Shown here one piece after another: positions 1 through 54,117 of a stretch of 54,117 nucleotides of DNA. Below the pieces are notes generated by a model. That model was not told where the DNA came from. It worked only from the letters and a program-made list of their open reading frames with translations, and searched no databases. The first letter of the stretch is position 1; the number at the start of each line of letters is the position of its first letter. The translations under genes were made by a program, and so were the position numbers. Source of the stretch: a virus; the IMG/VR virus record IMGVR_UViG_3300003322_000405, positions 1-54,117 of that record. One strand, 5' to 3'.

Positions 1-488
1 CCCGCGAGCTTGCCGAGCTTGTCGAGGTTCTCGGTGAACTGATCCTTGAAGTCGCTTGCTTCGGCCTGCTGGACGATGTGATTGACCACGAGTCCCTGAT
101 CAAACACGGTGCGCTCGGCGCCCTTCTTCAGGTTCTGGGAGGCTACCTCGTCCAAGTACTGCGGTTGGACCGGTTGCATCTTCGAGACCGTGTCCTCCCA
201 GGTCTGTTTGGCCTGGGCGTACGGCAGCTCGCCGGTCTGCACCTGACGAATGATGTCCTGCGTTGCGCTCTTCACCTGGATTTCATGATCCAGTAGTGCG
301 TTGGTGGCCTGAGCTCGGGCGAGATTGGTCCGATGCACGAAGGCCTGATCCGCGATGTCCGATAGCGCAGCGCCGGCTTGAACCATGGATTGGCCGGTGA
401 CCGATCCTGACGTGTCGGCGGCAGGCGCGGCCGCGGCCTGACTGACAGGCCGCGGTCCGATAGCGGTGTAGTCGGGAAGACGTGGCAT
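1..488 (-). CDS. Internal virion (ejection) protein, gp15-like, N-terminal part; continues across the left edge
   Basis: The first 162 codons of a protein that runs off the left edge and, if the ends are joined, continues in frame into the gene at 52524-54117, giving about 693 aa (T7 gp15 is 747 aa). The start ATG at 488 overlaps the stop of the preceding gene (TAATG). The N-terminus is rich in Ala, Pro and Gln, followed by long Gln- and Lys-rich helical stretches typical of proteins packed inside the head and ejected with DNA. The position after the gp14-like gene and before the other large virion genes supports the role. No enzymatic motif was recognised. Confidence 0.75.
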   Translation of the reverse strand, partial: MPRLPDYTAIGPRPVSQAAAAPAADTSGSVTGQSMVQAGAALSDIADQAFVHRTNLARAQATNALLDHEIQVKSATQDIIRQVQTGELPYAQAKQTWEDTVSKMQPVQPQYLDEVASQNLKKGAERTVFDQGLVVNHIVQQAEASDFKDQFTENLDKLGKLA

Positions 489-949
489 TACTTGTACTTG
501 GTGTAGAGGGTGGTGCCGCCACTCAGGAGCGTGGTTGCGCCCCTGAGATAACCCGCACTCTTGGCGGCCTGACCTTCGTTATAGACCGCCGTGGCCTGAG
601 ATCGCGCGTTCTCACCGGCAGTCGACCCTTCGTACAGCGAGGTCAATGCGTGATACTCCCCTTCGCCAGCAATCTGTCCCAACACGTTGACGACGGTCGG
701 ATCTGTCGCGCCGGCCCCGGAAGCTGCCGCCAGTGCCTGACCGCGTGAGACGGCGTATTCCGCTTGGCGTCGGCTGTTGATAGCCGTCCGTTGCGCCGCG
801 GCTTCATCTGCGTTGGCTTGGTTGCGAAGAGCCGCGGCCTGCTGCTGCGCCTGGAAGGCCTGATCCTGACCCTGCTTGATGGCCCCTGCCGTACTGACGA
901 CGGTCGCCGCGGCGGCTATATAGGGAACAGCGGCGGCTAGGAAGGCCAT
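488..949 (-). CDS. Internal virion protein, gp14-like, 153 aa
   Basis: The protein starts with an Ala-rich hydrophobic segment (about residues 2-24, MAFLAAAVPYIAAAATVVST) followed by a long Gln- and Ala-rich helix (about 25-75). This is the usual make-up of small ejected proteins that insert in the host envelope (T7 gp14 family position). The start overlaps the end of the GNAT-like gene by 13 bases, and its stop shares a base with the next ATG (TAATG). Function is inferred mainly from gene order: gp11-, gp12-, gp13-, this gene, then gp15- and gp16-like. No domain can be named from sequence alone. Confidence 0.65.
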   Translation of the reverse strand: MAFLAAAVPYIAAAATVVSTAGAIKQGQDQAFQAQQQAAALRNQANADEAAAQRTAINSRRQAEYAVSRGQALAAASGAGATDPTVVNVLGQIAGEGEYHALTSLYEGSTAGENARSQATAVYNEGQAAKSAGYLRGATTLLSGGTTLYTKYK

Positions 950-1359
950 CGATACACATCTCCGTCAAATTGAACAAAGCCCAGGCGTTGCAACACCCGA
1001 TGGGAATCCGACTCATCAGCCTGCGCGATTGCAAATACCGGCACTCTCGATTTACGCACGTAATCCAATGACTGCACGATCGTGCGCAGGCAGATCGGGC
1101 GCCTCAAACTGTGTCGCAATTCCTCGCGGATCTCTGAGAAAAACTTCGATCGCGGGCCCTCGCGAGCGAGGCCGATCACACCGAGAACTTCCCCGGACTC
1201 GGTGGTCACGACCCGCGCCCGCAAGGTGGGGTGAGGCTTGCCCGCATAGAACGCCGCGATGTCAGCCGCGGTCGCTTCGCGGGATATCAGCCGCTGGTGG
1301 TCATCTCGACCGTCACCGCCAACACGGTGCAGGGTCGAGGCGCTTTCGCTTGCAGGCAT
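937..1359 (-). CDS. GNAT-like protein in the T7 gp13 position, up to 140 aa
   Basis: The core (ATAADIAAFY, then VLGVIGLARE, SLDYVRKSRVPVFAIA and ESDSHRVLQRLGFV) has the strand-helix layout of the GNAT acetyltransferase fold, as in DUF2833/T7 gp13-type internal virion proteins, which are about 140 aa and lie between gp12 and gp14. The start is uncertain. The ATG at 1359 lies 70 bases inside the upstream nozzle gene and adds a poor N-terminus. The conserved part begins at LISREAT, where a CTG (1290-1288) overlaps the nozzle stop codon. Whether it acetylates anything is unknown; it may be purely structural. Confidence 0.6.
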   Translation of the reverse strand: MPASESASTLHRVGGDGRDDHQRLISREATAADIAAFYAGKPHPTLRARVVTTESGEVLGVIGLAREGPRSKFFSEIREELRHSLRRPICLRTIVQSLDYVRKSRVPVFAIAQADESDSHRVLQRLGFVQFDGDVYRWPS

Positions 1360-3998
1360 AGTCTTGCATCCGTTGTCCAGATGCCGTTGAGCGCGGATAG
1401 GTCATAATCGAATTGGTCGAGAACCGCGTTCTCATCGGGCAACTCGTCGTCACCGAGAGTTCGAGGCAGTTCGTCCAGCGGAATGTCTTCCATGTGGTCG
1501 AAGTCACTGCCGATCTGAATGCCTTGGCAATGCGTGTTGAGGAGCACGAGGGCGGCGGCATTGACGCGCTTCCTCTGATTGAGCGGCGTACCGAGAGCAG
1601 CGGCAAATGCCTGCTTCATGGACTTCCAGGGAGCCGAATATCCCAATCCGATACAAGCGTCGGTCACCGCAGAGGGAAGATTCGTGATCTGACCGTTGGT
1701 CACCAGATGAGGTCCGAGCAAATCAAATCCAGCCGTGAGCCCATTGCCGCCGACAAACGGGTGCACGGTGTTCCATCCCCAACCGTAGACCTCTTGTCCC
1801 TCGAGATGGTCGAGACCGGAGATGGTTTGCGTCTCAGGACCGGAATACATGATGTGCGCATCCGCGAGCTTCGCCACCGGCAGTCCTGTGCACTCAGACT
1901 CCAAGGCCCACTTCTCGAGATACCGCACCGTCTGTCCGTTGATCTGCCGTCGGACAACGTAGTACACGCGATCTTCCTCGGTACCCGGCAGAATCGAGAT
2001 ATCCTCGACGGCGCCTTGCGTAATGATCTCCAACCAACAGGTGACATTTTCGGCCTTGTCGAACACCAGCACTCCGACGGTGCCATCCGCACGGACACAG
2101 TGGATTCGAGTATCCGGCTGGCGCTGGATGGCGATGTGCACGATCCCCGCCTTGTTCAAATCAGGCGTCAGCAGTGTCAGGTCATTCGAGACATAATCGT
2201 TTGAGTTGAGGTCATACGACAGTTCGAACAGCCGCTGGTTGCTGCGCTGGACGTAGATGCCATCCTTGTCTTTGCGAACCGCATCCACGGGATTGGAACC
2301 CTGAGAACTCGACGACTTCAAGTTGAAATTCGTCGGTGTGAGCGGCTCATCGAAACTCGATGACCGAGCGGACGTTTCCGTTGAGGGCGTCCCGAGCAGC
2401 AAGCGATTGAGTGACAGTGCCCAGTTGATGGTCTCGATGGGACCTTCACCGATGCTACGTTGGATGGTCCCGGAATCGCCCTCGACACTGTCGTCGAAGT
2501 TCTCGTAGTCGTCAGATATCGAACCGTAGACCGATAAACCGAGCCACCATAGCCGACCCTCGTGAAGAGTGACTGCCGAGGGCCAACCGCGAAAATCTGA
2601 CCAAGAACCCTCCGTCCAATCGGAGGTCGCCTCCACTCCGCCCAAAGGATCGAGCACCGCAGCATTCACGTGCATTTGATCCGTGAAGCCCGTAATTCGA
2701 ACGACACCGGTGGACGATCCGGACGAAAAGCTCAGCGTCGCGGTGGCGCTTCCTGCGGTGTAATCACCGGCTTTGATGCCGATGCGATAGAAGAGAATCT
2801 GATTGTCGAGCTGATCGTTGTACGAAATCGCCTGTGGCGTAGTGTAAGTTTTTGCATCAACCCAGTTGCCCGGTGCACTCACGGAATACTGCAGGGTGAA
2901 AGTTGCAGTAAACGATCCGGTGATCAGGACGCTAAATGCGCGCTGGCCGCCCACCCCGGTCACTTCAATGGGATCGGTGAACTGATTCGCGCCCGTGATT
3001 GCGGTGGTGGCGATCTGGCCCGCGGATGTTAGGCGAAACAATGCGCCGACATGCCCCGGCTTGAACAACCGCGCAGAGGAGGTGAGCGTGATGTCGCCCG
3101 TGAGTCCGCTCGGCGTGATGGTTGTTGGGGTGACGTTGGGAAGCCGAAACGGACCCGTAGTGGGTTGGTAAAGCACCACTGACCACGAATGAACGCCACG
3201 CCGCTCAATCTTGCGTTGCTGGAACCCCTTGGCCGTGATGTACATCACATCACCGGATTGCACGCGACGAATGTGACTCAGATCCGACTCACCCCAAGGC
3301 GTTGGCAGCTCCAACACCCCAGCGCCCTCGACAGTAATGGAATCGATGAGGGAGGATGCAATCGCCCGGTTCATGACTCGGATGTTGAACGTTCCCGTGG
3401 GCGTAAATGCAAGCGAGTGAGATCCCACGCCCAGCGTCGTTTCCGTGACATAGTCATCATCACCGGCTGTGGATCCGACTCGCAGGATCGCCGTGCCGCG
3501 AAACACGACGATACGCAGAGCGTGCTCGGTCCCCGGCTGCGCGACTGTCACCGCCTGGTCTCTGATAGCTGCGTCGGTTCCAGTCCCGACGAGGGACATG
3601 AAGCCGCCCGCCCACCCTGAGGAGGCGGCGCCTTCGTCCGAATCAGTCCATCCGCTCAGATCTGTGGCGAACGTTCCATTGGTCGTCTGAGCCGTCACAC
3701 TCGGACGGGTAATGAGCGCGTCGTTTACACGAACCCGCATCACACCGGCTGTGAGCTCGAGTTGCGCCACATCCGTGCTGGAGAAGATGAAGTCGAGTGT
3801 CTTGGCCCGGGCGTTGTTTCGAGTGGAGCTGATGTACTGCCAGCCCGGGCGCAGAGACATCGAGCCGAGTACGCGTGGCATCCAGTTCTGCATGATTTCG
3901 GCCGACATGGCATACCGGGCGAGATCCACACGTGCAAGCGCGAGCTTGCCGAGTATTCCACGATTGAAGGCGAGTATCGGACTGTGACCTTGCGGCAT
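1287..3998 (-). CDS. Tail tubular protein B / nozzle (gp12-like), 903 aa
   Basis: A large protein that should form the distal tail tube or nozzle of a short tail. The N-terminus (SPILAFNRGILGKLALARVD, then MQNWMPRVLGSMSLRPGW near residues 33-50) is the characteristic opening of gp12-type proteins, followed by beta-rich repeats with many Thr, Ser and Gly. The start chosen, ATG at 3998, shares one base with the stop of the gp11-like gene (TAATG). The frame is open 23 codons further upstream, but that stretch lies inside the gp11 gene. It is followed by the gp13-like gene. T7 gp12 is 794 aa, so the size fits. Confidence 0.85.
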   Translation of the reverse strand: MPQGHSPILAFNRGILGKLALARVDLARYAMSAEIMQNWMPRVLGSMSLRPGWQYISSTRNNARAKTLDFIFSSTDVAQLELTAGVMRVRVNDALITRPSVTAQTTNGTFATDLSGWTDSDEGAASSGWAGGFMSLVGTGTDAAIRDQAVTVAQPGTEHALRIVVFRGTAILRVGSTAGDDDYVTETTLGVGSHSLAFTPTGTFNIRVMNRAIASSLIDSITVEGAGVLELPTPWGESDLSHIRRVQSGDVMYITAKGFQQRKIERRGVHSWSVVLYQPTTGPFRLPNVTPTTITPSGLTGDITLTSSARLFKPGHVGALFRLTSAGQIATTAITGANQFTDPIEVTGVGGQRAFSVLITGSFTATFTLQYSVSAPGNWVDAKTYTTPQAISYNDQLDNQILFYRIGIKAGDYTAGSATATLSFSSGSSTGVVRITGFTDQMHVNAAVLDPLGGVEATSDWTEGSWSDFRGWPSAVTLHEGRLWWLGLSVYGSISDDYENFDDSVEGDSGTIQRSIGEGPIETINWALSLNRLLLGTPSTETSARSSSFDEPLTPTNFNLKSSSSQGSNPVDAVRKDKDGIYVQRSNQRLFELSYDLNSNDYVSNDLTLLTPDLNKAGIVHIAIQRQPDTRIHCVRADGTVGVLVFDKAENVTCWLEIITQGAVEDISILPGTEEDRVYYVVRRQINGQTVRYLEKWALESECTGLPVAKLADAHIMYSGPETQTISGLDHLEGQEVYGWGWNTVHPFVGGNGLTAGFDLLGPHLVTNGQITNLPSAVTDACIGLGYSAPWKSMKQAFAAALGTPLNQRKRVNAAALVLLNTHCQGIQIGSDFDHMEDIPLDELPRTLGDDELPDENAVLDQFDYDLSALNGIWTTDARLCLQAKAPRPCTVLAVTVEMTTSG

Positions 3999-4639
3999 TA
4001 CCCGAGAAGCCTGTCTCGATTGCCGCGATCCAACCGACTCGTCCGGCCCCGGCGCGCAGTGGCCCACGTCCCGGGCGGCAGAAACTGCGTAGCTTCATCC
4101 ATCGCATCGGTGTTTTTGGCGAGCCTCAACGCCTTGTCGACGTCCTTCCACAGATCGTCCTTGGTCTGGCCACTGTTGGTGGTTCGCCTGCAGATGCTCC
4201 AGGCGAACCATAGCTCAACGAACCGCGTGAAGTTGGTCGGCCACTTCGAGAAGTCCATTCCGAAGTCGGGGAGCAAGGACACGAAGCTCACGTAGATCGT
4301 GTCCAGGTCGGCATACCAGTAACCGCCTTCATCCGTGTAATGCAGCAGCGGCACCTTGTAGTACTCGTCTTCGCAGACCTTCGTCGTTCGGACCCAGTCA
4401 TCGGGCTTGTTGAAGGCGCGCTTGAAGCCAAACGGCGGCTCGACACTCGGGGAGTAGTCATATTTGACTGACCGCGAGGCGAAGTGCCACAGGCCCATCT
4501 GCAGGCAGGTCTTGACACCATCGCGCTCCCACACGCTATCCAGCGCGCGACGGGTCTCGCGGTTCTCGGTGAGCGACATGATCTTGCGATCACCGAGCGC
4601 CAGAGCAGCACCCTGGTAGATGGAGAGCTTCGAGGGCAT
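3998..4639 (-). CDS. Tail tubular protein A / adaptor (gp11-like), 213 aa
   Basis: It is expected to form the ring joining the portal to the nozzle. The N-terminus LSIYQGAALALGDRKIMSLTEN, followed by ETRRALDSVW and later PDDWVRTTKV, LPDFGMDF and FVELWFAWSICR, matches the tail adaptor family seen in T7-like and related podoviruses in order and length (T7 gp11 is 196 aa). Translation is coupled to the nozzle gene through TAATG. The last 25 residues are basic and Arg-rich. Confidence 0.85.
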   Translation of the reverse strand: MPSKLSIYQGAALALGDRKIMSLTENRETRRALDSVWERDGVKTCLQMGLWHFASRSVKYDYSPSVEPPFGFKRAFNKPDDWVRTTKVCEDEYYKVPLLHYTDEGGYWYADLDTIYVSFVSLLPDFGMDFSKWPTNFTRFVELWFAWSICRRTTNSGQTKDDLWKDVDKALRLAKNTDAMDEATQFLPPGTWATARRGRTSRLDRGNRDRLLG

Positions 4640-4640
4640 G

Positions 4641-5069
4641 TCAGGTTCCTACGGTCTTCAGATGCTCACGCAACCATTGACTGGCGCCATCCTTGCTCTG
4701 TCCTTCCTTGAGCACGTCGGTGCCACGCACGACACACCACTTATGGATCGGACCGCGCCACTTCACGTCATAGCCCTTGGGTAAAGAGCCAGATCCCTGC
4801 TGCACGTCCACCTCGTCCAGCTCGACGTATTCGAGCTTCGATACTTTGGCGTACAGCCGGCCCGCATCGCGCACCAGCAGGCGCCCGTAATAGGAGCCGT
4901 CTTCCGCATGTACCGTGATCTCATCGCAGGGCTTGAACTTGCCGGCCACGTGCGCCCAATAGGCAGGATCCAGGAGCGCATCGAACGGGGTGCCGTGTTC
5001 AGGGACCACGAACCATTGGTTGCGCTGGTGCTCGGCGAACTGAACTCTCGAATCGGTTATCTGTGTCAT
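4641..5069 (-). CDS. Conserved virion-region protein, 142 aa, function unknown
   Basis: The gene lies between the small decoration-like gene and the tail adaptor, two bases upstream of the adaptor stop-start junction. The protein is mixed alpha/beta (QFAEHQRNQWFVVPEHGTPF; HAEDGSYYGRLLVRDAGRLY; VKWRGPIHKWCVVRGTDVL) with no signal peptide or membrane segment. The ATG at 5069 begins MTQITDS; the frame is open upstream but that part looks non-coding. The position suggests a head-tail joining or minor virion protein, but I do not recognise the family. Confidence 0.7.
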   Translation of the reverse strand: MTQITDSRVQFAEHQRNQWFVVPEHGTPFDALLDPAYWAHVAGKFKPCDEITVHAEDGSYYGRLLVRDAGRLYAKVSKLEYVELDEVDVQQGSGSLPKGYDVKWRGPIHKWCVVRGTDVLKEGQSKDGASQWLREHLKTVGT

Positions 5070-5136
5070 ACCAATCTCTTGGGCCAGTCTCCTGGCGGTG
5101 GAAGGAAAGGGGCGGCCTCGCGACCGCCCCGAGGGA

Positions 5137-5427
5137 TCAATCGCTGTTGGTCGCGGTGATCGCCGTGCTGTTCGACAGATCCGCCGAACCGTCGGTATTG
5201 ATCGCCGAGACGTTGAAGATGAAGTTGGCGATCGGGGAAGCATCCGTCTTCGTGTAGAAGAGAATGTCGCCCTTCTTCATGCCCAACGCCTTTGCGTTGG
5301 TGATGTACCCCGAGCCGTCCACCGTGGTATCGGCATCCGTGCCTGACAGAGTCCACAGATTTGGACCGACGGAGCCATCCAGGCTCTGAGTGAACAGCTG
5401 GGGAGGCTTGCTGGTTGAGTAGCTCAT
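5137..5427 (-). CDS. Small capsid-associated protein, decoration-like, 96 aa
   Basis: A small beta-rich protein (SLDGSVGPNLWTLSGTDADT; GYITNAKALGMKKGDILFY) encoded directly downstream of the major capsid gene, with a strong ribosome binding site (AAGGAG) before the ATG at 5427. Similar Gly-Met-Lys-Gly-Asp proteins follow the capsid gene in many podoviruses and large phages and are usually taken as head decoration or unknown. The role is inferred from position. Confidence 0.65.
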   Translation of the reverse strand: MSYSTSKPPQLFTQSLDGSVGPNLWTLSGTDADTTVDGSGYITNAKALGMKKGDILFYTKTDASPIANFIFNVSAINTDGSADLSNSTAITATNSD

Positions 5428-5438
5428 CTGTGCTCTCC

Positions 5439-6290
5439 TTACGAGCTCAGAGCAGAGTCATCGTGATTGATCACGACGATGCCGCTGTTTTGAAGGACCT
5501 TGGAGCCCATGTCGACGGACGCGCGGGCCCAGGAGTACGCCTGCTCTTCGTCGTAACCGACCGGAGTCTCGAGACCTGCCGTATTCACGGCGTGACCGAT
5601 GGCCGACTTGTGGAACAGGAAGCACTTGGCGGCGTTGGTTCCCTTGCCCGGGAGACGCGGATGGACCACCCACATCACACCGTACCAGTAGAACGCGCTC
5701 GGCTTGTCACGCCAGGCGGTATCACCGGTATCGAAGTGCTTGGCATTGACGTACACCACCGACTTCGAGAACTCCGGCGCCTGCATGAGGTAACCCTCAA
5801 ACGCCGGGGTGATCACGCCGTTGATGTTGCCGTCCCATGGAACCTCGGAGTTGCCGAGGATCGTCTTGGCGCGGGTCACGAGATTCACAGACGCGGTGGC
5901 CGCCGCGCCGGTGTTGACCGTGCCGTTGGAGAGTTCACCGATGATGTCTTGGTCAATCTTGCGATTGATCACGCCCATCGTCGTCATCTGCATGATCTCG
6001 CGCTGGTTGCCCTGCGAGGCGAAGACGTTGAACGAGGTCTTGCGGACCAGGTCGTGCCATTCGGTCAGGGTCGCAACCGGCTGGTTGAGATTGTCCGCGC
6101 GGGCGGGGATGAGACCATTGACGCCGCGGGTCCGGGCCTCGGCATTGCCGGAATCTGCGACGAGGAAGGTGGCCTGATTGCCTTTGATGACGGCTTCCGT
6201 CGTCACCATGTCACGCAGAAGACTCTGCTTCTGCTCGAAACCGGCGATGAATTCCTGCCGGTATTGGATCTGAAATGCAGTGTTTGACAC
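5439..6290 (-). CDS. Major capsid protein, 283 aa
   Basis: The N-terminus (AFQIQYRQEFIAGFEQKQSL) and the sequence around TTEAVIKGNQATFLVADSG and KIDQDIIGELSNGT are typical of the short HK97-fold capsid proteins of T7-like and BPP-1-like podoviruses. It lies just after the scaffold gene and before the tail genes, as expected. The start is a GTG at 6290 preceded by GGAG at good spacing. The preceding 170-base gap holds two inverted repeats, the largest spacer in this part of the late unit, which may let capsid mRNA be expressed more strongly. Confidence 0.85.
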   Translation of the reverse strand: MSNTAFQIQYRQEFIAGFEQKQSLLRDMVTTEAVIKGNQATFLVADSGNAEARTRGVNGLIPARADNLNQPVATLTEWHDLVRKTSFNVFASQGNQREIMQMTTMGVINRKIDQDIIGELSNGTVNTGAAATASVNLVTRAKTILGNSEVPWDGNINGVITPAFEGYLMQAPEFSKSVVYVNAKHFDTGDTAWRDKPSAFYWYGVMWVVHPRLPGKGTNAAKCFLFHKSAIGHAVNTAGLETPVGYDEEQAYSWARASVDMGSKVLQNSGIVVINHDDSALSS

Positions 6291-6380
6291 GTTGTCATAC
6301 TCCAGTATGGGTTTACGTGCCGTGGGCTCGGGTTGGCCTTCAGTGCACTGACCGGGTTGGCGCTTGCGCGGGCCATCAGT

Positions 6381-6393
6381 GCCCCTAAGGGGC
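6381..6393. repeat. Short perfect hairpin upstream of the capsid gene
   Basis: GCCCCTAAGGGGC is a perfect 5-bp stem with a 3-base loop in the leader of the capsid gene. No T-tract follows on either strand, so it is unlikely to be a terminator. It may be an mRNA structure. Confidence 0.5.
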
Positions 6394-6420
6394 TTCGCTC
6401 AGGCGGGTAGGATGAGAGGA

Positions 6421-6449
6421 CGGTCGGGGCCTTTCGGGTTAGCCGACCG
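6421..6449. repeat. Inverted repeat upstream of the capsid gene
   Basis: CGGTCGG at 6421-6427 pairs with CCGACCG at 6443-6449. It lies with the hairpin at 6381 in the only sizeable gap (6291-6463) between the scaffold-side gene and the capsid gene. No clear T-tract is seen. An mRNA processing or stability element is one possibility. Confidence 0.45.
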
Positions 6450-6463
6450 GACTCAAATGAAAA

Positions 6464-6664
6464 TCATCTGCTCAGGACCGTGTTGGCCTTCGCATCAATC
6501 TTGGCTTTCTGGCTGCGGGACATCCGACCGGCCTTGACGGCCTGGGTCGCCCGCGCCTTCGCATTGGCAGCGTGACTCTTATCCGGAATCGGGTACGAGC
6601 GATGCGGACCTGCGAATACCGTGTTGGGTAGCCGCTTGCGTTGCTTGCTCGTGAGAGTCGTCAC
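6464..6664 (-). CDS. Conserved small basic protein, 66 aa, between scaffold and capsid
   Basis: A short Lys/Arg/Ala-rich protein (LTSKQRKRLPNTVFAGPHRS; YPIPDKSHAANAKARATQAV) of a type common beside phage capsid genes, often as part of head-region or Mu-F-like proteins. The start is GTG at 6664, overlapping the scaffold stop (GTGA). Function is unknown; a capsid-associated role is inferred from position. Confidence 0.65.
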   Translation of the reverse strand: MTTLTSKQRKRLPNTVFAGPHRSYPIPDKSHAANAKARATQAVKAGRMSRSQKAKIDAKANTVLSR

Positions 6665-7608
6665 TTGCGCCCCTGCTGACGTTCGCGCGCCGCGTACAAA
6701 TCACGCAGACGAGCCTGCTTGCGCTCGTCCTTGTTGTACGCGGCGCGATCGGTCCGCATAAACGTCTCGATCTCGCTGATCTCGTCATCGAGACCCTTGG
6801 CAGATCCGCCGCCGGACGGAACGATCGTTCCAACCGGGTTGAGTTCTCGCGCGACAGAGGCCAGCCAGCGAACGACGTTGGGGTCGTTGAGGATGGCCTT
6901 GCCATCGGCGCCGCGGGCATTTCCGATCAGGTCAGCGACGCCCTCGGGCGCCTGCGCCAGGAATCCCTGGATGTGGTTGATGTTGGCGCGATAGTCTGCG
7001 CCCCACTCGGCGCGCAATTCGTCTTCGGTCGCAGTTTTTGCAGCGTTGTCGCCCTCCGCCACTTTGGCGGCCGCATCTTCCTGGAATTGGTTGTACCAGC
7101 TGACTGCGTACTGCGCGATCTTCGGATCCGCGTTCAGCTTGTGCAGGCCTTCCGCGAAACTGCTGAACATCGGCTTGTCAGCGTCCCCGATGACCAGACC
7201 ATCCGGCAGTTTCTCGAAGTAGCCTTCCGGCTTCTCCGGGATCCCATTCTGCTGACGGTACGCAGCCACCTGTTCCGGCGTTGCGTTCTCCGGAAGTGGA
7301 GATCGCAGTTCGCCCGATCGGATTTTCTCCTGTGCGGAGAAGAACGCATCCAACACAGCCTTGGGGCTCTGGAACCGCTCCAGTTGGTTCAGGCGTTTGG
7401 TGTCTTCTCCCGCATAGGCTTGGCGCCAATTCTCGCCCCAGCCTTTGGAGGCATCAGCGGCGCCAGCGCCTTGGCCCTGACCAGCACCTGCGCCCTGCCC
7501 TTGTCCTGCGTTCGCAGTACCTTGACCAGTGCCCGCACCTTGTCCAGATCCTTGCGCCTCTCCAGCACCATTGCCGGCGCCCGCGGCGCCACCATCATTC
7601 TCGGCCAT
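6661..7608 (-). CDS. Capsid scaffolding protein, 315 aa
   Basis: It should guide capsid assembly and then leave or be degraded. The first about 50 residues are an unstructured Gly/Ala/Gln repeat region (GQGQGAGAGQGQGAG), followed by a helical, charged body (YAGEDTKRLNQLERFQSPKA) and a C-terminal helix (ISEIETFMRTDRAAYNKDER), the usual scaffold layout. It sits between the portal group and the capsid gene. The start ATG at 7608 follows GGAGA and lies inside the end of the preceding gene by 14 bases. Confidence 0.8.
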   Translation of the reverse strand: MAENDGGAAGAGNGAGEAQGSGQGAGTGQGTANAGQGQGAGAGQGQGAGAADASKGWGENWRQAYAGEDTKRLNQLERFQSPKAVLDAFFSAQEKIRSGELRSPLPENATPEQVAAYRQQNGIPEKPEGYFEKLPDGLVIGDADKPMFSSFAEGLHKLNADPKIAQYAVSWYNQFQEDAAAKVAEGDNAAKTATEDELRAEWGADYRANINHIQGFLAQAPEGVADLIGNARGADGKAILNDPNVVRWLASVARELNPVGTIVPSGGGSAKGLDDEISEIETFMRTDRAAYNKDERKQARLRDLYAARERQQGRK

Positions 7609-7927
7609 TCACAGTCTCCTGTTGCGGTCTCCCGCTGCTTGGGTCTTTTCGAAATGCGGTGGTGTTGATGTGAAGTAGCTTCACCATCTGCTGGCCTACG
7701 AAGGCCTTTCCCAACGCGAAATCAGTGTCGCGGGGACTGGCCGGCCGATAGGCCATGTCGTACGTCCCGCATAGACTTTCGATCACAAAGCGCAGCGCGC
7801 GCTGCTGTTGATCCTGAGTGGCATCCCCGCGCTGAAGCGCCTGCAAGGCTGCGGCGTCGGCCACATCCCAGTCGCTCGGCTGCCACGGGTTGACCTTGGG
7901 AGCGCCTTCGATCTTCGCTTTCGGCAC
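7595..7927 (-). CDS. Bbp19-like head-region protein, 110 aa
   Basis: Residues about 40-90 (RALRFVIESLCGTYDMAYRP, then DTDFALGKAFVGQQMVKLLH) resemble the Bbp19-type proteins encoded between portal and capsid genes of Bordetella BPP-1-like podoviruses. Molecular role unknown. The start is GTG at 7927, immediately after the TAG stop of the upstream gene. The assignment is from memory of the motif and position only. Confidence 0.5.
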   Translation of the reverse strand: MPKAKIEGAPKVNPWQPSDWDVADAAALQALQRGDATQDQQQRALRFVIESLCGTYDMAYRPASPRDTDFALGKAFVGQQMVKLLHINTTAFRKDPSSGRPQQETVNGRE

Positions 7928-8179
7928 CTATCGAACCGTCTCGATGGTTTTTCCTGCGCTGTTCATGATGTAGGCGACGTCGTAGGACGTGTCCTCACGG
8001 TCTTGACCGATGCTCAATTCGAGAGTGTCAGCAGGTGCATTACCAAGCTGCAGGAACTGCATCCCTGACTCGTAGCGCAGGTGAACGCTCCTCGCTTCAT
8101 GGACCGCCACCTCTTTCGTGGCGGACGGACGCCCATCGACGAACGGACGCTCATACTTCATGAATTTGACTGTCAACAT
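7928..8179 (-). CDS. Hypothetical head-region protein, 83 aa
   Basis: A small beta-strand-rich protein (KEVAVHEARSVHLRYESGMQ; DTSYDVAYIMNSAGKTIETV) encoded between the portal and the Bbp19-like gene. No motif was recognised. ATG at 8179. Its place in the portal-scaffold block suggests a conserved minor head protein. Confidence 0.6.
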   Translation of the reverse strand: MLTVKFMKYERPFVDGRPSATKEVAVHEARSVHLRYESGMQFLQLGNAPADTLELSIGQDREDTSYDVAYIMNSAGKTIETVR

Positions 8180-8204
8180 AGGAAATCCCCGTCTACTGCT
8201 GCTG

Positions 8205-9842
8205 TTAAGTCACTGCTGTCAAAGACTGTTGGGCCTGACCCAACTGCGCGGCGGCCTGTCCGGCATTGGCCAGATTCGCGATCTGTGTTTGTGCCTGCTG
8301 GTCAGCGGCGTGCTGATCGGTGATCTGCTTCATGGCATCTTCGGTGCGCATCCACTTGGCAGGCGTCCCGACGCCGTTCAGTGCATCGCGCAGCGCGGCC
8401 TGAACATCGAGCATCTGGCCTGCGACCGGATCCATCGTGACGGCCTGGTCGATGAGCTGCTTCGACTCCAGGAACTGCTGGCCCTTCTTGCGCTCGATCG
8501 CTTGGTGCAACGGTGATTCGAAGCGGAAGCGGATATCAGCGCCGCGAATCGAATCGGGGATATCGGCGGGTGATCCAAACGCGCCGGAGCGCATCAGGGA
8601 TTCGAAGGTGTCGTCGCAAAGAGCTGCGTTGTATTCCATCTCCATCGGCTCAAAGAGCGGCAGCGCGGTCCGGATGTATTCCTGGATCCGCTGGCTCGTC
8701 TCATACGCCGTCATGGGTTGAGCGGTCTGCGGTGGCAGGTTGAGCTTGTTCAGGTAGAACGCCTGACTCAACATCTCACGCGCATCCTGCAGCTGCTCGT
8801 GGCCAATCGGCATGCCGCGCAGGTCCTGCGTGATCGGTCGCAACACCTCCCCCAACTTCTCGTCGTACTCGCTATCGACCCAGGTGATGCCGCCCGCGTA
8901 GATGGCCACATCCGAGCGGATGGCTTCCTTGGTTGCGATCAGAGGCGGACGCACCGCCATCTCTCCTGCTTCGAGCAAGGTGAGAGTCATGGCTTGAATG
9001 AGGCGGGCGTCCGGCAACCCAGCCACCGTGGCGGGCGAGTAGGCGTATTGCGAGCCTGACACCGTTTGCCAGCGGGGAATCGTGTAGATGCGGCTGAAGG
9101 AGCCGATCTCCTCGAGGAGCGTCTTGTTCTCGACGTCGATGTAGACCGAAACCCACGGATAGCGCTTGAGCTTCGGGTCTTCACCTTCGTAATCCTCGGA
9201 CGACAGCACCACGTGCTGGCAGTTGATCTCCCGATGGGGAGACTTCTCCTTCGCATCCTTGACGGTCTGGTGAGCGGTCTTCGGGAACAGCTTCAACAGG
9301 TCGCGCACTGTCGGTTTCCAGCGGCGATACACCTCGTTGATGGTGCCGTTGTAACCCTCGATCCAGACAACATCCTTCAGGTGCCAGCAGCGATACAGCA
9401 GCGTCTGCGTGCGCATGTCGAGCTCGCGCCCGATCACGCACTGTCCGAAGGCGGCAAAGTCGTGATCGCCCTCCTTCGTAGCACGGACAAACTGACTCAG
9501 CCGGTCGTACATCGCTCGGCGCTGCACACCGGAGGCCCACTCCAGCCATTGACGGCCGGCCTGGTCGAGTCGCTCTTCGCGCTCGACCGTGATGCCAAAC
9601 CACTCTTCATCCCGAGGCCTGAGCATGGACGAAAACGCGTTGCCCAATTCCCGGCGGACGATGAGCGGATAGCTCGAATTCAGATCTTCCGCGAACTGCT
9701 CACCCAGGTAGTGCTGGCGCGTGAACTGCGCCCGCTCGGGGTAGAAGTTCTCCGCGATCTCCTGCCACAGGCTCATGACGCCGGAGCGCTTGGTGAAGTG
9801 ATGCTCCGCGCGATCGATGAGCGTGGTGATGCGATCCGGCAT
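8205..9842 (-). CDS. Portal / head-to-tail connector protein, 545 aa
   Basis: It should form the dodecameric DNA gate at the capsid vertex. The N-terminus (FTKRSGVMSLWQEIAENFYP and PLIVRRELGNAFSSMLRPRD) and middle (LPDARLIQAMTLTLLEAGEM; PPLIATKEAI) match the podovirus head-tail connector family. The C-terminal about 60 residues are Gln/Ala-rich (DQHAADQQAQTQIANLANAG), which may form the barrel helix. Start ATG at 9842 overlaps the upstream stop (TAATG). It lies directly downstream of TerL and two small genes. Confidence 0.88.
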   Translation of the reverse strand: MPDRITTLIDRAEHHFTKRSGVMSLWQEIAENFYPERAQFTRQHYLGEQFAEDLNSSYPLIVRRELGNAFSSMLRPRDEEWFGITVEREERLDQAGRQWLEWASGVQRRAMYDRLSQFVRATKEGDHDFAAFGQCVIGRELDMRTQTLLYRCWHLKDVVWIEGYNGTINEVYRRWKPTVRDLLKLFPKTAHQTVKDAKEKSPHREINCQHVVLSSEDYEGEDPKLKRYPWVSVYIDVENKTLLEEIGSFSRIYTIPRWQTVSGSQYAYSPATVAGLPDARLIQAMTLTLLEAGEMAVRPPLIATKEAIRSDVAIYAGGITWVDSEYDEKLGEVLRPITQDLRGMPIGHEQLQDAREMLSQAFYLNKLNLPPQTAQPMTAYETSQRIQEYIRTALPLFEPMEMEYNAALCDDTFESLMRSGAFGSPADIPDSIRGADIRFRFESPLHQAIERKKGQQFLESKQLIDQAVTMDPVAGQMLDVQAALRDALNGVGTPAKWMRTEDAMKQITDQHAADQQAQTQIANLANAGQAAAQLGQAQQSLTAVT

Positions 9843-10078
9843 TACGCGCCCAACTGATCGCCAGAATCAGGCTGAGACAGAATCGTGGAAGCTCGCCCGG
9901 TCCGCTGAAGCGCCCGGGTCTCAGCCAGCCTTTTCGCCCGCTGAACATCCTGATCAGTCGGCATCGCCAACACCTGCGGTGTCGTGATCGTCTTGGGTGT
10001 GAAGTTCAACCCCACCGCGCTGGACACCGCGCGGTCGATGGGATCGATCTTGTGCAAGGTCTGTTGAAGCTTGGCCAT
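9842..10078 (-). CDS. Hypothetical protein between TerL and portal, 78 aa
   Basis: A small, mostly helical protein (DQDVQRAKRLAETRALQRTG) with no recognised motif. Both junctions are TAATG overlaps with its neighbours, so it is translated as part of the packaging block. Confidence 0.6.
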   Translation of the reverse strand: MAKLQQTLHKIDPIDRAVSSAVGLNFTPKTITTPQVLAMPTDQDVQRAKRLAETRALQRTGRASTILSQPDSGDQLGA

Positions 10079-10287
10079 TAGTAAGATCCGAAGGTGGCGG
10101 GCGACGAGTTGCCGACCTGTTGCACCGGCGTGCCCAACACGGTGCGCGCCTGAGGTCGCTTCTTGTTCGCGACGGCCGCCTGTTGTCCCGTGATGCTCGC
10201 GAGTCGATTCACTTCACTCTGCGGCAAAGCAGTTTGTACGGGTTGCTGTTGAACCTGCTTTGTACCGCTATCGAACAGACCGCCCAT
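10078..10287 (-). CDS. Small TerL-linked virion-region protein, 69 aa
   Basis: It begins MGGLFDSGTKQVQQQP; short proteins opening with MGGLF/MGGxFS are common next to terminase and portal genes of podoviruses. The start ATG at 10287 shares a base with the TerL stop (TGATG), and the stop overlaps the next start. Function unknown. Confidence 0.6.
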   Translation of the reverse strand: MGGLFDSGTKQVQQQPVQTALPQSEVNRLASITGQQAAVANKKRPQARTVLGTPVQQVGNSSPATFGSY

Positions 10288-11954
10288 CAGGATCTCCTTC
10301 GCCCGAGACTGACACCCGGCGTGCTTCCGCCGCGCCGAGGTCCCAGATTGATTGTTGGCATGACGTGCCGGTTGACCCGCTGATCCTGGCGCCAAACGCC
10401 ATAGTGCGTGGCCATCTTTCCGCCCATGAACCACGCCATGACCACGGCGTCACCACGATCAGTTGATCGGCCCAACCGATCGCAGACGTCCTCCTTCTTC
10501 TCCACCTTGATGCCATTCGGCGTGATCTCGAAGGTAGGCGCGGTGAGGTCGGCTACGAGCACCGGATCCTCAGGAAGATTGATCGGACTCCCGCCGTCCT
10601 GAGCCGGATCCAAGGCCTCTCGAAACATCCAGTACGCCGCAGACCGGGTGTTCGTGAACCGCATCTTCCCGTCGCGGCTGCGCTTGGTCGTGGCTTCCGC
10701 GCCTTTGTACTGCGCCACCTCGACACTGTTGGCTTTGAGGTGGTCGTGAGTAGAGCCGCCGTAACCACCGCCCATGTCGATGACGACCAAGGCGTCATGC
10801 TTGCGGTGACTGATCACCAGTCCCGCGCAGTGCGGCCCGATGTGATCCATCGGGATGTCTTTGCCAGGGATCTCGATCAGCGGCGCATACCAGCCGTCGT
10901 GTCGGTTCGCGATGATCATCGGATCATCACCACCGCCCGACGCGTCCACGCCCATGGCGCACATCGGAATCCCTTCCGGCGGTGTCGGCTTCCAGCGCTC
11001 CTGGGCTGCCCGAATCCAGGCGGTTGGAATCACCTGGTGCGGCTGATCCTGACGCGCCAACATGAAGTTGCCGCTGATCAACCGCTCGCGGAATTCAGCA
11101 GGCACGCCCGCCAAGGTGGTGGCGTACTTCTGCGCGTCGTAGAACGGGTTATCGGTGAATTTGGACGGCACGAAGGTGCGCGACTGGGCATACACCTTCT
11201 GGCCGGCCAACAGGGTCCAGTCTCCCTTGTTGCACTCGACGTCCCTACCATCATCGTCCGGTAGGAAGTAACGGAGTTCACCGGGCTGAGCGGGGTTTGG
11301 GTAATTCTCGTTCAACCATGGCCCGAAGTAGTCGATGAGCCAATCGCCCACCGAGTCCAACGGAGGGTTGCTCGCCATCACCACTCGCGTGCGTTGGCCC
11401 GGTCGGTCGGTACGCAACCAACCCATCAGCAGACGAACCAATGCTTCCGGAAATTGCGCGGCCTCGTCGAAGCAGATCAGGTCGTGGTCAACGCCTTGGT
11501 GCCCGGCGATACCCTTATCACCTAAGCCAGCGAAGTGGATCACACCGCCATCGGGCTTGCGGTACTTGGGCCTGGAACCACCGATGAAGTCATCATCCGA
11601 TCCAACGATCTTCTTCGCCGTATCGATCAGTCCTTCGAGGTCGGTGAAGTTGCGACGAACAATGAGCGAGCGGTAGTGCTCATTCAGCGCAAGCCCGATC
11701 TCCAGTGCCGTCTTGCCGCCGCCCGGGTTACCTCCAAACAGCAGCACGTCCGCCGAACTGAAATACCCTTCAGTCTGCGGACCCGGTGAAGGAATGAAGC
11801 GCATCGACTTGGTGGCTTCGATGGCTTCATGTTCGACGGCCTTGCGATCCTCTGGGCTCAATCCATTGAGCCGATTGAGGATTTCGTCGAGGTTCAAATT
11901 AAATCCGCCAATTGGCGGATTTATTCGGCCACCAATTGCGTGCCCAACAGGCAA
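10287..11954 (-). CDS. terL: Terminase large subunit (TerL), up to 555 aa
   Basis: ATP-driven DNA packaging motor and nuclease. Walker A GGNPGGGKT at residues 74-82, Walker B LICFDE at 159-164, coupling motif VVMASNP near 191-197, and nuclease acidic residues Asp337 (GVDASGGGDD), Asp393 (VVIDMGGG) and Asp499/Asp502 (STDRGDAVVM) are all present (numbering from the longest start). The longest start is TTG at 11954, but this would place the 22-bp palindrome at 11901-11922 inside the coding region. A TTG at 11897 just after it fits the usual N-terminus (LNLDEILNRL) better. Unusually, three beta-rich genes separate it from TerS. Confidence 0.93.
   Translation of the reverse strand: MPVGHAIGGRINPPIGGFNLNLDEILNRLNGLSPEDRKAVEHEAIEATKSMRFIPSPGPQTEGYFSSADVLLFGGNPGGGKTALEIGLALNEHYRSLIVRRNFTDLEGLIDTAKKIVGSDDDFIGGSRPKYRKPDGGVIHFAGLGDKGIAGHQGVDHDLICFDEAAQFPEALVRLLMGWLRTDRPGQRTRVVMASNPPLDSVGDWLIDYFGPWLNENYPNPAQPGELRYFLPDDDGRDVECNKGDWTLLAGQKVYAQSRTFVPSKFTDNPFYDAQKYATTLAGVPAEFRERLISGNFMLARQDQPHQVIPTAWIRAAQERWKPTPPEGIPMCAMGVDASGGGDDPMIIANRHDGWYAPLIEIPGKDIPMDHIGPHCAGLVISHRKHDALVVIDMGGGYGGSTHDHLKANSVEVAQYKGAEATTKRSRDGKMRFTNTRSAAYWMFREALDPAQDGGSPINLPEDPVLVADLTAPTFEITPNGIKVEKKEDVCDRLGRSTDRGDAVVMAWFMGGKMATHYGVWRQDQRVNRHVMPTINLGPRRGGSTPGVSLGRRRS
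11901..11922. repeat. Perfect 22-bp palindrome, copy 1 of 2
   Basis: AAATCCGCC-AATT-GGCGGATTT, a perfect palindrome. The same 25-base stretch including the following ATT occurs again at 47493-47517. Here it lies between the end of a beta-rich structural gene (12009) and the likely TerL start. On the minus strand it is followed by AATTTG, a weak T-run, so it may be a terminator or an mRNA processing site. Confidence 0.75.
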
Positions 11955-12008
11955 AGGCGAAGGGGTGCAGCGTGGGTGCGCCTTCCCAATACGCCTTGCT
12001 CCGGCGCA

Positions 12009-12824
12009 TCAAACACGCGGCCCGTTGACGTGCACGTAGTCAACGGTGACCGTGGGCGCGCCACTGGTGCCGCGGTTGAAGGCAGCGATGACCGGTGTCA
12101 GCGGGATGGTTGGCGTCACTGCACCCGAGATCGGGCCACTACCCACCTGAATGCCGTTGCGCCAAAAGGATGCCATGCCCGCAGCAGTCACACCGATGTG
12201 CCACGTTTCGTAGGTGGCGGCGACCGGCGCGATACCGCTGTTCTGCATGGTGGCGTCGACATCATTTGCCACACCGGTCAACCACCAGTTCTTGGTAGCC
12301 ATGGAGGTGTCGAACATCACACCCACCGCATCGGTCGCCGTGGTGGTGAACGTATCCGCAGAAGCGGCCGAGTTGATCGGCATCTCGAGGGCGGCGGTCT
12401 GATCCGTGAGCCCGAGGAATACCGCGATGGCACTGATAGCGGAGATCTTCACCCGGGTCTGGAACACGATTCCGCCCGAGTCTGCGCGCCACACGAGACC
12501 CGCATCCAACTGAACCCCTGCGACCGCCATGGACGCAGTCGTGTTGCCCGTCGTTCCAACAACCGTTCCGCTGGGAGCCGGTGTCACCGTCCAGTCTACG
12601 CAGGCCGCATCCGATCCCTTACGCGACCGCAAACCATCCAGGATGGTGGTGGAGTACGCCACTGCAGCCCCTTCGAAGTCGCGGTGAAAGACCGTCCGAC
12701 TGGGAGAGCTGTAGTCGAACTGGTTACCGTTGTCGCCGGCGCGAAAGCCAGCAGGGGCGAGCAATCGGCCGGCCGAGTCGAAACCCAACTTGCGGCCAAA
12801 GAGGGAAGTGAGAATTTCGGACAT
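12009..12824 (-). CDS. Lectin-like (LamG/jelly-roll type) structural protein, 271 aa
   Basis: The protein opens ILTSLFGRKLGFDSAGRLLA, which resembles the start of the 78-aa protein at 13394-13630 (ILHSLLGRQCGLDKDDNLVI), so the two are probably related at their N-termini. Residues about 100-265 are beta-rich with a WHIGV..GMASFWRNGIQVG stretch typical of concanavalin/LamG-like jelly rolls. It is probably a virion surface or fibre-associated protein; the ligand is unknown. Start ATG at 12824 follows GAGGAT. A 90-base gap (12825-12914) with no gene precedes it. Confidence 0.6.
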   Translation of the reverse strand: MSEILTSLFGRKLGFDSAGRLLAPAGFRAGDNGNQFDYSSPSRTVFHRDFEGAAVAYSTTILDGLRSRKGSDAACVDWTVTPAPSGTVVGTTGNTTASMAVAGVQLDAGLVWRADSGGIVFQTRVKISAISAIAVFLGLTDQTAALEMPINSAASADTFTTTATDAVGVMFDTSMATKNWWLTGVANDVDATMQNSGIAPVAATYETWHIGVTAAGMASFWRNGIQVGSGPISGAVTPTIPLTPVIAAFNRGTSGAPTVTVDYVHVNGPRV

Positions 12825-12914
12825 GAGTGGATCCTCAGTAATGAAACTGCTTGGTGCTTGGGCGGACTCCGTTCCGCTGCTGTGCGCCTATCAGCCGACG
12901 CGTGGCTCCAATCG

Positions 12915-13412
12915 TTAGGCGCCTACGATGCCGCTTCTGCCCAGGAGTACCGTGTAGAAAGGTGGCGTCGCGCCCGTGTTTACGCCGTTTGCATAGCCGA
13001 CGACCTGGGTATCAGTTGGGCCGGTTGCAGAGACGACACGACCCGCGGTGACGGTGCTTCGCTTGATCCACTTGTTAGCCGTCGGCGTGCCTTCCTCGGC
13101 GTTGACGTTCACGCTGCCGCTGTGACACACCATCATGTAAGCCCCCGCCGTCACCAAGCTCGAATACATGGCCGCGCCGAGCACCGGGTTGGTAATCGTC
13201 GTCGTGCCCTGAACGCAACGGTTACCGTTGAATTCCAGCAAGTCCCACTGGTTGATGGTGGCCGTGTTCGTACGCCAACTGGTGCCTTCCCGGCCGGTGA
13301 GAGAGTCCGTCCACTTGAACGTCAGGGTATTGCTGACGCCGATCGTAGCGTCCATCAGCAGTTTGCCGCCTTGAAGGGCGGTCACGAGCGCGGTCAGATC
13401 AGCGTACAGCAC
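12915..13412 (-). CDS. Beta-rich structural protein, 165 aa, possibly continuing the upstream reading frame
   Basis: It starts with GTG at 13412, 19 bases before the stop of the upstream 78-aa gene. The sequence (TALVTALQGGKLLMDATIGV; NQWDLLEFNGNRCVQGTTTI) reads as a carbohydrate-binding or jelly-roll type virion protein. The upstream protein breaks off inside a YGAVGDNT motif of the kind that opens pectate-lyase-like tail domains, so the two frames may once have been, or still be, a single product joined by frameshifting. Confidence 0.55.
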   Translation of the reverse strand: MLYADLTALVTALQGGKLLMDATIGVSNTLTFKWTDSLTGREGTSWRTNTATINQWDLLEFNGNRCVQGTTTITNPVLGAAMYSSLVTAGAYMMVCHSGSVNVNAEEGTPTANKWIKRSTVTAGRVVSATGPTDTQVVGYANGVNTGATPPFYTVLLGRSGIVGA

Positions 13413-13630
13413 GCGCGAGCCGTGTTGTCGCCCACCGCCCCGTACGTCTTCGCGTTGACCACTGACGTCGGCGAGAGCACGCCGCCTGAGCCCAGTGTCG
13501 TCAGATCGATGGTAGTCGCTGCGCCATCCCGGCCGTAACCGAGCTTCGTGCCCTGGATGACGAGGTTGTCGTCCTTATCCAGCCCGCACTGACGACCCAA
13601 TAGCGAATGGAGAATGTTTAGCCCTGCCAT
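13394..13630 (-). CDS. Short virion protein N-terminal module, 78 aa
   Basis: MAGLNILHSLLGRQCGLDKD followed by a Gly/Thr-rich part ending in KTYGAVGDNTARACCTLI. ATG at 13630 overlaps the TerS stop (TAATG). The opening resembles that of the 271-aa lectin-like protein two genes downstream. The YGAVGDNT motif is normally followed by a long beta-helix, but here the frame stops 8 residues later. It may be an adaptor module or a truncated or frameshifted gene. Confidence 0.5.
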   Translation of the reverse strand: MAGLNILHSLLGRQCGLDKDDNLVIQGTKLGYGRDGAATTIDLTTLGSGGVLSPTSVVNAKTYGAVGDNTARACCTLI

Positions 13631-14214
13631 TACTGCACCGTCTCTCGTGTGGCTTTGGAGAGCAGGAAGGCGACGCGCCGTGCCCGCTCGGTGTCGGAAA
13701 GTTCTTCGGTTTGGATCGGGCCGCCGTTGGCCCCGGTGTGCTCGTGCTTCTCGACGAAGGCGCCGTTCTTCGTGTGCTTTCCAATGAGTTCCACGCGACG
13801 AATGCGGTCCGATATCTTCACTTTGTGCACGAGGCCAATCGGCACCTTCTTGCCATCGACCTCTTCGAACTCTTGAGCTGTCTCGACACCGGCAATCAGG
13901 CCCTGGCGCCAGATGAGGGGCCATTCCCGAATGGGCTTCAGCGCACCCTTGTCGTCGTAGATATCAGCGAGGTCCGCAACCGCTTCGGTGGAGAGCCGCT
14001 CCAGTACCCAATCGGAGTCGAGCTGAGTGCGCTGAGCCCGCGCCGCTTGAGCAGACTGAACCGCTGCAATGACGTCTGGTTTCGTCAGGTTCTCAGACGC
14101 AATGGCCTTGGCGGTCTTTTCGCTGTATCCGGCGCGAATCGCAGCCTGAGTCCCATTCAAATCAATCAGATACTCGTCCACGAAGCGCTGCTGCTTCGCT
14201 GTCAGCTTCTTCAT
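13630..14214 (-). CDS. terS: Terminase small subunit (TerS), 194 aa
   Basis: It recognises phage DNA to start packaging. The N-terminal KKLTAKQQRFVDEYLIDLNG, TQAAIRAGYSEKTAKAIASE and NLTKPDVIAAVQ is the canonical Terminase_2 helix-turn-helix region (about residues 1-60). A central helical part and a charged C-terminus with SDTERARRVAFLLSKA follow. The ATG at 14214 overlaps the upstream stop (ATGA); a GTG six codons upstream is less likely. Confidence 0.9.
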   Translation of the reverse strand: MKKLTAKQQRFVDEYLIDLNGTQAAIRAGYSEKTAKAIASENLTKPDVIAAVQSAQAARAQRTQLDSDWVLERLSTEAVADLADIYDDKGALKPIREWPLIWRQGLIAGVETAQEFEEVDGKKVPIGLVHKVKISDRIRRVELIGKHTKNGAFVEKHEHTGANGGPIQTEELSDTERARRVAFLLSKATRETVQ

Positions 14215-14561
14215 CTGGGGATCTTTGAACACGTCAGGCAGGCTGCGGTGACGGCCGTTGCGCCAGACTGAGAAACCCGCACGTACGCGAACTTGCCGCG
14301 GAAGCCGTAAATGAACGTTGCTGTCGTCGTTGCGACCAGAGCGCTGGAGGTGGAGTTCAGGTCATCCAGTGCAATGGGGCTGTAGTTCGTGCCGTCGATT
14401 GAGACTGTGACGGCCATCGCACCGGTGGTGCTTCTGAGCTCGAACGTATCCCATTGCGACACGTCAGCCGTCTGTACAACCACATCTGTGTTGTTCGTAC
14501 CCGCGCCGCCGCTGAATCGGAGCGCGTTACCGAATTGATCTGGAGTGGCGAGCGTAGCCAT
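14211..14561 (-). CDS. Beta-rich structural protein, 116 aa
   Basis: Starts MATLATPDQFGNALRFSGGA and continues with alternating strands (VVVQTADVSQWDTFELRSTT; FIYGFRGKFAYVRVSQSG). The start ATG at 14561 shares a base with the previous stop (TGATG). It looks like a small jelly-roll or decoration-type virion protein; no family was recognised. Confidence 0.55.
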   Translation of the reverse strand: MATLATPDQFGNALRFSGGAGTNNTDVVVQTADVSQWDTFELRSTTGAMAVTVSIDGTNYSPIALDDLNSTSSALVATTTATFIYGFRGKFAYVRVSQSGATAVTAACLTCSKIPR

Positions 14562-15697
14562 CAGTGCAACCACCTAGGAAATCTGAAGTTGAGCCAGTGA
14601 CGAGGAGCTGTTCCGCCACCAGGCACCGACAGGGAGCCTTGAGAAAACGTCGCGGTCTGACTGCCGATCGATGCGGAACCACTGCTCGAGGAGCCGAACG
14701 TTCCCTGGCTGAACGTAGCGGTCTGCGAACCGAGAGCGGCATTACCAGTAGCACTGGAGGCCATCGTCCCTTGTGAGAAAGTGGCCGTTTGGCTACCGAG
14801 TGCCGCACTCCCGGTGCTGGATGCGCTGAATGTCCCTTGCGTAAAAGTCGCGGTTTGAGCGCCCAGACTGACCGTGTTGGCCGGGGTTTGAACCTGCGCG
14901 CTCTCTCGAAGCGCAAACCCGGCTATGCCGAGCGGGCCCAGCCTCGGATTGCCCAGCATGGGCGGCCAGGGAGCCGAGGTGACCGGTTGCGTGGGCGAAT
15001 TGTTGCTAGCGCTGAACGTGCCCTGGCTGAATGTCGCCGTCTGCGATCCGAGAGCCGGGTTTACCGCGGCCTCGTTGAACGAGAGGATGAACGCTCCCGT
15101 ATTGGCGCCCGAGGTCGCCACCGACCAGCCACCCGTCAAGCCACTGAGTGCGGTGTACCGTTGGAATCCGGCCGAGAAGAAATCATTGGTGCCGAAGCTG
15201 GATCCCGAGCCGCCCGAGATCGCACTGAAACCACCACCCGAGACGGTTCCTTCATTGTGCGAGTCGTTATAGAGCCAGATGATGGCCCCACCTGGCTGAC
15301 TGCCGGGTGTCAGGCTGTTGGTGGCCCGTGAGGTTCCTGTCGTCTGGACGTTGATAGCGGAGTCGGAGGCAAATCCGGATCCGCCGGTGATCTTGAAGGC
15401 CCACAGCTCCACAAAGGCTGTCGAGGAGCCGCCATTCGGCACCATCGTGACCGTGATGGAGCCGGAGGCGGAGCTATCCTTGACATGACTCGATCCCTGT
15501 GCGCCTCCTACGACACCAGTGCGCTTCTGGCTGTAGTTGCCCGCATTCAGGTTGTCGCTGACGACGAAGGTCGTGCCACTGGGACCGGCGGCATAGCAGA
15601 CGATCGAATCGCCCGCGCTGACTGTCCCCGTTACCTGGAGCTGAGTGACTGCCGAATTTGAGGAGGTCGTCCCGATCAGGGTGGGGGTAATGGCCAT
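14561..15697 (-). CDS. Structural protein with tandem 22-residue repeats, 378 aa
   Basis: The N-terminal about 210 residues form a beta-rich, lectin-like domain (TVSAGDSIVCYAAGPSGTTF; VELWAFKITGGSGFASDSAI). The C-terminal half carries repeats of the form ALGSQTATFSQGTFSAS. One copy is at residue 215, followed by four in register every 22 residues at about 277, 299, 321 and 343. Similar GQTATFxQGT repeats occur in phage and bacterial surface proteins. The tail ends in a basic RHWLNFRFPRWLH segment. It is probably a fibrous virion protein. ATG at 15697 directly abuts the stop of the 58-aa gene. Confidence 0.6.
   Translation of the reverse strand: MAITPTLIGTTSSNSAVTQLQVTGTVSAGDSIVCYAAGPSGTTFVVSDNLNAGNYSQKRTGVVGGAQGSSHVKDSSASGSITVTMVPNGGSSTAFVELWAFKITGGSGFASDSAINVQTTGTSRATNSLTPGSQPGGAIIWLYNDSHNEGTVSGGGFSAISGGSGSSFGTNDFFSAGFQRYTALSGLTGGWSVATSGANTGAFILSFNEAAVNPALGSQTATFSQGTFSASNNSPTQPVTSAPWPPMLGNPRLGPLGIAGFALRESAQVQTPANTVSLGAQTATFTQGTFSASSTGSAALGSQTATFSQGTMASSATGNAALGSQTATFSQGTFGSSSSGSASIGSQTATFSQGSLSVPGGGTAPRHWLNFRFPRWLH
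14618..14869 (-). repeat. Four in-register 66-bp coding repeats
   Basis: These encode residues about 277-360 of the 378-aa protein, each unit giving a version of GSQTATFSQGTF plus a Ser/Ala/Gly linker. A fifth, separated copy lies near 14990-15055. Copy number may vary between isolates through recombination. Confidence 0.7.
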
Positions 15698-15874
15698 TTA
15701 CACATCCGGCAGATGTGCGCCCGCGGCCTCGATCGGCTCCTGCGGATGCACAAAAGTCTTCACGGGGCAATTCCTGCACCACCAGTGCTCAGCCGAAAAT
15801 GGTGTGCCCACGTGATGCTGCCACTGATGCTGACCGTGATTTTCTGGGCACGCGGGTAATTCAGGTGTGCTCAC
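15698..15874 (-). CDS. Small His/Cys-rich protein, 58 aa
   Basis: The GTG start at 15874 overlaps the upstream stop (GTGA), and the TAA at 15700-15698 is directly followed by the next ATG. This exact fit between neighbours supports a real gene despite its size. It has CPENHGQHQWQHH and EHWWCRNCP, a set of Cys and His residues that could bind a metal. It lies among structural genes; function unknown. Confidence 0.6.
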   Translation of the reverse strand: MSTPELPACPENHGQHQWQHHVGTPFSAEHWWCRNCPVKTFVHPQEPIEAAGAHLPDV

Positions 15875-17061
15875 AGCGTCGTCAACTTGAAGTTGTTGAA
15901 ATACACCAGCATGTTGGTGTCCGTGCCAGGTTGGAATCCCGACTTATAGAACCCCGTGCACTGATAGGTCATGGTGACCACACCGGTATCAGTAGCGGCC
16001 GTGAGACCCGGGCCATTCACCGTATACGTACCCGACCCATTGGCATCGGTAATGCTGATGACCCCGTTTGTATAGGTTCCTGCCGGAACGCCGGGCCCTG
16101 TGATGTAGGCGGAGTTATCGACGAAATTGGGCGCCGTGACAGTCGCGGTGAGCGTTCCGGTGCCCGTTCCGGTACCCACGATGCGGCCCGAAAAGGTCGT
16201 GATGCCCTTGGTGAGTTCTGTAATCGCGATTCGCGCGGTCACCCAGTTGTTCACCGAAGGGGTGCAGTAATTCCACAGGTTGTGCGTCGTCCAGCTGAAC
16301 GCATCCCCGGGCGGAATACGAGTGGTGATGCCGAAATTGAGCGGATTAGTCAGATACTGGGTATCGGTGACCTTGACATCGATCTGCCAGTAGTTGAAGC
16401 CGCCAATTTCGAGGTCGTTTGGAAAACTGTTCGCTCCCTGACACAGCGGAGGCGTGAGATACGGCAGCCAACCGCCGCCAGCACTCGAAAATTGCACCTT
16501 GATGTCATGCGGACCGGGCGAGGGAGAGCCGGCGGTATCTGTGGCCGTGACGACTGAGCTGCCGTAACCGTTACCAATGCTGCCGGTATTGGTCTCACCC
16601 GCGTAGATAATGCAGTCCGGGTATACCATCGAGCTTTCTGCGGAACTGCCGTCATAGGCCGTGAGCGCGTACTGATATACGGTAGGTGGACCGGACAGAT
16701 CCACGATGTTGTTGTTCGTACAGGTTGTATCGGTATACGCGCAGTTGGTTCCAGATAGGAACGTGATCGCCTGCAATCCCTGAGTATTGCCACTCAACGT
16801 GGTGTAATTGGAAGCCGCAGTTGACGATGAAATCGTCGCAAGTAAGCTGAATGAATTGTTCGAAAACGAACTCGTACGCGTGCGGCGGTAGATGCGATAA
16901 AACGGAGCGCCCGATCCTATCCAGGAGAAGGCATTAGAGGCACTGATCGGCGATGTATTGTTGCTAGTCCCCCCTTGCTGGGCCAACACAAAACTGCTGG
17001 GTACTGCAATGCCCCCGCTGCTGATTGCATAGGGGCGGCCACCGAAGAATCCGAGCGCCAC
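15871..17061 (-). CDS. Beta-rich fibre/adhesin-like structural protein, 396 aa
   Basis: Thr-, Ser- and Gly-rich strands run throughout. The first third reads like a fibronectin-type or Ig-like domain (PFYRIYRRTRTSSFSNNSFS; VYQYALTAYDGSSAESS) and a central part is lectin-like (FNYWQIDVKVTDTQYL). The C-terminal part (ITGPGVPAGTYTNGVISITD) resembles repeats of phage tail fibres. GTG start at 17061, one base after the upstream TGA. Likely a virion surface or fibre component. Confidence 0.55.
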   Translation of the reverse strand: MALGFFGGRPYAISSGGIAVPSSFVLAQQGGTSNNTSPISASNAFSWIGSGAPFYRIYRRTRTSSFSNNSFSLLATISSSTAASNYTTLSGNTQGLQAITFLSGTNCAYTDTTCTNNNIVDLSGPPTVYQYALTAYDGSSAESSMVYPDCIIYAGETNTGSIGNGYGSSVVTATDTAGSPSPGPHDIKVQFSSAGGGWLPYLTPPLCQGANSFPNDLEIGGFNYWQIDVKVTDTQYLTNPLNFGITTRIPPGDAFSWTTHNLWNYCTPSVNNWVTARIAITELTKGITTFSGRIVGTGTGTGTLTATVTAPNFVDNSAYITGPGVPAGTYTNGVISITDANGSGTYTVNGPGLTAATDTGVVTMTYQCTGFYKSGFQPGTDTNMLVYFNNFKLTTL

Positions 17062-17062
17062 A

Positions 17063-17617
17063 TCAGGTGTCCATGAAGAAGGCAGCGTCCTGACAGGTCA
17101 TGGACCCAGTCGCCACGGTCTGAGTGAAGAAGGCCGTCAACTGATTGGTGATCGTGGAATCGAAACCCGCGCCCGCGCCGGGAGACACGAGGATTGACAG
17201 GGCCGTGCCGCTCGCAGATCCAACCACTGCTTCAGAGGTAAACTGCCACCAGCTCTTGATGGCTGCGGAGGTACCCGATCCCACTGCACTGACACGGCAC
17301 CGAGCCGTCAGAAACCACGGCACATTCGTTTTTGCCGTGGTGTTGAGACTCATTGCGCCCGTATCCGCCAGCACTATGCCGCCTGAGACGGTGCGGATGT
17401 CAAATCGCGCCGTACCCGGCGTGGTGACCACGCAGGAAATGATTCCGCTCGCCTCAAACCGGAACCGATCACCCACCTTGATCATCGGGGCAGGTGACCA
17501 GGCCCAGCGGGCCGTGGTCTGGATCATTTCCGTGGCGCTGGCGGCCGTAATGGCTGCAGCCGCAGACTGCGAGTCGTTGGACGAGGCCTGCCATTGGACG
17601 ACTGAATAATTGGACAT
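17063..17617 (-). CDS. Beta-rich structural protein, 184 aa
   Basis: Predicted beta sandwich (RFRFEASGIISCVVTTPGTA; WWQFTSEAVVGSASGTALSI) with no signal or membrane segment. ATG at 17617. It is encoded in the run of adhesin-like late genes. Family not recognised. Confidence 0.55.
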   Translation of the reverse strand: MSNYSVVQWQASSNDSQSAAAAITAASATEMIQTTARWAWSPAPMIKVGDRFRFEASGIISCVVTTPGTARFDIRTVSGGIVLADTGAMSLNTTAKTNVPWFLTARCRVSAVGSGTSAAIKSWWQFTSEAVVGSASGTALSILVSPGAGAGFDSTITNQLTAFFTQTVATGSMTCQDAAFFMDT

Positions 17618-17626
17618 GAATGTTCC

Positions 17627-18076
17627 TCAGGCTAGGTTCAGTGCCGCAGTGCCAGCCGCATTGGTGGGCATGGTGATGGTGAGAGTCCCGGCAACCGGGG
17701 TTTGAGCAGTGAAAGTCCACGCTCCAACCGCGATGTTGCTTTGGCTCGAGTTGTAGAGCAGTACGCAGTCCGTGGGACCGATGGTCACGGTGGAGTAAAC
17801 GAGGGAGGCGGACGGAGTCGTAAACCCGGTCGTTCCACTCGTACTGGGTGCAGCCCATGTGAACGTAATTCCGCCAGCGGTGTAGCCGGTACCCGAGCAT
17901 TCTCCGGTTGCGGTATAGGCGCTCGTGGATGCACCGATGCTGGCGGTGGTGTTGTAGAGTGCGGCTTTGTAGGTATCCGCGGTGGTCGATCCTCTCGTGA
18001 CCGTGGTACCCATGGCGTGCTTGCCATTCATGATGTCCGCTTTAAACTGAGTCGAAAGCGCTTGGGTGTTGCTCAC
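17627..18076 (-). CDS. Conserved phage structural protein, 149 aa
   Basis: ALSTQFKADIMNGKHAMGTT, DTYKAALYNTTASIGASTSA and TGECSGTGYTAGGITFTW form a pattern found in a very common class of phage tail-region proteins (Phe-Lys-xx-Leu/Met-xxGxH, then AALY, then SGTGYTAGG). Its exact place in the virion is not known to me. GTG start at 18076 overlaps the upstream stop (GTGA). Confidence 0.65.
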   Translation of the reverse strand: MSNTQALSTQFKADIMNGKHAMGTTVTRGSTTADTYKAALYNTTASIGASTSAYTATGECSGTGYTAGGITFTWAAPSTSGTTGFTTPSASLVYSTVTIGPTDCVLLYNSSQSNIAVGAWTFTAQTPVAGTLTITMPTNAAGTAALNLA

Positions 18077-18270
18077 GGCGTCACCTGCTTGGCGAGATTC
18101 AGATCGACATTGCAGTCACGCCGCACGAGTTCTCCATTCAAGAAGTACTCGGTGTTCACGCCGTGATCGTGAGGAACCTGTTTGACTTCCAGGTCGCTGG
18201 CGTCCACCACGCATTCGTGCGGCACATCCATCCCGACACCACATTTGGTGGTGTGAATCTTTTCAGACAT
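18073..18270 (-). CDS. Small Cys/His-containing protein, 65 aa
   Basis: KCGVGMDVPHECVVDASDLE with Cys9, Cys19 and several His, then HDHGVNTEYFLNGELVRRDC. It sits between two structural genes. No family recognised; possibly a metal-binding accessory protein. Confidence 0.5.
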   Translation of the reverse strand: MSEKIHTTKCGVGMDVPHECVVDASDLEVKQVPHDHGVNTEYFLNGELVRRDCNVDLNLAKQVTP

Positions 18271-18280
18271 ATGCGCTCCG

Positions 18281-21265
18281 TTAGGGCACGCGAAGTGAAG
18301 TTATGAGACGTCCCGACAGTCGTACGTTCAGATAGCCACCGGCCGTGCCCGGCGTGATGGCCACGACAACCACGTCGTAATACAGATCCTTGGTCGGCGG
18401 AGACGGATCGGCCGACATGCCGAGCAATTCCCAGACGCGCTTGCCCACATTGGCAAGACCCGATGTGCCGCCAATCACGTGAGGCGAGTACACCTCGGTC
18501 CAGTTGGGTCGCGCTTCATCGAGCGTCAGTGAGGAAACCAACAAGCTGCTGGATCCCGGAACGACTTCTCCGCATCCGTTGGGCAGGTGAACGCCGATCA
18601 CGTACTGCGACCCGCTGGGATTCGCATCGTGCTCGACTTCCAATTCACTGATGCGGCCTGCCGCCGACACGCGGCATATTCGATATTTCTGTCCCGGCTG
18701 GTCATCCGGGCCCATGACCACCTGACCGAAACCTTCATCAGCCCGGTAGTTGTTCACCGTGTTGGCCGATTCCTCGTACTGGATCGTAGGGGAATCGACC
18801 ACGGTCGTCGGTGGTTCGACCGGCGTGGACGGGGGGGCATTGCCCGTAGAGACCGCCAGATTGACAGTGGTCCCCGGTGCCACGATGGCACCTGGCAGGG
18901 GCGTCTGACCAATCACAGTGCCTTTGATGGCAGGTCCCGCAGGATTGGGGTCATCCTGATCGCCGAACTGAGCGATGAGATACACACCCTCGATCAGCGC
19001 TTCGGCGTCATCTCTGTTCAATGCGGACGCAGCTGGCACCGATATGCCGCCATCGATGATGTTTATCTGCGCCTGCGAAAACTCAGTACTGTTGTTCTGC
19101 GCCTGGAATGTCACCGTGGTGATGACACCCGGCACAGTCGCAATACCCGTCAGGTTCTCTCCGGAGATCGTTCGGCCAGTCGGCAGGGACGTAAGCGCCG
19201 TGATCGTGAGCGGCGCGTCGCCTTGAGGGTCTGGGAAGTAATTGGCGACCGATAAGGATGACTGCTGATTCAGCGGAAACAACAGCGACGGCAGTAGTCC
19301 AACCTGTCCGGGTGGCGTGGGCGGAGAGTCGTTCTCGTATTCGGTTGCAGAACCGATGAAGTTTCCGAGCGAGACACTGTAGACATCCTTCACGAAACTC
19401 TGCCGCAGCAGGGAATTGGTCGCGAAGATCGCGACGCCTTCGGCGGTGAAGGTCACTCCGTTGCCTTGCCCATCCGTCAGATCCGCGACCAGGACATCGC
19501 CCGAGACGACAGCGGTTGAAGAGCCCGCGAAACTCGAGCGGCCCCAAGTCACCTTGCCGCCTGAGGTAAAGTTCGAAAACCCCGTCGAGTCCACCGGCAC
19601 GCTGAGATGCGTGCTGTCAACGACCGTGCATTGGCCCCAGGATCCGTTGATCTGAGTCATCCCGCCGACATCGAAGACTTCTGTCCAATCCCCGCTCGAG
19701 CGACCGTGAGCGGCGGAGAATCCGATGACCGCGGGATTGGCCTTGGTGATGGAGGTAATGGTAGTCAGCACGACCGGCACGTACTGCTTACCGGAAGGGG
19801 CCGCTTTGAATACCGCGAGATTCGAAACGATCGCGGAATCACCGGAACCGCTCGTGACGAGTTGATGTACGTCATAGAACGGGAACGTGAGCCCCGTGGC
19901 AGACAACGAAGCCGGAGTCGCTGCGGTCACCGACTGCGTGAAGTGAGCGACAAAGCCCGTGCCCGCGCCTGCTTTCAGGTTCGCTGTAGAAGGGACCGAC
20001 GAACCCTTGAGATAGACTCCGAGGTGCCACGTCCCGGTCTGGTTGCTCGTCGCTCCGTAGGTGTATCCATCCGTATTGGCACTCGTGAGCGAGGGCCCGG
20101 AGGTAAATGACGGCGCCGCCCCCGAGGAGGCCACGGCGATGTTGAACAACCCGGAATAGGCAACCGCGCCAGACGAATTGTTCGTCGCCTGGATCAGGCA
20201 GTTGTTGAACGTCCCGACTGCGCCCGCGCCCGGCGTACCGGTGAGCTGGTTCGATCCATTGACCGTGACCCCGTTGCTGGTAATCGCCGTGAGTGCCTGA
20301 ACAGGATACGGCGTTACAGTATCGCCATTAGCCCACGTCAACGCCGTCTGCAGGAGTGCGGTGTTGCCGGACGCATAGAGCACCGGTGTTGGGGCATTGG
20401 TGCCAACCTTGACCCACTGCCCCGCCGTCAGAGGCGCTGCAGTCGTCAACTGCGTTGATGCAGTGGTCGCCGCTCCGTTGGTCGTGGTCGCGGTTCCTGC
20501 AGATCCCAGCTGCTTGAGCGAGCCGGTCCACGGCGCCGTTGCGGCCGCGCCGTTATCGAACTTGGTCGTCAGGTCAATGGCGGTGATCGCCGCGCCCTGC
20601 GTCCAGGACTGGTTCGGGATGGCAGTCCCGATGAACCAGGTGGCGATCTGCGGATCGCCTACACTCCCTGCAGTCGTACCGGTGACTGTCAGGTTCAATC
20701 CACCGATGAGATCGTTTTCAGTCCCGCCGGTCGAATTGACATAGTAGTAATTGGACAACCCCAAAGCTCTGGGATTGACCAGTGCTGCCAGCGCTGCCAC
20801 CTCCAAGTCCGTCGGGCCGCGTGTGAGCGTAAACGCATGCGCTTCGGTCTGGGTGCCGCGACCGCCCAGCTGAAGGGTGTTGAGGCCGGACGGATTGACA
20901 ATGGCGTTCTTCGTGCCTTTGTGGCCGCCGGCCATCCAGACAATCTGGTTGTTCGGATAGGACAGAAATGCAGCGACGTAGAGAACCCATGCATTCGCCG
21001 TTCCGGCCACATCCGTCAACGCCTGGCTGTTCGAAGGTGTTGCATTCGCCTGGACTGCGGTTCCCTTTCCGCCAGCGCCGGTAATATCCGATCCCAGCAT
21101 GGACCGATTGGTGAGCGTTCCATCGGTGAGTCCAATGAATTGCGAGGCCTGCTGGGCAACGCTCGTCTGATAAACCCACACCCCGAGCGCAACAATGGAG
21201 GGCGATGACGGAAGTGCCCCCGAACTCTTCATGAACTGGGAGGTTCCGGATATCAGACGAGGCAT
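18281..21265 (-). CDS. Large adhesin-like structural protein with LamG-like and PASTA-like domains, 994 aa
   Basis: The longest gene of the early late region. Residues about 1-170 look like a LamG/concanavalin domain (ALGVWVYQTSVAQQASQFIG; NQIVWMAGGHKG). Then come repeated Ig-like stretches (APSFTSGPSLTSANTDGYTY; LPTGRTISGENLTG). Residues about 740-808 match the PASTA pattern: VPAASALNRDDAEALIEG, then GTVIGQTPLPGAIVAPGTTV and NLAVSTG. The last 180 residues are another beta domain. ATG at 21265 lies one base after the upstream TGA. It is likely a virion-surface or fibre protein that contacts the cell envelope. Confidence 0.6.
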   Translation of the reverse strand: MPRLISGTSQFMKSSGALPSSPSIVALGVWVYQTSVAQQASQFIGLTDGTLTNRSMLGSDITGAGGKGTAVQANATPSNSQALTDVAGTANAWVLYVAAFLSYPNNQIVWMAGGHKGTKNAIVNPSGLNTLQLGGRGTQTEAHAFTLTRGPTDLEVAALAALVNPRALGLSNYYYVNSTGGTENDLIGGLNLTVTGTTAGSVGDPQIATWFIGTAIPNQSWTQGAAITAIDLTTKFDNGAAATAPWTGSLKQLGSAGTATTTNGAATTASTQLTTAAPLTAGQWVKVGTNAPTPVLYASGNTALLQTALTWANGDTVTPYPVQALTAITSNGVTVNGSNQLTGTPGAGAVGTFNNCLIQATNNSSGAVAYSGLFNIAVASSGAAPSFTSGPSLTSANTDGYTYGATSNQTGTWHLGVYLKGSSVPSTANLKAGAGTGFVAHFTQSVTAATPASLSATGLTFPFYDVHQLVTSGSGDSAIVSNLAVFKAAPSGKQYVPVVLTTITSITKANPAVIGFSAAHGRSSGDWTEVFDVGGMTQINGSWGQCTVVDSTHLSVPVDSTGFSNFTSGGKVTWGRSSFAGSSTAVVSGDVLVADLTDGQGNGVTFTAEGVAIFATNSLLRQSFVKDVYSVSLGNFIGSATEYENDSPPTPPGQVGLLPSLLFPLNQQSSLSVANYFPDPQGDAPLTITALTSLPTGRTISGENLTGIATVPGVITTVTFQAQNNSTEFSQAQINIIDGGISVPAASALNRDDAEALIEGVYLIAQFGDQDDPNPAGPAIKGTVIGQTPLPGAIVAPGTTVNLAVSTGNAPPSTPVEPPTTVVDSPTIQYEESANTVNNYRADEGFGQVVMGPDDQPGQKYRICRVSAAGRISELEVEHDANPSGSQYVIGVHLPNGCGEVVPGSSSLLVSSLTLDEARPNWTEVYSPHVIGGTSGLANVGKRVWELLGMSADPSPPTKDLYYDVVVVAITPGTAGGYLNVRLSGRLITSLRVP
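18842..19048 (-). other. PASTA-like domain coding segment within the 994-aa protein
   Basis: Encodes about residues 740-808. The pattern is VP..L...DAEALIEG...G.VIGQTPLPGAIVAPGTTVNLAVSTG. PASTA domains in bacterial Ser/Thr kinases and penicillin-binding proteins bind peptidoglycan or stabilise division enzymes. In a virion protein it would fit envelope binding, which is inference. Confidence 0.65.
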
Positions 21266-21266
21266 A

Positions 21267-22769
21267 TCAGATGATCGTGTAAGAGCCGCCCGCGGGCGGT
21301 GTTCCTACGGCTCCGTTGCGACCCTGGATGGCGGCCACCTCATCGGCGTATTTGTAGTACTCCCACGTCTGATGGTTCCAGGTGAGCATCACGGCGTTGT
21401 TTTGCACGGCATTGTCGTAGATCTGGCCCGGGGTATATGTCGGTTTGATCAGGTTGCCACTCGCATCCTTGGTGTTACCGAGGAACGCTTCCTGGATGCG
21501 GTTCATGATCAGGATGTTCTTGCGAATGTCCCCCATGCCGCTCTGCGCCTGCAGGAGTCCGGCCACGAGCTTCTGGAACGTGGTCTGACGCACGAACGGA
21601 TCGGGCCCGCCATAAATGCAATGCTTGGGCGACTGGGCTTCGAGGGTGTTGATCATGTTCGCCATGACCGGAATCTCAGAGCCATCGCCGGGCGGCAGAT
21701 AGTTGAACGGCACGTAAAGCGGAGTGCTCGTCAGTCGCGCCAGCAGCCGCTGCTGCAAAGCCAGAAACTGGTTGTTGTAGTGGACCGAGTTCAGGATGGT
21801 CGCCCCCGGACTCAAGCCATTCGGCTGGGCCACCTTGTCGATCACGGAGATGGCTACCGACTCGTCCATGGTCGAGAAGCCGAAAAACAGCGGATGGTTG
21901 TTGTAGCGGTCGCAGATCGCTTGGCACATGTCCCCGAAAGCTGCCCAGACATCGTCGATATCCCACTTCAACTGGGTGCGCTTGGCGCCATTTTGAATGC
22001 ACGCGAGCACCCAGTTGTTGTTGACGACGTACTGAGGCCAGGAAGCCAGGTCGGTCAGGCTCTGTGTGTTGAAGAAGGTCTGCCAGATCTCAACGATCAC
22101 GCCAAAGGGATGTGCGGCGTTGGCCGCCTTGGCCAGAACGTAGTCGATGGCGGCAAAGGCTTTCGAGTAGTCACCTCGCGTGGGGCCCTCGGCCGCTCCC
22201 CAAGTGAGCGACAGGTAGAAATATTTGATCAGCGGATTGGCCGACCAAGTCGGGAAATAGTTGTCGAAGTTCGACTTCTGCTGCGCGCCTGCGCCAGCCG
22301 CGTTGGTCCAAAACTGGTTGTCGGTCCACATGCCGTTACCGACTACCAGCTTGATCTTGCCTTGCTGTGCCACGGCCACGGCCGACCAGGTCTGCACATC
22401 GAACGTGACCGTATCGACACCATTGGTCGCGGACACGAATAGGCTGCCCGAGCCTCCATTGGAGCCCGTGGCGATGGAGATCCCGTTTCCGCTGGCATCG
22501 ACCCGCCAGTTACCCAACGAGCCGCTGGCGGCGTTCACGCCGAGCACCGCAGTAGCCGCGGAAGTCCCCGTCAGGAACTGCCGGTAGTTGAAGTCGAAGG
22601 TCTGGTTGGCCGCGAGCTGCAGGAAATTGTACGCAGCGGCTCTGAAGGCGACCCTATCGATACCCAGCGTCGAGGGAGACACGACGGGCGCATCGCCCAG
22701 GGGATAGCGACGGTCGATGACACCCGTGGCACTCGGCAGGTCATGGAGGGAGCGGAGTGCGAGCGCCAT
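21267..22769 (-). CDS. Glycoside-hydrolase-like (TIM-barrel type) virion protein, 500 aa
   Basis: First gene of the late unit, just after a terminator. Residues about 35-135 are an Ig/cadherin-like domain ending VDTVTFDVQTWSAVAV. From about 140 the sequence reads like a beta/alpha barrel (LIKYFYLSLTW; FGVIVEIWQTFF; LFFGFSTMDESVAIS with Glu303; NILIMNRIQEAF; VMLTWNHQTWEYY). Glu303 at the end of a predicted strand is a candidate acid/base residue as in clan GH-A enzymes. This would suit a depolymerase acting on cell-surface polysaccharide. The enzyme class cannot be fixed by eye. Confidence 0.5.
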   Translation of the reverse strand: MALALRSLHDLPSATGVIDRRYPLGDAPVVSPSTLGIDRVAFRAAAYNFLQLAANQTFDFNYRQFLTGTSAATAVLGVNAASGSLGNWRVDASGNGISIATGSNGGSGSLFVSATNGVDTVTFDVQTWSAVAVAQQGKIKLVVGNGMWTDNQFWTNAAGAGAQQKSNFDNYFPTWSANPLIKYFYLSLTWGAAEGPTRGDYSKAFAAIDYVLAKAANAAHPFGVIVEIWQTFFNTQSLTDLASWPQYVVNNNWVLACIQNGAKRTQLKWDIDDVWAAFGDMCQAICDRYNNHPLFFGFSTMDESVAISVIDKVAQPNGLSPGATILNSVHYNNQFLALQQRLLARLTSTPLYVPFNYLPPGDGSEIPVMANMINTLEAQSPKHCIYGGPDPFVRQTTFQKLVAGLLQAQSGMGDIRKNILIMNRIQEAFLGNTKDASGNLIKPTYTPGQIYDNAVQNNAVMLTWNHQTWEYYKYADEVAAIQGRNGAVGTPPAGGSYTII

Positions 22770-22779
22770 TAGACTCCTG

Positions 22780-22807
22780 AAATTAAAAACCCCGCTCGAG
22801 GCGGGGC
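22780..22807 (-). terminator. Rho-independent terminator between the Q-like gene and the late genes
   Basis: On the minus strand, GCCCCGC (22807-22801), loop CTCGA, GCGGGGT (22795-22789), then TTTTAATTT. It would end the leftward replication transcript just before the first late gene at 22769. This is the arrangement expected if an antiterminator is needed for late expression. Confidence 0.8.
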
Positions 22808-22824
22808 TTCTTCGCAGGGATTTG

Positions 22825-22854
22825 TTGATACTACGTGTTGGAGCAACCTTGTAA
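22825..22854 (-). promoter_or_regulatory. Possible late promoter upstream of the terminator
   Basis: On the minus strand TTACAA (22854-22849) and TATCAA (22830-22825) are 18 bases apart, a fair sigma-70 match in the 87-base gap between the Q-like gene and the terminator. Transcription would start about ten bases before the terminator hairpin, an unusually short leader. A weak prediction. Confidence 0.3.
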
Positions 22855-22894
22855 GTACATTCCTACACGATTGCAATACCTGCCGAGCTTATTT

Positions 22895-23389
22895 TTATGA
22901 TGTTTGAACTGTGTCCACGGAATTTATTGTGGCCACAGTGTGTCCACGGAATGTTCCATGTGGAACAACGCTCTCAATCGGTATCCGACCCAATAGGAAA
23001 TGATGGGCGTTACCGAGCGCGATGTAATAAGCCTTGCGGTCCTCAAACCCCAACTCCTCTGCTTTCTGGGTGATGGTGATCTTCCGCCGCTGCGCATCTT
23101 TCCTCGGTACGACGTAGTGCATCCACAGCACCCGATAAGGCTCCTCCGGCATCATCGGTTCCGATCGGATAGCGCGGGACACATCCAGTGCATCACCACA
23201 CATCACTTCCCCGAACCGCTGCGTTATCGTTTTTGCCTTGGCATCTAGCTCGCCTCCTCGCGCGCGCTCGATCGTTGCCATGGTCGGGTAACCTTCTCCA
23301 GTCGACTGGAGCACCCAGCGCATGGCGCGGCCCCATGCCTCACAGGCCTCTTTGATCCCATCGATCATCACAGCAGTTGCCGAGTTCAT
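22895..23389 (-). CDS. Q-like antiterminator / late regulator, 164 aa
   Basis: The central region (DALDVSRAIRSEPMMPEEPY, RVLWMHYVVPRKDAQRRKIT) and the sigma-like HTH near residues 104-132 (TQKAEELGFEDRKAYYIALG, NAHHFLLGRI) have the make-up of phage Q-type antiterminators and ArpU-like late regulators. It is the last gene of the leftward replication unit and directly precedes a terminator and the late genes, the position Q holds in lambdoid phages. Family call by eye; a role in late gene switching is inferred from position. Confidence 0.65.
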   Translation of the reverse strand: MNSATAVMIDGIKEACEAWGRAMRWVLQSTGEGYPTMATIERARGGELDAKAKTITQRFGEVMCGDALDVSRAIRSEPMMPEEPYRVLWMHYVVPRKDAQRRKITITQKAEELGFEDRKAYYIALGNAHHFLLGRIPIESVVPHGTFRGHTVATINSVDTVQTS

Positions 23390-23391
23390 AG

Positions 23392-23772
23392 TTACACCAG
23401 TTCGATTTTAATCCCGAGGGAGTGTTCGATCTCATCGCGCTTCGTATGCCAAGTGTCATGGCGGTACGGACCCTTGGCATCCTGCCAATGGTGACCTCCG
23501 TCGAGGTCAACAACCAGGAAATCGATGCGCATGCGTCGCTTGCCCGACGGAAGCGGTAATGTGACCTGCCGCGTAAAGCCGCGAATCTCGCCAGCGGCTT
23601 TCCGAAGACAAAGCTGGCGGTAGTAAGCGGCTTCCCGCTTTGAGTCAAATTTCAGTCCGTCCACAATCTGAGGGACATTTGCGAACTTGCGCTTTCCCTC
23701 GGCTTTCGGGGCCAGCGGCTGAGCATTCAGTCCGCGTTGGAAAGCGGCAAATTGCTCCTCTGTCCACCTCAC
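23392..23772 (-). CDS. DUF1064 PD-(D/E)XK nuclease-like protein, 126 aa
   Basis: GLKFDSKREAAYYRQLCLRK, then RQVTLPLPSGKRRMRIDFLV and HHWQDAKGPYRHDTWHTKRD carry the Glu (KREA), Asp (RIDF) and Asp-x-Lys (DAKG) pattern of DUF1064 phage nucleases, thought to resolve branched DNA. The GTG at 23772 overlaps the stop of the small upstream gene (GTGA) and follows GGGGAAG; a TTG at 23844 would add 24 residues. Encoded with replication genes, where a resolvase would fit. Confidence 0.75.
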   Translation of the reverse strand: MRWTEEQFAAFQRGLNAQPLAPKAEGKRKFANVPQIVDGLKFDSKREAAYYRQLCLRKAAGEIRGFTRQVTLPLPSGKRRMRIDFLVVDLDGGHHWQDAKGPYRHDTWHTKRDEIEHSLGIKIELV

Positions 23773-23855
23773 CGTTTCTTCCCCATCAGCCGTTGGATAC
23801 CCGTATCGGACATACGGTCCTTCTTCGGTTCGGGATACAAACAACGCACCGGCAT
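23769..23855 (-). CDS. Very small basic protein, 28 aa (49 aa from an upstream GTG)
   Basis: MPVRCLYPEPKKDRMSDTGI then QRLMGKKR. ATG at 23855 has a good AGGTGAG ribosome site, and the TGA overlaps the DUF1064 start. The same frame is open up to a GTG at 23918, just after a TAA. It may be a real small gene or a leader coupling translation of the nuclease. Confidence 0.35.
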   Translation of the reverse strand: MPVRCLYPEPKKDRMSDTGIQRLMGKKR

Positions 23856-23868
23856 AGTCTTCTCACCT

Positions 23869-24183
23869 TCACGGCGCTCCTTTTTGGCTTGATAGTTGGC
23901 CCATTCGCTGACACCCACTTACGTCCGCCTCGCAGATTTGTTTGGCAGCCTCAGCAGTGGTCTCTGGCGGGGCGAGTTCGAAGTACCATTCGCTGAGGAT
24001 TTTGAGGATGCGGTAGCGGAAGATACCGGGGTATTCGAGGACATCCTCGGTAGCAGCATATTTTTCGATGCGATATTTCCCTCCTTCGCTTTCGAGGATC
24101 CACTCGGATTTCTGCCGCCATACCAGCCGTGGAGCTTGCGGGTGATCTCGTCCATCTCGCTCATGATTTGCCGGGACCGCCAT
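23869..24183 (-). CDS. Hypothetical protein of the replication unit, 104 aa
   Basis: Residues 25-90 (KSEWILESEGGKYRIEKYAA; VLEYPGIFRYRILKILSEWY; ELAPPETTAEAAKQICEADV) read as a genuine small alpha/beta protein. The start at 24183 lies 23 bases inside the upstream gene. A different frame (24164-23919) starts with a perfect ATGA overlap and a good-looking MSEMDEITRKLHGWYGG but then becomes non-protein-like, so a frameshift near 24115 is possible. Function unknown. Confidence 0.5.
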   Translation of the reverse strand: MAVPANHERDGRDHPQAPRLVWRQKSEWILESEGGKYRIEKYAATEDVLEYPGIFRYRILKILSEWYFELAPPETTAEAAKQICEADVSGCQRMGQLSSQKGAP

Positions 24184-24703
24184 TTATTTTCCCCAACAGG
24201 TTTCGCATGCTGACCGGTCCACCAATCGTCGGACGATCGAAGGAAAATCCCGGCAATGCTTCGCGGACCTCATCCGACTCGCTCATCTGCTCGTAAACTT
24301 CGCTGAAACGCCGCTCCAAAAACACGGTCTTGCTCGGATCAGACATTGCGACCGCATTCAGGCCACCGATCGCATTGAGTGCCCTGTTGGCTAGGTCCGA
24401 AAGTCCTCGCACGTGTCCGTTCATGAAGTTCGGAGAATCGTGGCGCGCGTGATCCAATACATCGATCCAGACTTCCGCAGCGGTTGTTCGGCCGGCCTTG
24501 CGCAGGTTGTTGAACGACACCGGTCGCGGCATGAACTCCTCGGTTTTCATCAACTGCGCGGCCGCCGCCTCAAACTCCGTCAGGTCCCATTCCGCCAACG
24601 CCAACCAGTAGGCATCGAGCAGCGGCCCGCTGAGTTCGCGTTGATACAACTCCGCCATACCGGTCATCACGGCACGGAAGCGGGCGAAGTCACTGGCCTG
24701 CAT
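24161..24703 (-). CDS. Helicase-loader-like replication protein (P-like), 180 aa
   Basis: The N-terminal half (FRAVMTGMAELYQRELSGPL; LLDAYWLALAEWDLTEFEAA; LMKTEEFMPRPVSFNNLRKA) matches the general pattern of phage P-like / DUF6475-type proteins encoded after an O-like initiator, where they recruit the host DnaB helicase. GGAG precedes ATG 24703, and the gene overlaps the O-like gene by 14 bases. No ATPase motif is seen, so a non-AAA loader is inferred. Confidence 0.6.
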   Translation of the reverse strand: MQASDFARFRAVMTGMAELYQRELSGPLLDAYWLALAEWDLTEFEAAAAQLMKTEEFMPRPVSFNNLRKAGRTTAAEVWIDVLDHARHDSPNFMNGHVRGLSDLANRALNAIGGLNAVAMSDPSKTVFLERRFSEVYEQMSESDEVREALPGFSFDRPTIGGPVSMRNLLGKINGGPGKS

Positions 24704-25571
24704 TTCGGATCTCCGGGGGTTTCCAATCGGCGATGGCCTGAACGTTCTGGCGGGTCTTGGCGCTGAGGTCGATCCGCGGGGGCTCGGCGTAGAGCTTCAA
24801 TCCGGCGTCGATGTGCTTCGAGTCACGCAGGAGCAGCTCGAGGTCGTCGTAGACCGTGGCCCGATCGTTCTGGCCCATGTGGTGCGGCGAGTTGCGGTAC
24901 CCCGAGATGGCTTGGTACAGCGCCGCCTCGGGGTAGTGCTCCAACGCTCGCTGAACGATCTTCCAGCGCTTCGCATCGAGCTGAGCGTGCGGGTGGCGAT
25001 GAACCGTACGCCAGTGCTCGAACACGCGAATGACATCGTCAGGCGGTTTCGCGAGAACGGTCGAGCGTTCGGGCTCGACAGGTTCCGTAGGAACCTTCTT
25101 ATCTGGTCTAGTCTGGTCTTGGTCTGGTCTGGTCTGGTCTGGTAACGCATCAGCGTTACACGCACGTTTCTTGCTGACACGCTCAACAGTTACACTCTCA
25201 CGATGGCGTGCAACGCGCTTCTGAGTGAGTGCTTTTTTCTTAGCCTCGGTGCCGTTATGTTCCAGAAAACCCGGAAGTTTTACGTGCTCCGCGTCGATGA
25301 CCTGAAGCCAGTCATCTGGGAGCAGGCTGCAGAAACCTTGGAGCCCGACGATCTCGTCTATGTCGTCTATCCCGAGGTCAAGAAGGTCACCCTCACGGAC
25401 GTGAGTATCGGCGTAACACCAGAGCTGCGTGAGGCAGCCTAGTACCAGCGTAACGTGCATCTGATTCGTGAAACGCTCATGCGTTACACCAGCGTTACCG
25501 AGTTGCCGAGCGATGCGAATGACCCGCGGATCGTCACGCAGGGATTTCTCGAACTTGATCCAGCCGCTCAT
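24690..25571 (-). CDS. Replication initiator (O-like), 293 aa
   Basis: The N-terminal part (GWIKFEKSLRDDPRVIRIAR; LGCLTQLWCYADTHVREGDL; LGIDDIDEIVGLQGFCSLLP) is the winged-helix type opening of many phage replication initiators. A hydrophilic linker with a PDQTRPDQDQTRPDKK repeat follows, then a C-terminal domain (VFEHWRTVHRHPHAQLDAKR). ATG 25571 overlaps the stop of the zinc-ribbon gene (ATGA). The linker DNA is a TGGTC-type repeat next to an inverted repeat, a candidate origin inside the gene, as in lambda O. Confidence 0.7.
   Translation of the reverse strand: MSGWIKFEKSLRDDPRVIRIARQLGNAGVTHERFTNQMHVTLVLGCLTQLWCYADTHVREGDLLDLGIDDIDEIVGLQGFCSLLPDDWLQVIDAEHVKLPGFLEHNGTEAKKKALTQKRVARHRESVTVERVSKKRACNADALPDQTRPDQDQTRPDKKVPTEPVEPERSTVLAKPPDDVIRVFEHWRTVHRHPHAQLDAKRWKIVQRALEHYPEAALYQAISGYRNSPHHMGQNDRATVYDDLELLLRDSKHIDAGLKLYAEPPRIDLSAKTRQNVQAIADWKPPEIRNAGQ
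25081..25145. repeat. Candidate replication origin: inverted repeat plus TGGTC repeats
   Basis: GGTTCCGTAGGAACC (25081-25095) is a perfect 6-bp inverted repeat. From about 25103 to 25143 the pentamer TCTGG is repeated, with the last four or five copies in direct tandem. It lies in the linker of the O-like gene. Iterons inside the initiator gene are known for lambdoid origins; the role here is inferred. Confidence 0.45.
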
Positions 25572-25711
25572 GGGGCTCGCCTCGAAATAGATGCGAACCC
25601 TTGGATGCGCTGGTAAATGACTGCCCACCGGACGCATTCCGGACAGAGGCCGCCGCAGGCATAGGTTTCGCGGAAGTGGGAACCGCACTTTGCGCAGTTC
25701 AGGATGGTCAT
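25568..25711 (-). CDS. Zinc-ribbon protein, 47 aa
   Basis: MTILNCAKCGSHFRETYACG then GLCPECVRW: two CxxC pairs (CAKC and CPEC) make a clear four-cysteine zinc ribbon. The TGA overlaps the initiator start (ATGA), supporting a real small gene of the replication unit. It may assist the initiator or contact nucleic acid; specific function unknown. Confidence 0.65.
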   Translation of the reverse strand: MTILNCAKCGSHFRETYACGGLCPECVRWAVIYQRIQGFASISRRAP

Positions 25712-25717
25712 GAAAAT

Positions 25718-25749
25718 GCGGCCGGCTCAGGAATACTGATACCGGCCGC
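25718..25749. repeat. Inverted repeat upstream of the zinc-ribbon gene
   Basis: GCGGCCGG (25718-25725) pairs with CCGGCCGC (25742-25749) across a 16-base loop. It lies at the start of the leftward replication block, between the zinc-ribbon gene and the plus-strand membrane genes. No T-tract on either side. It may shape the leader RNA. Confidence 0.5.
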
Positions 25750-25802
25750 CAGGAACGCGCGCCCAACGGGACTTGGTGCGTCGCGGTGCTCGGGCAAGAA
25801 AC

Positions 25803-25830
25803 TTGCTTGGCGGAGGGGTTGCGTTATGCT
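25803..25830 (+). promoter_or_regulatory. Predicted promoter for the two small membrane genes
   Basis: TTGCTT (25803-25808), a 16-base spacer and TATGCT (25825-25830) on the plus strand, followed 31 bases later by the ATG at 25861. A good sigma-70 match. It would transcribe against the leftward replication unit. Confidence 0.5.
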
Positions 25831-25860
25831 CGTACAGTCAGAACAAAAAAAAGGGACTGT

Positions 25861-26028
25861 ATGAAGGACACCTTGCTCGCTGGACTTTGGTGGATGCTCG
25901 GTGCGCCGACGCTGGCTTACATCGTCATCCTGGCGGTGTTCCATGTTCCTCGCGAGGAGTACGTCATTGTCCTGAGCGTGCTGGAAGGAATCGGATTTCT
26001 GATATTCGCGATCCGAGCGAGTCGATAA
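25861..26028 (+). CDS. Small membrane protein of the immunity region, 55 aa
   Basis: Two hydrophobic segments (about 5-28, LLAGLWWMLGAPTLAYIVIL, and about 34-51, YVIVLSVLEGIGFLIFAI) with a charged turn FHVPREE. ATG at 25861 with AAGGGA upstream; the stop directly abuts the next gene. It is on the plus strand among minus-strand replication genes, with its own predicted promoter, so it may be made in the lysogen. Superinfection exclusion or a toxin-like role is a guess; no family recognised. Confidence 0.55.
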   Translation: MKDTLLAGLWWMLGAPTLAYIVILAVFHVPREEYVIVLSVLEGIGFLIFAIRASR

Positions 26029-26211
26029 ATGACCAGATGGCGCGCAACGACTGCCCTGGCTGCGTCCTTCGGAGTACTGGCGTTCGGCGTCTGGCCGTTC
26101 GTGGAATGCCACATTGGCGGACACACCTGCTATCAGGCTGACGTCGCTCATGCTCTGTTGGCAGGTTTCGGTGTGATGACGTTTACGTTCGCAGCATGGC
26201 TGCGCCGATAG
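26029..26211 (+). CDS. Second small membrane protein of the immunity region, 60 aa
   Basis: Two predicted membrane spans (about 7-25, TTALAASFGVLAFGVWPFV, and about 39-58, VAHALLAGFGVMTFTFAAWL). They are joined by CHIGGHTC, whose two Cys and two His could form a disulphide or bind a metal. The ATG directly follows the TAA of the previous gene, so the pair is translated together. Function unknown; the pairing suggests a two-part membrane system. Confidence 0.55.
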   Translation: MTRWRATTALAASFGVLAFGVWPFVECHIGGHTCYQADVAHALLAGFGVMTFTFAAWLRR

Positions 26212-26291
26212 ATTCGCTAAATACTCGATTGAGTTATGTTGGATCTCGCTATACAGACACGTGCTTTGCGTCACACTGTGCATAACAAGAA

Positions 26292-26507
26292 CTAATTGAC
26301 CGCAGCGCGCCGGGGCTGACGCTTCGACTGCTCGCGGAAGTAACCAGCGAGCTTTTCGATATGACTGACCCCTGGGTCGGCGATCTCCCCGCTAGCGATC
26401 TTCTGAATCGTGCGATTTGACACCCCAGTAGCCTCCGCTATTAGCGGCCAGGTGCCTTTAGACGCCGCGAGCTCCGCCACGACGAAAGCGTGTAACGATT
26501 GTTCCAT
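26292..26507 (-). CDS. Cro-like HTH regulator, 71 aa
   Basis: A small DNA-binding protein with HTH at about residues 20-40 (WPLIAEATGVSNRTIQKIAS), followed by HIEKLAGYF. Divergent from the repressor-like gene at 26584, with a perfect palindromic operator between them. First gene of the leftward unit. The start chosen is ATG 26507, because an upstream alternative at 26528 would lie in the operator. A Cro- or CII-like switch role is inferred from position and size. Confidence 0.75.
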   Translation of the reverse strand: MEQSLHAFVVAELAASKGTWPLIAEATGVSNRTIQKIASGEIADPGVSHIEKLAGYFREQSKRQPRRAAVN

Positions 26508-26520
26508 GGACGCTGAAGAT

Positions 26521-26538
26521 ATACCCAACGTTGGGTAT
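26521..26538. promoter_or_regulatory. Operator O1, perfect 18-bp palindrome between divergent regulators
   Basis: ATACCCAACGTTGGGTAT is a perfect palindrome 13 bases upstream of the Cro-like start and 45 bases upstream of the repressor-like start. Two close matches occur at 27787-27804 and 27808-27825. Repetition in the two control regions identifies it as the immunity operator. Confidence 0.85.
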
Positions 26539-26551
26539 TTTCCACCCAGCT

Positions 26552-26582
26552 ATGAAAGAAATTGCCTCCTAGGCTTGGAGGC
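26552..26582 (+). promoter_or_regulatory. Repressor leader: hairpin covering the ribosome site, with a six-codon upstream frame
   Basis: GCCTCC (26564-26569) can pair with GGAGGC (26577-26582), which contains the ribosome site of the repressor-like gene (ATG 26584). A tiny frame, ATG at 26552 to TAG at 26572 (MKEIAS), runs through the left arm. Translation of it could open or close the hairpin. No clear ribosome site is seen for the tiny frame. Confidence 0.4.
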
Positions 26583-26583
26583 T

Positions 26584-26943
26584 ATGACAAAGAAGGAAGG
26601 CAAGAGGGGTACGCGGCCACCGAGCAGCGCTGCGATGCGGCTGCGGAGACTTTTGGCCGCCAACCTGCGTGCAATGCTGGATATCAAGTACCCCTTGGCA
26701 CGCTTTTCAGGGAAGGCCGAGCAGGAACAGGCATTTGCGAAAGATGCCGGAGTTTCCTGGTCTACCGTCCAGCGAGCACTGGATCCTGAGAACGGCAAAA
26801 CGATCGACATTCTGGCTGATCTGGCTGCCGGTCTTGAGATTCCAGCGGTCGAGTTGCTTTCTCGAGATGTGCGTACACCTGGAGACGATCTCCCTTTCCC
26901 AACGGCCGACAACAGGGAGGATGGCCGGAGGAAAGCGAGCTGA
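26584..26943 (+). CDS. XRE-type repressor-like HTH protein, 119 aa
   Basis: HTH near residues 47-66 (EQAFAKDAGVSWSTVQRALD), followed by ADLAAGLEIPAVELLS. Unlike lambda CI or LexA-type repressors there is no peptidase domain with Ser/Lys catalytic residues, so induction would need another route. It is divergent from the Cro-like gene across operator O1 and is probably the lysogeny repressor. The frame is open further upstream but would cover the operator. GGAGG lies very close (2 bases) to the ATG and in a hairpin. Confidence 0.7.
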   Translation: MTKKEGKRGTRPPSSAAMRLRRLLAANLRAMLDIKYPLARFSGKAEQEQAFAKDAGVSWSTVQRALDPENGKTIDILADLAAGLEIPAVELLSRDVRTPGDDLPFPTADNREDGRRKAS

Positions 26944-27035
26944 AAGGACCGGCGATTCTCAACCTACTTGAAACGCAGGTGCACAAAAAAGAGAAAATCG
27001 CTAAATCGCGCAGCGACATTTCCGAAGAATTCTAG
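26940..27035 (+). CDS. Possible 31-aa peptide with CTG start
   Basis: CTG at 26940 overlaps the repressor stop (CTGA) and is preceded by GGAGGAAA at ideal spacing. The peptide is KGPAILNLLETQVHKKEKIA plus KSRSDISEEF, helical and charged. It fills the gap before the next gene. CTG starts are rare, so it stays tentative. Confidence 0.25.
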   Translation: MKGPAILNLLETQVHKKEKIAKSRSDISEEF

Positions 27036-27052
27036 GGACTTGAGGAGCCCGA

Positions 27053-27412
27053 ATGGAATCCGAACTGCGTATAGAATACGTCGAAGCAAAAGAATGTCGC
27101 ACCATCGGGGCAAGTGGATTTGTCCTGACTGCTAATGCTCCTCAACCTGAAATGCTCCAACTTACGGCATTTGCGGATCTCGCTCGACTTGAGGGTGAAG
27201 TCATAGCAAAGCGTGGAGAAGAAGATGGGAAGGCCATCTACGAAGTTACTTCAGCGGCCCAAAGCGTGCCCTATCGGGAAATGCAGGTTCGAATTCTCGT
27301 CACCAAGAACACCCTACGTGCTTTGAGCGATTTGATCAATAACACACTGAAAAAAATGGATTCGGAACCATCGGAGAACCCAGGTGGCGACAAAGGTTCA
27401 GGGCACGAGTAA
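27053..27412 (+). CDS. Hypothetical protein of the repressor operon, 119 aa
   Basis: AGGAG precedes ATG 27053. The protein has an alpha/beta body (SELRIEYVEAKECRTIGASG; YREMQVRILVTKNTLRALSD) and a polar tail overlapping the next gene by 29 bases. It is cotranscribed with the repressor-like gene and stopped by the terminator at 27729, so it is likely made in the lysogen. Function unknown; an immunity or exclusion role is possible from context only. Confidence 0.6.
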   Translation: MESELRIEYVEAKECRTIGASGFVLTANAPQPEMLQLTAFADLARLEGEVIAKRGEEDGKAIYEVTSAAQSVPYREMQVRILVTKNTLRALSDLINNTLKKMDSEPSENPGGDKGSGHE

Positions 27413-27695
27413 CATACGAACGCTGTATTCAACGGTAGCAGCTACCTCGAAAGGACCCTTTTCTGGCGGTCCGTTAGGTTCAACAAGCGGCGGAGACGGA
27501 GGCGGCGTGGAAGTACGCATCGCAAAACTCGAAGCTCATGTTGAGCATATTCAATCCGATATAGCCGAGATCAAAGCAGACACATCCGGTATCAGAAAGG
27601 ATCTTCGCGAAGACTTTCGCATCCTGTTTGGTTGCCTGATTTTCGTGGCGCTAGGCTTGACGGCCATCATGGCGCATGGATTTCACTGGCTATAA
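27384..27695 (+). CDS. Coiled-coil membrane-anchored protein, 103 aa
   Basis: Gly/Ser-rich N-terminus, a heptad coiled coil (VEVRIAKLEAHVEHIQSDIA, EIKADTSGIRKDL) and a single C-terminal membrane span (ILFGCLIFVALGLTAIMAHG). This XhlA-like layout is found in holin-associated and prophage membrane proteins. GTG start at 27384. Last gene of the repressor transcript, so a lysogenic function such as superinfection exclusion is plausible but unproven. Confidence 0.6.
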   Translation: MATKVQGTSNIRTLYSTVAATSKGPFSGGPLGSTSGGDGGGVEVRIAKLEAHVEHIQSDIAEIKADTSGIRKDLREDFRILFGCLIFVALGLTAIMAHGFHWL

Positions 27696-27728
27696 CTAAA
27701 ACCGATAATTTCGCATCTCCGCAACGAA

Positions 27729-27762
27729 GGCGAGGCTCGAGAGGGTCTCGCCGTTTTGCTTT
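27729..27762 (+). terminator. Rho-independent terminator of the repressor operon
   Basis: GGCGAG (27729-27734) pairs with CTCGCC (27747-27752), followed by GTTTTGCTTT. It ends the repressor transcript just before the operator-controlled rightward promoter. Confidence 0.75.
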
Positions 27763-27786
27763 GCGAGCCTAACTGATCCAGAAAAA

Positions 27787-27804
27787 ATACCCAACATTGG
27801 GTTG
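27787..27804. promoter_or_regulatory. Operator O2 of the rightward early promoter
   Basis: ATACCCAACATTGGGTTG matches O1 at 15 of 18 positions. It overlaps the first bases of the -35 box at 27802. Confidence 0.8.
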
Positions 27805-27830
27805 ACAGTACCCAGTTCTGGGTATATCGT
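27802..27830 (+). promoter_or_regulatory. Rightward early promoter
   Basis: A consensus TTGACA (27802-27807) sits exactly between operators O2 and O3. The -10 region is TATATC (27823-27828, 15-base spacing) or TATCGT (27825-27830, 17-base spacing). It drives the recombination-integration unit beginning at 27862 and should be blocked by repressor bound at O2/O3. Confidence 0.75.
27808..27825. promoter_or_regulatory. Operator O3 of the rightward early promoter
   Basis: GTACCCAGTTCTGGGTAT keeps both TACCCA/TGGGTA half-sites of O1 with a different centre. It covers the spacer between -35 and -10. Confidence 0.8.
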
Positions 27831-27861
27831 CCCTCCATCGAATACGAGATGGAGCCGACCG

Positions 27862-28104
27862 ATGAAGCTGGCCATGTTCCACAACCCGAACTCCGACAAG
27901 CCCTATGTCGGGGACGAACTCACCGAGAAGTACTGCCACGAAATGGTCCGCACCACGGAGTGGGTGGATGTGGACTTCCCGGCTCTGTCGGACGAGTCGC
28001 GGCGTGTGCAGCTCGAACGCATCAAGAAAGCCCGTGCGGAAACCAAGCGGCTGTATGAAACCGCGATCTCGCGTATCGATCAACAGGCTGCGGCGCTGTC
28101 ATGA
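27862..28104 (+). CDS. Hypothetical early protein, 80 aa
   Basis: First gene of the rightward unit. Charged, largely helical (KYCHEMVRTTEWVDVDFPAL; ESRRVQLERIKKARAETKRL). The ATG at 27862 is chosen because upstream starts would lie in the operator. Its position is that of N-like or Kil-like early genes, but it resembles neither clearly. Confidence 0.65.
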   Translation: MKLAMFHNPNSDKPYVGDELTEKYCHEMVRTTEWVDVDFPALSDESRRVQLERIKKARAETKRLYETAISRIDQQAAALS

Positions 28105-28292
28105 GCATCGCTCACTTCGCGACGGATGCGTGTACGTGGCTGCTCTCGGTGTTCTGGGTGATCGGCTTCCTGGCTCGCGGCCCGAAGTACCGCGCGCGCA
28201 ATCGCCGTCTGCCCAAGCCTTCACCGCTATGTGAGCGCACGGGTCAGTTTGAAATCAACATGGGCGCACTGGGTCGGCGCCAAGCGGAATAG
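28101..28292 (+). CDS. Small protein with one membrane segment, 63 aa
   Basis: N-terminal hydrophobic stretch (HFATDACTWLLSVFWVIGFL) and a basic tail (GPKYRARNRRLPKP). ATGA overlap with the upstream gene. Function unknown. Confidence 0.55.
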   Translation: MSIAHFATDACTWLLSVFWVIGFLARGPKYRARNRRLPKPSPLCERTGQFEINMGALGRRQAE

Positions 28293-28294
28293 GC

Positions 28295-28483
28295 ATGGAC
28301 ACCCACGCGAAACCGGCTGCGATCTGTGTGTTGTGTAAGTGCTCTCTCGATACGCACGCGCCGCATGCGATCGTCAAACACGACTACGCCCACTTGGATT
28401 GCGCGGACGTGTACGACAGCCTGGATATGGGCGGGATGGATTTGCCGCCGTTTGAACCAGAATTTGAAGAGGTTGAAGCATGA
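28295..28483 (+). CDS. Small zinc-finger-like protein, 62 aa
   Basis: ICVLCKCSLDTHAPHAIVKH followed by DYAHLDCADVYDS: a CxxC pair plus His/Cys spaced like a treble-clef zinc finger, with an acidic C-terminus (DLPPFEPEFEEVEA). It lies just before the annealase gene and overlaps it by 4 bases. Function unknown. Confidence 0.6.
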   Translation: MDTHAKPAAICVLCKCSLDTHAPHAIVKHDYAHLDCADVYDSLDMGGMDLPPFEPEFEEVEA

Positions 28484-29214
28484 ACGCCGTAATTGAACAA
28501 CACAACGAAGTGACCGTGACGCCCATGCAGATGTTGCAGCACGCAATGTCGCAGGGGGCGGATCTGGATCGACTCCAGCAGTTGATGGATCTGCAGGAGC
28601 GCTGGGAGAAGAACCAGGCGCGCAAGGCGTTTGTGGCTGCGATGGCGGCGTTCAAGGCCGAGCCGAATGAGATCCTAAAGACCAAGCAGGTGAATATCCC
28701 GGGCGGCGCGAAGTTCGCTCATGCGACGCTGGCCAATGTCTGCGACGGCGTCGTTGCCAACCTCAGCAAGCACGGTCTGTCGCACAAGTGGGAACTGTCC
28801 CAGGACGATAAGGGCATGATTTCCGTGACCTGCGTCCTGACTCACGAGGATGGCCACAGCGAGCAGGTGAAGTTGAGCGCGGGCGCCGATGACTCTGGCA
28901 AGAAGAACAGCATTCAGCAGATCGCCTCCACGATCACCTACCTTGAGCGGTACACGCTCATGGCTGCCTGTGGGCTCTCTGCGAAGGATCAGGATGACGA
29001 TGGCCGCGGAGCTGCCCCAAAGCCCCCGGAGCCGAAGCCGGAAGGATACGAGGCCTGGCACGCGGATATGAGCGCCTTAGCCGAGGAAGGCAGTGAAAAG
29101 CTGGCCGCGGCCTGGGGAAAATCTGAAGGCGCTTTCCGGCGTTACGTCGTCAAATTCGATGAGCAGTGGTGGAACGAGACGAAGACCAAGGCCAAGAAGG
29201 CAGACCCGTCATGA
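28480..29214 (+). CDS. erf: ERF-family single-strand annealing protein, 244 aa
   Basis: Pairs single-stranded DNA during phage recombination. The core at about 45-175 (RKAFVAAMAAFKAEPNEILK; AKFAHATLANVCDGVVANLS; SIQQIASTITYLERYTLMAA) holds the ERF signature including the conserved TYxxRY-type segment and the acidic DQDDDG end. The C-terminal region is a Pro-rich linker plus a small helical tail. Paired with the YqaJ exonuclease immediately downstream (ATGA overlap), forming a Red-like system. Confidence 0.9.
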   Translation: MNAVIEQHNEVTVTPMQMLQHAMSQGADLDRLQQLMDLQERWEKNQARKAFVAAMAAFKAEPNEILKTKQVNIPGGAKFAHATLANVCDGVVANLSKHGLSHKWELSQDDKGMISVTCVLTHEDGHSEQVKLSAGADDSGKKNSIQQIASTITYLERYTLMAACGLSAKDQDDDGRGAAPKPPEPKPEGYEAWHADMSALAEEGSEKLAAAWGKSEGAFRRYVVKFDEQWWNETKTKAKKADPS

Positions 29215-29852
29215 GTTTCACTGTCATCGATTGCGAACAGCGATCTGAAATGTGGATTTCCGCGCGGGTTGGAAAGCTCACTGGTTCTTGTGCATCGGCG
29301 ATGATGACAACAGTCCAGAAAGGCGAAGCGGCAGCACGTCGCGACTTGCGAGTGAGATTAGCATTGGAGCGGATCACCGGTGTCTCCCAGGAAGAAGACT
29401 TTTACGCGAAGGCCGTGGAGCACGGGGAAAATGCGGAGCCTGCGGCGCTCGGACTATACGAGGCCGAGACCGGGCATGTCATAGAGCGTGTCGGATTCCT
29501 CTTGGCAGATAGCCTTCCGGCTGGCTGCTCACTCGATGCATTCGTGGCCAACAGACACGGAATTGTTGAGGCCAAATGTCCGAAGTCTGCTACGCACTTG
29601 AGCTATCTGCGAACTCGACAGATTCCGACTGCGTATCGCTGGCAATGCATTCACAACTTATGGATTAGCGGCGCCGAGTGGTGCGACTTCATCAGCTTCG
29701 ACGATAGATTTCCGGACGATTTGCAATACCTATGCGTGCGCCTGGAGCGCAACGAGTCCGAGATCAAATCATATGCCGAGGCTGCCGCACGGTTTCTGGC
29801 CGAGGTGGCCATCGAAGTTGCTGATATCAACAAAATGAGGAAGGCAGCGTGA
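29211..29852 (+). CDS. YqaJ-family exonuclease, 213 aa
   Basis: It would resect double-stranded ends for the ERF annealase. CEQRSEMWISARVGKLTGSC is the typical YqaJ opening (glutamine/arginine and G-x-L-T-GS). The active-site Asp lies in CSLDAFVANRHGIVEAKCPK, with Glu-x-Lys (EAKCP) following. The start at 29211 overlaps the annealase stop (ATGA). Lambda Exo is 226 aa, so the size fits. Confidence 0.85.
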   Translation: MSFTVIDCEQRSEMWISARVGKLTGSCASAMMTTVQKGEAAARRDLRVRLALERITGVSQEEDFYAKAVEHGENAEPAALGLYEAETGHVIERVGFLLADSLPAGCSLDAFVANRHGIVEAKCPKSATHLSYLRTRQIPTAYRWQCIHNLWISGAEWCDFISFDDRFPDDLQYLCVRLERNESEIKSYAEAAARFLAEVAIEVADINKMRKAA

Positions 29853-30874
29853 GCACTGAGCTGGAAGTCGTTACAAAAGCCATCACCGACATCAATGCTG
29901 TCTCCACGGGCATCGCGGCGCTACAGACGCAGTACAGTGGTGTTGTATACCCGGTCACAACAGCCGCCGGGATGGAAGAAGCGAAGGCCGCGCGCCTCGC
30001 GATCCGTACTCCACGTTACGAGGTTGAGCGTATTCGCAAGGCCGCAAAGGCGCCTATCCTTGCGCTGGGCAAGAAGCTCGACGCCGAAGCTGCGCGCATC
30101 GAGAGCGAACTGTTGAAGATTGAGGGACCCATCGACCAGCAGATCAAGGCCGAAGAAGATCGCAAGGAACGCGAAAAACAGGCGAAGATCGATGCGGAGT
30201 TGAAGCGCGTTGCCGACCTGCAGGAGCGCGTGGCTGAATTGCGCGGCAACCAATCTCTATCGCCCACAGACGGATCGGAGTTTATCGCACAGCATGTGGC
30301 CGATTTGGAGCGGATTGTGGTTGATGATTCCTTCCAGGAATTCCAACAGCAAGCCGAGGATGCAAAGACTGCAGGTCTTAGTCGCCTACGAGCGTTGCAC
30401 GCCGCTGCATTGACTCATGAGGCAGAACAATTCCGAATCAAAGCAGAGCGGGAGGAGCTGGCACGTCTTCGGGAGGAAGAGAATAAGCGTCAGGCTCAGG
30501 AGCGGGCACGGATCGCGGAAGAGGAGCGCCAAGCGAAGGCACTTCGCGATGCTGAGGCCGCACGGCAGGCGGAGGAATTCCGGAAGCAGCGCGAAGTGCA
30601 GGAAGCAGCCAATCGCGCTGAGCGTCAGCGGATTGCTGATGAGCAAGCAGCCGCGCAGAGGAAGCTCGACGAGCAGCGCGCTGAAATGCTGCGGGAGCAG
30701 GAAGCGATGCGCAAAGCGCAAGAACCTGCGCCAGTGACTCGCCGCGGTAACGCGGTCCCGGTCCCTTCGGCCAACGAAATCGTGGATACGCTCGCGAAAC
30801 ATTACCGCGCGCGCCCAGACACAATCATCGATTGGCTGAAGTCCATTGACTGGAGCAAGGCTCAGGCTGCCTAA
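29849..30874 (+). CDS. Long coiled-coil protein of the recombination module, 341 aa
   Basis: Residues about 85-290 are almost continuous Glu/Arg/Ala/Gln coiled coil (KAEREELARLREEENKRQAQ; QAEEFRKQREVQEAANRAER). The N-terminus has a small fold (VVYPVTTAAGMEEAKAARLA) typical of DUF1351-like phage proteins. A short C-terminal domain (PSANEIVDTLAKHYRA) may contact DNA or partners. GTG start at 29849 overlaps the exonuclease stop (GTGA). It may organise recombination complexes; this is inferred. Confidence 0.65.
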   Translation: MSTELEVVTKAITDINAVSTGIAALQTQYSGVVYPVTTAAGMEEAKAARLAIRTPRYEVERIRKAAKAPILALGKKLDAEAARIESELLKIEGPIDQQIKAEEDRKEREKQAKIDAELKRVADLQERVAELRGNQSLSPTDGSEFIAQHVADLERIVVDDSFQEFQQQAEDAKTAGLSRLRALHAAALTHEAEQFRIKAEREELARLREEENKRQAQERARIAEEERQAKALRDAEAARQAEEFRKQREVQEAANRAERQRIADEQAAAQRKLDEQRAEMLREQEAMRKAQEPAPVTRRGNAVPVPSANEIVDTLAKHYRARPDTIIDWLKSIDWSKAQAA

Positions 30875-30875
30875 C

Positions 30876-31328
30876 ATGCCAACGCTGACTCTTCCAAAAG
30901 GCGAACGAAAGCGTGTGATGCCGAAAGCAATCGCGCTGCTGGAGAGCCTCGACGAGGAGACAGCATGGAAGCTGACGATTGAGCCTGCTCGGCAGACCAG
31001 AAGCCTGAGTCAGAACGCTTATCTGTGGGCGGTGCCGATCAAGATGATTTCTGAAGTGACGGGTTACGAGGCGGAAGAAGTGCATGAGTACTTGTGCGGC
31101 CAATACTGGGGCTGGAAGGACAAGCGTGTACCGAAGACGCCTCGTAACCCGAAAGGGGTGGAATCCGTCCCCGTCAGAACGACAACGCGAAATGCGGAGG
31201 GAGAGCGAGATGTCCTCAAAGCGAACGACTTCAGCGATTACGTTGGCTTCATCCAACGCTTCGCCGCTCAGAAGCTTGGTATCAACATCCCTGATCCCGA
31301 CCCTGACTATCGTGAACACGCCGCATGA
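30876..31328 (+). CDS. NinB-like recombination protein, 150 aa
   Basis: RSLSQNAYLWAVPIKMISEV followed by EEVHEYLCGQYWGWKDKRVP is the core of the NinB/Orf family, a RecFOR-like accessory that acts on ssDNA-binding protein. The ATG at 30876 is chosen because it starts after the upstream stop and begins a basic N-terminus. It lies between the coiled-coil gene and the Ref-like gene with an ATGA overlap. Confidence 0.75.
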   Translation: MPTLTLPKGERKRVMPKAIALLESLDEETAWKLTIEPARQTRSLSQNAYLWAVPIKMISEVTGYEAEEVHEYLCGQYWGWKDKRVPKTPRNPKGVESVPVRTTTRNAEGERDVLKANDFSDYVGFIQRFAAQKLGINIPDPDPDYREHAA

Positions 31329-31678
31329 AGTCCTCTTTACCCAAGCCGACCTGCGCCGAATCCGAGCGCATCGAGCGCATGAAGACCGAAATCGGGTGCA
31401 TCTGCTGCAAACTTCTGGGACTGACCAGCAGAACGCCGCTAGAAATCCATCATCTTTTGATCGGCGGCCACCGGGCCGGGCACTGGTTCACGATTTGCCT
31501 GTGTTGGATGCACCATCAAGGGCGCTCGATATCTGGTCTGTGGACCTCCATCGCGCAAGGGTCGAAGGCATTTGCCAAGGTGCATGGCTCGCAATGGGAT
31601 CTGTGGCTGAAGGTGCAGCAAATCCTGGATCTTCCCGACGATCTGCCGCCATCGAAGCTCGTCGCGAGGCGCCTGTGA
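31325..31678 (+). CDS. Ref-like RecA-dependent nuclease (HNH type), 117 aa
   Basis: IGCICCKLLGLTSRTPLEIH then HLLIGGHRAGHWFTICLCWM and HHQGRSIS give the CxxC, paired His and C-xx-HHQG pattern of the P1 Ref family, which cuts DNA at RecA-directed sites. It completes the recombination module with ERF, YqaJ and NinB. Confidence 0.75.
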   Translation: MKSSLPKPTCAESERIERMKTEIGCICCKLLGLTSRTPLEIHHLLIGGHRAGHWFTICLCWMHHQGRSISGLWTSIAQGSKAFAKVHGSQWDLWLKVQQILDLPDDLPPSKLVARRL

Positions 31679-31736
31679 CGAAGCTGCGCTCATGGCTGAA
31701 ATTGATCTGGCTGCTGCTGACCAGGAGGTGGCCTCG

Positions 31737-32111
31737 ATGAGCACCGTGGACTTCGACACCTTGGCAGCGTATGTGAAGACGCGCAAAGTCGGCGCGGTCT
31801 CAGCCTGGTGCGCTCGCAATCGGGTGCTGACCTTCCGCGACACGAAGGGGCGCCCGTGCACGACACTCGAAGCTCTGAATCGAGCCCTGTACCGCGGCAA
31901 AGATAACAACGAACCAAACTACGAACCGCCACCATGGGAAAACTCACCTGCGGACTCACCATCCCCGGCGTCTTCGAAAAAGACGGCCGGTATTACAAGG
32001 TTGTCCGAAATGAATGGATCAAGCTTTCCCGGATCGATGAAGGGATCCAGGCGCTCCACCGTGCGCTCTTTGAGCTCGACCCAGCCAGACCCGGGACGAT
32101 CGGGCAAATGA
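31737..32111 (+). CDS. DUF4224/excisionase-like protein, up to 124 aa
   Basis: FDTLAAYVKTRKVGAVSAWC and RNRVLTFRDTKGRPCTTLEA read as the small winged-helix DUF4224 type found before phage integrases. ATG 31737 has a perfect AGGAGG. The conserved part ends near residue 65; the rest overlaps the integrase gene by 178 bases and is low-complexity Ser/Pro. It likely controls integration direction or integrase expression. Confidence 0.55.
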   Translation: MSTVDFDTLAAYVKTRKVGAVSAWCARNRVLTFRDTKGRPCTTLEALNRALYRGKDNNEPNYEPPPWENSPADSPSPASSKKTAGITRLSEMNGSSFPGSMKGSRRSTVRSLSSTQPDPGRSGK

Positions 32112-32854
32112 TCGACTTCTATCGCGCATCCGGCATGGAAGGACTGTCGTCGGCCACGCAACATCGCTACGGCAACATCCTAAACCGGCTCGACCACCAC
32201 TTCGGGAAGATGCGCATCGGGACCCTGAAGCGTTCACACGTAGCAGTATTCCTTGAGAAGCGCCGCAAGAAAGGCCGTGGCGCGATTTCAGCGAACCGAG
32301 AACGCGCGGTGTTGTCCTCGGTGCACGAGTTTGCCTTGCGCCAGGGATGGATCGAGGAGAATCCCTGTCGTGAGGTACGGCGCAATCCTGAGACCCCTCG
32401 CAAACGCTACGTCACCGATGCGGAGTTCTCCGACGCGTTCGAGCGATCACCCGAACCGTTTCAGGACTTGCTCGCCGTGGCATTCCTGACCGGCATTCGG
32501 GAAACCGACCTCATCAACTTGAAGCGGGCCGAACATCTGAAGCCAGAAGGGATCGTGTTTGTTGAGAGCAAGACCGGCAAGGCTCACACCAAACAATGGT
32601 CGGATGCACTGCGGTTTTTTGTGCGCCGTGCCATGGAGCGATTCCCGGAATCTGAGTACGTGCTCACAAATAAATTCGGCGCTCAGTGGAGCGTGTGGGC
32701 GATCAACAGCCAGAAGCGTAGGCTAGGACTCACCTGGGCCTTCCGGGACCTTCGCTCCAAGGCGCAGACGGATGCCGAGCATTCCGTCCTTGGCCACGGT
32801 GCGGTCATGGAAGGGGTCTACAGAAAAATGCTAATAACGAGGCCAGTGCGATGA
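31934..32854 (+). CDS. Tyrosine integrase 1, 306 aa
   Basis: Site-specific recombinase for integration. Arm-binding/SAM-like N-terminal part to about residue 150, then catalytic domain with Arg189 (LTGIRETDL), Lys213 (ESKTGK), Arg271/Arg274 (FRDLR, where the usual His is Arg), His288 (VLGHG) and Tyr296 (GVYRKM). The stop is only two bases before the first attP arm repeat and 36 bases before the tRNA-derived core, so this is the most likely partner of that attP. Confidence 0.9.
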   Translation: MGKLTCGLTIPGVFEKDGRYYKVVRNEWIKLSRIDEGIQALHRALFELDPARPGTIGQMIDFYRASGMEGLSSATQHRYGNILNRLDHHFGKMRIGTLKRSHVAVFLEKRRKKGRGAISANRERAVLSSVHEFALRQGWIEENPCREVRRNPETPRKRYVTDAEFSDAFERSPEPFQDLLAVAFLTGIRETDLINLKRAEHLKPEGIVFVESKTGKAHTKQWSDALRFFVRRAMERFPESEYVLTNKFGAQWSVWAINSQKRRLGLTWAFRDLRSKAQTDAEHSVLGHGAVMEGVYRKMLITRPVR

Positions 32855-32890
32855 ACTTAGAGACTAGGGCATCAGACTTAGAGGGGAAAT

Positions 32891-32940
32891 TGGTGGGCCG
32901 TGTAGGAGTCGAACCTACGACCAAGAGATTAAGAGCCGCC
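32891..32940 (-). other. 3' half of a tRNA-Lys(CTT) gene, attP core
   Basis: On the minus strand the sequence reads from the anticodon loop (CTCTTAA) through the T-arm (GTAGG-TTCGACT-CCTAC) and acceptor strand ACGGCCCA to CCA. The 5' half (acceptor strand GGGCCGT and D-arm) is absent, so this is not a working tRNA gene. It is the part of the host gene carried by the phage so that the tRNA is rebuilt on integration. Confidence 0.85.
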
Positions 32941-32977
32941 TTTCCCAATTCAACTTCTCCGCAGAAATTAGCGCCTT

Positions 32978-32994
32978 CACCTCTAAGCGAGGTG
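32978..32994. repeat. Hairpin in the right arm of attP
   Basis: CACCTC (32978-32983) pairs with GAGGTG (32989-32994) over a 5-base loop and includes the inverted arm repeat. It may be a protein-binding inverted repeat. Confidence 0.4.
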
Positions 32995-33232
32995 TTGGAA
33001 ACCACTCGAAAAGTCTCGGCGTTTCCATCGTCTCTTAGAGACCGCCGGGCCTATCACCGCGCCTACTACGCCAAGACAGCCGCCCGCCGGCGGCTGTTAG
33101 CCTCTCACCGTCGTCAGTGCCGGACGTGGTGCGCCTGGCTCCTGCAGGAGATTGGTTGCGACGCTCGTACAGTACTCGATTTGCAAACCGCACAGTATTG
33201 CAAGGTATCCAGCTCAAGCATGGACTTGACGC

Positions 33233-34075
33233 ATGGACACCGAAACAACACCGACGACGGCGGTCACCGTCAACGACATCCTGGATCGCTACGAGCGCGA
33301 TTGCCTGCCGCTATTGGCGCCCGGAACGATCAAGGGTTATCGCTATCACATCCGGGATCTGCGCGTGGCATTCGGGGCTGCGATCGCCGCGGAACTCAGA
33401 CCGAAAGACTTCGGGCCCTTCCTGAATGTGCGACGCGGGAAGTGCCATCGTGTGCGCCAGCTCGCAGTCCTCTCAGCCGCGTTCACTCAGGCGGTGAGCG
33501 CCTGGTACGTCCTCGAGACGAACGTGCTACGGGACGTGAAGCGGCCGAAGTTCCGGCCCCGCGATCGATTGGTCAGCGATGCGGAATTCAAGGGACTGGC
33601 CGCTCTGGTCCCGAAGCGGATCCGGCTCGCCATGATGCTAGCGGTGCTCACCGGTCAGCGCCAGGGCGACATCATCCGGTTTCGCTGGTCCGACATTCAG
33701 GACAACGCGCTGGTCATCCAACAGGGCAAGACCGGCAAGCGTTTGGCCATCGAGATCACCAAGGACCTCGAGCAGGTTCTGGATCAGTGCTGGCTGCTTC
33801 CTGGGGGTGGCCACGCAGGGTCGGAATACGTGCTGCCGAACATGTACGGCCGGCCGTACACGCCGGAAGGCTTTCGAGCCTGCTGGCAAAAGCAGATGAA
33901 CAAGTGGGTTCGGCTGGGAAATGCACGCCACACCTTCCACGACCTGAGAGCCCTTGCGGCTACTCGCTGCCCTACTCCGGAAGTCGCCATGCGGCTGTTG
34001 GGGCACTCCAATATCTCCATGACTTTAAGGGTCTACCGTCGTGGTGTCGAGCGAGTGTCAGCACTCACCGTGTAG
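33233..34075 (+). CDS. Tyrosine integrase 2, 280 aa
   Basis: A second complete tyrosine recombinase of a different sequence type. SAM-like domain (TPTTAVTVNDILDRYERDCL; APGTIKGYRYHIRDLRVAFG) and all catalytic residues: Arg143 (TGQRQGD), Lys166 (GKTGKR), His236/Arg239 (HTFHDLR), His258 (LLGHS) and Tyr268 (LRVYRR). It starts about 190 bases beyond the last attP arm repeat; the gap 33041-33232 contains no convincing gene, only a CTCCTGCAGGAG palindrome at 33139. Why the phage keeps two integrases is unclear. Confidence 0.88.
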   Translation: MDTETTPTTAVTVNDILDRYERDCLPLLAPGTIKGYRYHIRDLRVAFGAAIAAELRPKDFGPFLNVRRGKCHRVRQLAVLSAAFTQAVSAWYVLETNVLRDVKRPKFRPRDRLVSDAEFKGLAALVPKRIRLAMMLAVLTGQRQGDIIRFRWSDIQDNALVIQQGKTGKRLAIEITKDLEQVLDQCWLLPGGGHAGSEYVLPNMYGRPYTPEGFRACWQKQMNKWVRLGNARHTFHDLRALAATRCPTPEVAMRLLGHSNISMTLRVYRRGVERVSALTV

Positions 34076-34082
34076 GTGCGCC

Positions 34083-34223
34083 ATGAGCCGCCTCGTCAGG
34101 ATCCTGATCGGACTGCTCATGCTGGCCTTGGCTCTCGCCGCGATGGCGTATCTCTACAAGAACGAGCCGCGTCACTCTGATTGCTTTGATGACCGGGCCA
34201 ACCCGTGGTGCAGCCATGATTAA
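34083..34223 (+). CDS. Small single-span membrane protein, 46 aa
   Basis: Signal-anchor type N-terminus (SRLVRILIGLLMLALALAAM) and a short hydrophilic tail with two Cys. Start 34083, eight bases after the integrase 2 stop. First of four membrane-protein genes in a row. Confidence 0.55.
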   Translation: MSRLVRILIGLLMLALALAAMAYLYKNEPRHSDCFDDRANPWCSHD

Positions 34224-34320
34224 CAGAATCAAACAGATCGGGGCGCTGGTGGTGTTTGCCGCCTGGTGTCTGGTGAGTATCTGGTCGTTCCTGCACTTCG
34301 ACATCGGGCGCACTCGGTAA
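34216..34320 (+). CDS. Small membrane protein, 34 aa
   Basis: MINRIKQIGALVVFAAWCLV then SIWSFLHFDIGRTR: one membrane span with a basic N-terminus. It overlaps the previous gene by 8 bases. Real status is supported by its place in a run of membrane genes; function unknown. Confidence 0.4.
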   Translation: MINRIKQIGALVVFAAWCLVSIWSFLHFDIGRTR

Positions 34321-34348
34321 TGGCCAATCTTGAAGTCTGGAGAAATCA

Positions 34349-34549
34349 ATGACTAAGAAGCAACAGTTTGCGTGGTGGGCCTACATCGTCGGCGGGCTCA
34401 TCCTGATCCTCTTCATCGTTCCGACACTGATATCGGCAAGCGACACGCTGGCCGTGATTGCCGCAATCGTGCTGCTAGTTCTGTTCGGGGTCGTTAGTTG
34501 GCACTTCTGGGTGCGTCGAGCCTACCAATCAATAAAGGAAAATCTGTGA
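34349..34549 (+). CDS. Two-span membrane protein, 66 aa
   Basis: Two hydrophobic segments (WAYIVGGLILILFIVPTLIS and LAVIAAIVLLVLFGVVSWHF) and a basic C-terminus. The stop overlaps the GTG start of the SPFH-like lipoprotein (GTGA), so the two are translationally coupled and probably act together in the membrane. Upstream spacer 34321-34348 holds only the leader. Confidence 0.65.
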   Translation: MTKKQQFAWWAYIVGGLILILFIVPTLISASDTLAVIAAIVLLVLFGVVSWHFWVRRAYQSIKENL

Positions 34550-35391
34550 AGACCAAAAATATCGCTCTGTCGCTCGTTCTGCTGGCTCTGGCAGCCTGCT
34601 CTGTGGAGAAGGTGCCCGTGGGTAACGTCGGCGTGAAGGTCGATCTGTACGGCTCAGACAAGGGCGTGCAGGCCCAGCAGGTCGGGCCCGGCCGGTACTG
34701 GCTATCGCTGAATCAGGATCTGTACTTGTTCCCCACATTCACGCAGACACGCACATGGACGGCCGAAAACAACGAGTACATCAGCTTTCAGTCGAAGGAA
34801 GGCATGGCTGTATCGACCTCGCTCGGTATTACTTACCACGTCGAGCCCGACAAGGTTGCCACCCTGTTCCAGACCTATCGCAAGGGTATCGACGAGATCA
34901 CCGACCTGTACATCCACAACATGGTCCGCGATGCCTTCGTGGAACTGGCTTCGACCATGGCAATCGAGGATATCTACGGCACGCACAAGGCTGATCTGGT
35001 CGCACAGGCTCAGGAGCGTGTCGCGAAGCAGGTGGCGCCCATCGGGCTAGTTGTCGAGAAGGTATACCTCATAGGTGCCATGCGGCTTCCTCCGCAGGTT
35101 GAGCAGGGTATCAACGCAAAGATCGCCGCCACTCAGATGGCCGAACGAAGGCAGAACGAAGTCGCGCAGACCGAAGCTGAGGCGCGCAAGGAAGTGGCCA
35201 AGGCTGAAGGCGACGCAAAAGCGCGCCTCACGATGGCTCAGGCCGAAGCCCAGGCGATCAAGATCAAGGGTGATGCGCTCCGCGACAACCCAGGCCTGAT
35301 CCAACTCAACGCCATCGACAAATGGGATGGTCACCTACCCAACGTCAACGGTGGCGCGATGCCGTTCATCAACGTCGGGGCGACGAAATGA
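34546..35391 (+). CDS. SPFH/prohibitin-family lipoprotein, 281 aa
   Basis: N-terminal lipoprotein signal KNIALSLVLLALAAC (Cys18 in LAAC), then an SPFH/band-7 domain (VPVGNVGVKVDLYGSDKGVQ; LGITYHVEPDKVATLF; VEKVYLIGAMRLPPQVEQGI) and a long Ala/Glu/Lys coiled coil (TEAEARKEVAKAEGDAKARL). SPFH proteins form large membrane cages and, as HflK/HflC, regulate FtsH, which degrades lambda CII. A phage copy could alter FtsH or protect the membrane during infection; this is inference. GTG start with AGGAAAA. Confidence 0.8.
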   Translation: MKTKNIALSLVLLALAACSVEKVPVGNVGVKVDLYGSDKGVQAQQVGPGRYWLSLNQDLYLFPTFTQTRTWTAENNEYISFQSKEGMAVSTSLGITYHVEPDKVATLFQTYRKGIDEITDLYIHNMVRDAFVELASTMAIEDIYGTHKADLVAQAQERVAKQVAPIGLVVEKVYLIGAMRLPPQVEQGINAKIAATQMAERRQNEVAQTEAEARKEVAKAEGDAKARLTMAQAEAQAIKIKGDALRDNPGLIQLNAIDKWDGHLPNVNGGAMPFINVGATK

Positions 35392-35612
35392 GCACGGAGG
35401 CGAACACTACTGAGGAGGAAGTCCGCATGCCCCAAGGCGCCCGGGATACCGAGTGCGACGAGTGCGGATTCACATACGGCACGCATTCGGACGATTGCTC
35501 GCAGCATCCAGACTACGAGCCGCCCGAGCCCGACGGCGAAGACTTCCGGGGCGATGAGGCAGCAGCCTACGAAGCCGAGGAGATGGCGCGCATACAAAGG
35601 ACACTGAAATGA
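35388..35612 (+). CDS. Small acidic protein with zinc motif, 74 aa
   Basis: DTECDECGFTYGTHSDDCSQ plus HPDYEPPEPDGEDF: C-x2-C with a later Cys and His, zinc-finger-like, in a very acidic protein. ATGA overlap at both ends. Function unknown. Confidence 0.55.
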   Translation: MSTEANTTEEEVRMPQGARDTECDECGFTYGTHSDDCSQHPDYEPPEPDGEDFRGDEAAAYEAEEMARIQRTLK

Positions 35613-35914
35613 GTGAGCAAATTCCATCCGGCTGGTCTCTGAACGCGCGCGAGGATGAATCTCAATCCTGGCTCGTACTGACAGGCCCAAATGGCGAGGC
35701 ATGCGCCTTCTCAGCGGAGCGAGGCAGCATCCGGGCTCAGGTGCTGCAGGAGTTCATGGTCGCGAGAACCGCTCAGCCGAAAACCGGAGAGCTGGAGCGG
35801 TTACGCAACATCGAAAACATGGCTCTGCGCGTTGCAAGCAGTCGGCGCAATGGCGTCGTCACTGACCAGGCGGTGCTCGACAAACTCGACGTTGCCTTGG
35901 AGGGTACGTTGTGA
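35609..35914 (+). CDS. Hypothetical early protein, 101 aa
   Basis: Soluble alpha/beta protein (GWSLNAREDESQSWLVLTGP; LERLRNIENMALRVASSRRN). ATGA overlap upstream, GTGA downstream. No family recognised. Confidence 0.55.
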   Translation: MSEQIPSGWSLNAREDESQSWLVLTGPNGEACAFSAERGSIRAQVLQEFMVARTAQPKTGELERLRNIENMALRVASSRRNGVVTDQAVLDKLDVALEGTL

Positions 35915-36177
35915 CTGAAGATGACCATACACGAGAGGCAGCAGAGATAGCCCTTCAGGCATTCGATGCAGACTCGCCACGGATCTGGATCCGCAATTGG
36001 GAAATTTGCCCGAAACCCGCTAATACACCTCTGGGCCGACTACTGACCGCGCTTCGCAAAGCATGGTGGCACGGCGGCACTTACAAGCAACGCGAGCTAG
36101 TCCACGTTTGCGTTGCTCGTTTGCGATTCCGGTTGCAGTGGGAAGACGAACAACAGGAGAAGAAGCATGCAGCCTGA
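35911..36177 (+). CDS. Hypothetical early protein, 88 aa
   Basis: Helical, Trp- and Arg-rich (DSPRIWIRNWEICPKPANTP; YKQRELVHVCVARLRFRLQW). GTG start at 35911 overlaps the previous stop. No family recognised. Confidence 0.5.
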   Translation: MTEDDHTREAAEIALQAFDADSPRIWIRNWEICPKPANTPLGRLLTALRKAWWHGGTYKQRELVHVCVARLRFRLQWEDEQQEKKHAA

Positions 36178-36334
36178 CTCGCAGACCGCAGATGTTCGCC
36201 TCGGCGAGGGATTCGCGTTCTTCCGTTGGCACGCTATCAAGTACGGCACATACGAGGACGGATGTCCGGGCTACGGACGCCCCGGCGTCGGTTGCAACCA
36301 GATCTGGGATCGCATTCAGGGGCGTAGGTTATGA
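36167..36334 (+). CDS. Hypothetical small protein, 55 aa
   Basis: LGEGFAFFRWHAIKYGTYED plus GCPGYGRPGVGCNQIWDRI: compact, Gly- and aromatic-rich with two Cys. ATG 36167 within the end of the previous gene; ATGA overlap with the next. Function unknown. Confidence 0.5.
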   Translation: MQPDSQTADVRLGEGFAFFRWHAIKYGTYEDGCPGYGRPGVGCNQIWDRIQGRRL

Positions 36335-36528
36335 CGCAGACTGTTCGACTACGCCATCAGGTTGTCTTTTATTGCTCCGTATGTCGGCGGCGCATCGCGT
36401 TCTTCCGTGACACACCATTCTGTTGGCATCTGAACGACACATGCGATTCCACAGGTCGTGGCGTTCGCATGCGCAGGTCGAAGAATCAGGACATAGGCTC
36501 AGCGGAGAGATCGCATGCCAGACGATAA
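36331..36528 (+). CDS. Small zinc-finger-like protein, 65 aa
   Basis: VVFYCSVCRRRIAFFRDTPF then CWHLNDTCDSTGRG: CxxC plus C-W-H and Cys, with a basic tail. Zinc-binding is likely from spacing. Overlaps both neighbours. Function unknown. Confidence 0.5.
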   Translation: MTQTVRLRHQVVFYCSVCRRRIAFFRDTPFCWHLNDTCDSTGRGVRMRRSKNQDIGSAERSHARR

Positions 36529-36751
36529 GTCATCGGAACATGACGTTAAGTCTCTTTTGGCTGACGCCGCGGCTGGCTGGGACACTTGCGAGAAGCGGCG
36601 CCTGCAGGCCGAGGAATTCAGGGCACGCGCACACTTCGCGGAGAGCCTCCTGCTGCGCTCTGGAATCAATGGCGAACTGATGCAGGCATACGCCCGAGTA
36701 TTTCCGCTACCGACGCCGGAATCGCTGCCCGGCGTTGTGGAGGATGTCTGA
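36515..36751 (+). CDS. Hypothetical helical protein, 78 aa
   Basis: KSLLADAAAGWDTCEKRRLQ then AEEFRARAHFAESLLLRSGI. Predicted helical and soluble. The stop shares a base with the next ATG (TGATG). No family recognised. Confidence 0.5.
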   Translation: MPDDKSSEHDVKSLLADAAAGWDTCEKRRLQAEEFRARAHFAESLLLRSGINGELMQAYARVFPLPTPESLPGVVEDV

Positions 36752-37344
36752 TGTCTTCGAATCTTGGGAAGGTAATTTGCACTGAGTGCGAAATGAGCGG
36801 AGGCGCTCACAAGTTGAGCTGCAGTCGTGCCCCGAAGCCTAATGGTGTTCTCACCTCAAATGAACGTGTCGCAGACCGAGCGGCGCACGACCAAGCTTGG
36901 ACGTCATTCGCAAACAGCGAACCTGCACCAACACACAAGGACTGCTTCCACGCTGGATGGGTTGCTGGTAAAGGGTACGCGAGAAGTCAAGTCGAGACGA
37001 CAAGTGACCTACAGCAACGAATCAACCTTGCGTTGAGGGTGGCCAAGAACAAGGGACCTAGCGAAGCGTTGGATGAAGTTATGGAGATTCTCGCCCCTGA
37101 ACAATATGGACCTTCTGAGAAAGCCACTGCACCTATACCGGGCATTCCTGGACTATCAACTGCAATTCGCCACGGTCATCCGGATTGCGAGAAATGCCAC
37201 GGCTATGGATGGCTCCGAGGAAGAGAGTTGGACAATGCTGGCGTAGCGGAATGGGACGACACCATGACGAAGTACTCGTGTGATGGTGAGAAATGTCAAG
37301 AGATGCGCAGAGAGAACGGGTCTTCGCCTACACCGGAGAAGTAG
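36751..37344 (+). CDS. Protein with two Cys/His zinc motifs, 197 aa
   Basis: An N-terminal VICTECEMSGGAHKLSCSR finger and a C-terminal HPDCEKCHGYGWLRGR segment plus CDGEKCQEM flank a middle part with DCFHAGWVAGKGYARSQVE, a pattern seen in small phage proteins. ATG 36751 shares a base with the upstream TGA. Possibly nucleic-acid or protein binding; function unknown. Confidence 0.55.
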   Translation: MSSNLGKVICTECEMSGGAHKLSCSRAPKPNGVLTSNERVADRAAHDQAWTSFANSEPAPTHKDCFHAGWVAGKGYARSQVETTSDLQQRINLALRVAKNKGPSEALDEVMEILAPEQYGPSEKATAPIPGIPGLSTAIRHGHPDCEKCHGYGWLRGRELDNAGVAEWDDTMTKYSCDGEKCQEMRRENGSSPTPEK

Positions 37345-37644
37345 ATGTTAACGATTGAGGTCAAAGCAGGAGCCGGCGAGGATATCCGCGACATCATTGA
37401 GGATATGTGCGTCCTGGCATCGAGGCTGGGCCATATGGTTGTAGCAGATCTCAATGGCGTTAGGACGATGGCAAAGCCTGGGGCCGATCCTCGCGAACTG
37501 TACGTCCGCTGGGACGAGGAGCTCGGCTCCAAACGGCCATACAAGATCGTCTGCGGGCACACGGTTGATATCCCACGAGACAAGCCATGGGATCAACCGC
37601 AGGTAGGCGCAAATACATCCACTTGTTACCCGGAGCCGAAATGA
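37345..37644 (+). CDS. Hypothetical protein, 99 aa
   Basis: IEVKAGAGEDIRDIIEDMCV; LGHMVVADLNGVRTMAKPGA: an alpha/beta fold with a conserved-looking hydrophobic core. ATG follows the TAG directly; ATGA overlap downstream. No family recognised. Confidence 0.55.
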   Translation: MLTIEVKAGAGEDIRDIIEDMCVLASRLGHMVVADLNGVRTMAKPGADPRELYVRWDEELGSKRPYKIVCGHTVDIPRDKPWDQPQVGANTSTCYPEPK

Positions 37645-37865
37645 GAACCGGTTGGCTATGTCCCAAATGCGGCAGTGCCCATGCGCCTGACGTTGAAACA
37701 TGTCCGCAAGTCTTGCCGATGCTGCCTGTGCCGGCAATCATTCCTTCACCATTGCGGGTAGATTGCGGCTGTCCCAACAATCACGTTTGCATGAATGTTG
37801 CGTGTCCACGTCGGATTACTATCACCTGCGTATCGAACACCACGGGACCCGCTCACAATGGATGA
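37641..37865 (+). CDS. Small Cys-rich protein, 74 aa
   Basis: WLCPKCGSAHAPDVETCPQ in the first half and CGCPNNHVCMNVACP in the second: eight or more Cys suggest a zinc ribbon plus a second metal or disulphide site. Overlaps both neighbours. Function unknown. Confidence 0.5.
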   Translation: MRTGWLCPKCGSAHAPDVETCPQVLPMLPVPAIIPSPLRVDCGCPNNHVCMNVACPRRITITCVSNTTGPAHNG

Positions 37866-38058
37866 GCGGGTCCGCGATCGCACCAATCTCGGCGACATGC
37901 TCCGCTGCTACATGGCGATGGAGCAACGCTCAATGCGACAGGTAGCGCCGGAGATCGGTATCAGCCATCCAACGTTGCATCGAGTCTGCTCCGGTTACGC
38001 GCTGGATGCGGATACGCTGCTCAAGATAATCAATTGGATGATGCAGGTGCGCCGATGA
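37858..38058 (+). CDS. HTH regulator of the late-early region, 66 aa
   Basis: MAMEQRSMRQVAPEIGISHP then TLHRVCSGYALDADTLLKII: a Cro/CI-type HTH of XRE class at about residues 25-45. It could act as a second regulator of the rightward unit. ATG 37858 overlaps the previous stop by 8 bases. Confidence 0.65.
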   Translation: MDERVRDRTNLGDMLRCYMAMEQRSMRQVAPEIGISHPTLHRVCSGYALDADTLLKIINWMMQVRR

Positions 38059-38342
38059 CATGGTCTTTGCTGAACGCAATGGTTGCCAAGCGGGTCGAGG
38101 AACTGCTCACGCAGGAGCCCGTACGGCAGGATCTGAGAGACGACGAGCGCATGATGCCTCGGGATGAGGCCCTGCGCATTATCCACGCGACGCTGTGGGC
38201 CTACAGCAGCCGTGGTGGAGACTTTTCAGGGTGCTACGCCTTGTCGGCATTGGCCGATGCTCTGAAGGATCGGCTGCCGGTTCTGGAGCATTTGAATACG
38301 TGGCAACAAGACAGCGCAACTTGTAGTACGGAGCAAAAATGA
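38055..38342 (+). CDS. Hypothetical protein, 95 aa
   Basis: LNAMVAKRVEELLTQEPVRQ; MMPRDEALRIIHATLWAYSS. Helical, soluble. ATGA overlap at both ends. No family recognised. Confidence 0.5.
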   Translation: MTWSLLNAMVAKRVEELLTQEPVRQDLRDDERMMPRDEALRIIHATLWAYSSRGGDFSGCYALSALADALKDRLPVLEHLNTWQQDSATCSTEQK

Positions 38343-39019
38343 GCCCAGAAGAAATTGAAGCTCTGGCGAATCGCATCGACCATGAGGAGCTGTGGCGGGT
38401 CTCACCTCTTGAGACTGACAAACTTACTCCCGAGCAGCAGGACCGGATGTGGGCTGGCGTCTTTCTGCGTCGCCATGCGAATGCTCGCCTTGAGGTTCTC
38501 CGTGAACTTCAGAAGGGCCGCGAATACATCCGCGGATTCAAGCTGGAACGGGCAGACGACCTAAGCACTGATCGCCGAGGCTGTGGTACCAACGAATGGC
38601 ATCGAGCGCTGAACGGTGAGGGGATCGACGATCAGGCACCGCATTGGATGTACACGGCGAAAATGATCAGCGATGAAGTGCCTCGCATGATCTTGCTGTT
38701 CGAGTACGAGCGCACGGGCCGGCTCGGCAGTAGCTACAAGATGTGCGGCCACGATCCGCGCCCAGCCACTCTCCTGCCGGACAACCATCTTTATTGTGCG
38801 CTTGGGAAGCAATGCCGGAAGTGCCCCTTCCTGGCGCGTATCGAAGCCAATGAGCGGATGACGCCCGAGGCAAAGGACGAAGCCAAGGCATGGACGTGCG
38901 CCACTCACGTGCTGTTAGAGCGCAAGCCAGAGGACTACATGGAGACCATTCTGCGCGATAAGAGCGATGACGCCTTCGAATCGCGACTAGTGGCAAGTTT
39001 CGCGGCAGAGCTGAAGTAA
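38339..39019 (+). CDS. Hypothetical protein with Cys cluster, 226 aa
   Basis: The largest gene of the 8-kb small-gene block. The C-terminal half has KMCGHDPRPATLLPDNHLYC followed by ALGKQCRKCPFL and later WTCATHV, a Cys/His cluster able to bind zinc or an iron-sulphur cluster. The N-terminal half is helical (EALANRIDHEELWRVSPLET). Function unknown. Confidence 0.55.
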   Translation: MSPEEIEALANRIDHEELWRVSPLETDKLTPEQQDRMWAGVFLRRHANARLEVLRELQKGREYIRGFKLERADDLSTDRRGCGTNEWHRALNGEGIDDQAPHWMYTAKMISDEVPRMILLFEYERTGRLGSSYKMCGHDPRPATLLPDNHLYCALGKQCRKCPFLARIEANERMTPEAKDEAKAWTCATHVLLERKPEDYMETILRDKSDDAFESRLVASFAAELK

Positions 39020-39040
39020 CCGTGACTCCGAGTATCAACA

Positions 39041-39373
39041 ATGGCTGAACGCATCAAAATAAAGATTACCGACCCTGGGCATCTGATGGATTTCGGCGAG
39101 TGGCTCGGCTACGCGAAAGCCCTGCAGGTTCTGGAGAAAGTAGCGTTGGCTGACAAGCTGCCAGGGTTCAATCTCGCCAAAGCGAAGATTGAGGTGTTGG
39201 AGGCGCGCCAGCGGGCCGAGAACGCCGGAAAAAATCTGCGCTTAGCCTTCAAGGCGGGGCACGACCTTGAGGCGTCTAACGTCTTCTGGCAAGGCGGGGA
39301 TTACATCGAGATCGAGCCCGTCGATACCACGGTACCTCCTGACCCCACGACTCAACCTACGGAGTCCAAATGA
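39041..39373 (+). CDS. Hypothetical protein, 110 aa
   Basis: RIKIKITDPGHLMDFGEWLG; YAKALQVLEKVALADKLPGF. Soluble, mixed fold, with a Pro/Thr-rich tail. The start is 21 bases after the upstream stop; ATGA overlap downstream. Confidence 0.5.
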   Translation: MAERIKIKITDPGHLMDFGEWLGYAKALQVLEKVALADKLPGFNLAKAKIEVLEARQRAENAGKNLRLAFKAGHDLEASNVFWQGGDYIEIEPVDTTVPPDPTTQPTESK

Positions 39374-39522
39374 AACCTGAGCGACCGAAAGTTGTAGACC
39401 TCGGCAAGCGCCGTTACCGCAACATGGTGCTGAACGCCTTCGACAAGCTCGAACGCGCCGACCAGCGGGAGAAGCGAATCGCTAAATCCGAGGTGGAACG
39501 GGAGTCTCGAAAAAGATGGTAA
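39370..39522 (+). CDS. Small basic helical protein, 50 aa
   Basis: VVDLGKRRYRNMVLNAFDKL then ERADQREKRIAKSEVERESR. Very basic and helical, possibly nucleic-acid binding. ATGA overlap with the upstream gene. Last gene before an internal promoter-like region. Confidence 0.45.
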   Translation: MKPERPKVVDLGKRRYRNMVLNAFDKLERADQREKRIAKSEVERESRKRW

Positions 39523-39528
39523 TAGGAC

Positions 39529-39566
39529 TTGACGACCTATAGGTCTCTGTGGCCTAATATAGCCAC
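39529..39566 (+). promoter_or_regulatory. Internal control region: promoter-like boxes and two inverted repeats
   Basis: TTGACG (39529-39534) and TAATAT (39555-39560) are 20 bases apart, longer than the usual spacing. Between them lies GACCTATAGGTC (39534-39545), a perfect palindrome, and the -10 box is inside GTGGC-N8-GCCAC (39549-39566). This is the only sizeable spacer in the small-gene block and may be an operator-promoter for the last third of the unit. Confidence 0.4.
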
Positions 39567-39583
39567 TGACACGGGAGACTCAC

Positions 39584-39883
39584 ATGGCGAACATCAAGTA
39601 CTTTGCAGAGTGTGGCGGCCAGGCGGTAGAGCTGAAGAACGTCGGCCACTATGGCAACGGCACGAAGGCGAAGGACTTCCGGGGCACCTGCCCGGCCTGC
39701 GGTCAGAAGCATGACGCCAACCGCATGATTGAGTACAAGGCGTTCGCCAGCAAGCACGAGTGCGATGCCCGCTGCACTCACGCCACAGGCCGCGTAATGA
39801 AGTGCGAGTGCTCCTGCGGTGGAAAGAACCACGGCCGGGGCGACGTGTCGGTGAAGATTGTTGCGGTGGAGGTGGCGGCTTGA
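39584..39883 (+). CDS. Cys/His-rich protein, 99 aa
   Basis: FAECGGQAVELKNVGHYGNG; GTCPACGQKHDANRMIEYKA; HECDARCTHATGRVMKCECS plus CGGKNHGRG: at least nine Cys in zinc-finger-like spacing. GGGAG precedes the ATG. First gene after the internal control region and followed by an HTH gene, so it may be a regulator partner. Function unknown. Confidence 0.6.
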   Translation: MANIKYFAECGGQAVELKNVGHYGNGTKAKDFRGTCPACGQKHDANRMIEYKAFASKHECDARCTHATGRVMKCECSCGGKNHGRGDVSVKIVAVEVAA

Positions 39884-40062
39884 CCGCCGCCCAGCTCCAG
39901 CGGTTGCTGGACCAAGCAGGCAAGAGTCAACGAGGCATGGCAAAGGAAATTGGCATCAGCGAGCGGAACATGCGGCGATACGTGGCCGGTGAGCTACCTA
40001 TACCGCGCGTGGTTGAGCTGGCTGTCCGGTGTCTGACCGAACATGGGAGGCAGGCGAAATGA
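39880..40062 (+). CDS. XRE-type HTH protein with TTG start, 60 aa
   Basis: LQRLLDQAGKSQRGMAKEIG then ISERNMRRYVAGELPIP is a standard Cro/CI HTH. The TTG at 39880 overlaps the previous stop (TTGA) and has a strong GGAGGTG ribosome site, so it is the likely start. It could bind the palindromes at 39534-39566. Confidence 0.7.
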   Translation: MTAAQLQRLLDQAGKSQRGMAKEIGISERNMRRYVAGELPIPRVVELAVRCLTEHGRQAK

Positions 40063-40289
40063 GCATGCTTGATCTAGCAGCGGCGGCTAGCACCCTGGCT
40101 GAAGGCTGGTTTCAGCGGAATCACCCCGACAGCCCTGGTATCACCATCTCTGATGACGAGATGATTGCGGCAGCCTACGAAGTGCGCGCTGAGCTGGCCG
40201 CCGATGACGATCCAACACCATGGTGCTCACGCTGTGGCGCTCGCCGGCAGGCGGATTGTCATTGCGGCCCGATCGATCCGATGGACTAG
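40059..40289 (+). CDS. Small protein with zinc ribbon, 76 aa
   Basis: Helical N-terminus (DLAAAASTLAEGWFQRNHPD) and C-terminal WCSRCGARRQADCHCG with CxxC and CxC pairs. ATGA overlap upstream. Function unknown. Confidence 0.55.
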   Translation: MSMLDLAAAASTLAEGWFQRNHPDSPGITISDDEMIAAAYEVRAELAADDDPTPWCSRCGARRQADCHCGPIDPMD

Positions 40290-40311
40290 AAGTCAACCAA
40301 GGGGCGAAGCC

Positions 40312-40461
40312 ATGAGCAAAGAAGTCGAGGAATTGATTGCTGCTGCGCGAAGGCTTTGCGAGCAGGTGGCGAACGAAGTACCGGGCGCGCATCAATGGCC
40401 GGCAGTGATAGAACTTCGAGGGGCTGCTGCTAGAGCTGAGAAAGCCGCTGACCAACTATGA
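40312..40461 (+). CDS. Small helical protein, 49 aa
   Basis: KEVEELIAAARRLCEQVANE then VPGAHQWPAVIELRGAAARA. ATGA overlap with the next gene. No family recognised. Confidence 0.5.
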   Translation: MSKEVEELIAAARRLCEQVANEVPGAHQWPAVIELRGAAARAEKAADQL

Positions 40462-40727
40462 CAACCTCTGATGAACAGCGAAAACTGATTGACGATCTTG
40501 CTGAGTCAGTGAGCCGGTTGTGTCATCAAGTTATCGCTAGGCGCTTGGGGCAATTCTTCGAAGTGATCGGCGAGGAAGTCTCCAAAGACTCTGGATCTCT
40601 AGCCAGACTGATCGACGCATGCAACCGCGAGCCCGGCGAATCACTCGTAGACTGGGAAGCGAAAGTGAAGTCGGTCAGGGATTCGATCAGAGGCACAGTT
40701 CAACCATCTTCGAACCCGGCGGAGTGA
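40458..40727 (+). CDS. Hypothetical helical protein, 89 aa
   Basis: KLIDDLAESVSRLCHQVIAR; LIDACNREPGESLVDWEAKV. Soluble and helical. Overlaps both neighbours by 4 bases. No family recognised. Confidence 0.5.
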   Translation: MTTSDEQRKLIDDLAESVSRLCHQVIARRLGQFFEVIGEEVSKDSGSLARLIDACNREPGESLVDWEAKVKSVRDSIRGTVQPSSNPAE

Positions 40728-40984
40728 ATGCCCCTATGGGGACTACGAGGGAGCCAGTCGTGATTGAGGCAAAAGCCAACGCTGGCGAAAGCTCCGCACA
40801 AGAAATTCGTGAACGAGCTGCCCGTGAGAGGGTGGCTTTCGAGTCTTGGTTCAAACGTGCGCACTGGCATACGACGGCACCGCTGCCCCGGCAGGTAGGG
40901 GCCGAATCCAAGTATGAGTTGGGGTTCATGCAGATGATGTGGCTCGGTTGGTATGCACGATCAGTACAACGAGATAACTCATGA
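40724..40984 (+). CDS. Small phage protein of the W-x-AR type, 86 aa
   Basis: RVAFESWFKRAHWHTTAPLP then YELGFMQMMWLGWYARSVQR resembles the common small phage proteins with an FExWF and a WxGWxAR motif. GTG at 40724 overlaps the previous stop; an ATG 12 bases on is an alternative. Function unknown. Confidence 0.55.
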   Translation: MNAPMGTTREPVVIEAKANAGESSAQEIRERAARERVAFESWFKRAHWHTTAPLPRQVGAESKYELGFMQMMWLGWYARSVQRDNS

Positions 40985-41184
40985 TATCGCATTCAGCCTC
41001 AAAGCCCCGCCCCTGCCCTCACGGCCTCGTGTGGCTCGTGGACGGTCAGGTATGTCTGTGCGAGCAGAAGCGATTCGTAGCCTATTACGACCACGATATT
41101 GTGTGTAGCTCGGATAGGACCAAGCCAATGGGATCATCCGGCTGTGGCTGTCTGCGTCGATTACGCGAGGGCCTTTCCTCATGA
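40981..41184 (+). CDS. Small Cys-containing protein, 67 aa
   Basis: PCPHGLVWLVDGQVCLCEQK and later GCGCLRRLR: several Cys, possible metal site. ATGA overlaps at both ends. Confidence 0.45.
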   Translation: MISHSASKPRPCPHGLVWLVDGQVCLCEQKRFVAYYDHDIVCSSDRTKPMGSSGCGCLRRLREGLSS

Positions 41185-41474
41185 CAAATCTCGAAGTATT
41201 GAATGACCGACTCGGCATCATCAAACAGACCCCGCGGCAAGCTAGCGTCGATGATGTGGAATGGCTGTGCGAAGAAGTGGAGCGGCTGCGGGCGGAAGTC
41301 GAGGAACTTAGGCACGACAACGAGCGGTTCTATCAGGCGAATGTCGGCTTGGTCAACGAACTAGCCGATGGAGGCTCTCACGAACCGTGTCCGAGTCCGC
41401 CCTGCGGGTGCTGGGACGCGCCGCCTGGCACGCATCTGCCTACATGCCCAACGGTACGCGAAAAGAGTCGATGA
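41181..41474 (+). CDS. Coiled-coil protein with Cys-rich tail, 97 aa
   Basis: Central coiled coil VEWLCEEVERLRAEVEELRH and a C-terminal PCPSPPCGCWDAPPGTHLPT CP-type tail. ATGA overlaps at both ends. Function unknown. Confidence 0.5.
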   Translation: MTNLEVLNDRLGIIKQTPRQASVDDVEWLCEEVERLRAEVEELRHDNERFYQANVGLVNELADGGSHEPCPSPPCGCWDAPPGTHLPTCPTVREKSR

Positions 41475-41626
41475 GGAAGTCTCCCCCAAAACCACCGTGT
41501 CCAAGCTGTCGAGGTTCCGGCTATCTCGGTGACCGGCTCAAGGGTACGCGCTTCGTCTGCACCAACTGCGACGGGCACGGGCTAAAAGGTGTTGCGCCGG
41601 TGTACCAAACGATTCGGAATCGGTGA
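41471..41626 (+). CDS. DnaJ-type zinc-finger protein, 51 aa
   Basis: PPCPSCRGSGYLGDRLKGTR then FVCTNCDGHGLKG: two CxxCxGxG repeats, exactly the DnaJ Cys-rich type motif, with no J domain. It may bind a protein partner or tune a host chaperone. ATGA overlap upstream. Confidence 0.65.
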   Translation: MRKSPPKPPCPSCRGSGYLGDRLKGTRFVCTNCDGHGLKGVAPVYQTIRNR

Positions 41627-41635
41627 GGTGAGCCA

Positions 41636-41860
41636 ATGACTGTTCCCATTCGCCAGCCCCAGTCGCCGCCCCGTTTCTTTCTGGATGCACCGAAGCAACC
41701 GAAAGGCGAATGCTACGTTCTGAATCGAGACTACATGGAGCTGGACCAGTACTGCATGCACCTACTGGCACACGTCAAAGGGCTGGAGGCCGAATTGAGG
41801 ATGGTTGCCGCTGCTGGTGGACACGCATACCGAGAGCTGGCAGATAGGACTTCCTCATAG
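41636..41860 (+). CDS. Hypothetical protein, 74 aa
   Basis: PRFFLDAPKQPKGECYVLNR; YMELDQYCMHLLAHVKGLEA. Helical second half. Start nine bases after the upstream stop. No family recognised. Confidence 0.5.
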   Translation: MTVPIRQPQSPPRFFLDAPKQPKGECYVLNRDYMELDQYCMHLLAHVKGLEAELRMVAAAGGHAYRELADRTSS

Positions 41861-41863
41861 CGT

Positions 41864-42040
41864 ATGACTGACTCGGAAAAGAAAGTGTGGATGGACCGAA
41901 TCATCTACTACGCCGATGGAAGGAAAGAGATTCAACGCGAGCTCGTTCCGGAATCGTGGTGCAAACATGATGACGGCAAGTGTCACCAAGACGATCCCTG
42001 TAGAAACTGTCCTCGTTATCCGGCCGCGACTAGCGTATGA
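41864..42040 (+). CDS. Small Cys/His-rich protein, 58 aa
   Basis: WCKHDDGKCHQDDPCRNCPR follows a helical start (KKVWMDRIIYYADGRKEIQR). Four Cys and two His suggest a zinc site. The TGA overlaps a following ATG (ATGA). Confidence 0.5.
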   Translation: MTDSEKKVWMDRIIYYADGRKEIQRELVPESWCKHDDGKCHQDDPCRNCPRYPAATSV

Positions 42041-42231
42041 AAACATTGAAGCTTCACTGTTCGGATACGGGTTTGCGTATGCCTGCTGGCACCGTGTCAC
42101 GTTCCCGCATCTCACGAGCTGCGATCTGCGCACTGGATGCAATGGAGCGCACTTCGTATTCGATTGGAAGTCTCTCTAGCGTAGGAACATCCTCCCGTGG
42201 CACCTCAGCGCGGGACCCTGGAGCCTCCTAA
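42037..42231 (+). CDS. Uncertain small gene, 64 aa
   Basis: Starts at an ATGA overlap, in line with the rest of the unit, but its composition (Ser/Arg/Thr-rich) is not convincing. An alternative frame ending at 42179 (LAYENIEASLFGYGFAYACW) reads more like a protein but lacks a good start. One of the two may be real. Confidence 0.3.
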   Translation: MKTLKLHCSDTGLRMPAGTVSRSRISRAAICALDAMERTSYSIGSLSSVGTSSRGTSARDPGAS

Positions 42232-42261
42232 AGTTCGGCGAAAGGGCGGATACTGGGGTTG

Positions 42262-42498
42262 ATGCCAACAGGCCCGACACACCAGCAACTGATGGCCGAG
42301 ATCGCCAAGGCGATCCGCAACCGTGATAAATGGGCGCTCAAAGCCGACGCCCTTTTGGACCAGGGGAAAACAGACGAGGCCCGCGAGATGCTGTCCCGGG
42401 CTGAGTACTGGGAGCTCGAGCGGAAGTCGCTGGAGAAGAAGCGGCGGATCCGGAGGGAGACCTCGCCTCGGCCTCGCACCGGTCGGCGTAAGCCCTGA
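42262..42498 (+). CDS. Helical basic protein, last gene of the rightward unit, 78 aa
   Basis: THQQLMAEIAKAIRNRDKWA; LKADALLDQGKTDEAREMLS; ELERKSLEKKRRIRRETSPR: helical hairpin with a basic tail. Its 3' end overlaps the 3' end of the convergent minus-strand gene. Function unknown. Confidence 0.55.
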   Translation: MPTGPTHQQLMAEIAKAIRNRDKWALKADALLDQGKTDEAREMLSRAEYWELERKSLEKKRRIRRETSPRPRTGRRKP

Positions 42499-42631
42499 AG
42501 CGCTCGACCTCATTCAGAGCCTGCGGGTAGATGGTGGTGCTCTTCTGGCGCTCTGCCTGCTCTGCCAGGTGATAGGCAAAGCCGCGGCAGGCCCGGGCGA
42601 TCTCTTTCCAGTCGGCGGAATCGAAGCTCAT
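42338..42631 (-). CDS. Last gene of the leftward late unit, 97 aa
   Basis: SFDSADWKEIARACRGFAYH; LAEQAERQKSTTIYPQALNE; FRAYADRCEAEARSP form a convincing helical protein for the first 55 residues. The rest is antisense to the convergent gene and looks low-complexity. Function unknown. The gap 42632-42702 upstream holds no gene. Confidence 0.5.
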   Translation of the reverse strand: MSFDSADWKEIARACRGFAYHLAEQAERQKSTTIYPQALNEVERFRAYADRCEAEARSPSGSAASSPATSARAPSTQPGTASRGPRLFSPGPKGRRL

Positions 42632-42702
42632 CCGGTGAGCATGCCTCGAGCCGCCGCGCCCTCAGCAAATGGAACATGCGAGGACTGGATGGGAAGGCGG
42701 CA

Positions 42703-42993
42703 TCACCCCGTCTTTTCGATGACCCCCGACTCGATGACATCCCATGCCTCCTGCGCCATTCGCGCAGGCCTCCCAGGTTGGAATTCCTTGTCGCCAGTGA
42801 TCGATCGAACGACGTCGATCGCGTGGGGACGGTTGGCAAAGGCCCCGGTGATATGCGCACCGGGCGTGCCGTCGATCCAGTTCAGGATGATATACACCTT
42901 CGCAGGCGGAGGCTTCGGAGGGGATGGTGCCGCAGCGAGCAGTTCCGCCTTTCGCTTCGTCCTCGGGTCGTGGATAGCAACATGGCGCGCCAT
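42703..42993 (-). CDS. Hypothetical protein after the lysis cassette, 96 aa
   Basis: MARHVAIHDPRTKRKAELLA, Pro-rich linker, then KVYIILNWIDGTPGAHITGA and SITGDKEFQPGRPARMAQEA. The start shares a base with the previous stop (TGATG). No family recognised. Confidence 0.5.
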   Translation of the reverse strand: MARHVAIHDPRTKRKAELLAAAPSPPKPPPAKVYIILNWIDGTPGAHITGAFANRPHAIDVVRSITGDKEFQPGRPARMAQEAWDVIESGVIEKTG

Positions 42994-43157
42994 CAGTGAA
43001 CCGCCGGATGAATGGATACGCCACCGAGCATGAGGGACAACAGCCACAGAAACAGGCCCACCCAACCCCAGCCAATGGGACGGGAAGCCGGAGCGGACAT
43101 TCCCAAGGCAGCGACAATGAAGCAGACGAGCGCCAGAATCTGCAGAATGAGAATCAT
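42993..43157 (-). CDS. Two-span membrane protein, 54 aa
   Basis: ILILQILALVCFIVAALGMS and IGWGWVGLFLWLLSLMLGGV are two membrane spans with little else. It directly follows the spanin gene, so it may be an additional holin or antiholin. TGATG junction with the next gene. Confidence 0.55.
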   Translation of the reverse strand: MILILQILALVCFIVAALGMSAPASRPIGWGWVGLFLWLLSLMLGGVSIHPAVH

Positions 43158-43160
43158 GGC

Positions 43161-43637
43161 TTACCTCTTCGAACAAACATTGGTGATGTAGTGCTGCAAT
43201 TCTCGGACCTGAGCGTCAGCGTCGCGCCCTACTTCCTGCAATTGCGGTCCGTAGGGTTCTGTTTGCACAGGATCGCTGTTATCCGTGCTTGGTAGTTCGG
43301 TTTCATCACCGCGGACTGATCCGGTGGCACTGGCGGCTCGCACTTCACGGCCTGGTGGACACACCCTCCCAAGATGAACAGGGCGCTCGATAGGGCGAGA
43401 TATCGCATCGTGGAAGTCATGGGCCTCCTGAAAGACGGTCGTAGTGCCTTGGGCCTTTAAATCGCGGTTGTGGGCTTCCTGCTCGTCGGCCAGAGCTTGC
43501 TGCTCGGCTCGGCAGGACGCGGCGCCCTGGTGGCGTTCCCAGAGAGCGAAGGTGAGAAGAAGCAGCAGCGCAAGGATGACCTCGACGAGCCACGGCGGCA
43601 GTTTGACGCGGGTCGCAATCCAGAGGATGGCGCTCAT
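43161..43637 (-). CDS. Rz-like inner-membrane spanin, 158 aa
   Basis: N-terminal signal anchor (WLVEVILALLLLLTFALWER, about residues 17-36) followed by a helical, charged periplasmic part (CRAEQQALADEQEAHNRDLK). ATG 43637 overlaps the holin-like stop. An Rz1-type lipoprotein gene lies inside it in another frame, the classic nested spanin arrangement. The pair should fuse inner and outer membranes at lysis. Confidence 0.75.
   Translation of the reverse strand: MSAILWIATRVKLPPWLVEVILALLLLLTFALWERHQGAASCRAEQQALADEQEAHNRDLKAQGTTTVFQEAHDFHDAISRPIERPVHLGRVCPPGREVRAASATGSVRGDETELPSTDNSDPVQTEPYGPQLQEVGRDADAQVRELQHYITNVCSKR
43229..43420 (-). CDS. Rz1-like outer-membrane spanin lipoprotein, 63 aa, nested in Rz
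   Basis: MRYLALSSALFILGGCVHQA has a lipoprotein signal with Cys20 (LGGC), followed by a Pro-rich segment CEPPVPPDQ, the hallmark of Rz1. Encoded wholly within the Rz-like gene in a different frame. Confidence 0.75.
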   Translation of the reverse strand: MTSTMRYLALSSALFILGGCVHQAVKCEPPVPPDQSAVMKPNYQARITAILCKQNPTDRNCRK

Positions 43638-43882
43638 GGATGCTCCGGCTTCTGGCCATCTGCGCTCATGCGAGTGCGTGAGAACCAGAATTGTAGGATG
43701 CTGGTCACGGCAGCCGTCAAAACACCCAGCATGACTTGCACGGCGTCGTGGTGCTCACCAGGCACTTTTACGTGCCCATAAAGGAACTGGGTGAACACGA
43801 AGAAGTAGCCAACGATAAAAATCACCGATAGGACGGCCTGGAAGTAGGCGGTGGCTTGGTGAGACAACAGGCGCAGATTCAT
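43634..43882 (-). CDS. Holin-like membrane protein, 82 aa
   Basis: Two membrane spans (FQAVLSVIFIVGYFFVFTQF and AVQVMLGVLTAAVTSILQFW) and a charged C-terminus (SRTRMSADGQKPEHP), the layout of two-span holins. Located between the endolysin and spanin genes with ATGA overlaps on both sides. Confidence 0.7.
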   Translation of the reverse strand: MNLRLLSHQATAYFQAVLSVIFIVGYFFVFTQFLYGHVKVPGEHHDAVQVMLGVLTAAVTSILQFWFSRTRMSADGQKPEHP

Positions 43883-44346
43883 TGAAACGCCTCGATAGCG
43901 GTTTGAACGACTCGTTGAATCCAGCCCTTGCTGAACGCTGCCCAGGTGGGCAGCTTCGACAGCATGAGAATGCGCTCGGTCGAAAGCGCTGGAACGACTG
44001 TCACGGCAATGCGCGCCAGACGTAGGGTTTCCGGCCCCATGGTGCCGTCCACCTGTGCACCGATCGCTCGCTGTAAGCCGCGGATTGCGCCTCCGACACC
44101 TGAATTCACGGCGTAGTCGAGCAGTGCGAAGCTGACTTCGTCCGGCAATTCGTCGCCGTGGATCTTCTGCCAGTAATCATCGTGATAAATCTGGGCGGCC
44201 TGCGCTTGCGTTAGGTTGCGTATATCCAGATGCGGATAAGCGCGCTGACTGATGCCGAATTGGGTGAGGCCGCCGGGGTCGGACGGATTGTCCACCAACC
44301 CGCCTTCCATCTTCAGCACATGGGCAACCGCGCGAGCAAAACTCAT
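43879..44346 (-). CDS. Endolysin, GH108-type muramidase, 155 aa
   Basis: Cuts peptidoglycan at lysis. The start FARAVAHVLKMEGGLVDNPS, DPGGLTQFGISQRAYP contains the catalytic Glu14 in the E-G-G motif of GH108 N-acetylmuramidases, followed by the peptidoglycan-binding helical part (GLQRAIGAQVDGTMGPETLR). No signal peptide, so release needs a holin. The ATG overlaps the stop of a tiny membrane gene (ATGA). Confidence 0.85.
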   Translation of the reverse strand: MSFARAVAHVLKMEGGLVDNPSDPGGLTQFGISQRAYPHLDIRNLTQAQAAQIYHDDYWQKIHGDELPDEVSFALLDYAVNSGVGGAIRGLQRAIGAQVDGTMGPETLRLARIAVTVVPALSTERILMLSKLPTWAAFSKGWIQRVVQTAIEAFQ

Positions 44347-44444
44347 TTGCGTAGCTTCCTAAACTCCGCTTTATCGCGCAGGCAATGGGCTATCAGCCCT
44401 ACCAACGTCGCGATCGAAATCAGTAGGGCCAACAGCTCTTTCAT
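44343..44444 (-). CDS. Tiny membrane protein before the endolysin, 33 aa
   Basis: MKELLALLISIATLVGLIAH then CLRDKAEFRKLRK: one membrane span and a basic tail. Both junctions are ATGA overlaps. It could be a pinholin or holin regulator; inference only. Confidence 0.5.
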   Translation of the reverse strand: MKELLALLISIATLVGLIAHCLRDKAEFRKLRK

Positions 44445-44692
44445 TCGTACAGGCTCTCTACCAGATCGAGCAGCCAATCACGATCGGCATCCGTCCAATG
44501 GGATTTCGCCAGAACGGAACACAACTGCGGCATGGATCCCGGTTTATCGTCTTTCAACGATTCAGTGACGCCAGGCCATGCAATCAATTGCCGCAACTGC
44601 GCGTCAAACTCAGGAAGACGCGCAGGATTAGTTGGCACCTTTTCAAACTGTAATATGGCCGAACGCCGTACCCAACACAAAATCCCGCCCAT
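44441..44692 (-). CDS. Hypothetical protein of the lysis region, 83 aa
   Basis: GGILCWVRRSAILQFEKVPT; ARLPEFDAQLRQLIAWPGVT; SHWTDADRDWLLDLVESLYE. Soluble, acidic C-terminus. AGGAGG overlaps the previous stop and precedes the ATG. Function unknown. Confidence 0.55.
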   Translation of the reverse strand: MGGILCWVRRSAILQFEKVPTNPARLPEFDAQLRQLIAWPGVTESLKDDKPGSMPQLCSVLAKSHWTDADRDWLLDLVESLYE

Positions 44693-44695
44693 GAC

Positions 44696-45220
44696 TTACC
44701 TCCTTTTGTCCTTCAAACCGTACTCTAGATTGCCTTCAGGTCCTAAATACTGATCACCGGGCTTCATGACGCCCTCGCGCAGTAAAAGTGCGTCGTTGCT
44801 CATGATGTGCACGCGCATTCGCGCCATTTCATTCTGTATTAGTGCTATTGAGTCATTCTGCTGTTGAATTCTCAATAACCCGAAAACAGAAGCCGCCATT
44901 CCAAAGCCCGAAAATAACGCCATGATCATCAGCCAGGGAACGAGCTTGGTATTACCCTCGTGGATCTGCGTGTTGTTGAGATTAGCTCGCTCGGTGGCAG
45001 CAATGACGGAACCGTTCATGGTTTGATCCTGCTGCATCTGCGCCCAAAGAGACTTACGTGCACTGAAAGCATCGTCGGCTTCCCCGCGGATCTGGTCTGA
45101 TTTAGTCCTATCAGACTCGCGCCGCGCCTCCTCGTGTAGATGGTCTCCCCAGAATTGCAGTGCATTGATGGCAGCCGTCAAATGCTTCCAGCAGAGCCGA
45201 ACTCGAATGAGTGGATCCAT
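44696..45220 (-). CDS. Membrane protein with flanking helices, 174 aa
   Basis: A helical N-terminal domain (HLTAAINALQFWGDHLHEEA), one central membrane span (LVPWLMIMALFSGFGMAASV) and a C-terminal coiled coil (IQNEMARMRVHIMSNDALLL). Lies between the tail spike block and lysis genes. It may be a virion or lysis-timing membrane protein; not recognised. Confidence 0.55.
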   Translation of the reverse strand: MDPLIRVRLCWKHLTAAINALQFWGDHLHEEARRESDRTKSDQIRGEADDAFSARKSLWAQMQQDQTMNGSVIAATERANLNNTQIHEGNTKLVPWLMIMALFSGFGMAASVFGLLRIQQQNDSIALIQNEMARMRVHIMSNDALLLREGVMKPGDQYLGPEGNLEYGLKDKRR

Positions 45221-45231
45221 GGTTCCTCATA

Positions 45232-45594
45232 TCAGTTTTTAGCTCGATGGCTCTTTGTTAGTTTAGGTACGGGGGTCGCGAGCGCTTCCTTGGCTCCCTG
45301 CTCGACGCCTTCCTTGAACTTACCGAACTCATTGGTCTTCATATTGATGCCGTTCAGGGTGCCCTCGATCCGAGCAAGCGAGATGTTAGTGCTGGCAACA
45401 GATGCGCTGAGCGCCTGCATTTGTGTCTTCAACACAGAGATGTCGGTCACCATTGTTTCTGAACCCGCCTGCTTGTGCCCATAGGCCACACTCACCGTGA
45501 TGACCATGGAGACACCCGCCACGACATAGGAGACGATCTCCTTTAAGTGGCTGCGTGTGTAGGTTAGCGCTTTGGTACGGATTGTCTCTTCCAC
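45232..45594 (-). CDS. Membrane-anchored coiled-coil protein, 120 aa
   Basis: One membrane span (IVSYVVAGVSMVITVSVAYG, about residues 20-39) followed by a coiled coil (VTDISVLKTQMQALSASVAS) and a basic tail. GTG start at 45594 immediately follows the spike stop. Possibly part of an accessory lysis or exclusion function; unknown. Confidence 0.55.
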   Translation of the reverse strand: MEETIRTKALTYTRSHLKEIVSYVVAGVSMVITVSVAYGHKQAGSETMVTDISVLKTQMQALSASVASTNISLARIEGTLNGINMKTNEFGKFKEGVEQGAKEALATPVPKLTKSHRAKN

Positions 45595-47472
45595 TCAGTA
45601 ATTCACCTGTGGGTTGGCGAGCCGAATCAGAGTCACGGATATCGTGCTTCCATTTCCCAATGCAGCATTGACAGATACTTCCAGACCCGCGAGCCACACT
45701 CCGCTGACCTGACTTGTCACGCTATATCGCACGCTGATCTGGTTGGTAAGATTGTTCGCGAAGTTCGAACTCGAACCAATGGCTATTGCCCCGGAAGCTC
45801 CCAAAGAGCCGTTCTTCACCACGCTATTGACGAAGGCCGTTGCAGACAGATTTTCGACGCCGGGATTGTTGACTGTGACACACAACAGATAACTGCCCAC
45901 CTCGACCATCGCGCTTGCCGGCACGACACTGGTCCAGGCGCCGGACGATGCACCAGAGGCCAGCGTCACTGTGTTGCGATACACCGCGCGCATGGGATAG
46001 TCAGATACAATCCCGGTCCCCGTAAGGGACAGGTCTTTGCGCTCCGTGATGAAGTTCGGCGGATTGGAGATGATGAGGTTATCTAAATCGCACCCATTCA
46101 ACTCCACGATCGCGGGCTGCGTTGCTGCGAACGCATTGGCCCCATATAGGTTCCAGTTGCCAGACGAGCCGCCTCGGATGAACGTGCACCCAATCAGCGT
46201 ATGCTTTCCGGCCATTCCGATATTGAACGTGAACGTCTGTGCAGTCCCGCTGGACGAGAGGAAGTACACGCCATTCAGGACCATTGAGGTCGCGTAGTGC
46301 GTTGTAGTATTCGCATCTTCGAAGTGTGAGAGCGTGATGGGGTTGGCATAGATTTGCGTGCCGCCCATCAACGTCAGGTAGTTGACGCCGCTCTGAGATT
46401 CATTCAGGCGGATACCTTTGAAGAAGCCGCCGTGAATATCGCAATTCTGGCAGGTGACGGAAAGAAAACTGTCCCCCACGATCACGTTGTCGATGCTGAA
46501 TGAGCCTCCGGAACCCTCGATCCGAACGCCTGATAGGCCTGCTGTCGCTGCGCCTCGACAGGTGATGGCACGCCAAGAACTCTGATTATCGTTTATTGCC
46601 TTCCACCCATTCTGGGTGAAGTTCTGAACGATGATATTTTCGTAGACGTTGAGCGCCGTGCTACCCACCGTGGACGGCCAACTCGTGTCGATCAGGATGG
46701 ACGCGAGCCCATTGCCATCGATAGTGAAATCACGCAGAAACGCCGCGGCGATACCCTTGGCGGCCAGCAATGTCCCGGAGTGCCCGGCTCCCATCTTGAG
46801 CACCGATGCATTGCCCTGTCCCCGCATGCCTGGCGGATGGGTTGAGGGACCACTGGTGTTATTCGATCCAAACGCAAGATTTCCGACGATGGCGATACCC
46901 GAAGGTAGAACGACCTGGCACCCTGCATGCAGTGCAACCGCCAGAGTGTTGTTGATAGCCGTCGTATCGTCCGTGACGCCATCGAACATCGCGCCATATC
47001 GCTGTGGGTACACTTCACTCGTGGGGATATGGGAGGGAATGAACGTGTGAACCGGGACGACACCCGCGTCAATCTCGGCCTGCGTTTGTGAATACAGGAC
47101 GAGCGGATCATCGCGAAGATCAAAGTGAATGTCGGTTTCACCGATGATGATCTCGCCGAGAGTCGTCACTTCATAGATCACGCCATCGGCAACACCATTG
47201 CGAACGACGATGAGGGTTCCGGTCACGACGTCGCGAATGCCGTCAAAATCCAACGCACGCGTCCAATCAGACGTGGATGCGTTGTAGATGCCGTTCTCGC
47301 TTGCGTCCGTCTGTGCGCGGACCAAAACCCGGTCACCCTCTTCGAGAATGACGTTGTTGATGGTGAACAATCCCGTGAGCGGAATATTGAAGCCCGTGAC
47401 CGCCACGCAGGGCGGTTTCACGGCAACAGACGTAGTCAGTCCGGCCAGCCGGTCAGTGGCTGTTGCAGGCAT
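45595..47472 (-). CDS. Tail spike with pectate-lyase-like beta helix, 625 aa
   Basis: The N-terminal about 120 residues (FNIPLTGLFTINNVILEEGD; SENGIYNASTSDWTRALDFD) are the particle-binding domain found on many phage spikes. At about 156-176 QRYGAMFDGVTDDTTAINN starts a right-handed beta helix that runs to about 500 (VYENIIVQNFTQNGWKAIND), followed by a beta-sandwich end. It should bind, and perhaps cut, a surface polysaccharide. It is preceded by a hairpin terminator. Confidence 0.8.
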   Translation of the reverse strand: MPATATDRLAGLTTSVAVKPPCVAVTGFNIPLTGLFTINNVILEEGDRVLVRAQTDASENGIYNASTSDWTRALDFDGIRDVVTGTLIVVRNGVADGVIYEVTTLGEIIIGETDIHFDLRDDPLVLYSQTQAEIDAGVVPVHTFIPSHIPTSEVYPQRYGAMFDGVTDDTTAINNTLAVALHAGCQVVLPSGIAIVGNLAFGSNNTSGPSTHPPGMRGQGNASVLKMGAGHSGTLLAAKGIAAAFLRDFTIDGNGLASILIDTSWPSTVGSTALNVYENIIVQNFTQNGWKAINDNQSSWRAITCRGAATAGLSGVRIEGSGGSFSIDNVIVGDSFLSVTCQNCDIHGGFFKGIRLNESQSGVNYLTLMGGTQIYANPITLSHFEDANTTTHYATSMVLNGVYFLSSSGTAQTFTFNIGMAGKHTLIGCTFIRGGSSGNWNLYGANAFAATQPAIVELNGCDLDNLIISNPPNFITERKDLSLTGTGIVSDYPMRAVYRNTVTLASGASSGAWTSVVPASAMVEVGSYLLCVTVNNPGVENLSATAFVNSVVKNGSLGASGAIAIGSSSNFANNLTNQISVRYSVTSQVSGVWLAGLEVSVNAALGNGSTISVTLIRLANPQVNY

Positions 47473-47484
47473 TCACAGTCTCCA

Positions 47485-47514
47485 GAAATGAAAAATCCGC
47501 CAATTGGCGGATTT
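47485..47514 (-). terminator. Palindromic terminator before the tail spike (copy 2 of the 22-bp palindrome)
   Basis: The perfect palindrome at 47493-47514 is identical to that at 11901-11922. On the minus strand it is followed by TTTTTCATTTC, so it can stop transcription after the membrane gene ending at 47539 and before the spike gene. Confidence 0.65.
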
Positions 47515-47538
47515 ATTGAGAACGGTAACGAACTGATC

Positions 47539-47748
47539 TCAGAGGCGTTTTTGAATCATCGCGTGTAGCTGCTTCATCAGCAGGCCGCCAACGACGAGCG
47601 AGACGACCGCGCCGATTGCCATAACCGCGTGCTCGGCATCTTCGGACAGGCTCATCGATTTGATCACAGCGCCTGACAAAAACATCAGGCCGCCGATCAC
47701 TCCAGCAAAGCACACGAAAAACAGACTGACCGCGAGGAAGCCTTTCAT
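47539..47748 (-). CDS. Two-span membrane protein after gp16-like gene, 69 aa
   Basis: KGFLAVSLFFVCFAGVIGGL and AVMAIGAVVSLVVGGLLMKQ are two membrane spans; the C-terminus is basic. ATG 47748 overlaps the stop of the 1147-aa gene (ATGA). It may be a holin or ejection accessory; unknown. Confidence 0.6.
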   Translation of the reverse strand: MKGFLAVSLFFVCFAGVIGGLMFLSGAVIKSMSLSEDAEHAVMAIGAVVSLVVGGLLMKQLHAMIQKRL

Positions 47749-50700
47749 TGAAGCGCCGTACTCAGATCCGGCGCACGCTCCGGAATGGCTTGGCCAGGCT
47801 CCCAGTAGTACCGCTGGTGGAAGTCGCTTTGCGCACGAGCGCGCATCCGGCTCAAATATCCAGGACTGTAGTACTCCTGAAGGTTCTGCCAGATCATGTG
47901 ATCCAGCGCAGCCTTCAGGTACCACAGCGATGCACCCGGCGTATTGCTCTTGACGAAGCGGACGATATCGGCGCCTACGTTGGTCTTTTTATCGGTTAGC
48001 GTCTTGACCACGTTTCCCTGGGACAGGTTGAAGAGGTCTTCCGCTGAAGATAACACCGGACCGGTCAGCGAGGCGAGTGGGCTGTTTCCATATTGTGTCG
48101 TATCCGAGAACAACAGGTCGCCGTAGATCCCGAGCGAGCCGCCCTTCAGGAACGCGGCCAACAGGTTGCGACCGGCCGCCGTCTTGCCGCCGATGTTCGC
48201 CGGATTGATGTCCTTGGGATCCCGACCGGAGAGGATCTCGTTCAATTCGAGCGAGATTGCTCCCAGGACCGTGGTCGATGCCATCAGGGCGGCGATATAG
48301 GCCGCCCGGCCCGTGCGGGTTGGGAGCGTCATTCCTCGACTGAGATGCCGATAGATCATGGCGAGCGGAAACGACTTGAACAGGAAGAACGATCGTGTGA
48401 GCTCACCCTTCCAAGTCCCCCGTTGCAATCCGGATCCGGTGAACGCTTTCTCGCGTGCGCCCGGCTCGATCACTGCAGTATCGGTCTCCTCGAGGATGGC
48501 TCCCAGTAGCTTGGTGACCGCCTGCTCCCGGGCCTTCATCCGTTCGCCCGCAATGGCGGGTTCGATGTCGCGCTGAATCCGGTCCATGACCGCTTGGCGC
48601 CGCCCGGCGCGCTCGTTAGCGCGGTCGGTGAACTCATCCAGCTCCGCCTTCTTGGCGGCCCACTTCTCTGCGAAGTCGAGCGACTTCTCCTGCTTCGAGG
48701 CTGCCAGTTCCTTGGTGATATCACGGATCTGCTGCTTGAGGTTCGTGGCCGCCTCGCGTGCTCGGCCCTCGCGCACTCCCTGCGATCGTAGATCACCGAA
48801 GTTGGGGCGCGAAGTATTGGCCTTTGTCCACAGATCATCGGCCGCCTTGATCTGCTCGCGTAACTTCGAGACCTGTTCCACCGACTTGTTGATCTTGGCA
48901 GTCAGCTTTTCATCCGCGCCATCGAGTCGATCGGTGAGTCGAGCGTTGGCTTCCGTGAACAGTTCGTCGAACTTGTCCATGGCGAAAGCGATCTTGCGCT
49001 CGTCGCCCGATTCGATTAGCTGCTGGATCTCGTGCTCTTTTGCGACGAACTTCTCTTTGAAGTCGCCTTCCAATCCTTCCTTCAGGGAGGCGGTGTCGGT
49101 TGCCGCCTTGCGCAGCTTCGCGGCGAGCTGATCGATAGCTGATTGGTTTCGACCTTCAGAGACTCCGGCCCGGCGCAGATCCGCCAAGCTGACCTGATTG
49201 TCCTTAGTCTGCTTGAAGTAGGAATTGGCCGTGTCGAGTTGATCGTAGAGACCGCCGAGACGCTTGCGGATTCCATCGATCCGCGCCTTGGTGTTGGCAT
49301 CTGCCTTCGCGGCTTGCTGTGCCAGGCGGTCCTGTTGATCTTTCACCCACTGCCGCAGTCGATCGGTGCGCTTCTGCGCCAAGGCCTGATCTTGGGCATT
49401 GCGATCCTGCAGACCCTTGATTTGCTCATTCGCCGCATCGTGAAGCGCTTGGATTCGCGGACCGATGACCTTGTCGATCTCAGCATCCGGTATGCGATAG
49501 ATGCTCTCTGGCGTGAGCATCGAGTCATTACCGCTTCCCCAGTCTTCCAGCTTCGCCTTTTTCCAAACCTGGAAGTCGTCTTCGGTGATGCCCTTTGACA
49601 GCAGGATCCGGTGATCCTGCGCATCGATATCTCTGAGTGTGGCGTGATCACGCGCGACACTGCCTATGGAACCCATCATGGTCACGCCGAACCCGCGCTT
49701 GCGTGCATCGGTGATGGCGTTCAGTCCCGAGACGCGCATCACACTGTTGGCAAGTTTGGAGGAGAAGCTCTTGCCCAAGCCATTCTGGCCGAAACGATTC
49801 AGCGTGGCCTTCATGGCGTTCAGCGCCAGCCCGGCGCGCAACGCCATCCGTTCTTCCATGCGGTTCGCTGGGTTGAAGGTCGCCAACTGATTGCGGATCA
49901 GTTGCATCTCGGGCAGGTGATTGAGTCGTGCTGTGAGATGCAGCGTCGCCTCGTCAGAGAATGAGGTGACGATCGAAGATCCCAGCCGGGAGGCAATCAG
50001 CCAGTTGCGCAGCGTGTCGAATGTCGTGGCTAGCGCTCGGGATGCAACCGGTTGAGTCTTTCCAGCCACGACGTTATAGAGGTTCTCAGTGTTGATCGCC
50101 CGGGAGTCGATCTTGTCCACCTCCGTTGGATCGGCCATCTTCGCATCCCGTACCGCCTCATCGCGGAATAGGCGGAAAGTGTGATCCGGATTCGGACCAA
50201 ACGCCTCGGTGAGCGCAATGTCCTTCGAGATACCCTCGATGTGACCGACGAGCACTTCGTAAAGTGACTTGTCGCCGTACTTGGACTGATAGTCCATGTA
50301 GGCATCCGCATTTTTGAAGTGGATCTGACGAGAAGCGTTGCCGCGGTTCGCGCGCGCGCCGCCTCCGCTGAATGCGCCCGGCTCAACCTTGTTCGCACCG
50401 CCGGTGGCGATCGTGGTCCACGCTTCCTTGAGGAACTCGTTCAACTGCGGATCGGTCATCCGCGTACCGTCGGGGTTGAAGTAGTGATCACGATCCAGGT
50501 GCGGCAGAATGTCCTGCACCCACTGATCTCGCCCTGCCAGTGCCACCTTGGACTGGGAATGATGGTGCGGCATACCCCAATCATCGAGCTCACCCACATC
50601 GCCGCCGGCGCGGTTGAACCGCTCGCGAAGAGCTGAGGTGACCTTCTGCCACTCCTTTGCGCCCGCATCCGCTTCCGGAATTCCCGTCTTCTCACCGAAG

Positions 50701-51188
50701 ATCGCGCGGACGACAGATTCCACGCCTTGCTGATTCTCAAACAGCCCGAACCACTTCGGATTGGAGGCTTCCAAGGTGCCCAGCATCCGCCGCAGCCCGT
50801 CATTCTCGATTGCTTGGGCCTGCTTCTCCAGTGAGACGAAGTTCCCTTTTGCGTCCGCGTGAAAGGCGAGCATCCGATCCAGCGAATCCAATGCGTCGAC
50901 ACCACGAGCGGATTGATCCGCCAAGTGCTGTTGAATGCGTGAACGAGCCGCAACACTCAGCGCCGCGCGGCGCTGTTTCAGCACCTGTTCGCCCACCAAT
51001 TCCTGGGCAGCGACCTGAGCGCCTTCCTGCAGACGCTCTTGCAGCGGCTTCGCGATCCAAGCCTGCGGGTCCCGGCGCGCCGTGTTACGCATGGCCCGGG
51101 TGATCCGCTCTTCGATGCCGTCGAGTTCGGCCTTGGTCAGTGAACGGCCGATGGCTTTGACGACTGCTTGAGCGCACTCGGCCCTCAT
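47745..51188 (-). CDS. Large internal virion (ejection) protein, gp16-like, 1147 aa
   Basis: The largest gene. An N-terminal globular region (to about 560) contains WGMPHHHSQSKVAL and RNWLIASRLGSSIVTSFSDE, a feature of large virion or polyvalent proteins. It is followed by about 330 residues of coiled coil (about 575-900) and a C-terminal part with hydrophobic stretches (LFKSFPLAMIYRHLSRGMTL; AAYIAALMASTTVLGAISLE). No transglycosylase motif was seen, unlike T7 gp16. Its place after the gp15-like genes supports a role in the ejection channel. Confidence 0.7.
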   Translation of the reverse strand: MRAECAQAVVKAIGRSLTKAELDGIEERITRAMRNTARRDPQAWIAKPLQERLQEGAQVAAQELVGEQVLKQRRAALSVAARSRIQQHLADQSARGVDALDSLDRMLAFHADAKGNFVSLEKQAQAIENDGLRRMLGTLEASNPKWFGLFENQQGVESVVRAIFGEKTGIPEADAGAKEWQKVTSALRERFNRAGGDVGELDDWGMPHHHSQSKVALAGRDQWVQDILPHLDRDHYFNPDGTRMTDPQLNEFLKEAWTTIATGGANKVEPGAFSGGGARANRGNASRQIHFKNADAYMDYQSKYGDKSLYEVLVGHIEGISKDIALTEAFGPNPDHTFRLFRDEAVRDAKMADPTEVDKIDSRAINTENLYNVVAGKTQPVASRALATTFDTLRNWLIASRLGSSIVTSFSDEATLHLTARLNHLPEMQLIRNQLATFNPANRMEERMALRAGLALNAMKATLNRFGQNGLGKSFSSKLANSVMRVSGLNAITDARKRGFGVTMMGSIGSVARDHATLRDIDAQDHRILLSKGITEDDFQVWKKAKLEDWGSGNDSMLTPESIYRIPDAEIDKVIGPRIQALHDAANEQIKGLQDRNAQDQALAQKRTDRLRQWVKDQQDRLAQQAAKADANTKARIDGIRKRLGGLYDQLDTANSYFKQTKDNQVSLADLRRAGVSEGRNQSAIDQLAAKLRKAATDTASLKEGLEGDFKEKFVAKEHEIQQLIESGDERKIAFAMDKFDELFTEANARLTDRLDGADEKLTAKINKSVEQVSKLREQIKAADDLWTKANTSRPNFGDLRSQGVREGRAREAATNLKQQIRDITKELAASKQEKSLDFAEKWAAKKAELDEFTDRANERAGRRQAVMDRIQRDIEPAIAGERMKAREQAVTKLLGAILEETDTAVIEPGAREKAFTGSGLQRGTWKGELTRSFFLFKSFPLAMIYRHLSRGMTLPTRTGRAAYIAALMASTTVLGAISLELNEILSGRDPKDINPANIGGKTAAGRNLLAAFLKGGSLGIYGDLLFSDTTQYGNSPLASLTGPVLSSAEDLFNLSQGNVVKTLTDKKTNVGADIVRFVKSNTPGASLWYLKAALDHMIWQNLQEYYSPGYLSRMRARAQSDFHQRYYWEPGQAIPERAPDLSTALQ

Positions 51189-52531
51189 CCGTTACCTCGA
51201 GACAGAATGCAGGAAGCGAGCGCCTCAAACGCCTTGGAGTCGCTCTGCGCTCTCGCTACGTCCTCGTCAGCCTGGTCCATCAACTCACGTGCACTCCGCG
51301 TAATCATGCGGCCGTCTGCATCAATCTCGCCGGTGGGAATGGGAAAGTCCTTCTCGGCCAGCGCGGAGCGCGCGGAAGCCACAACCGGATCGACCGTCGT
51401 AGGTTCAAATCCCGATGGCGCTTTGTCCCTACTGGCAGGTGTTTCTGACTCAATGGTTTTGGACGCCTCGCCCTCGGCGATCGTCTCCGGCAGATCAACC
51501 CGCTCCGGATTCTCCGTCGGCTTTGACTTGATCGCCTCGTCGACACCCTGCAGCTCCTCGGGTGTCTCGGTGAACGCAGGTGTGCGCTCGCGTGGTGTGA
51601 ATTCAGCCTTGTCGATGCCGGTGCCGGATAGGTCGACCGGCTCACCTTCCAACGTCGCGCGCATGGCGGCTTCCATCGCGTTCTGATGCGCGATCGATGC
51701 TGCGATGTCAGCAGGATCACCCGGAGCTGTATCGTGCTGGAAGTGCTTGGCGTTTGCAGCCGCCCCGGCGGCATCTCTCACACTCGGTGAGGCCAGATGC
51801 GCCAACGTACCGAATGCGGCGCCCGATAGCAGATCGACGATGCGTGCCTCGAGGTCCAGCGGATCGAAGGCCTTGGCCTGCTCGTCATAGCCGCCTGCCT
51901 GCAGAAGTGCGCGCGAGACTTCAGCTGATCCCGCGTTGACCGCGAGGTTACCTGCCGCGCCACTTGCGATGCGACTAACCAGAGTGCTACCAAGGAATGG
52001 GATCCGGAAGCCGATGGCAGTCGCCGCAGCCTGTGTCACCGCGACCTTGGTGGCGGTACTCGCGTCCACACCCTGCTGTACCAGATCGTGGCCGGTACCC
52101 AGGGCGGCCGAGCCCACCAACAGAGATGGATTTCCGCCGCCGGCCATGAGCGGGAGTGCCATTTCGGAGAAGCCACCCAACACCCGTCCAGCCGTCCCAA
52201 CTTCATTGGCGCCAGGCGTCCAATAGTCGATCGCACTACTGACGTACTTGTCGAGCGCACTGAAGTATGGATCGGTCAGGGTCCCAGCCTTAAACCCGTG
52301 ACTTCCGTCCGCGTCCGTTGGATCTCTTTCAGCCAGCGAGAGAAGTCCACCGCCGGCCATACCGATGGCCTGAGCAGCCCGGACACCGCCACGCATGACG
52401 CCCATTCCAATGGCTTGCGGGACGCCGTGAAAGAAACCAGTGCTCAGCATCTCCGGCGTGAGCAGGTTCGCGCGCGCCTGATTGTCCATTGACCGTTGGC
52501 CATCCGTGTCGAGCTCGAAGATGTCACTCAT
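51185..52531 (-). CDS. Virion-associated protein with hydrophobic core, 448 aa
   Basis: The first 250 residues are Gly/Ala-rich with several hydrophobic helices (GVPQAIGMGVMRGGVRAAQA; IPFLGSTLVSRIASGAAGNL), suiting a protein that inserts in the host envelope. The last 150 residues are polar and Pro/Glu-rich. ATGA overlaps with both large virion genes place it in the ejection-protein block. Not recognised as a family. Confidence 0.6.
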   Translation of the reverse strand: MSDIFELDTDGQRSMDNQARANLLTPEMLSTGFFHGVPQAIGMGVMRGGVRAAQAIGMAGGGLLSLAERDPTDADGSHGFKAGTLTDPYFSALDKYVSSAIDYWTPGANEVGTAGRVLGGFSEMALPLMAGGGNPSLLVGSAALGTGHDLVQQGVDASTATKVAVTQAAATAIGFRIPFLGSTLVSRIASGAAGNLAVNAGSAEVSRALLQAGGYDEQAKAFDPLDLEARIVDLLSGAAFGTLAHLASPSVRDAAGAAANAKHFQHDTAPGDPADIAASIAHQNAMEAAMRATLEGEPVDLSGTGIDKAEFTPRERTPAFTETPEELQGVDEAIKSKPTENPERVDLPETIAEGEASKTIESETPASRDKAPSGFEPTTVDPVVASARSALAEKDFPIPTGEIDADGRMITRSARELMDQADEDVARAQSDSKAFEALASCILSRGNG

Positions 52532-54117
52532 TGAGCGAGATAACCAGCGGATTGCCTTTCTTGTCCGGGACGAAGTTCCGGCCCTGCATCACGTAATACG
52601 TGCCATCGCCGTTGTTCCGAAGACCGGCAGAAGTGAGACTCGCTTCAAACTCCGGCTTCACTCGGCCGCGCGCCTGAGTCAATGCGGTGATCGCTTTGTC
52701 CTGGAAGTCGGATTCGTTCATCCCCCACGGCGCCAACACATGGCCGTTACCATTGAAGTCCACAACATTTCCGAGGGTCGCCGAGATAGCCTCCTTCATG
52801 ATCGAAGGATCGACATCCTGCTTGCCAGATGCCAACCGGCCCGTCTGCGCAGCTTTGCCGACATAGTAGGCCTGCGCCGCCTGAAAGGCCGTTTCAACCG
52901 CACCGGGCCGGCCCGCAAACGCATCGCCCACGCGATCCTGAAACTCCTGCTGTAGTTGTGAGGTTTCGGGCAGGAAGAGCTTCGAAGACGGCTTGCCATC
53001 CTCCTCTTTCTGGGCTTTCGTCGGATTTAACAGTCGCTCGCCTTCGAGCATCGTCGCCGCGACATTTCCGCTGGGCGCCACTTCATCCGGCTTGAACCAA
53101 TGCGTTGCGAGCGTGAGATTGCGTTGCTTGGCAGTCAGCAGGCCCGCCAGCGCCTTGATCGGTGCGTCCGGTGCAATCTGCTGCATGATGCCTTTGTAAG
53201 CATCCACATCGCCGCCCGTGGCTTTATCGAGGCTGGCATAGATCGCGGCGGCATCTTTCGAGTCCGCACTATTGAGCGCGCTCGTCAGTTGAGCCGCTTC
53301 CTGAGGAAGCAGTGGTCGCATCGGAATCTGGTCGCCGTACTTCTTGCGCATGGCGGCGAGTGTTGTGACGCGGTCCTGGACCTGTTGGCTGATCTGCTGA
53401 TTGTGATCGGGATCACCCAACTGAGCGAGGTTCAATGGCGGAACATCGATGCCCGTGCGCTGAGCGTCGAACAACAGCGGGTCCGTCTGCATGACCTTCA
53501 CATTCTGCTGGACTGCAGTCGAGAGCCGGCTGAGGTTCGCGATATCTCGCATCGAACCGCCCTGACTATCCAGTTGGGCTTTTTTATCCTGGATGTATTT
53601 GAGCTGCTCATCGATCGGCTGGCGCAGAACCTGCTGAACTTTTGACTCATCCGCCTGCATCTGAGCGAATTCGGGTTCCGCCTCGGTGCCTTTGACAATG
53701 TGGGCCCAGTTGTCCCACATCGCCGCGGTGGCCGGAATGCCTGAGGCCGTCTGCGTGGCCATTTGCAGCAGCGCCCGTTGGCCCGCGGCCTCGCGCTTCT
53801 CGCGCAGACGTTCCTCTTTGTTCTCCAGGATCAACTGATCGTTGGTGACCGTTCGCAGTACGGCGTTGCGCTTCTCGGTGTCGAGCTTGCCTGCGTAGAA
53901 CCCATCCTCGTCCGTCAGATCATGGGCGAGCTGCTTCAGATCCGGCATGCTGTCCTTGGACTGCATGGCCACTTGAACCGCGTTGTTGAACCAGTTCTTG
54001 TCCTTGAAGTCCTGGATCGACTTATCGATCACCTCGGGCGGAATACCAGCCTTGCGCGCCAGCGGTTTGAACGCCTCCGCTTTGGCGTTGATATCATCGA
54101 TGTTGGCACCAGGCATC
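52524..54117 (-). CDS. Internal virion protein, gp15-like, C-terminal part; continues across the right edge
   Basis: 530 codons from the right edge to the stop at 52524, continuing the gene at 1-488 in frame (total about 693 aa). An internal ATG at 54116 is not the true start. Helical and Gln-rich throughout (IDEQLKYIQDKKAQLDSQGG; AVQQNVKVMQTDPLLFDAQR), with a C-terminal small fold (NNGDGTYYVMQGRNFVPDKK). The stop overlaps the next ATG (ATGAGTGA). Role in DNA ejection inferred from position and size. Confidence 0.72.
   Translation of the reverse strand, partial: MPGANIDDINAKAEAFKPLARKAGIPPEVIDKSIQDFKDKNWFNNAVQVAMQSKDSMPDLKQLAHDLTDEDGFYAGKLDTEKRNAVLRTVTNDQLILENKEERLREKREAAGQRALLQMATQTASGIPATAAMWDNWAHIVKGTEAEPEFAQMQADESKVQQVLRQPIDEQLKYIQDKKAQLDSQGGSMRDIANLSRLSTAVQQNVKVMQTDPLLFDAQRTGIDVPPLNLAQLGDPDHNQQISQQVQDRVTTLAAMRKKYGDQIPMRPLLPQEAAQLTSALNSADSKDAAAIYASLDKATGGDVDAYKGIMQQIAPDAPIKALAGLLTAKQRNLTLATHWFKPDEVAPSGNVAATMLEGERLLNPTKAQKEEDGKPSSKLFLPETSQLQQEFQDRVGDAFAGRPGAVETAFQAAQAYYVGKAAQTGRLASGKQDVDPSIMKEAISATLGNVVDFNGNGHVLAPWGMNESDFQDKAITALTQARGRVKPEFEASLTSAGLRNNGDGTYYVMQGRNFVPDKKGNPLVISLNE

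Follow-up and report, generated by a model that had tools for sequence, protein, structure and literature searches.

The segment at positions 32856–33040 of the virus record IMGVR_UViG_3300003322_000405 is almost certainly the attP of a temperate phage that is used by the neighbouring Int1, a heterobivalent tyrosine integrase of the lambda type, and is directed at the anticodon loop of a tRNA gene. The record, which was analysed over its full length of 54,117 bases (the window), encodes phage head, terminase, connector and tail genes. Around 32.9 kb it carries the Int1 gene, a 185-bp segment with four copies of the heptamer CTTAGAG arranged around half a tRNA gene, and, on the same strand as Int1, the gene of a second tyrosine recombinase, Int2. 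The attP is therefore flanked by two recombinase genes, an arrangement that the initial annotation of this DNA did not mention. Sites of this type are well known, and the present one belongs to a known kind because lambda, Islander and Boilgate already show the same combination of elements. Its geometry is unusually well documented by natural variants, and the companion recombinase is unexplained.

Anatomy of the attachment site

The Int1 gene (31934–32854, plus strand) ends with its stop codon 1 bp 5′ of the first arm site. Two P-arm sites with the sequence CTTAGAG are located on the plus strand at 32856–32862 and 32877–32883, 73 and 52 bp to the left of the centre of the anticodon loop; they are 21 bp apart, which corresponds to two helical turns. 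At the opposite side of the core, P′-arm site 1 (32981–32987, minus strand) is inverted and lies 52 bp to the right of the centre, and P′-arm site 2 (33034–33040, plus strand) lies at 105 bp, 53 bp from P′-arm site 1. The positions of all four arm sites are kept in the relatives described below.

The attP core is a truncated tRNA-Lys(CTT) gene on the minus strand (32891–32935), of which the 3′ half, from the anticodon loop to the CCA end, is present. Read from 32935 to 32891 it has the sequence CTCTTAATCTCTTGGTCGTAGGTTCGACTCCTACACGGCCCACCA, consisting of the loop CTCTTAA, the variable loop, a perfect T-stem (GTAGG/CCTAC), the 3′ strand of the acceptor stem and CCA, whereas the 5′ half is missing. 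The assignment to lysine follows from the anticodon, CTT. ARAGORN calls no tRNA at 32891–32935 and Rfam leaves this region unmatched at E≤1, as is expected for a half gene. Both the sequence and the missing ARAGORN call bear out the fragment as it was first annotated, although the length of the core is 45 bp and not the 50 bases proposed. In L002, L006 and L007, 43 bp of the core are identical, and among the plasmids of the collection scanned the 45-base core has its best match inside a complete tRNA-Lys(ctt) gene. The anticodon loop (32929–32935, minus strand) is the putative 7-bp overlap region for crossover. An open reading frame running across the core (32851–34086) was rejected as a real gene, as its frames are not conserved and L003 reads the tRNA in another frame.

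The window contains exactly four copies of CTTAGAG (32856+, 32877+, 32981− and 33034+), at the positions originally reported. The composition-matched expectation is 2.4 copies per window, or about one per 22 kb, and not one per 8 kb as previously assumed. In simulated Markov sequence some 7-mer reaches four occurrences within 185 bp at a rate of 0.18 per 54 kb (11 of 60 simulations). One other equally tight 7-mer cluster exists in the window, a short tandem repeat at 25103. This repeat consists of AGACCAG repeated with a period of 10–11 bp at 25102–25140. The clustering on which the initial annotation had relied is thus real, but the statistical argument alone was overstated: at a chance expectation of 0.18 per 54 kb the repeat count by itself is suggestive, not decisive. 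The decisive evidence for arm sites, as judged from sequence comparison, is the conservation of their positions in relatives.

Int1 and the proposed recombination

Int1 is a tyrosine integrase of 306 residues, classified as integrase by PHROGs and containing the Pfam domains Phage_int_SAM_1, Phage_int_M and Phage_integrase. The predicted structure shows a putative N-terminal arm-binding domain with a β-β-β-α topology (residues 13–48; strands 13–16, 19–24 and 27–33, helix 38–48), which precedes the core-binding and catalytic domains. This N-terminal domain is conserved across 13 members, and lambda Int is the closest solved structure to the Int1 model. The catalytic residues R189, K213, R274, H288 and Y296 are present. 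The first histidine of the HxxR box (residue 271), however, is an arginine in Int1 and an arginine or lysine in the close relatives L002–L006; it is kept in L008, L017 and L018. Named phages offer no close relative of the Int1 family: their best integrase match shows about 29% identity, and a sequence search of named phages returned short tRNA matches only. In L002 a gene for 166 residues (8918–9418) is present between Int1 and the arm sites, and its N-terminus (HWKDGGFYYVRGNKWTHLG) resembles the arm-binding domain of Int1.

In the proposed mechanism, the C-terminal domains of Int1 would cut and rejoin the DNA in the anticodon loop carried by the tRNA-Lys(CTT) half, while the N-terminal domain would hold the four CTTAGAG arms, two at each side, with the DNA folding into an integration complex. 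Recombination with what is presumably a host chromosome would join the 5′ half of the host gene to the 3′ half supplied by the phage, leaving an intact tRNA beside Int1, and the displaced 3′ fragment of the host would end up at the far end of the prophage, beside Int2.

The second recombinase, Int2

Int2 (33233–34075, plus strand; 280 residues) aligns with residues 67–342 of lambda Int and contains the core-binding and catalytic domains, the arm-binding domain being missing. Residues R143, K169, R239, H258 and Y268 are invariant, and H236 is nearly invariant, in 10 Int2 proteins. This retention of the catalytic residues sets Int2 apart from repressors of the MrpR type, in which such residues are lost; MrpR is a phage protein of tyrosine-recombinase fold that acts as a repressor (PMC10516654).

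The Int2 family comprises 15 loci, the window and 14 further contigs. At 13 of these, the window included, another tyrosine recombinase is found within about 1.5 kb; the two loci without a partner are L027, which is cut off at the contig start, and L021, which is solitary. A tRNA 3′ half lies between both recombinases at seven loci (the window, L022, L023, L024, L025, L056 and L057), where the first integrases are of several unrelated types and the cores derive from Lys-CTT, Lys-TTT and other tRNAs. Int2 is located upstream of its partner in three loci (L026, L046 and L052), and a relative of Int2 is found about 5–7 kb upstream of Int1 in four Asn-type phages. In L006, the closest relative, Int2 is absent, and the last arm site is directly followed by the gene whose counterpart in the window comes after Int2. 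The same att site occurs without an adjacent Int2 in L002, L003, L004 and L006, and a search with PF00589 detected no other recombinase on these contigs, which are possibly incomplete.

These observations bear on the possibility that the attP is real, but that integration is performed by Int2, or by Int1 and Int2 together, either with Int1 as an arm-bound regulator and Int2 as the cutting enzyme, or with the two acting as a pair like XerC and XerD. The location of Int2 immediately across attP, its preserved catalytic residues and its recurrence beside attP modules, mostly in pairs and at seven loci around a tRNA 3′ half, would be compatible with such a role. On the other hand, Int2 has no arm-binding domain, it is combined with unrelated first integrases, it is placed about 5–7 kb from attP in the four Asn-type phages, and the Int1 relatives mentioned above keep the same att site without it, with the reservation that their contigs may be incomplete. 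Int2 as the only enzyme is disfavoured because close relatives carry the same site without Int2, and a direct part of Int2 in strand exchange at this site, alone or with Int1, is considered unlikely.

In mycobacteriophage Brujita an arm-less enzyme is the sole integrase. Like this arm-less integrase (PDB entry 5vfz), Int2 has core-binding and catalytic domains only. Unlike the Brujita enzyme, Int2 is found together with a complete arm-binding integrase, its sequence has more in common with lambda Int, and with a second recombinase nearby it at all but two of its loci it does not generally occur as a sole integrase.

Int2 may recombine DNA at some other place, or it may belong to the att module as an accessory. 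It is conceivable, though we regard it as a tentative idea with the balance against it, that the two genes constitute a two-recombinase module, in which a conserved armless Int2, exchangeable between unrelated integrases and mostly situated directly across attP, contributes to integration or excision or controls them. Integration would, for instance, separate Int2 from the Int1 transcript by placing it at the other end of the prophage. In the literature, which was covered in part, no description of paired integrases around attP was found.

Armless recombinases of the Int2 type are present in the window (33233–34075) and in L019–L028, L046, L052, L056, L057 and L084–L087, in most cases immediately across attP and in some at a distance of several kb. 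In at least three phages Int2 is preceded by a small basic reading frame with the pattern RRAYxxxYYxxTxxRR...WLLxxL (window 33041–33200, L022 4790–4960, L021 4790–4990), which in the window has no clear start codon.

Conservation of the arm geometry

With Int1 and alignments built on it as queries, viral contigs yielded 25 relatives (L058–L082), which together with the window make up the Int1 family. In all 25 a tRNA 3′ half is found just downstream of the integrase gene. The tRNA halves next to these integrases belong to Lys-CTT, Lys-TTT, Asn-GTT or Thr-CGT, and in the window as well as in all 25 relatives the fragment begins at the anticodon loop.

Relative to the centre of the anticodon loop, the arms of the window are positioned at −73, −52, +52 (inverted) and +105. 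Eight relatives share this layout, and in them 30 of the 32 arm positions predicted from the template are filled with at most one mismatch. As a control the same four-arm template was slid along the same loci; in 19,848 placements a mean of 0.022 of the 4 arms was filled, with a maximum of 1. The integrases of the relatives that keep the arm positions are 59–93% identical, and among six aligned sites the stretches between the arms and the core have diverged widely. A scan with the P′ arms only retrieved 16 stretches, six of which have a tRNA core in the predicted place, all in contigs of the Int1 family; the remaining 10 contain no tRNA and have a low GC content.

Natural variants of the site

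The clade of the Int1 tree that is characterized by CTTAGAG mixes users of Lys-CTT, Lys-TTT and Asn-GTT, with constant arms and a varying core. When the target labels are mapped on the integrase tree 5 changes are counted, compared to 12.9 for shuffled labels. In L066 and L072, located on the same contigs as L026 and L015, respectively, arms and core are inverted as one unit relative to the integrase gene, and the distance to the P arms is longer by about 44 bp in L066 and about 10 bp in L072, corresponding to approximately four helical turns and one. In L064, L065, L068, L070, L071 and L077 the tRNA is flipped about the same anticodon-loop centre and the orientation of the arms is kept; at these flipped-tRNA sites the P′ pair is situated about 10 bp further out in all except L071. 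The constancy of the arm distances to the centre of the anticodon loop, despite the flipping or replacement of the tRNA, together with the analogy to known systems, suggests that this loop is the probable place of crossover. The conserved arm spacing and the switching of tRNA cores while the arms stay in place support the assignment as attP with integrase arm sites that had been put forward in the initial annotation, with Int1 as the enzyme that presumably binds CTTAGAG.

In distant family members the arm word itself has changed. In L078 the word CTTAGGCA is found at −85, −65, +50 and +102, in a layout similar to that of the window, and other distant members have CTTAGAA (L075 and L082) or CTTGGAA (L076). 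Across branches (L075, L076, L078, L080, L082 and L022) the words CTTAGAA, CTTGGAA, CTTAGGCA, GGTAGAC and CTGTCTC are observed in similar layouts. The differences in arm word between branches of the Int1 family are a natural data set for the specificity of the arm-binding domain. Taken together, the natural variants fit an enzyme with separate domains for the arms and the core, as far as can be read from their sequences.

The variants also bear on the proposal that the CTTAGAG repeats serve as operators through which a transcription regulator controls int or the downstream gene, the tRNA half being an unrelated relic. Short repeated heptamers in an intergenic gap could have such a function, and some phage proteins of tyrosine-recombinase fold are repressors (MrpR, PMC10516654). 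However, the positions of the arms are locked to the centre of the anticodon loop and are independent of gene starts; moreover, the arms invert together with the core and persist when the right-hand gene changes. The operator reading is rejected because the spacing follows the core and not the genes, and its probability is judged to be very small. A chance cluster of 7-mers beside a tRNA-derived att core, for which the background rate of equally tight clusters might be invoked, has a negligible probability and is refuted by the positional conservation in relatives with diverged integrases, set against near-zero filling in the controls. Finally, a tandem or chimeric prophage junction, in which two integrases would meet at the core, was rejected, as both arm pairs are in the attP layout of the family and the same unsplit layout is seen both in L006, which lacks Int2, and in L025, which has it.

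Putative integrated forms and predicted host target

L067 carries a complete canonical tRNA-Lys(CTT) after its Int1 homologue; the P-arm sites are not recognisable in this contig, which ends 42 bp past the tRNA. L069 agrees with the intact attP of L070 as far as the CCA end of tRNA-Asn and then continues into different DNA without P′ arms. Beyond the tRNA-Asn junction a broken integrase fragment (YAVATGHAERNPTGGLSARSPLVVRNHAAI) is present at L069 3590–4199, so that L069 has the appearance, in its sequence, of a natural prophage junction in a tRNA hot spot. A complete tRNA-Asn is called by ARAGORN in both L068 and L069, but the 5′ part of these calls is doubtful because both arm pairs are present at the L068 site, which is an attP. 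L067 and L069 provide partial direct evidence for the integrated form in relatives. They lend support to the host target given in the initial annotation, tRNA-Lys(CTT), which for the phage of the window is a prediction. Two scans of genome collections, with Int1 and Int2 as queries, revealed no bacterial prophage of the Int1 family. This negative result, the missing IHF-like site (see below), the substituted histidine of Int1 and the shortcomings of L067 are the points that weigh against the proposed attP reading. ARAGORN additionally reports a tRNA-Arg(gcg) of 100 bases at 49856–49955 of the window, which lies inside an open reading frame of 1147 residues and is probably spurious.

Relation to known systems

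Lambda Int is a heterobivalent tyrosine integrase that uses arm-type and core-type sites (PMC4880445). Int1 and lambda Int have in common an N-terminal arm-binding domain (predicted in Int1), a core-binding and a catalytic domain, and at both attP sites short repeats flank the core on P and P′ arms. In contrast to lambda, the core in the window is part of a tRNA gene, the arm sites number four instead of five and the arm word is CTTAGAG. In addition, no IHF-like site is recognised in the window (searched at 32841–33240 with at most one mismatch), and the Int1 clade has Arg or Lys instead of the first histidine of HxxR.

The attP of mycobacteriophage Boilgate has a 43-bp core over tRNA-Lys(TTT) and flanking arm-type sites (PMC10865867). 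The present site is similar in having a core of about 43–45 bp that covers a tRNA-Lys from its anticodon region through the 3′ half, putative arm-type sites at both sides, and a functional tRNA that would be rebuilt at one junction. It differs from the Boilgate site in the CTT isoacceptor, in the integrase and arm sequence, and in the second recombinase across attP. The Islander collection contains 2083 anticodon-centred islands with a 3′ fragment of the tDNA in attP (PMC4383910). The 3′ tDNA fragment and the probable anticodon-centred crossover of the window correspond to Islander sublocation A; in contrast to the islands and prophages of that collection, the site is known here from virus contigs alone.

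The analysis assigns a defined target, predicted to be tRNA-Lys(CTT), to an uncultivated temperate phage. It also provides 26 integrase/attP pairs of one family that differ separately in arm word, arm geometry and target tRNA, as material on the reading of arm sites by N-terminal domains and on the change of target by phages. The recurring second recombinase beside attP could add a layer of control to integration.

A separate observation concerns a palindrome near GTTCCACGTGGAAC, which we take to resemble chromosomal parS sites. It occurs within attP or in the gap between the integrases in L004 (2346), L007 (1419), L019 (4591), L020 (4605) and L028 (4764), and a similar palindrome is present at position 22953 of the window, with about 0.8 matches expected in all sequence scanned.
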